DNA from: Geosiphon pyriformis
Taxonomy: Eukaryota; Glomeromycota; Glomeromycetes; Archaeosporales; Geosiphonaceae
DNA: 28,277 nucleotides
NCBI GenBank assembly: GCA_016748015.1
Contig: JAAOMT010000269.1
Coordinates: forward strand, 1 to 28,277
Direction: 5' to 3'
Below the pieces are notes generated by a model. That model saw only the letters and a list, made by a program, of their open reading frames with translations. It ran no database searches and was not told the DNA's origin. Each line of letters begins with the position of its first letter. Position 1 is the first letter of the stretch. The position numbers and the translations under genes are program-made. Below, piece by piece: positions 1 to 28,277 of this stretch.

Positions 1-2566
1 AAATTTTTTGTTTATAATAATTTCTTTTTGCAGTTTTTTGGTTTAAGTTGAAAATATTTTTTTATTTAAAAACTTTTGAAATAGGATAAATAAAAATTTG
101 CATGTAATTTTATTTTTTACAATTTATGAAGCTTTTTTGAATTAATATTTAAATTTATGTATATTAATAATTAAACTTTTTATTAATTGAAAATAATATT
201 TTTTGATAAAAAATTTTCAAATTTAATTTAAATTTTCATAATTTTAGATAAATATATAATAATAATTGTAAGAAAGTTTTTTAAGTGTAAAAAATATTTT
301 AATTTTTAAAATTAATTTAAAATATTTTTTTGATTATTTAAAAAAATTAAGCATATATTAATAATAATTTTAAAATTATTTTATTTTATACAACATTCTT
401 TCTACTAAATTTATTTTCTACAAATATTTATAGAAATTTAACTCTTGAAATCAAACAATAGATTTAAACTTTAATTGAATAAAAAAAATTGTTTTAGAAT
501 TAAATTAATTCTTGATTAAATTCTATTTTTTTTAATAATAAAACTGTATTATATAAAAACTTTAAAATACTACAACTAATTTGACAAGTACTAGTTTTTA
601 CATTAAAACTAATAATGTTATTTAAATTGTTTAAAATATTTAATCTTTAAAATAAAAATTATGTTAATCATAGAAAATATCTATTTTTATTAAATACTAT
701 AAAAATATGATTAAAATAGCCACATAAATGTTTAAAAAATGTTTTTACTTTGTTAAAAACTTTACTTTTTGATTTTTCTGAATAAACACACTAATTTTAA
801 AGTTTAGATATTAATTAACACAACTAACTTAACTGAAGTTAAAAAAAGGTTTTGTTTAATAAGATGTTTTTTAATATTATTTATTTATTTTTTATTTAAA
901 ATTTTTCTTAGTAAATTTGAAAATTGTTTTAAAGTATTTTATTTTAAATTAATTTAGTTTTAAACATAAATATAAATTTTTATAAAAGACTAATATTATT
1001 TTTAATATTTCTTTAAAGTTAATTTTTTAAAAATTGAATATTTTGCTGTTTATAAGCAAAATAATTAGAATATCTATTATTATTAAATAAATACTATTTA
1101 ATAATATTCTTAATAATAATTTTTAAGTTTTTTAATATATTAGATATATTTTTTTATATAGAAATTTTTACACTAATAATTTTTTATTTATTGGTTTAAA
1201 AAATTTAAAGCAATATAATTAAGTAGTTAAGATAAATTAGTTAAGATAATTTTATATTTTTTGTAAAATAATTAAAATAAAATAAATATTCTTAATTTTT
1301 TTAAAAATTTAGTTTTATATAATAAAATATATATTTGTATTAATAAATCACTTTTAATATTTCAAAAAATTTATTAATTAAAATTTTTTCATGTTTATAA
1401 AATATTATATATTATTTAATTATAGTTGTATAATTTTTTAAACTTTAAATTTGTAAATCAAGTTATTTTTTTGTATATAATAATCTAGTTTACATTAAAA
1501 TTTACACAATAATTTTAATTAAGAAGTAAAATTTGCAAGCAATACAAATTTAATTGTTTTTTAACAAAAAAATAATATTTATAAATAAAAAATATTCAAA
1601 ATTATATATTGTTAATTTATATTAAACTAAGTCTTAAATCAAAAAATAAAATTTTAAAAGAACAAATATTAAAAATTAATAAAATATTATTATTATTAAG
1701 TATTAATATTGTTAAAATTAAAATAACTATTTTTATTTATTTATTTATAGAATAGCAAAATATACAGATTGTTTAATAGTTATTTTTTAATTATTATTAG
1801 TATTTTTATTGTTTTATAATATTTAAAAGTTTTTTGTATTAGATATTATAATTATTAAATAATTTATTATAAAAAAAATCAGAGTTTATAAATTAACTTA
1901 ACTATAGTTTAATTTTATATTAGGTTTTTTTTTCATAATATATTAATGTAATTTTATTATTGTTGTTTTATAGTCTATTTTTTTAAAATTTTTTACAGAT
2001 TATAAATTTTTTAAAAAAAAATTATTAATTAAATATTAGTTTAATAACTTTATGATTTAATTTTGTTTTCTAATCTAATTTTTTATTATTTTTTATTCTT
2101 ATTATTAAAATTCTAGTCGTTATTAAAGCATATTTAAGTTTTAATTATATTTAAAACTTAATAACTTTTTATTAATCTTAAATTTATAGTTATTTTTTAA
2201 AGTATATTTTTATTCTAATTATATTACTCAAATTATGATTGAAATTTGTTTGTTATTAAAAGTATTATGAACAAATTATGTTTTATTTTCTGTTTTTTAA
2301 GATACTTTATATAAATTTCAACTGTTTTTATTATTAATATTATTATATACACAAAACATTTCTTTAGTTTTTTATAGAAGTTTTTTAGAATTCTAATTAT
2401 TATTATTATTATTATATTAAAAAAAATTACTATCTTTTTTTGAAAACAATTTTTAAACATATATTTTTTATGCAAATTAATAATTAGTTTTTTACTTTAA
2501 TTTATATTGTAATATCAAAAAAATTAATAATTAAACTTTATATTTGTTATTTTTAACATAAATAAT
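1..2566. other. AT-rich desert without a recognisable gene
   Basis: This stretch is made almost entirely of A and T homopolymer runs and TAA/TTA-type simple sequence, including an ATT microsatellite near 2395-2415. The longest open frame (minus, 2233-2475) is Lys/Ile/Asn/Phe low-complexity and resembles no family I know; I read it as chance. There is essentially no CpG. I see no RNA gene, terminal repeat or protein relic. It may be transposon sequence decayed beyond recognition, but nothing here proves that. Confidence 0.7.
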
Positions 2567-2960
2567 TAAATATTTTATTTATTTATTTATTTATTTTAAT
2601 GAGTAAAGTCCAAACACTACCTAATACTATACATCAAAGAAATAATCTAAATTAAGTGTGAATCATGTACTTTTTACATGTGACCAGCCACTAGGGTCAG
2701 TCAGAACAACACTACACAGCTATGCAAACTGAAATTGCATTACAAATGCCTGAAAAAAACAAACACTGCCTGTGAAAACCAAAACAAATACTGAAAGCCT
2801 CAACAACACTCAACAAATTGATTATACCAGCAGAAAACCTCGATAACAAACCAAACACCAAAATAGAAGCCAAACTGCTTAAAAGAATCAACTTATGTTT
2901 TTCCATATATGCACAATGTTTCACGTGAACCAACCAGATATTATCTTTGATAAATATTTT
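2567..2960 (-). mobile_element. 5'-truncated LINE copy with tail and candidate target-site duplication
   Basis: On the minus strand this holds the last roughly 78 codons of a LINE ORF, its stop (2712-2714), a 3' UTR of about 115 bases, and a tail of (AAAT) units, seen as (ATTT)n on the plus strand near 2577-2600. The 10-mer TAAATATTTT lies directly outside both ends, at 2567-2576 and 2951-2960. This is the arrangement expected of target-primed reverse transcription. The 3' UTR aligns by eye with that of the plus-strand LINE ending near 18750: both have TTGGTCA/CTGGTCA followed by ATGTAA, and both end in TTGGACTTTACT. In such AT-rich DNA a 10-bp match could be chance, but its position at both boundaries argues for a true duplication. 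Confidence 0.75.
2712..2950 (-). pseudogene. LINE ORF, C-terminal end only
   Basis: The frame has no internal stop and reads from ...DNIWLVHVKHCAYMEKHK to ...FFSGICNAISVCIAV. It is the extreme C-terminus of the LINE polyprotein, beyond the RNase H and CCHC parts. The plus-strand LINE carries the related ending ...FAVSFDKCKPCTFFSGL...IYVDM at 18400-18617. There is no start codon of its own: coding runs from the 5' truncation point, so this is not an independent gene. It is better preserved than the two large LINE relics, which suggests a later insertion. The family assignment rests on internal similarity plus recall of Rhizophagus LINEs. Confidence 0.75.
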
Positions 2961-4000
2961 TTAACATATATAATTTTAAGAAAAAAATATTAGTTACCAA
3001 TAATTAAAAAAATTATTGTTTTTAATTTATATTTAACATAATAATTAAATATTTTTTTATGTAAAATTTTAATAAAATTTTTAAGTAATTATTTAAAAAA
3101 AATTTTCAAGAGTTTTTGTTTTATTTTTTTAATAAAAGTTAATAATAAATTTAAAAGATTTAGTGCCTAAAAAAATATATATAAAATAAATTAATATTGA
3201 TAAATTAATTAGAAAAAAAACTGGTTTTTGGTTTTATAATTAAAATATAAAGCTTTATAATTATTTTTTAATAAGCTTTAAGATACCAACACTAATAATT
3301 TATAAATTATTATTAAAGTTAATATTAATTATTAATACATAATTATTATAAATAAGTAAATATTAAAAAGCATTAAAAATAAAATATTAAATTTTTTAAA
3401 TCAAAATTTTTAAAAATTTTGGTAATTTAATAAAAAAATTAATTAAAATTCAAAAAATATAAACAGTTAAAATAATTTATAACAGTAAATAATAATTATT
3501 ATATAATAAAATGCTAATTTTTTTAGGCTTTAATACAAATAAACTGTTTAATTAGCTTTGTTTATAAAGTTATATATAAAAAATTAATAGAGTTTTATAA
3601 CTGTAAAAAAATATTTTCTTAATATTTTTGCTGTTATATTAAATATTAAGATAATTTTAATTATAATATCATAATAATATTAATTTATTAAATTATATTT
3701 TTAACAAATAATATGTTTTTTATAAACTATTATATAAAAAATTGTGAAATATTTTAAAAAGATATATTTTACCGAAAAATTCAAAATCTAAAAAAATATA
3801 ATTTAATATTTAACAATATATTTTATAACTACAATTATATAAATATAAAAAATAATATGATTTTATTATTATTAGATAAATTAAATTTTTTTTATTATAA
3901 TTTTATTTTCTTTTATATTATTTTTTATTATCTAAATTTTTTAAAAAAATTAAGATTTTTTTGGTCTAAAAATTAAAATAAAAAACTTTTTTATATTTAA
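2961..4000. other. AT-rich desert
   Basis: This is simple A/T-rich sequence with short inverted TAAT/ATTA runs and no open frame of note. I recognise no element boundary, RNA gene or protein relic. Confidence 0.65.
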
Positions 4001-4540
4001 CAAAACTTTTAGTACTTGTTATATTTTTTACTAATATATTTTTTATTAAAATAACTTAATATTATTTTACTTTTATAAATTTTTATTTTATAAATATTTA
4101 TAATTAATATTTAAAAAGAAATTTATTAGTATTTAATAAAACTTTTTAGTATTTGTTGTATTTTATGCTAATATGTTTTTTACCAAAATAATTTTATAGT
4201 ATATTACTTTTATATAAGTTTTTATTTTATTAATATTTATAGTTAATATTTAAAAAAAAAATTATTAATATTTAATAAAACTTTTAATACTTGTTATAAT
4301 CTATATTAGTATGTTTTTTTATTAAAATAATTTAATATTATCTTATTTTTATATAGTTTTAAATTTATGAATTCTTATAATAATACTTAAAAAAAAATTT
4401 GTTAATATTTAATAAAACATTTTAGTACTTATTATATTTTTATGTTAATATATTTAATACTATAATAATTTATATTTATATAAACTTTTATTTTTTTTAA
4501 ATTATTTATAATAAATATTTAAAAAATAGTTTTTATAATT
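4001..4540. repeat. Satellite of about 137 bp, roughly four diverged copies
   Basis: A block beginning AAAAC followed by a TTTTAGTACTTGTTATAT-like stretch recurs with the C of AAAAC at 4006, 4142, 4281 and 4418, giving spacings of 136, 139 and 137 bases. Later parts of each unit also line up: a TTTTTTATTAAAATAA-like core, then TTTTTATTTTATAAATATTTATAATTAATATTTAAA-type sequence (described, not quoted exactly), then TTATTAATATTTAATAAAAC leading into the next unit. Copies differ by small indels and transitions, so the array is old. No protein is encoded. Confidence 0.75.
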
Positions 4541-4559
4541 TTTGTTTTTTAATTTTCAT

Positions 4560-4850
4560 TAAGTATAATTTAAACTTAACTAATTTAAAATTTTATGTAA
4601 TTTTTAATCAATAAAAAAACTAAATATATAATATTTTTATAAAATTGTTCTTGAAAATTAATTATATAAATTTTTATATTTTTTTAATTACTTATAATAA
4701 TACTTAATAAGTAAATATAATAATTTTGTTAATTACAATTTAAGTTTTATTTTTTTGAAAATTTTATATAATTTTTAATTAATTAAAAAACCAAATATAT
4801 AATATTTCTATAAAAACTGGTTTTAAAAATTTATTATAAATACTATATAA
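4560..4850. repeat. Duplicated AT-rich block of about 171 bp
   Basis: The segment around 4587-4640 (AAAATTTTATGTAATTTTTAA, then AATATATAATATTT) recurs around 4758-4815 with an offset of about 171 bases. Sequence upstream of both cores also aligns (ATAATTTAAACTTAA against ACAATTTAAGTTTTA). A TTATAATAATACTTAA motif links this block to the third 137-bp unit (near 4375-4390), so the two arrays may be parts of one larger decayed satellite. Confidence 0.5.
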
Positions 4851-5559
4851 AAGTTTTTTTATATAAATTTGTATTTATTAATTTATTTTTAATAATTAAT
4901 TTAGATTTTTAAGTGTTTTATTAATTAAATAAATAACAGTAATCAATAAAAAATTCTCAATATAAATTAAAAAAATACTAATAGTAATACTAATTAATAG
5001 ATTTTTTATTAGTCCAATAATAAATTGATTCAAAATTTAAGCATTAAAGTAATAAATATTTGTTTTTAATTAACAAATTCTTATAAAAAGTTTGTTAAAC
5101 TTCTTAATATAAGTCATAACAAATTTAGAAATATTATTGTTAGTAAACTGTTTAAAAAAAAACAGTTTTAAAAATTTGTTAATTGGCAAAAAAATTGGCC
5201 AAGTTTTTGAATTAGTTTCTTTAAAAAAATAAAGAATTGCTTATAATATTTTTATTGTATTCTATTTGTTTGTATTTTTTGTCTTAGTAACTTAATCAAA
5301 CTATTTTTAAAGACTGGTTTCAATATTTTTTTCAGAAAAATTAGAAATCTTTGTAATATAAACAGTAGCTATTTTATTATTATTATTTTTTTATTATTTG
5401 TGTTTTTTTTTAATTGGTTTAAAAACATTTTTTTATTAGTTAAAGTTTTTAAATGTTTACTTTAATTTTTAATATATAATCAAAAAGTTAGTACTAGTAT
5501 AAATTAATTTTGACTATTAAATAAAATTTTTAATTAAGTTTTTTGGTCTTAAAAACCAA
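4851..5559. other. AT-rich spacer, no gene seen
   Basis: There is no coding relic I can name. The base composition is slightly less extreme than upstream, with occasional GGTTT and CTTGG words, so it may be the eroded remains of another element. Nothing is strong enough to call. Confidence 0.5.
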
Positions 5560-5873
5560 TATTACAAGTAATTGTTTAGAGTATTAAAGCAAATAACAAA
5601 CTCATAATTTGATATTTAATAATAATTAATAATGATAATTTCTAAAGATTTTGAAGTCTGAAAGTTTTGGTTGAATTTTTTATATAATGAACAGAAATTC
5701 AATTGATGGTTTTTTTTGTGAATTTTTTTTTTAGTGTAGTAGCCAATTTATTTTGGCAGTTATGCTTTTCTAATAAATTATTCTTATTTAGCACTTAATC
5801 TTTTAATCAATTAGTAACCAACAAAAAAAATAAAAATAAAAAAATAAAAGAAAATAAGAAAAAAAATAAAAAA
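5560..5873 (+). repeat. Interspersed repeat R, copy 1 (LTR-like or SINE-like)
   Basis: The unit starts TATTACAAGTAATTGTTTAG and ends ACCAACA at about 5823, followed by an A-rich tract to about 5873. It aligns along its length with 23249-23640, where the start reads TGTTACAAGTAATTATTTGG. A TATATAATG box (5681-5689) is conserved in both copies. The TG...CA ends suggest a solo LTR, with TG changed to TA here. The shared A-rich tract after the CA end instead suggests a short retroposon with a tail. I cannot decide between these. The gypsy 5' LTR begins immediately after the A-rich tract. Confidence 0.65.
5681..5690 (+). promoter_or_regulatory. TATA-box-like site in repeat R
   Basis: TATATAATGA at this position is matched by TATATAATGG in the other copy (about 23370-23379), while flanking bases differ. 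Conservation inside a decayed repeat fits an old promoter element of an LTR-like unit, but AT-rich background weakens the claim. Confidence 0.3.
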
Positions 5874-6301
5874 TGCTTTTAGCATAAATGTCTTAAATTT
5901 TAATAATTTGAACTAATCACTCTTGATCATAGCAATTGACAATACTAATTTATTTTTTTTTATTTTTTTATTTTTTATTTTTTTTTATTTATTTTTTATT
6001 TATTTTTATTCTCTTTTATGGAATGGCAATATAAAAAAATCAACTGTTTAAGAATAGACTTCATGATAGTCTGGTAAAAAAAAAAAGCTTCCTTTAAGAT
6101 TAAATATTAATATTATCTTGGTAGCTTACCAGAAGGACAAAAAAACACCATTAAATCCTAATAACTGTGCTTGTTAGCTTGGAGAAAATAGCTTATATTT
6201 ACAACAAAAAGTTACAAAACATGAAAGTAAAAACTCTGTGCTTTATAACCAATAAACTCCACAGATAAATTCATATTAATCAAAAAAATCTTTAAAGACT
6301 A
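5874..6301 (+). repeat. 5' LTR of the gypsy element
   Basis: It starts TGCTTTTAGCATAAATG and matches the 3' LTR from 13491 (TGCTCTTAGCATAAATG) almost throughout. Shared blocks include TGATCATAGCAATT/TGATTATGGCAATT, a long T-rich tract (about 5950-6010), the AGAAGGACAAAAA block, CTTATATTTACAACAAAAAG and ATGAAAGTAAAAACTCTGTG. Similarity fades after about 6295. The exact 3' end is uncertain, because a terminal CA would have to be ACTA here against TACA in the other LTR. Confidence 0.9.
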
Positions 6302-6366
6302 ATAATACTAACACACCAAACTTACTGAAAAAAAATTATCAAAAGCTCTTTAGAAACCCAAATATT

Positions 6367-6422
6367 GAGCACCAAATATTACTACTATATAATCCTAAGT
6401 TTATTCATAATATTTGGTGCTC
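6367..6422 (+). promoter_or_regulatory. Perfect 14-bp stem-loop in the gypsy leader
   Basis: GAGCACCAAATATT (6367-6380) is the exact reverse complement of AATATTTGGTGCTC (6409-6422), with a 28-base loop. It lies about 70-120 bases after the LTR end, in the untranslated leader. The right arm contains TGGTGCTCC (from 6415), which begins with TGG as tRNA-primed primer-binding sites do. A packaging or dimerisation hairpin, or a primer-binding site, is possible; neither is shown. A perfect stem in otherwise decayed sequence is unusual. Confidence 0.6.
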
Positions 6423-6584
6423 CATGTGAGATTATAAAAATTCACAAAAGTAGTGACTTTTAAAATAATAAGAAAAAATTACTCACCATACAGAAAAACA
6501 TTATTTCAATACTTTAGACAAGATTTAAGAATCCCACTTAAAGCTATTACTATTAAAAAAAAATTTTGTCAATATCTATAGGCA

Positions 6585-7790
6585 AAAATTAACTGTCTGT
6601 TAGGCCAAACAACAGACACAGAAAAAATTGAAGAACAAATACACCAAAAATTATTAACATACTTAACAGAAACTATCATTCAAGCCATAACTAAGACCTT
6701 TCATATAATTGATAGAGAAATTAAGAAATACATAACACAACAGTATCTTTAAGTAAAAAGAAAACAATTAACAAAGCCCGATTCTACAGAATTTGAATTT
6801 AAATCTGTTAATACAACAGCTGCACAAGAACAAGTCTAACTTACAGTCAACAAGAAATTAAGGTTTCTTTTACTAAACATTCTGTTATATCATCAGATAC
6901 CAGAAAGTAGAATTTTATTCAACCAACCCATAAAAAAACAAACAAAAACTCCAAGAACTTTTAAAATCCTGTATCTTTGGGGCCATAATAATAATCTTTG
7001 GACAAAATCTCTGAGAGAATATGAATCATTATTTAGAAATCTTATTCTAACAGCCAGCCAACCCAGTGAAAGCATGTCCTTTTAGTTACTATTATTAGCA
7101 CAGTCTTTAACAAAGTTAACAACTATCTCTACAGAAAAAACAGCTATCTTGTTATCCATTGGTCTCAACAAAGAAAAACAACTAGCATTAGCACTCAAAA
7201 AACAATATAGTACTCTACCATCAATTCCCTTAGCCTCAACCAATAAACTATTTCCTATTAATCAGAATATGACTTACTAAAATATTACTAAGCTTGAAAA
7301 ATTTTCCAAAAATGAAAATAATGCATATTTTTGGATTGTAAAAGCCAAAAAAGCAATCACTACCAACAATTGGAATAATAACAAAACAATTCAAGCATTG
7401 CCTTTCTTTTTAACAAGAATAGCAGATTTGTAATACCAAAGTTTTGAAGAGAAACCAACTGACTTTGCTAATATTTTTGCAACCCTAATACACTTATTAG
7501 ATTACAAAATCAGTTCAGCATAATAAAACCAAAAAATTATAAAGCCATAACCACTTATCTTAGACAATTTAATCAAATTTTCTAACAGGTTTAGGTAATT
7601 GAAAGGGACTATTACACACCCAGACAAATTTTTAATCAATTTATCAAAGGATTAAGAAGTAACATCCTACAATTAATAAAACTCTAGCACCCAACAAACT
7701 TACAAAAAGCAGTCTTTTTTACTCATAACTTTGAATCAGCAGAACAAACACCACATTAAAGAGATCAACTATACTGACCTCCAAAATTAA
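6585..7790 (+). pseudogene. gag: Gypsy gag/capsid relic
   Basis: The sequence is broken into short open stretches. The recognisable core is near 7358-7510: TNNWNNNKTIQALPFFL, then ADL*YQSFEEKP, matching the retrotransposon gag pattern in which a W follows the A-x-x-W-Y motif. Here W is a TAG stop. Further on, QIFNQFIKGLRSNILQ-like sequence and an N-F-E-S-A-E motif follow in the same order as in gag proteins of Rhizophagus gypsy elements. No convincing start codon was found. Capsid would form the cytoplasmic particle; this copy cannot make it. The family is inferred from the order and the W-Y motif. Confidence 0.65.
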
Positions 7791-8420
7791 TCTGTATTGA
7801 TTGTGAAAAGAAATTATCTTCAATGAATGTTTGCATTGAAGACAATAAAGTTTGGCCAACTGCCATAAAATATTATTGTTGACTATGTGTATTAAGAAAA
7901 TTCAAACAACCAAAGTAATAGAACAAATAAGACAATACCCTTTGTTTTGTATATAATGAAATTCTATCTGATAAAGATCTATGAAATAATGTTTTTAGAA
8001 GAAAAAAAATCTGTAATGAGTCTTGTCAGTATACCATCTTAATTAATGACTAGATGTGAAAAATAACTTTATTTATTACAGTGTATTAATGAACAATAAA
8101 CCAAATAGAAAACTATTCTTATAACGAAAAAAAATATGAGAAATGGCTTTAGCAAAATATAAAGGAGCCACTATTGAAAAAATACACACCATTAAAAATG
8201 CTTCTGTAATTATCAAAGAAATAGACAATCTATTAACAGATGATCTGAAAACATTCTAAGACCAATACCAAAAATTGGCTCCTACTTGAAAGGAATAAAA
8301 ACAAAGACTAGCTGACTTCAATACAAAGCTGTGCAATTATTGTCTAATTTTTTGCCATTTTCAGCATTGCAACAAGTGCAATTTCTTATTTAATCTGTCT
8401 TCAAGAACATTATATCCTAT
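7790..8420 (+). pseudogene. Cys-rich (zinc-binding type) modules between gag and dUTPase
   Basis: Two Cys clusters are visible. The first starts at 7793: C-I-D-C-E-K-K-L-S-S-M-N-V-C, then about 20 residues later Y-Y-C-(stop)-L-C, a CxxC...CxxC pattern. The second starts at 8332: C-N-Y-C, then C-H-F-Q-H-C-N-K-C. Between them the frame reads an N-E-S-C-Q-Y-T-I-L-I-N-D-(W) stretch and a Lys/Glu-rich linker, with frame changes and a few stops. The second cluster is in frame with the downstream dUTPase-like part. This is not the classical CCHC nucleocapsid knuckle. Nucleic-acid or protein binding through zinc is an inference from the spacing only. Confidence 0.55.
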
Positions 8421-8589
8421 TATGGAATTATTAAAACCCAAAGAAGACCATAAATTAATCATTGAAGACATATTATTTCAAGAACTAAATAAGACTGTTG
8501 AAATAGAACAGTATTTTACTTACTCTGACCTCTCTAAAAAAATAAAATTAAAATAATATAATGACAACCATAAAAAAATATGCTCAGAA

Positions 8590-9351
8590 AAAACACACAA
8601 AACTGATGCTAATTTTGACTTAAGATACTTTGAACAATCACTCATAGTTATAGCTCCACATTTCCTTGTAATAATAGACCTAAAGATAGTCTTAAAAATT
8701 TTTATCAGTATGATAGTACAAGTTACATCTCAATTTAGTCTGGCCAAGAAAAAAATTGATGTAAAAGAAGAAATTATTGACACCAAATATACAGAAAATA
8801 TCATCATAATATTATAAAACAATTCAAACTGACTCTACAAAATTGAGTTACAAGAAAAAATTGCTTAAGCTATTTTTTTGCCTTTCATAAAAATACTCCA
8901 ATTAATTCTAATTATTATATATAAAGAATTAAGCCTCACCACCAGAGAAATTAACAGATTCAAATTGAGTAGAAAAGGAAACATGTCTATTAACTTTATC
9001 AAAAAAGACAGTAACTAAGTAGAACTTGTATATACAGACACAGTCATCTTTATTTCTCCATATCAACAATATATTCTTAAGATAGAAAAAAAGATCCAAG
9101 ATTAAGCCATATTATTTAAAGCCAATCTAGAAATCTGCTTCCTAGCCAATATAGCCAATTTGTATATACCAATCAAAGTTCATAAACATTTAAAAATTCT
9201 CATCTATAATTACACTAAAAATACTATCGAAATTTTAGAAGGAATTCTTATTGGTTTCATATTCCTGAATATTGAGAATTCAGACAGACCACAACTCATT
9301 CCAAATTTTGTGCAATTATTCTTATTTTGCAATATTACTTTGCAAGTATAA
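8590..9351 (+). pseudogene. dUTPase-like domain inside gypsy Gag-Pol
   Basis: The frame beginning H-K-T-D-A-N-F-D-L-R-Y (8596) is a degraded dUTPase motif I (D-A-G-x-D-L). It continues with IIDLKIVLKI, motif II as S-Q-F-S-L-A-K-K, motif III as E-E-I-I-D-T-K-Y-T-E-N-I, motif IV as E-K-I-A-*-A-I-F, and a weak motif V (R-E-I-N-R-F-K-L-S-R). All are in one frame and in the right order and spacing for a trimeric dUTPase. The catalytic Asp of motif III (IID) is kept; two Gly are lost. The open tail to 9351 (LYIPIKVHKHLKI...) is a beta-rich region leading towards RT. The family hydrolyses dUTP to dUMP and pyrophosphate, which would limit uracil in cDNA. This copy is dead. Confidence 0.75.
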
Positions 9352-9459
9352 AACCTGTCAAAAAAAAGTTACTTGTTTATGTTAAAAGAAATCAACAAAT
9401 TAAATTTGGGAAACTTAAGTACACTATAGCAAATACAATTCAAGGTCTTTTTAAATCAA

Positions 9460-10330
9460 TATGCTGATGTTTTTGCTAACAAAAATGAGTTTAGATGTAC
9501 TGATATTATTAAACACCAGATTAATATGGGTGATCTATTAAGCAATAAGCCTATAGAGTAAATCCAACAGGCAATAATTTAATTAAACAGAAGGTACAAT
9601 GAATGCTTGACAATGATCTGATTAAAAAATTACTAAGTTTTTGGTTCTCTCCAATTGTATTAGTCACAAAGAAAAATAGAAAGTTAAGATTCTATATAGA
9701 TTATTGAAAACTAAATAATGTTACTTATGGAGATAATTATCCCACTTCTCTTATTTAAAAAATCTTAGACAATCTGAAAAATAAGAAATAGTTTTCATTA
9801 TTAGACCTTGCCAATAGATATTAGCAAGTCAAGATGAATCCAAAAAACAAAAAAAAAATGGCATTTATCACATGAAATAGAAACTTTAAATTTAATGTAA
9901 TGCTTTTTGGGCTTTGCAATACTTCTGTTACTTTTTAATAGCTAATAAATGTTGTGTATAAAAAAATTCTATAAAAATTAGTTGTAGTATATTTAGACAA
10001 TACCAATGTATTCTCCAAAGCCTTTGATAACCATCTACTTCATCTTAAACAAGTTTTTAAGCACTTTTAGGACACAGAATTAAAACTCAATCCTAACAAA
10101 TGCTTCTTTGGAAAGAAAAAACTAAAATTCTTAAAACATTTAATTAGCAAAGATAGAATTAAACCCAATCTAAACAAAGTACAAAAAGTTAAAAATTTTT
10201 TAGCCCCAACTAATCTATAAGAACTAAAAAAATTTTTAGAACTGGCTAAATACTATTGTTAATTCATTAAAGAATTCTCAGATATTGCTAAACCTCTCTA
10301 TTACTTACTGTTGAAACATATGCCATACCT
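9460..10330 (+). pseudogene. pol: Gypsy reverse transcriptase relic
   Basis: Pre-RT sequence (ADVFANKNEFRCTDIIKHQI) is in the frame of 9463. A frame change near 9540-9600 leads to the RT frame: MLDNDLIKKLLSFWFSPIVL from 9603, then RFYIDY*KLNN, LLDLANRY*QVKMNP, F-G-L-C-N-T-S, VYLDNTNVFSKAF and the NPNKCFFGKKKLKFLKH segment. The catalytic YxDD box reads Y-L-D-N, with the second Asp changed to AAT at 9999-10001. Stops fall at expected Arg (DYR), Trp (GYWQ) and Gln positions. Membership in the gypsy RT family is secure; activity is impossible. Confidence 0.88.
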
Positions 10331-10800
10331 TTAAAGAAAAGAACAGCAAAAAACATTCGATTATCTCAAACAACAATTGCTTATAGCACCAATTTTGATC
10401 TATCCCAACTTCAACAAAAGATTTATAATTACAATAAATGTCTTAAAAAATACATTAGGAACAGTTCTGTCTCAAATTGGATTAAACAACAGAAAACATC
10501 CAATTGCATATGTTAGTTATAGCACAAGTTCAGTGGAAAAAATATACAATACAATAAATTTAAAATGTTTTGCCATCTATTGGGCCATACATACTTGAAA
10601 ACACTATCTTAGTTAACTATTTGACATATATACTGATCATAAAGGGCTTATTTAATTACTTAACAAACTATAACCAGAAGAAAAATATGCATGATAGAGT
10701 ACTTATCTACAACAATTTTTATACAAAGCCTATTATAAAAAAGAATCTAAAAATACCAATACTGACAGTTTATTGAAAATAACACAAGTCTAGTCTCAAA
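10330..10800 (+). pseudogene. pol: Gypsy RNase H relic
   Basis: In frame with RT, 10377-10598 is open and reads LIAPILIYPNFNKRFIITIN, then the GTVLSQIG, HPIAYVSYSTSS and F-A-I-Y-W-A-I-H motifs, typical of gypsy RNase H. The first catalytic Asp (TDAS in active copies) is INVL here. After a TGA where Trp or Gln is expected, the frame continues to DIYTDHKGLI, which retains the TDH motif. Beyond about 10700 the frame shifts. Confidence 0.82.
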
Positions 10801-10979
10801 TTTATAGATACAACCACTTATCAGCAATTACATCAGTACTTATTAACACTTCAATTTAAGAAGATATTACCTTAACAGAAATAAAGTATCATATGAAAAC
10901 AAGCCTAAAAATACTTTATTTAAAATAATCAACTATATTGTTAAGAATGTTAAAATTATATCACTTCACAATGGATTAT

Positions 10980-12092
10980 AAAAGACAATAAACAAGAGAC
11001 TATTTTATATGGCATACATTTTGACCCAATTGCAAAACACTTCAACAAAAATACTACTCTGAAAAAAATCATAAACCAATACTATTGGCCAACAATATAT
11101 AAAGATATTTTTAAATACATGCTCAATTGTAACTTTTGCCAAAAAAGAGGAAGAACAAAATCAATGAAACCACTTCAATCTATTCTAGTTAGAAATTTAT
11201 TTGATAGAATTGGAATTAATTTGGTTAGTTCTCTCTTAATTACATCTAAAAAAAATTGTTATATAGCTGTAGCAGTAGACTATCTTACAAAATAGTTAGA
11301 AGTTAGAGCAATTCAAGTGGCCAATGCCAAAACAATAGCTGAATTTATATATTAAGACCTAATTTGCTGACATAAGTGTCCAAAAAAATTATTATTAGAC
11401 CAAGGAACTTACTTTGTCAATAGTATGTTAATTAAACTAAGCTAACAGTTTGGAATAAAATGATCTCTTTTATTATTATACCACTCACAAACAAATGAAC
11501 TGGTAGAACAATTTAACTGGATGTTGTATAAAGCATTAGCAAAAATAAGCTACAAAAATACACAAGAATAGGACCTATTTATATTTTCTATATTATTTGT
11601 ATATCAAACATTAAAACAAGATATGACCTAGTTTACACTATTCAAATTAGTCTATAAAAAAAAAGCCACCTTATCTATTGAACAAGAAATACTATCTTAC
11701 TTAACAGAAGTAATTACAAAAGAAAATTTTGAAGCTATTTTGTACCAAAGAACATATCAGCTTATAGAAACATTGAAAGACAACCACAGAACAGCAGTTA
11801 ACAATATTAGTAATTCTCAAGAACAACAGAAAAAAAGACATGATAACTATTTATTTAAACAATTAATAGAATTTAAGATTGAAGACCAAGTACTGTTATA
11901 TTGTACAAAAGCTAAAAAACAGTGGAGTAGAAAGTTTAACCTAAAGTAGAATGGTCTATTTTATATACATGAAGCTTTAAGCAATAGAGCTTACAAATTA
12001 TGATTGGAAAACAGAATTTTAAAAAAAGTAGTACATGGAAATTGGTTAAAAATTTATCATACAAAACAAAAGTCATTGTTATCTGTATCTTA
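10980..12092 (+). pseudogene. pol: Gypsy integrase relic
   Basis: In the frame of 11740 the sequence reads an H2C2 zinc-binding region (KHFNKNTTLKKI, QYYWPTIYKDI, C-N-F-C-Q), then the catalytic core. The core has FDRIGINLVSS with the first catalytic Asp changed to Asn at 11218-11220, LLLDQGTYFVNS with the second Asp kept, and NELVEQFN with the Glu kept. The stretch 11740-11949 is open. The C-terminal part ends in a KIEDQVLLY motif and an NGNWLKIYH-like tail (12040-12060). No chromodomain is visible. Trp and Gln codons have become TAG/TAA at several points. Integrase would join the element's cDNA to chromosomal DNA. Confidence 0.87.
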
Positions 12093-12244
12093 ACTGAGAA
12101 CACAAATTCTAGATCTGAAGATATATTACGAGATTTAGAATCAATCATTATCATTGAAACATAATCAATACATGATTATTTAATTGAAAATTTAAATATA
12201 TATAACTATCAAAACAATAAGAATAAAATAATAAAACTTACAAT

Positions 12245-13078
12245 ATGAATCTGTCAAATCAAATTCTACAACTCTCAAAACAACTATTTGAAATAATTTA
12301 ACAATTAACATTTCAACTAAAAATTATCATCAATAAAAAAAAAATAAGATACAGAAACAAAAAAAAGAAAAAGATGAACAAAAATTTAACTAAAACCAAC
12401 TATTTTTATCTCTACACAATGTCCAAAAGGAAAGAATTAGAAAAAAAAAATTTTTCTTGGACAAAACATAGAAAAAAAGAGAGAGAGAAACTAAAAAAAG
12501 TTAAAAAGAAAAAATATTTAGTCTTTAAGCTAGAAAAAATTAAAGTTTCTTTAGTTTATGAGATTGAACTCTTTGAAACAAAGAAATAGACACTAAACAA
12601 TGTCCAAAAATGAAAAAAAAAACTTCCTCCAGTATATTGGTTCTACAAAATTGATAAAAAGCTAGATTTGAAAACACTATATAAAGACTTTGAACAGAAA
12701 ACTTTTAACAAAGAAGCAATGCAACAAGTAGAAAAATTTTTAGGAAAAAGCAATTTGATTTTATATTACAAAGTAGCATACTGATTGTATACTACTTTCC
12801 AACAATGTTTAAATATACTGTTATATGAATCTATAAAGACTATAACAATTAACAACATAGAATGAATAACCAACCAACAATTTAAAAACCTACAAAAAAC
12901 AATACTTAATACAACAATTGAATATTACATAAATAAAGTTATGATAACAGATATAGATGATTTTGGAGGAGCTCAATTCTAAAAAGACTGGGATAATATT
13001 ACTTAAGTAAGAAAACCAATTCAAAATTATAGAGAAAACATGACCAAAAACATGACAACACAAAATAATACAAGATAA
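12245..13078 (+). pseudogene. Extra ORF downstream of integrase, function unknown
   Basis: One frame runs for about 277 codons from ATG at 12245 to TAA at 13076, interrupted by only seven stops (12299, 12587, 12611, 12782, 12863, 12980, 13004), and there is no frameshift. Most stops can be undone by one transition to Gln, Arg or Trp. The predicted protein begins MNLSNQILQLSKQLFEII and has a Lys/Glu-rich, probably coiled-coil segment (about residues 40-115). It then has a more globular part with LPPVYWFYKIDKKLDLKTLY, KDFEQKTFN and YTTFQQCLN motifs. It sits where envelope genes lie in some gypsy elements, but shows no signal peptide or membrane span. I do not recognise the family beyond a memory of similar reading frames next to Rhizophagus gypsy elements. 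Confidence 0.6.
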
Positions 13079-13245
13079 TGTAAAAAAACACAGGATAATG
13101 TATAATAACATAAGATAACATATTATAACATAATATAATATGTAATAATATAGGATAATATAATATAATATAGTATAATATATAATAATATAAGATAATA
13201 TATTATAACATAGTATAACTAGCAATAATATAGAAAAACAAAGCA
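13060..13245. repeat. Minisatellite of about 10 bp (RATAATATAA-type)
   Basis: Units such as AGATAATGTA, GGATAATATA and AGATAACATA repeat with variation over about 185 bases. The opposite strand consequently shows a hydrophobic, Tyr/Ile/Leu-rich open frame (12890-13276), which is an artefact of the repeat and not a gene. The array starts at the 3' end of the extra ORF and may have grown from its last codons (AATAATACAAGATAATG). Confidence 0.75.
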
Positions 13246-13490
13246 ATAACAGAAATAACAAAGCAATCAGAAGCAATCCTATAAAACAAATAAAAATATA
13301 TAAAAATGAGTAGCTGTAAAAATTAAAAAAACATCCAGAAAAGAATCAATTTTCTTCTTTCTTATAATTATTATATCTTAAAAAAATAAAAGACTTATTT
13401 GAAAACACAAAAATCATCAATATATGGTCATCAATCATTTTGTGTTTGAATTAAACTAATCTTTATTTCATATTTTTGTTTCAAGACAAA

Positions 13491-13899
13491 TGCTCTTAGC
13501 ATAAATGCTTCAAACCTTAATAATCTGAACTAATTGCTTTTGATTATGGCAATTAATAATACTAATTTATCTTCTTCTATTTTTTTTTTTTTTTTTATTT
13601 ATTTTTATTCTCTCTTATGAAGTGGCAACATAGAAAAATTGACTGTCTGAAAATAAACTTTGTGATAGTTTGGTAAAAGAGAAAAGCTTCTCTTAGAATT
13701 GAATATTAATATTATTTTGGTAGCTTAGCAGAAGGACAAAAAGACACCACCAGATCTTAATGACTACATTTATTAGTTCGGAGAAGATAGCTTATATTTA
13801 CAACAAAAAGTTGCAAAGCATGAAAGTAAAAACTCTGTGTCTTATAACCAATGAACTCTATAAGTAAATTTATATCAATTAAAAAAATTTTTAGATACA
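13491..13899 (+). repeat. 3' LTR of the gypsy element
   Basis: It starts TGCTCTTAGCATAAATG and aligns with 5874-6301 with indels and many transitions. The internal T-rich tract is at about 13576-13610. Similarity ends near 13893-13899 (TTTTTAGATACA). No clear polypurine tract precedes it; the bases just upstream (TTTGTTTCAAGACAA) are mixed. LINE coding sequence begins within about 10 bases of its right end. Confidence 0.88.
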
Positions 13900-14004
13900 A
13901 TTATAAACTTTTTAGCCAAAGTAGACAATTTTGTTTTAGTGTTAAGATTTTTTTTCTTAATGATCAGTCTTGTTTAAAAGTTTGCTATATGTAATGTTAA
14001 AAAT

Positions 14005-14690
14005 ATTAATGTTTCTACTAAGCAGAAAGATTTTGTTTATTTATATATAGATTCAGATAATATGGTTTTTATTATTACAAAAACAAAGTTAAGGTTTATT
14101 ATTAGGCTTTAGATTGTGAACAAGTTTGATAAAGTGTGAATTTTTATATCTGGTTTAGATAAAGGCTTTTTTAAAGCTAAAATAGTAATTATTATAAACA
14201 ATTTTCTGGCTTAGTATATTTTTAGAATAGAGAAAATTTCTGATTATGTTGTCTCTGTATGGCTTTTTTTTAAAGTAAGTTCTTGGTTATAATTCTTGGT
14301 TTGTATATTAGTACTTTTGCTAAGATCAAGTTTAATTTAGCTTTATAAGTTAACTTTTTTATAGCTAAAACAGTTAACTCCAACAGTTTTGTGGTTTTGA
14401 GTAGAGATTTTAATAAAGATTGATCTTGGAAAAGTGTGAGTTTTAAGTTCTGTTTGAATTTAGATTTGGTTAATATATTTAGTGGGTATTCATTGGTTAA
14501 TGCTTCTACTTAAAGCAACTTAAAAAATGTCAAGAAGATTATTGATTATATTTTTGTAAGTAAAGATTTGTTATTTGTAATTGTTAATTATAAGATCAAA
14601 TTTGCATCTGAATTTTTCAATACTAATCACAAAGCTGTTTTAGTTTTAATTGGTTTGAATGGTCTTTTGAATGTTTAATTGTATAACATA
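14005..14690 (+). pseudogene. LINE endonuclease (APE-type) relic
   Basis: One frame reads NVKNINVSTKQKDFVYLYID, then FIITKTKLRF (the T-E-T-K catalytic motif with Glu replaced by Lys), IFISGLDKGFF, VVLSRDFNKDWS-like sequence (G-D-F-N motif with Gly replaced by Arg, near 14390-14420), STQSNLKNVKKIIDYIFVSKD and FFNTNHKAVLV (S-D-H motif with Asp replaced by Asn). These are the APE endonuclease landmarks in order. The enzyme nicks target DNA to start target-primed reverse transcription. Three active-site positions are changed, each by a G-to-A change. Confidence 0.78.
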
Positions 14691-14829
14691 AGAAAACAGT
14701 TTAACAAAAATCACTGAAAGTTTAGAATAAAAGACATAAATAAAGTCAAGTAAACTTATTTTAAGAAGTGTTCTTTTAATAAAGTGTTAACTTTGACAGA
14801 TATATTTATAAAGACCGAGATTTCTAAGA

Positions 14830-15460
14830 ATTTAAATTTGATATAAAAAGTATTGAAAAATGTAATAGTAGATTTGGCTGACAAAATTTTTTTTAGACAT
14901 TGGTTTAGCATTTTTAATTGCTTAAAAAACAAACAGTCATTAAAATTTTTCAAGTTAGAACTACTGACTACTAAGATAACTAAGACTTTAAGATCAAGAA
15001 ATGTGCTTAAGTTGGAATCTCTATTTCATATTTGATTTGTTATTGATAAAAACAAAGCTTTAAAAATATAAAACTTGATTCAAAATAGTGCCAAGTCAAT
15101 AAAAGTTTTCAACTGCTTGTTTAATATATAAAAAAGTTATCCCAAGTCTAAAATACATGAATTTAAGACTTCTGAAAATATTGCTATCAGATGTGCAATT
15201 AAAAAAAAAACAAGAAAAACTTTTGTTTAGACAAAAAACATATAATTAAGAATATATTAAAAAAGTTTTTTTATAAGATAGTGCTTGATTATTTAGTAGT
15301 TGATAATAAGCTGGTTTTGGAATCTGAAAATATTAAAATCAAAATTAATACTATCATAAAGAGTTAGACTAAGAAGTGTGTAATTGTCTGAACTTTGGAC
15401 TGATCAGTATGCTTTTTTAAATCATATGAACAATAGTGTATTTTTAAATATTATAAAAGT
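14830..15460 (+). pseudogene. LINE linker between endonuclease and RT
   Basis: The open stretch 14853-15035 reads DLADKIFFRHWFSIFNCLKN, then KFFKLELLTTKITKTLRSRNVLKLESLFHI. This is the conserved helical linker of the family. The minus-strand LINE has the matching segment around 23100-23230 (IWQLFNRIVYFIANVVFQKH). The rest, to about 15460, is more eroded. It has no catalytic role that I can name. Confidence 0.65.
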
Positions 15461-15469
15461 TATCAATTT

Positions 15470-16560
15470 TTGGAAGTTGATACAGATGGTTAAAAATTTG
15501 CCAAATAGAAAGACTGTTAATTTAAGTAGTATTTCGAATAAGTGGTAGAAACATTATGGTAATAATATACTTGGGTGTCTTTTGGGTCTTTTGAATATAT
15601 GTTTGACTTTGAATATGGTTTTGGGTTTGTAAAAAAGGACATGGGTTTTAATGATTTCTAAGCCTTATAATTGAGATAGAATCTTAATAAATACTTAATT
15701 TATTGCTCTAATTGAAATGGCCAGAAAATTTTTTTCTAAGATTCTCTTAAATCAAATTTTTTTTGTTTACAGCTGTTTTAATGTGTTTTGTGGAAACAAC
15801 TTTTCTGTCTTAAAAGATATTTCAACACAATCACTTATTTTTACTGTTAGATTTGTGGTTAAAAATAATTTAAAAAAATTTAGTTGGTTTTACAGAACAT
15901 GTAAAAAGTATATAATTCTGTTGGTTAGACTTATTTAAGGACTAATTTATAGTGTATTAAAATATGCAAAAATTTTATTGGTTTTTTTGGTACTATTTAT
16001 GAAAATAAAATAAATAAAATGATGACAAATTTTGGTTTTTTTGATAGTTATTAGGTATATAATAATCTAAATCAGAGTAAAGTGTCCTCTTTTTTTTTTT
16101 AAAGAATTTTTTATGATTATTTTTTGTGTGAAGTAAAGAAATATGAATATTTATGTAAATACTGTATTAATACTAATTTTATGGTTAATACAAATAAGAT
16201 TGAAGCCAAAAGTGAAAGAACTTTTTTCTTTACAACTGGTGCTTTTGTTGATAACACTATTTAAATTTGAAATAATTAGACATCTATACAATATATATTA
16301 AATATTATTAGTGAATTTTTTTTGATTAATCATATTTCAATTAACAATGATAAGATCATGACTATTTTTATTAATTACAGAGTTAAAAATTTTATTTTGA
16401 AAATCAATAATTTGCCAATTTTAATTGTCAAAAATAGTAAATTACATAGATACTTGGAGATTTTTTTGTCAATTAAAAATCTATTTAGACCTAATTTGGT
16501 TAAGCTTACTTTAATATCAGGTTTTTTTTTAATGTGGTGTTGAAAAAAGTAATTACTAAC
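15470..16560 (+). pseudogene. LINE reverse transcriptase relic
   Basis: The order of motifs is clear: NLPNRKTVNLSSISNK*W, GCLLGLLNICLTL, TWVLMISKPYN, LIEMARKFFSKILLNQ (from about 15700), FNVFCGNNFSVLKDISTQS, then motif A as KVYNSVG with the catalytic Asp changed to AAT at 15914-15916. Motif C reads GAFVDNT, with the second Asp changed to AAC at 16253-16255. The region 16322-16543 (ISINNDKIMTIFINYRVKNF, then HRYLEIFLSIKN) is the palm/thumb. Frame changes occur near 15895 and 16260. Both metal-binding positions are altered. Confidence 0.87.
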
Positions 16561-17099
16561 AAACAGTTTTCATATTTAGTATTAGCAGTTTTATAGTCTA
16601 TTGTTGACTACTGGTCACAGTTTAGTTTTGTTTTATCCAGTATATGTTACAAATAAAATACTATAATTAGGAAGAATCTCAAGCTAAAAGCCAATTTGCT
16701 AAAAGATTTCTTCAATAAAACTTTATATCATTTATTTCTGTATAATTTAAAGTCTTTTGACCAGATTTAGACTAAAAAAAAGTTAGTTTCATTGGTTACT
16801 TTTTTTAATGCCCCTGGTATTTTTGGGCATTTATTTGAACACAGGTTTTTGGATTTACAGATCTTAGAGTAAACTTTTTCAAATTCTTTGCAATTTTTTG
16901 TTAAGCTGTATATTAGTTTAGTAAACAATTTTTTAGCTAGAATAATAAAAATTCTCTTACTTAATGAGTTATTTATTATAAACAATTTGCTTAATGCATT
17001 TTGCAATTTGGAAAATTTTTTAATATTAGATATTCTAAGTAGGTTTTTGTACTATAATTCAGTATGCTTTCTAAAGCAGTTTAGTGTTACATTTGATAA

Positions 17100-17830
17100 C
17101 AGATTTTTGAACAAAAAGAATAGTATGATGAATTAAAAAACTTTTCAATATTAAAAAAAATTGGATTTTAAGAGTCTTGTATCTTATTGGTTTAACTTAG
17201 TTTTAAGATTTTTGCATAGTAATAGTGCTCTGAAGTTAAATTCTATAAAGACTGATGGTTTTTTTGATGCAAATATTATAAAATTTGCTGGGTTTTTTAA
17301 AGTGCATAATAATTTGTTTAAAATTTGGTTGGGTACTATTAAAATATATATGAATAGTTTTCTAAAAAACATAGATTGCTAGTGAGATTGTGGTATATTT
17401 TCCTGTAGTAAATATAAGAATTGCTGTTGTAATTTATAGGCTTCTGTTTTCTATGATGGTTGAGCTACAGACTGTGACTCTGTTTTTAATATGTATTTCA
17501 TCTTTTTGTGTAATAGTAATATATTTCAACAGTTAGACTGCTATTAATATTTGTGTTTTTAAGATTAAATTTACTGAGCTAGACTTTTACAATCAATATT
17601 GAATGAAAAGAAAACATATTGTTAGATTAATAAAAGTTAAACATCTTTTAGTTCAATAAATAAAGATTAAAGATTATTCAAGTATTTCTGGCAATATTAA
17701 AACTGACTTTTTGGCAAAAATGACTGCTTCTTCTCTCTTTTTTTTGTCAGTTAAAGTGGTTGAATGTTTTGTTATAGCTGGAAGCATAGTCATGTTTGAC
17801 AACACTCATAATTTTGTTTGTGATATTTAT
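17100..17830 (+). pseudogene. LINE RNase H relic
   Basis: Leading sequence NRFLNKKNSMMN*KTFQY*KKLDFKSLVSYWF comes before a weak K-I-Y-M-N-S-F-L-K-N, where active copies should have Y-T-D-G-S. Later come ELQTVTLFLICISSFCVIVI-type sequence (about 17460-17520), INKSKTSFSSIN-like remains, and N-I-K-T-D-F-L-A-K-M-T-A-S-S (near 17695-17735), which matches the terminal D-x-x-A block of RNase H. The first catalytic Asp is lost. Placement relies partly on the better preserved minus-strand copy. Confidence 0.6.
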
Positions 17831-17949
17831 AGATTGATTAAATAATGCTTAGTAGAAGACTGGTCTTAGTACCAACATTTTTCTTGATTCCTTAATTAAT
17901 AAGATAAATTGGATATCTACTATACAAGTTTGGCACTCTAATTTTCATA

Positions 17950-18617
17950 TGCTGTTTGGAGTTTATTAGCAAAAAATTGGCTAATTTGTATACCTATTTG
18001 ATGAAAGCTATACATAAATGTTTGCCAGTAGTAGTTAGAAAAAAATTGTATAAAAAGTTATATTTTAGAGTTTTGTGTTTGTTTTGTGAAGAGATTGAAT
18101 TGCTAGATCATATTTTTACTTGTATTAGTAATACTAACATTTAAGAAGAGATTTTATTAAAGACTTCAAATGTCTAGATTTTGTTGGTTAGAATCTGTGG
18201 CTTTTTTTCTGCTGTTTTAAAAACTTTTTCTGAGTGCTCATTAAATGTAAAATTGTATATAGTGATTGTAAAAGCTTTGTATTAAAACATTAATATAATA
18301 AGACTGTTGTGGTTTTTAAGAAAAAAAGACAAACTATTGTAGTAGTGGTCAAATTTGTGAACTATTTGGTAAAGAAATATTATTCAAGAATTTGGTTTGT
18401 AAGATTTAAACATAAAATAGATATAAAAAAAACTAGTTTAATAAAAGATAGTGGTTTGGTGTTTGGATTGTTTTGTGATTTGGCCGAAAGTTTGTTAAAT
18501 AGAGTAATTTATCTGTTTAATATTATTGAGTCTTTTGCTGTTAGCTTTGACAAATGTAAGCCATGTACTTTTTTTTCTGGTTTAAATAGTTATGCTAGTA
18601 TTTATGTAGATATGTAG
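17950..18617 (+). pseudogene. LINE C-terminal region with CCHC knuckle
   Basis: The open frame 17956-18144 reads LANLYTYLMKAIHKCLPVVV, RKKLYKKLYFRV, then LCLFCEEIELLDHIFTCIS. The Cys-x2-Cys...His-x4-Cys arrangement is a CCHC knuckle that is still complete. The minus-strand LINE has the same block at 19257-19454, with its Cys residues changed (VYYDEVEFLDYSFV). A frame change follows, and 18309-18617 is open and ends ...FSGLNSYASIYVDM at the element's stop codon. The region probably binds nucleic acid during target-primed reverse transcription. Confidence 0.8.
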
Positions 18618-18786
18618 TATTGTTTTGTTTGGCCCAAGTAGTTGGTCATATGTAATTAATATATGAGTTATATTTATTTAGAATTACTTAGTTTGATTTT
18701 GTATGTTAAATAATAATTGGACTTTACTTGTCAATTATTAATAAAAAAAATACATATAATTAGTTATCTGGTCAATTAAAATAATA
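18618..18786. other. Tail-to-tail junction of two LINE 3' UTRs
   Basis: The plus LINE 3' UTR runs from 18618 to about 18748 and ends TTGGACTTTACTTGTCAATT, then an A-rich tail. Read on the minus strand from 18786 down, the other LINE's 3' UTR begins (TTGACCAGATAACTAATTATATGTA) but breaks off after about 40 bases, exactly where the plus copy's tail lies. The 2712-2577 copy shows that about 115 bases are normal. The minus element's 3' end is therefore missing or displaced. Confidence 0.6.
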
Positions 18787-19256
18787 CTATACAACTATGT
18801 TAATTAAAACTTTTTTAACTGTATTTGTAAAAAACAGACAACTTATTTTTAATTCAAAACTAATAATATAATTTTTTTTAATTCTTAATAAATAAGCAAC
18901 TTTATCTAAAATTTCAACAAAAAAGCTATAAACAATATCAAATATAAAACTATCTTTATTAGCAAACTTTTATAATTTATTTTAGCTTAAAATTTTAAAT
19001 TAGATATTTATATCTACTTTTTATGACCAATAACCAAATTCTGAATAAACTCAACTAATTTAGACATAATAAACTTAGTATCTTTAAAAAAAGCCTTAGC
19101 TTTTATCAATCAATTTTCAAAAACAAATCTCTTATACAAAACTATATACAAATAAATATTAAAAACACACATAATCAATGACTAAAAAACTATGAATAAA
19201 GCCAAATTTGCATTAGTTAAAAACTACTAAATAGTAAAATATTCATTTAATAAATT

Positions 19257-19700
19257 CTAATAAACAGAAAAATTTAAGCTGTTAACAAAACTATAATCTA
19301 AAAACTCTACTTCATCATAATATACATACAATATACTTGAATAACTGTAATTATATAAGTGTTTTCTAACTACTATTGGCAATTTTTTGTGTAGATCTTT
19401 TATTAAATATATATACAAGTCAGTAGTAGTTTTGTTTATGTATTTAACAGTCATATAAAAATCAGAATATTAAACTAAAATAGTATGTTTTCAACTAATA
19501 TTATTAATATACAAAAAATTCATAACATTAAAATTCAATTTAACTTCCTATTGAAAATGTTTTATAGTATTATTTATAGTTCTAACAAACTAATGAATAT
19601 TATTAGACATTATTTTATTATCAACCATTAGAAAATTTTCTTTAATATTTACTAAAAAGAAGAGTCCTAAAGAGATAACTTAATCTGTCAACTTATTAGC
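19257..19700 (-). pseudogene. Minus LINE C-terminal region
   Basis: The 65-codon open part (19454-19257) reads TTTDLYIYLIKDLHKKLPIV, VRKHLYNYSYSSILYVYYDE, VEFLDYSFV. It is the same block as 17990-18120 on the plus strand, but the CCHC Cys residues are now Tyr and Ser. Upstream on the same strand, MVDNKIMSNNIH*FVRTINNTIKHFQ (about 19640-19540) corresponds to the spacer between RNase H and this block. Confidence 0.75.
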
Positions 19701-19945
19701 ATGCTCATTATTTAACACATCTAAATCATCTTTTATCTTGGCCCAATTTACAGAAATGTTTTTATTTTTGACCAAATTATTAACATAATAATACTTTATC
19801 CAATATCTGTTGTAAAAATTAAGTGCTACTAATTTTAATTTAGTTTAATATATATTGTTACAGTTTAAGAATTTAGCAAAAAAATCATAAAAATAATACA
19901 AACTATTCAATCATAATATAGCACAGTAATAATCTTAGAAAGGTA
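19700..19945 (-). pseudogene. Minus LINE RNase H, C-terminal half
   Basis: On the minus strand the frame reads KLVALNFYNRYWIKYYYVNN, LVKNKNISVNWAKIKDDLDV and LNNEHANKLTD. This is the end of an RNase H domain: the R-x-W-x-K-x-K-(G-H) helix turned into N-W-A-K-I-K-D-D, then the N-x-x-A-x-x-L-A-D block. The upstream half of the domain lies beyond the insert, at 20715-20940. Confidence 0.75.
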
Positions 19946-19955
19946 ATGATTAACA

Positions 19956-20047
19956 TAGTAGCAAACACCATCTCGCAATAGTGGCAAGCACTAGTTCACA
20001 ATAGCAGCCAACACCAACTGGTGATAGCAGCAAACACCAGGTTGAAA
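19956..20047. repeat. 23-bp minisatellite, four units
   Basis: Units start at 19956, 19979, 20002 and 20025, each of exactly 23 bases and each beginning TAGTAGCAAACACCA, TAGTGGCAAGCACTA, TAGCAGCCAACACCA or TAGCAGCAAACACCA. The first 15 positions are conserved; the last eight vary. There are no indels between units, so the array is young or constrained compared with its surroundings. Confidence 0.85.
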
Positions 20048-20448
20048 TATCAAAAAGAAAGTATTACAATGTGTTTTCTCATAGAACTACAAACATGTAT
20101 ATATACAGTAGCTTTAATATTGGGAAAAGACAATCAAGTAATAAAAATCATAACTTACCAAGCAATAGATCTAATTTTATCCAACAAACTCCACTTTAAA
20201 TTATACTTTTAAATTAAATATCTCAAGAAATCTTTAAATCAAAAAGAAATGAAAAAGAATATTTAAAACTGAATTATCATAACTCAAAGTATTAAAAAAC
20301 TTACTTGTATTATTTATTGAATGAAATTATCATTCATCAGCTAAATTCCTTGGAAGAATAATCCTTGATCAAGATTATTTACGTTGTTACTAATTGATAA
20401 AAGCTTTATTGTAAGAATTAAGAAAAGCACTAAAAGCCATTAATATTC

Positions 20449-20473
20449 TGTGTTTCTAGATTAGAGAAACACA
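20449..20473. repeat. Perfect 9-bp hairpin within the insert
   Basis: TGTGTTTCT (20449-20457) and AGAAACACA (20465-20473) are exact reverse complements around a 7-base loop AGATTAG. It could be a structural end of a small non-autonomous element or a transcript hairpin; nothing else supports a role. Confidence 0.55.
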
Positions 20474-20714
20474 TTAGGCAATTGCAAGAATAGCTTCAGA
20501 GAAGACCCCAAACAGCGGGTAGATTTCAGTTCAGCCTCTGAAAAGAAGTACATAAACACACACAACAATCAAGAATCGAGGAATAACTTACATCATGACA
20601 TTAAAAAGAAAGCCTTCAGTATAACAATGACATTATCACACAAATAGAATTGAGAAACTCACAAAAGACTAATTGCAAGTAAAACGGGATATCGGCAATT
20701 AAATATAACAAGAA

Positions 20715-20945
20715 AACCATCTCATAACAACATCTAAAAAAGTCTAACTGTTAGATAAATTGTAATTTTGAATAAAATTGGAATACATTTAAGAATCAGA
20801 GCAATAGTTTGTATCTTAGCCAGAATTAAAGACAACAATTCATTAATTTCTAAACTTGTATACAAACTTAGATCAGAAAAGTAGGCAGTTATATTATCTA
20901 TAGCACCAAAAAGCCAAAGTTTTTAACTAAACTATTAGTGTAAAT
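20715..20945 (-). pseudogene. Minus LINE RNase H, N-terminal half
   Basis: Read on the minus strand, ...FGAIDNITAYFSDLSLYTSL is followed by EINELLSLILAKIQTIALIL and KCIPILFKITIYL, and after a one-base shift L-S-N-S-*-T-F-L-D. This matches the RNase H order: Ala-rich strand, E-L-x-A-I/L-x-x-A-L-x-C, then L-x-S-D-S-Q-A-x-L-D. The catalytic Asp in S-D-S is Asn, and Gln is a stop. Confidence 0.65.
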
Positions 20946-20999
20946 TGAAATTTTAAGCAAAAATACATTTTTTAAATTAGAATAAATAATACCAAAATC

Positions 21000-22560
21000 A
21001 TATATATTAATCACACTTATCTTAAAAAAGTGTTTAGATACAGATAAAAAATTTTAAACTAAATTAAATTTGTATAAACCAAGAAAAAACTAAACTCTGA
21101 GATCCAAATATTTCTATTGATAAAAATTTTTTCAAACAAAATATTTTTCATAATTATTCAAAAGTTGGTTAGCAAAAATAATGCCAAAGCATTTTAAAAA
21201 TTTATAAATTCGAAAATAATTTATCTAATTCAAAATATTCAAAATAAAAATGTTATGTTTAAGATAAAAAACATTAAGTAGATTAATAAACAAAAATATA
21301 TTATTGTGTAAAAAAATCTTAGTAATATTAGCCAAAAAATTGTTTACAGAATTGATTTTTAATTTGATAGAAAACTGAAAAAAATTTTGAGGAATTTAAT
21401 TTAAGATCTACAAATCCAATAATTTGTGTTTAAAAAACCAGCCAAAAATATTTTTAGTATTAGCAAAATTTATTATTAATGCTATTTTTTCTTTTGTTTA
21501 GACCTAATTAAAAGACTTTAAATTATATAAAGATAAATAATATATAACTTTGTTAAAAAAGTCTTTAAACAAACTGGCTTTAGACTTTAATATCTTTTTA
21601 ATTAAACAATCTTACTTATTACATTATATTTTTACTAATAAAGCTAACCTGTATTTTGTATATAAAAATAGGCTGTAAAACAGCTAAAACCAAATAAAAA
21701 AATTGTTTGTCTGATATAGTTTTGTGTAAAATTATAGATAAAAAATACTTTATATATAAATTTGCTTTTTTTAAACTTAAGCCAAAAAAACTTTTAATTA
21801 ATAAGAAAATATCTAAATATCAATAAGCTTTGCCAATTTTTGCAATTGAAATAAAAAACTCACTTATACTTAAAAAAATATTATTGGCTCTTGAATTGAT
21901 TAAAATAATCACTGTTTTATTTATATTTATTAAAGTATTCATAATATCAAAGAATTTACTAGCAATATTTAAGATATGTGTATTGCTATTTTACAATTAT
22001 TAATTTAAATTATATTATCCACAAAAGCACTAGTTACCAAATAAAAAATCAAATCAATATTAAATTCAATTTTGCCAGTTTTAGCAACAAATTTAAAATT
22101 TACTTAATATCTAAATAAAGGTTTATTCTTTTTTACTTTGCACAAAAAAAAGTTATAAAAAATTCTTTGAAAAAGAGACAAAAATTTTATTCTAATCAAA
22201 TTTATCATGAACTTTATAATTCTTAAACAAACTAAAATCTGTTATAATTTTATTTATATAAATATTATAAATATGACCAAAAAATTTTATAAATTTGTTA
22301 CATATTTTTATTTAATTAAAACTGTTTTTCAGATATAATTAACTTACTGAATTATAAGCTTTGTTCATGTTTTAAAGCATCAACCAGATTTTTCTACTCT
22401 TTTTCAAAGCATTTTTAATAACAAATCTAATAATAAAAATAAAAAACTGGGTTGAAATGCTTTTTAAAACTTAAACAATTCAAAACAAATTTGTAATTAT
22501 GGTTTTATATTTTATTAAAAATACCAAATAATATAGTAGCTTTATTATTAGAAAAATTTT
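21000..22560 (-). pseudogene. Minus LINE reverse transcriptase relic
   Basis: Read on the minus strand: STQFFIFIIRFVIKNALKKS, RKIWLML*NMNKAYNSVS (motif A with Asp changed to Asn, codon at 22351-22353), NKFIKFFGHIYNIYINKIIT, NYKVHDKFD*NK, then S-A-F-V-D-N (motif C with the second Asp changed to AAT at 22014-22016). Thumb sequence follows towards 21000. The layout and the two lost Asp residues are the same as in the plus-strand LINE. Confidence 0.82.
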
Positions 22561-23235
22561 TAATCACTAATAAAAACTTATTAAAACTAATTTACAATAT
22601 TATACTAAAAAATATATTATTATTAACATACTTAAAAAGTGCAAATTATTTTTGCCAATAAAAAAAATAGTAGCTTTAACTGCATATTTTCTGGTCCAAT
22701 TTTTTATAATTAAATTAATTTTATACTTAACCAAATTGGATTTTAAACTAGTTTACTATTATCAACTAAATAATTTAATATAACTTTTTTGAAAAAATTT
22801 TTCAATACATTTCTTATTATTTGACTCTTATTATCAGCAAAAGCTTTTATGTATTAAGTAATAACAATTTTATACAAAAATTCTCAGTAGTTTTAGATTT
22901 TGACATCTTATAAAACTTATAAATTTTTTTAGAACAAGTCAATAATTGTTTAATTAAGACTTTGCTATAATTATTATTCAAGAATTTCTTGAATTTTATT
23001 GTTTAGTTAGAATTCAAAAAAATTTATTTTTTAACCAAAGTCTAAAATTCTTCTAAATCTTTTAATCAGTATGCTTTTAAGATTTTTAATACCAGCAATT
23101 CTAGTCTGTAAAACTTAAAAAATACAACACTTTTGGCCACTTTATTATTTTAATACTATGTTTTTGAAAAACAACATTAGCTATAAAGTATACTATTCTA
23201 TTAAACAACTGCCATATTTTATTAAAATCTATTTT
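22560..23235 (-). pseudogene. Minus LINE linker before RT
   Basis: It starts at about 23232 with KIWQLFNRIVYFIANVVFQK, HSIKIIKWPK, then FLSFTD*NCW-like sequence. It corresponds to the plus-strand block at 14830-15035 (ADKIFFRHWF...KFFKLELL). The reading begins abruptly at the boundary of repeat R copy 2 (23249), so upstream endonuclease sequence has been cut away here. Confidence 0.6.
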
Positions 23236-23248
23236 TTTTTATAATTAT

Positions 23249-23640
23249 TGTTACAAGTAATTATTTGGAGTGTTGATACAAATAACAAACTCATAAATTG
23301 ATGCTTAATTGTTATAATAGTGTTGGTTTCTAAAGGTTTTTGTAATTTGAAAATTTTGGTGAAGTTTTTTATATAATGGACAAAGATTCAATAGTTGTTT
23401 TCAATAGTCTTCCAGAATTGTAATTCCATCAATTTCTTTTTCAGCTTAGTGGCCGGCAATTCTTTAGTAAGTAATTCTTAAATTCAAGTATCTACTTTTT
23501 TGCAGATGTCTTTTACCAGGCAATCTTTGATGTTAGTACTCAATGCTTAATTTTTTTAATCAATTTAGTAAACAACAAAAGAAAATAAAATAAAAAAAAT
23601 AAAAAAAAATAAAGAAATAAAGAAAATAAAATAAGAAATA
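23249..23640 (+). repeat. Interspersed repeat R, copy 2
   Basis: It starts TGTTACAAGTAATTATTTGG and ends AAACAACA at 23577, followed by an A-rich tract to about 23640. It aligns with copy 1 (5560-5873), sharing ACAAATAACAAACTCATAA, TTTCTAAAG, a TATATAATGG box, AGATTCAATAG and TTTAGTAAACAACA. It is less decayed than copy 1 and keeps TG...CA ends and a CpG-containing GGCCGGCAATT. It could be a solo LTR or a tailed short retroposon. Confidence 0.65.
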
Positions 23641-23894
23641 AGTATTTCGTTAATAGCTGTGATCAAGAGTTATTGTGTTAACAGATTAAATAGTGGATAA
23701 TAATATATTTTATTGATATAATTTTATTTGGTTAATAGCAATTATCTTTGAAAAGAGAAGTATTTAATAATTATAATCTGCAAGTATAATTGACTCTAAG
23801 AGTCTAATTGATTAATTTTCTAGTTTCTGATACTACTACTATATATACATAATTTATGTTATATAAAATTTTTTGAATTCCTTAATTTTTTAGC

Positions 23895-23993
23895 CAGGAA
23901 TCCTGAAATTTCTGGAATTTTGTAATTTTTTATACAGGAATTCTGTAATTCTGGAATTCTGCAATTTTTTTAAAAGGAATCTTAGAATTTCAC
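23895..23993. repeat. 40-bp minisatellite with palindromic GAATTC words
   Basis: Units start at 23895, 23935 and about 23975 (partial), each opening CAGGAATYCTG (AAGGAATCTTA in the third), then a TCTGGAATT core and a TTTTGYAATTTTTT end. AGGAATTCTG and CTGGAATTCT make nested palindromes. A related GAATTCCTTAATTTTTTAG word lies just upstream at 23875-23893. Confidence 0.75.
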
Positions 23994-24049
23994 TTTTACT
24001 ACATCTATTCTGATTGGCTAATTTATGTACTAATATTTAATTCCTATAT

Positions 24050-24680
24050 TTTATGAGTAATATTATCAAAGTTTTTAGTAGCAGGCAAAGCAGCAGCCAA
24101 CAACAAATTTTTAAACTTCTTTTAAACTTTTTTATTAATCTTACAAATTTTGTATTTCCATCTATTTTTAGTGAATTGTTTATGTATTAAATTAAGTTAA
24201 GAACTAAAAAATTCTTCCAAACCAATATCTACTAATATAACAAAATAATTAATATTAAAAAACTTATTTGAACAGTAAATTTGTTGATTAAGAAACAAAT
24301 TATAAATACTATTATTAATTAAAACAAAGTTTATGCATTTTTTAATTTTCTTAAAATTAAATTATATAAAAAGCTTATACAATAAAAACTAATAAAAAAA
24401 TTAAATAAACTCATATCTAAAAATTTTTTAAAACTTTTATTATAACCAGAATTATTTTTATTGAATTTATTATTAAAAACTATATATGTATTACTATTTA
24501 AAGTTTTATTTACTATAAAATTAATATTATAAAACTGGGCCAATTTTTTTTCTAAAATAACACTAATATATAACTTCAAAATAAAAATAAAAAAATAATT
24601 CTTAAATAGTAAATATATTAACAAAAATCAAGTAGCAATTTTTTAAATAAAACTGATTATTAAGAAAAAAAAACTTAAAA
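24050..24680 (-). pseudogene. Minus-strand coding relic adjoining the LINE N-terminus
   Basis: The open frame 24624-24331 reads ...ILEKKLAQFYNINFIVNKTL, then NSNTYIVFNNKFNKNNSGYN and KSFKKFLD. The Asn/Lys-rich run is what an Asp/Glu/Ser-rich acidic linker would become after G-to-A changes. It follows directly on the N-terminal LINE block at 24680-25400. No endonuclease motif is present. It may be a variable linker of the LINE ORF or another gene; I cannot name it. Confidence 0.4.
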
Positions 24681-25400
24681 CCAAACCAAAATTGTTTACT
24701 TTGGCCAAAAGTTTTAAAACTATATCTAATAATTTCTTTATATTATTTTTTAATTTCAAAAAACTTGATAAATTTAAAAGTACTGCTTCTATAATAATTT
24801 TATTGTTAAAAATTATACTTAAACTCTTATTTATTACTATATTTACTCTTTAATTTTATAATAAAAGAGTTATTAACAACAGATATTTAGAATTAAACTA
24901 GAAAATTATTAGCTTAAATATATTTAATTTCTTAGTCAGCTAATCAATTTGTTTTACAAAACCAGTAAGACTGTGCTCAAAAACAATGAATTTATTATTT
25001 ATTTCTAATATAACTGATAAAAAAGACTTTATTTTTATAAAAAAATCAATTTTTAAAGATTTATTATACAGAAAAAAAGAGAAAAATAAGAAACTACTAA
25101 CAATTTTTGCCTAAAAAACTTTACCAAAAAAAACTAGATAAACAATAAAAGCTGAATATTTAGTGTAAATAATAGTAAGCCTGTTTTTATTTGCTTTTAA
25201 AAGAATCTTATAAAAAAAACTACCTAAAAAGACTTTCTTATTATTAGTATAACTAATTAATATATCTAATTTCTTATACTAAACATACTTGGCCATATTT
25301 AAATAAAACTAATACAGATTGTATTTCTTAGAACTAGTGTGGTATTTATAATAGTATTTAGTAAGTTAGCAGAATTAAAACAAATTATTACATATTTGGT
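24680..25400 (-). pseudogene. Minus LINE N-terminal region (ORF1-like)
   Basis: A long frame with few stops reads: NMAKYV*YKKLDILISYTNN, KKVFLGSFFYKILLKANKNR, then ...FVKQID*LTKKLNIFKL and ...SSFLKLKNNIKKLLDIVLKL, ending LAKVNNFGLVLSFFFL. The last block matches the very start of the plus LINE (AKVDNFVLVLRFFFLNDQS at 13912), which ties this region to the same family. Heptad-like Leu/Ile spacing around FVKQIDxLTKKLNIF and KLKNNIKKLLDIV suggests a coiled coil, as in many LINE ORF1 products. Confidence 0.6.
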
Positions 25401-26450
25401 CTAAGCATATATAACAGGATAACAATTAATTACATATGTTTTTTTATCTATAAATTTAATAAAGTCCTATATTTGTTTTTATTAACAATATATAAATCAG
25501 TGTTCTATTATAGTTTCTTGTGTTCTATGTTTTTTTGTTTATATTAGCTTTGGCAATTCTTATAGAATTTTTCTTAATTAGAATAGATTATTTTGCTATG
25601 ATTAAATTAACATAATCAGATTATTCAAATTCAATTATAGTCTTCTGTTATATTTTTATTAATTGTATTTTAATTGACACAATTATTCCAAATTCAAATA
25701 ATACAGTATGCACAATTCCAGCTAATATTCTAATTAGTATTTTTTTAACTATTACAATTTAATTTGAATATTTAGCAAATTTTCTGAAATTAGTATTTAC
25801 TAAGATGTTTATAGTTCTTGTTTTTTATTGCTTATGTTAAGTTTAATTTGGAAATAAATAATATATAAATAATCTTAATAAATTTTGAGAAAATAGAAAT
25901 TTTTTCAAAATTATTAATTTCAGAAAACAAATTTCCAATCATTTTTAACTTTTTTTAAGAAAACTTTTTTACTATAGTGTCTAAACTAATATTAAAATAA
26001 AAGATTTTTTAACAAATATATTAACAAGATTTTTTAAAGAAAAAAACAGAATTACAAAAACATTCAAAAAAACATTATTTTTATCTTTATTTATAAACTT
26101 AATCTTTTTTAAAATATGTTTAATGTTTTTTGGTCATCAATTTAAGTTCCTTAAATGTCTGATTTAGGTTGTTTTTATCCAAAATATTTTTTTATTGTAA
26201 TTTACATTGGAATTTTCCACTAAAAATTCTTTTTTTATATCAATATTATTGAATTTAGTAGTATTATTGGCTTTAAAATCTTAAGAACAATTAATTATTT
26301 TCTTGGCAAACAACTCTTTATTAACAATATTATCTTTTTTCTAGAAAAAACATTCTTATTAACAATATTAAAACCAGAATTTCTGGCAGATTTCTTTATA
26401 ACAGCAATATTAAAACCAATAATAGTCTTGTAATTAAATAAAAATAGTTT
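25400..26450 (-). other. Heavily decayed sequence, possibly the LINE 5' end
   Basis: A readable minus-strand piece (about 26430-26330) gives KTIIGFNIAVIKKSARNSGF and NIVNKNVFSRKK, a short repeat of F-N-I-x-x. At the DNA level AACAATATTA/AGCAATATTAAAACCA recurs three times between 26325 and 26425. This could be a degenerate repeat-rich N-terminus of the LINE ORF. The rest is AT-rich with no gene. Confidence 0.3.
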
Positions 26451-27790
26451 TGATTTATTAAATTAAATAGTATATAATAACAACTAAAAACTTTTTTATT
26501 AAAATTAAAACTTTTTGATAATTATTAGAATAAATAAAAAAAAAAGTTAATAATTTTAATTAAAAAAAATATTATAAATAGTATAAATTTAATTTAAAAA
26601 CAAGTTTTAAAAATTTTAAAATTATTTATTAAATTAATTTTCAATAAAAAACAAATTAAACAGAAAAACAAAAAATTAAGTTTAATAAAATTTAAATTAT
26701 TTTTGTTATGTTTTAAACAATATTTTTTTAATTATTGTATTAAATATAAATAATTATTTATATAATAATAAAAAAATTTTGACTAATTTATAAAAAAAGT
26801 ACTTTTTTATTATAAATTTGAATAAATAAATAACAAAAATATTATTTAAAATAATCGAAATAATAATAAAAAATTTAATTAAAACAGTAAATTAAATTTG
26901 TAAAAATTAATATACATAATTAATCTTAAAATTATAGTTGTTTAATTTTTTTAAAGAATTTAAAAAAATAATAATTTTTTATTATTATTTTATGTTTTAT
27001 TTACTTATTTTTAGAATTAATAATAAAATTTTAAAAATTTTATTTACAAAAATTGATTTGTTTAATAAATTTATAGTTAAATTTATTAGTGTTTTAAAAA
27101 TTTTAATTATTTTTTTATTGATTATTAAAAATAAATACCAAAATTTTTTTAAATTAAAAGTATTATTATTATTATTTTGTTGTTTAAAAATTCACAAAAC
27201 TATAATATATGTCTTTTAAATAATAAAAATAATAATTTAATAATTTTGTAAAAAATATATAAAAGTTATTAAATTTAAATATAAAGATATGTTTAAAATA
27301 AAAAATTAAATAAGCATTTAAATAAAAAATTGTTAAATACTTAAATAAAATAAAAACAAATAGTTTTTTTTAATTTATATTGCTTAATATAAGTTTAAAT
27401 TATTAGTTATATATAAAAAATGTGTAAGTAATATTTTTGTTACATATTTTAAGTTTTAATTAAATTATATTTAATTAAAAATAACATTATTAAATTTGTT
27501 TTATTTATAAATTAAATATATATACTTATTTAACAAGTTTAAAATTAATATAAAGTTACATATATATATGCAAAATAATAATGAAAATATATTTAATACT
27601 GGTTTAATTTTTTCTAATTTTAAAACTTACAATTATTTTTATTTTAAAATAATAAAACGAATTTTATTCAATATTAATGTATAAAACAATAATAATCTTA
27701 ATTTAAAAAAACAAAAATAATTTAATGAATATTGCATAATACAATAATTATTAAAAAAACAATTATATTATAGAGTAAAAACTCTGATTA
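26451..27790. other. AT-rich desert
   Basis: This is nearly pure A/T with homopolymer runs. The 93-codon open frame at 26938-27219 begins at TTG, is Phe/Ile/Lys/Leu low-complexity and matches nothing I know; I treat it as chance. No RNA gene or repeat array was found. Confidence 0.65.
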
Positions 27791-27889
27791 TTGTTGTAAT
27801 TTAACAAAGGCGGGTTTGTTACCTAAATAGTAAATTTATACTGATAAATTAAAGATCTGAAACGTCATTGACACGAACCAAACATATAT

Positions 27890-27931
27890 TAGGCCATATC
27901 TTCCCAAACCATAACAAACACACAAAACACC
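27890..27931 (+). promoter_or_regulatory. A/C-rich leader and start context of the terminal gene
   Basis: From about 27800 CpG and GC-containing words return (GGCGGG, AACGTCATTG, CACGAACC). The last roughly 40 bases before the start are A/C-rich without any ATG, and the start itself is ACACCATGT, with A at -3. This supports 27932 as the real start codon. A clear TATA box cannot be told apart from the AT-rich background. Confidence 0.45.
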
Positions 27932-28277
27932 ATGTCTGAAGATATTAAACGTGAATTAGAATACGTTAAGACCCAGTATGGGAGATGCGTGGAGGAGCTG
28001 AAGGAGTTTAGGAAGGGTGAGAAGGGAGATAGATTAGAAGAGTTGAAGAGGAATCTGAGAGTAAAAAAGTGGACGGATACTGATGAAAAAGAGGCATGGA
28101 TAGAAGAAAAGGAAGATCTGGAAAAGCAAGAAAAAAAGCTGGAGGCGAGCAAAGATAGATGGGAGTTGCAGATGGAAAAATTACAAGATCACTTTATAGA
28201 AACTAATAAGACAGGTAACGACTTCGTAACTTGAGACATAGAGTAGAGCTTAACAAATTTGTAAATCAGTTTTCCAT
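27932..28277 (+). CDS. Coiled-coil protein, N-terminal exon, partial
   Basis: The ATG at 27932 opens 100 codons to a TGA at 28232-28234. The product is dominated by Glu, Lys, Asp, Arg and Leu and begins MSEDIKRELEYVKTQYGRCV. Heptad-like stretches (ELKEFRKGEKGDRLEELKRN; EEKEDLEKQEKKLEASKDRW; ELQMEKLQDHF) predict a long coiled coil over about residues 5-88. There is no signal peptide or membrane span. Codons use G and C freely and contain CpG, unlike everything upstream, so this is a living gene. A GT at 28215 (ACAG/GTAACG), a TTAAC branch-like site near 28250 and CAG at 28267-28269 could define a 55-base intron. If so, the ORF continues past the window after residue 94 and the TGA is intronic. 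I do not recognise the family. Confidence 0.7.
28215..28269 (+). other. Candidate intron in the terminal gene
   Basis: Donor GTAACG, branch-like CTTAAC at 28249-28254 and acceptor ATCAG fit a short fungal intron of 55 bases. It removes the TGA at 28232-28234. The predicted exon 1 ends after one base of codon 95. Only eight bases of the putative next exon are in the window, so the frame cannot be tested here. Confidence 0.4.

Follow-up and report, generated by a model that had tools for sequence, protein, structure and literature searches.

In the window, a 28,277-nucleotide stretch of the Geosiphon pyriformis genome (Archaeosporales, Glomeromycotina), lies a defunct copy of a Ty3/gypsy retrotransposon. 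The lineage to which it belongs has a trimeric-type dUTPase whose place in the polyprotein is downstream of the protease and a Cys-rich module and upstream of reverse transcriptase (RT). In working elements, this enzyme would have destroyed dUTP near the site of cDNA synthesis. To this reading as a whole we assign a probability of roughly 0.8.

The window copy retains a decayed dUTPase

Trimeric dUTPases are recognized by motifs I to V, with an Asp and a Tyr in motif III. As originally predicted, all five motifs occur in order in a single frame of the window, which opens at 8401, between coordinates 8602 and 8973. Motif I (TDANFDL, 8602-8622) is followed by motif II (SQFSLA, 8728-8745), in which the Arg reads Gln, by an intact motif III (EEIIDTKYTENI, 8767-8802), where the Asp is retained (codon 8779-8781), by motif IV (EKIA*AIF, 8854-8877), with a stop where the Gln belongs, and by a poor, damaged motif V (RFKLSR, 8956-8973). 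The decayed domain as a whole spans 8557..8980 on the plus strand (tblastn 8557-8946, E 6e-30) and contains three in-frame stops, with another just 5' at 8554. When stops were masked as X, the frame matched the Pfam dUTPase family PF00692 with 34.3 bits (cut-off 22 bits) and an E of 2.4e-8, the best stretch being 8590-8892 (profile 8-106 of 129), with motif V outside it. NCBIfam TIGR00576 gave 47.5 bits (E 1.4e-12), under that family's cut-off of 102.55. This significant profile match bears out the prediction of a dUTPase-like domain inside a Ty3/gypsy polyprotein and identifies it as trimeric-type.

The frame is interrupted and its motifs II and V are poor, as might be expected of a chance likeness within an AT-rich frame full of stops. 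We regard the probability of such a coincidence as practically nil, considering the PF00692 E value, the presence of a homologous frame in sister copies, and a control with a profile custom-built from the sequences of four relatives, which scored the window frame at 139.2 bits, the highest score among 2000 residue shuffles being 9.3.

A deletion has removed the protease from the window copy

The dUTPase lies in a plus-strand element bounded by a 5' LTR (5871..6307) and a 3' LTR (13488..13905), which pair with 80% identity over 438 alignment columns. Behind the 5' LTR are gag remains at 6444..7747 (tblastn with P0001, an open relative, E 8.6e-15 and 6.9e-19), including the capsid part at 7284-7747 (tblastn with the capsid piece, E 3.8e-22), a deletion scar at 7748..7780 where the protease, together with the last part of gag, has been lost, and a decayed Cys-rich module at 7781..8379 (tblastn E 1e-23), whose CxxC pattern is conserved among relatives. 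Beyond the dUTPase come a linker to RT at 8981..9540 (tblastn to P0002, reaching residue 890), decayed RT at 9651..10154 (tblastn E 1.9e-52), decayed RNase H at 10344..10739 (tblastn E 3e-29), and a decayed integrase region at 10804..12066 (tblastx to L012, E 3e-120), for which the integrase core of a relative, L018, scored over the cut-off. Remains of a 3' frame follow the integrase at 12251..12976 (tblastn with the 250-aa frame of L012, E 1.9e-27). Subfamily A copies share this frame of about 250 aa with the window (L012 729-1478; L019 758-1507; window 12251-12976), and neither in L012 nor in L019 does it match a Pfam family.

By comparison with P0001, 440 residues' worth is missing between the gag capsid and the Cys-rich module: P0001 residues 472-911, which bear the protease, have no counterpart between window positions 7747 and 7781. 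Among the 11 nearest other copies compared, 9 carry a protease ahead of the Cys-rich module and on its strand; one of the remaining two has a protease match on the other strand only, and one has no match within the stretch examined. Since 9 of the 11 sister copies keep it, protease loss is not common to most sisters. Judging from these alignments, the Cys-rich stretch belongs between protease and dUTPase, and the deletion placed it beside gag in the window copy. The predicted order of Cys-rich region, dUTPase, and RT thus held for this copy, but the gag-proximal position of the Cys-rich region is the outcome of a deletion.

Elsewhere in the window, an apparently solo LTR-like sequence of subfamily A type lies at 19854-20730 (tblastx to the L012 and L013 flanks), and second gag remains lie on the minus strand at 4995-5456, nearest to the L014/L018 type among four loci compared. 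A search of the window against Rfam gave 0 matches.

The domain order is shared by relatives

Following the suggestion that related intact elements be searched for the same order, we inspected 12 long loci picked for their long open frames. All 12 display gag, protease, Cys-rich module, and dUTPase in this order on one strand, followed by RT in 8 loci and by RNase H in 7; in the long loci without RT or RNase H, the expected site is masked or truncated by a stretch of N. Pfam families detected in the open frames of relatives are Ty3_capsid gag, protease, dUTPase, RVT_1, and RT_RNaseH, with an rve core in a further fragment. PF00692 scores in relatives are 61-87 bits, so a profile match is found both in the window and in its kin. 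LTRs, a Ty3-type capsid, and the order PR-RT-RH-INT place the lineage in Ty3/gypsy (Metaviridae), PR having been lost from the window copy. A CX2CX4HX4C zinc knuckle is visible by eye behind the capsid in P0001, where Pfam reported none. A chromodomain after the integrase would mark a chromovirus; there was no chromodomain match in the scanned open 3' fragments, which cover the integrase ends of only some copies.

A conserved Cys-rich module precedes the dUTPase

In the Cys-rich module (P0002 numbering), C312 is conserved in 20 of 23 aligned rows and C315, C340, and C343 each in 21 of 23; C362, C365, and C389 are conserved in 28/28 and C385 in 28/29; and, closest to the dUTPase, C493 is found in 25/26, C496 in 23/25, C500 in 19/22, C505 in 20/22, and C508 in 22/22. 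This pattern suggests three putative zinc sites. The module has neither a profile nor a fold match to known zinc-binding families: its best Pfam E was 0.14, under the cut-off, and its predicted structure (moderate confidence, mean pLDDT 70.8) gave 0 matches in the PDB at E <= 0.001. Helices are confident in the Cys-rich part of the models, with an unsure overall arrangement. We considered that the region might be a gag zinc knuckle, which was rejected on account of its position between protease and dUTPase and its own conserved Cys pattern.

A search with the Cys-dUTPase stretch returned 45 proteins at E <= 1e-5, of which 42 are from Geosiphon. One of the three others (P0013) spans the whole stretch with 48% identity, and a fragment from Racocetra fulgida shows, by eye, the last Cys site and then the dUTPase. 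Separately, P0049, a distant dUTPase-bearing Ty3/gypsy polyprotein, has four repeated Cys motifs upstream of its dUTPase (by eye), an arrangement that may parallel the Cys-rich module.

Better-preserved copies have canonical motifs and a pattern of past purifying selection

Our search of the 124.7 Mb genome scored 150 dUTPase places, every one over the cut-off; these were taken from 3181 first-look candidates, and counts are therefore lower bounds skewed to well-kept copies. We aligned 69 of the 150 places (subfamilies A, 29; B, 23; and C, 17) with the window and 11 of 39 further places (subfamily E), after 12 duplicate loci had been removed and four two-piece loci reduced to one piece (the longer, or one of the two). 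Among the 69 better-preserved copies, the motif III Asp is present in 62 and the Tyr and the motif IV Gln in all 69. Motif V and the catalytic Asp, whose absence from all intact copies would have refuted the prediction, are present in most of the 69. All nine chosen residues are found without any stop in 28 of the 69 copies (A, 12/29; B, 9/23; C, 7/17) and in 0/12 of E, and none of the 12 aligned copies of the window's own subfamily is stop-free. The motif III Asp itself is kept in 28/29 copies in A, 21/23 in B, 13/17 in C, and 4/12 in E, with Asn replacing it in 4/17 copies of C and 8/12 of E, the subfamily of the window.

Codon comparisons used a sample of 50 copies without stops. Between subfamilies B and C, median dN and dS were 0.101 and 0.837 (192 pairs), a dN/dS of about 0.12, which argues for past purifying selection and past function. 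Medians for A versus B (0.385 and 1.65) and A versus C (0.403 and 1.80) are both near saturation. Within subfamilies, pooled dN/dS was 0.36-0.47, a weaker signal than between B and C, which would be expected from decay after insertion but also from relaxed constraint.

For the Cys-dUTPase stretch of one open copy, L013, TIGR00576 scored 102.9 bits against the cut-off of 102.55. A structure prediction of this stretch, also proposed originally, yielded the dUTPase beta fold, with pLDDT of about 77-93 in the dUTPase part and 65 and lower in the C-terminal motif V arm. This model gave 259 PDB matches at E <= 0.001; the best 50 of the 259 are dUTPase entries, with a target-normalized TM of about 0.6-0.8 to these solved structures.

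The domain might instead be retained for a structural or regulatory job, such as assembly or binding to a host protein, with catalysis secondary or lost. In motif III, Asn or His replaces the Asp in 7 of the 69 better-preserved copies, and a dUTPase-like protein of the bovine lentivirus BIV is described, in the portion of the report available, as needed yet without dUTPase activity (PMC4261571), so that a non-enzymatic role is conceivable for the element domain. We consider this unlikely given the conservation of the Tyr, Gln, and Asp noted above, and given that a G-to-A substitution, one of the two kinds that prevail in the decay, turns Asp into Asn. An enzymatic role in working elements is the reading that we prefer.

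The element dUTPase is distinct from the host gene

Geosiphon also has its own DUT, a multi-exon gene on C262 (exons by eye) with a cellular-type motif II. Since all 150 scored places show <=37% identity, we had entertained that the host lacked DUT, an idea abandoned once a DUT exon and its surrounding exons were found. A 39-row tree unites 16 of the 17 element rows in a single branch (support 100/98) and places host DUT with yeast (99/95), apart from the elements; the 17th element row, P0049, sits on a long branch whose placement is unsure, and the bootstrap of the tree is not fully settled. The sampling of the tree leaves out Dikarya and bdelloid element sequences. This phylogeny shows the element dUTPase as a lineage separate from host DUT.

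Retroelements are known to capture domains. Fungal elements in particular seem, according to the available text of one report, to have gained dUTPase independently and from different sources (PMC2864245), and the domain might thus have been captured recently from host DUT, with no long history in the element. The tree largely refutes this scenario, which we hold to be very improbable: the host gene is multi-exon, of cellular type, and grouped with yeast, and predicted proteins matching the element type occur in Racocetra fulgida and Ambispora gerdemannii.

The AT-richness of the window copy points to decay after insertion

The dUTPase codons of the window copy have a GC of 0.25, versus 0.33-0.42 in the 69 copies (34-42% in the stop-free ones), and 67 of the 72 substitutions between the LTRs of the window element are transitions. 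Because other copies have higher GC and the LTR changes are dominated by transitions, the AT-richness of the window copy is most simply explained by decay after insertion. We tallied changes at the 213 columns conserved in 90% or more of the 69 copies. Of 191 changes in those copies, C-to-T and G-to-A make up 147. At these columns the window shows C-to-T in 12/29 and G-to-A in 12/25, along with 32 other changes, so that older subfamily differences are mixed in. Window positions 1-6000 have a GC of just 11-14%, far under the 26-27% at the element's 6001-12000; for the genome, a published table gives 129 Mb, a largest scaffold of 2733.91 kb, 64.35% repeats, and 29.25% GC (PMC9453076).

The original prediction had further proposed that the dUTPase was an adaptation to cytosine deamination in an AT-rich host. 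This found no support and was rejected: the low GC of the window copy looks post-insertion, as judged from the GC of the other copies and the LTR transitions, and dUTPase acts on the dUTP pool, cytosine deamination in DNA being a separate route to uracil in the account consulted (PMC2427051).

As a RIP-type criterion, we used a C-to-T preference for CpA, with CpG outside the tally. In the better-preserved copies, C-to-T changes were 12/413 at CpA, 9/206 at CpC, and 4/138 at CpT on the plus strand and 2/138, 9/343, and 24/549, respectively, on the minus strand. The window subfamily gave 31/66, 8/33, and 6/23 on the plus strand and 4/23, 24/55, and 43/87 on the minus strand. The two strands disagree.

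A possible role in cDNA synthesis

According to the excerpted review, uracil can reach DNA when dUTP is misincorporated or when cytosine is deaminated, and viral replication is altered by the first of these (PMC2427051). In a working element, the protease would release the dUTPase, or a Cys-dUTPase piece, close to RT, where it would remove dUTP at the site of cDNA synthesis. The element sense strand is A-rich, with A at 103 and T at 55 of the 213 conserved columns, and the first cDNA strand would thus be T-rich and the most exposed to dUTP. Lower dUTP would mean less uracil opposite the abundant adenines of the template, and the cDNA might thereby escape host uracil repair. The Cys-rich module, for which we propose three zinc sites, may tether the enzyme inside the particle or to nucleic acid. 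As read from its deleted protease, stopped frame, and damaged motifs II, IV, and V, the window copy is no longer capable of this role. It is not evident why an additional dUTPase should be needed in a host that already has a DUT gene.

A more speculative proposal, to which we give only about one chance in four of being right, is that in a Glomeromycota-wide Ty3/gypsy lineage the Cys-rich module and dUTPase form one functional unit, in which a new zinc-binding domain would dock the dUTPase to the reverse-transcription complex and aid copying in a multinucleate fungus, in which many nuclei are non-dividing and dUTP may be high.

Relation to known dUTPase-bearing elements

Fungal Ty3/gypsy elements with a dUTPase have been in print since 2008. 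LTR-element dUTPases are described, in the text available, from Phanerochaete chrysosporium, Tmt1 of Tuber, and PosPlaTy3 of Postia placenta, and PosPlaTy3-5, like the Geosiphon element, has its dUTPase between PR and RT (PMC2864245). These elements, which we compared by description and not in the tree, differ in having Basidiomycota and Ascomycota hosts, and a Cys-rich module separating protease from dUTPase goes unmentioned in the available portions of their descriptions (PMC2864245). Juno, Vesta, and TelKA of bdelloid rotifers likewise have a dUTPase between PR and RT, but in an animal host; as far as the excerpted report goes, Juno has a Zn knuckle following the dUTPase, whereas the Geosiphon element has a larger Cys-rich module preceding it (PMC5408684). 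In Entomophthora muscae, an early-diverging fungus, PF00692 is enriched alongside retroviral protease families, a likeness of family enrichment without architecture in the available part of that report (PMC11105155). The dUTPases of betaretroviruses and non-primate lentiviruses share the same fold, those of FIV and EIAV being among the structural matches of the L013 model. Retroviral dUTPases are found in other hosts and at other polyprotein positions than that of the Geosiphon element. A comparison of betaretroviral dUTPase with that of fungal chromoviruses has been published (PMC2774666, consulted in part). Among the titles and abstracts listed by a literature search that was thin on subscription journals, none dealt with dUTPase-bearing elements in Glomeromycota or with a Cys-rich module of this kind. 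What looks new here is the finding, in Glomeromycota, of a lineage whose dUTPase has a conserved, unclassified Cys-rich module as its neighbour.

A symbiotic fungal lineage thus joins, with many copies, the short list of retrotransposons carrying their own dUTPase, an enzyme with a codon pattern of purifying selection and distinct from that of the host gene. Because natural copies are plentiful and can be compared with the host DUT, and because the companion module is conserved, the question of why retroelements carry a dUTPase becomes open to direct biochemical test.
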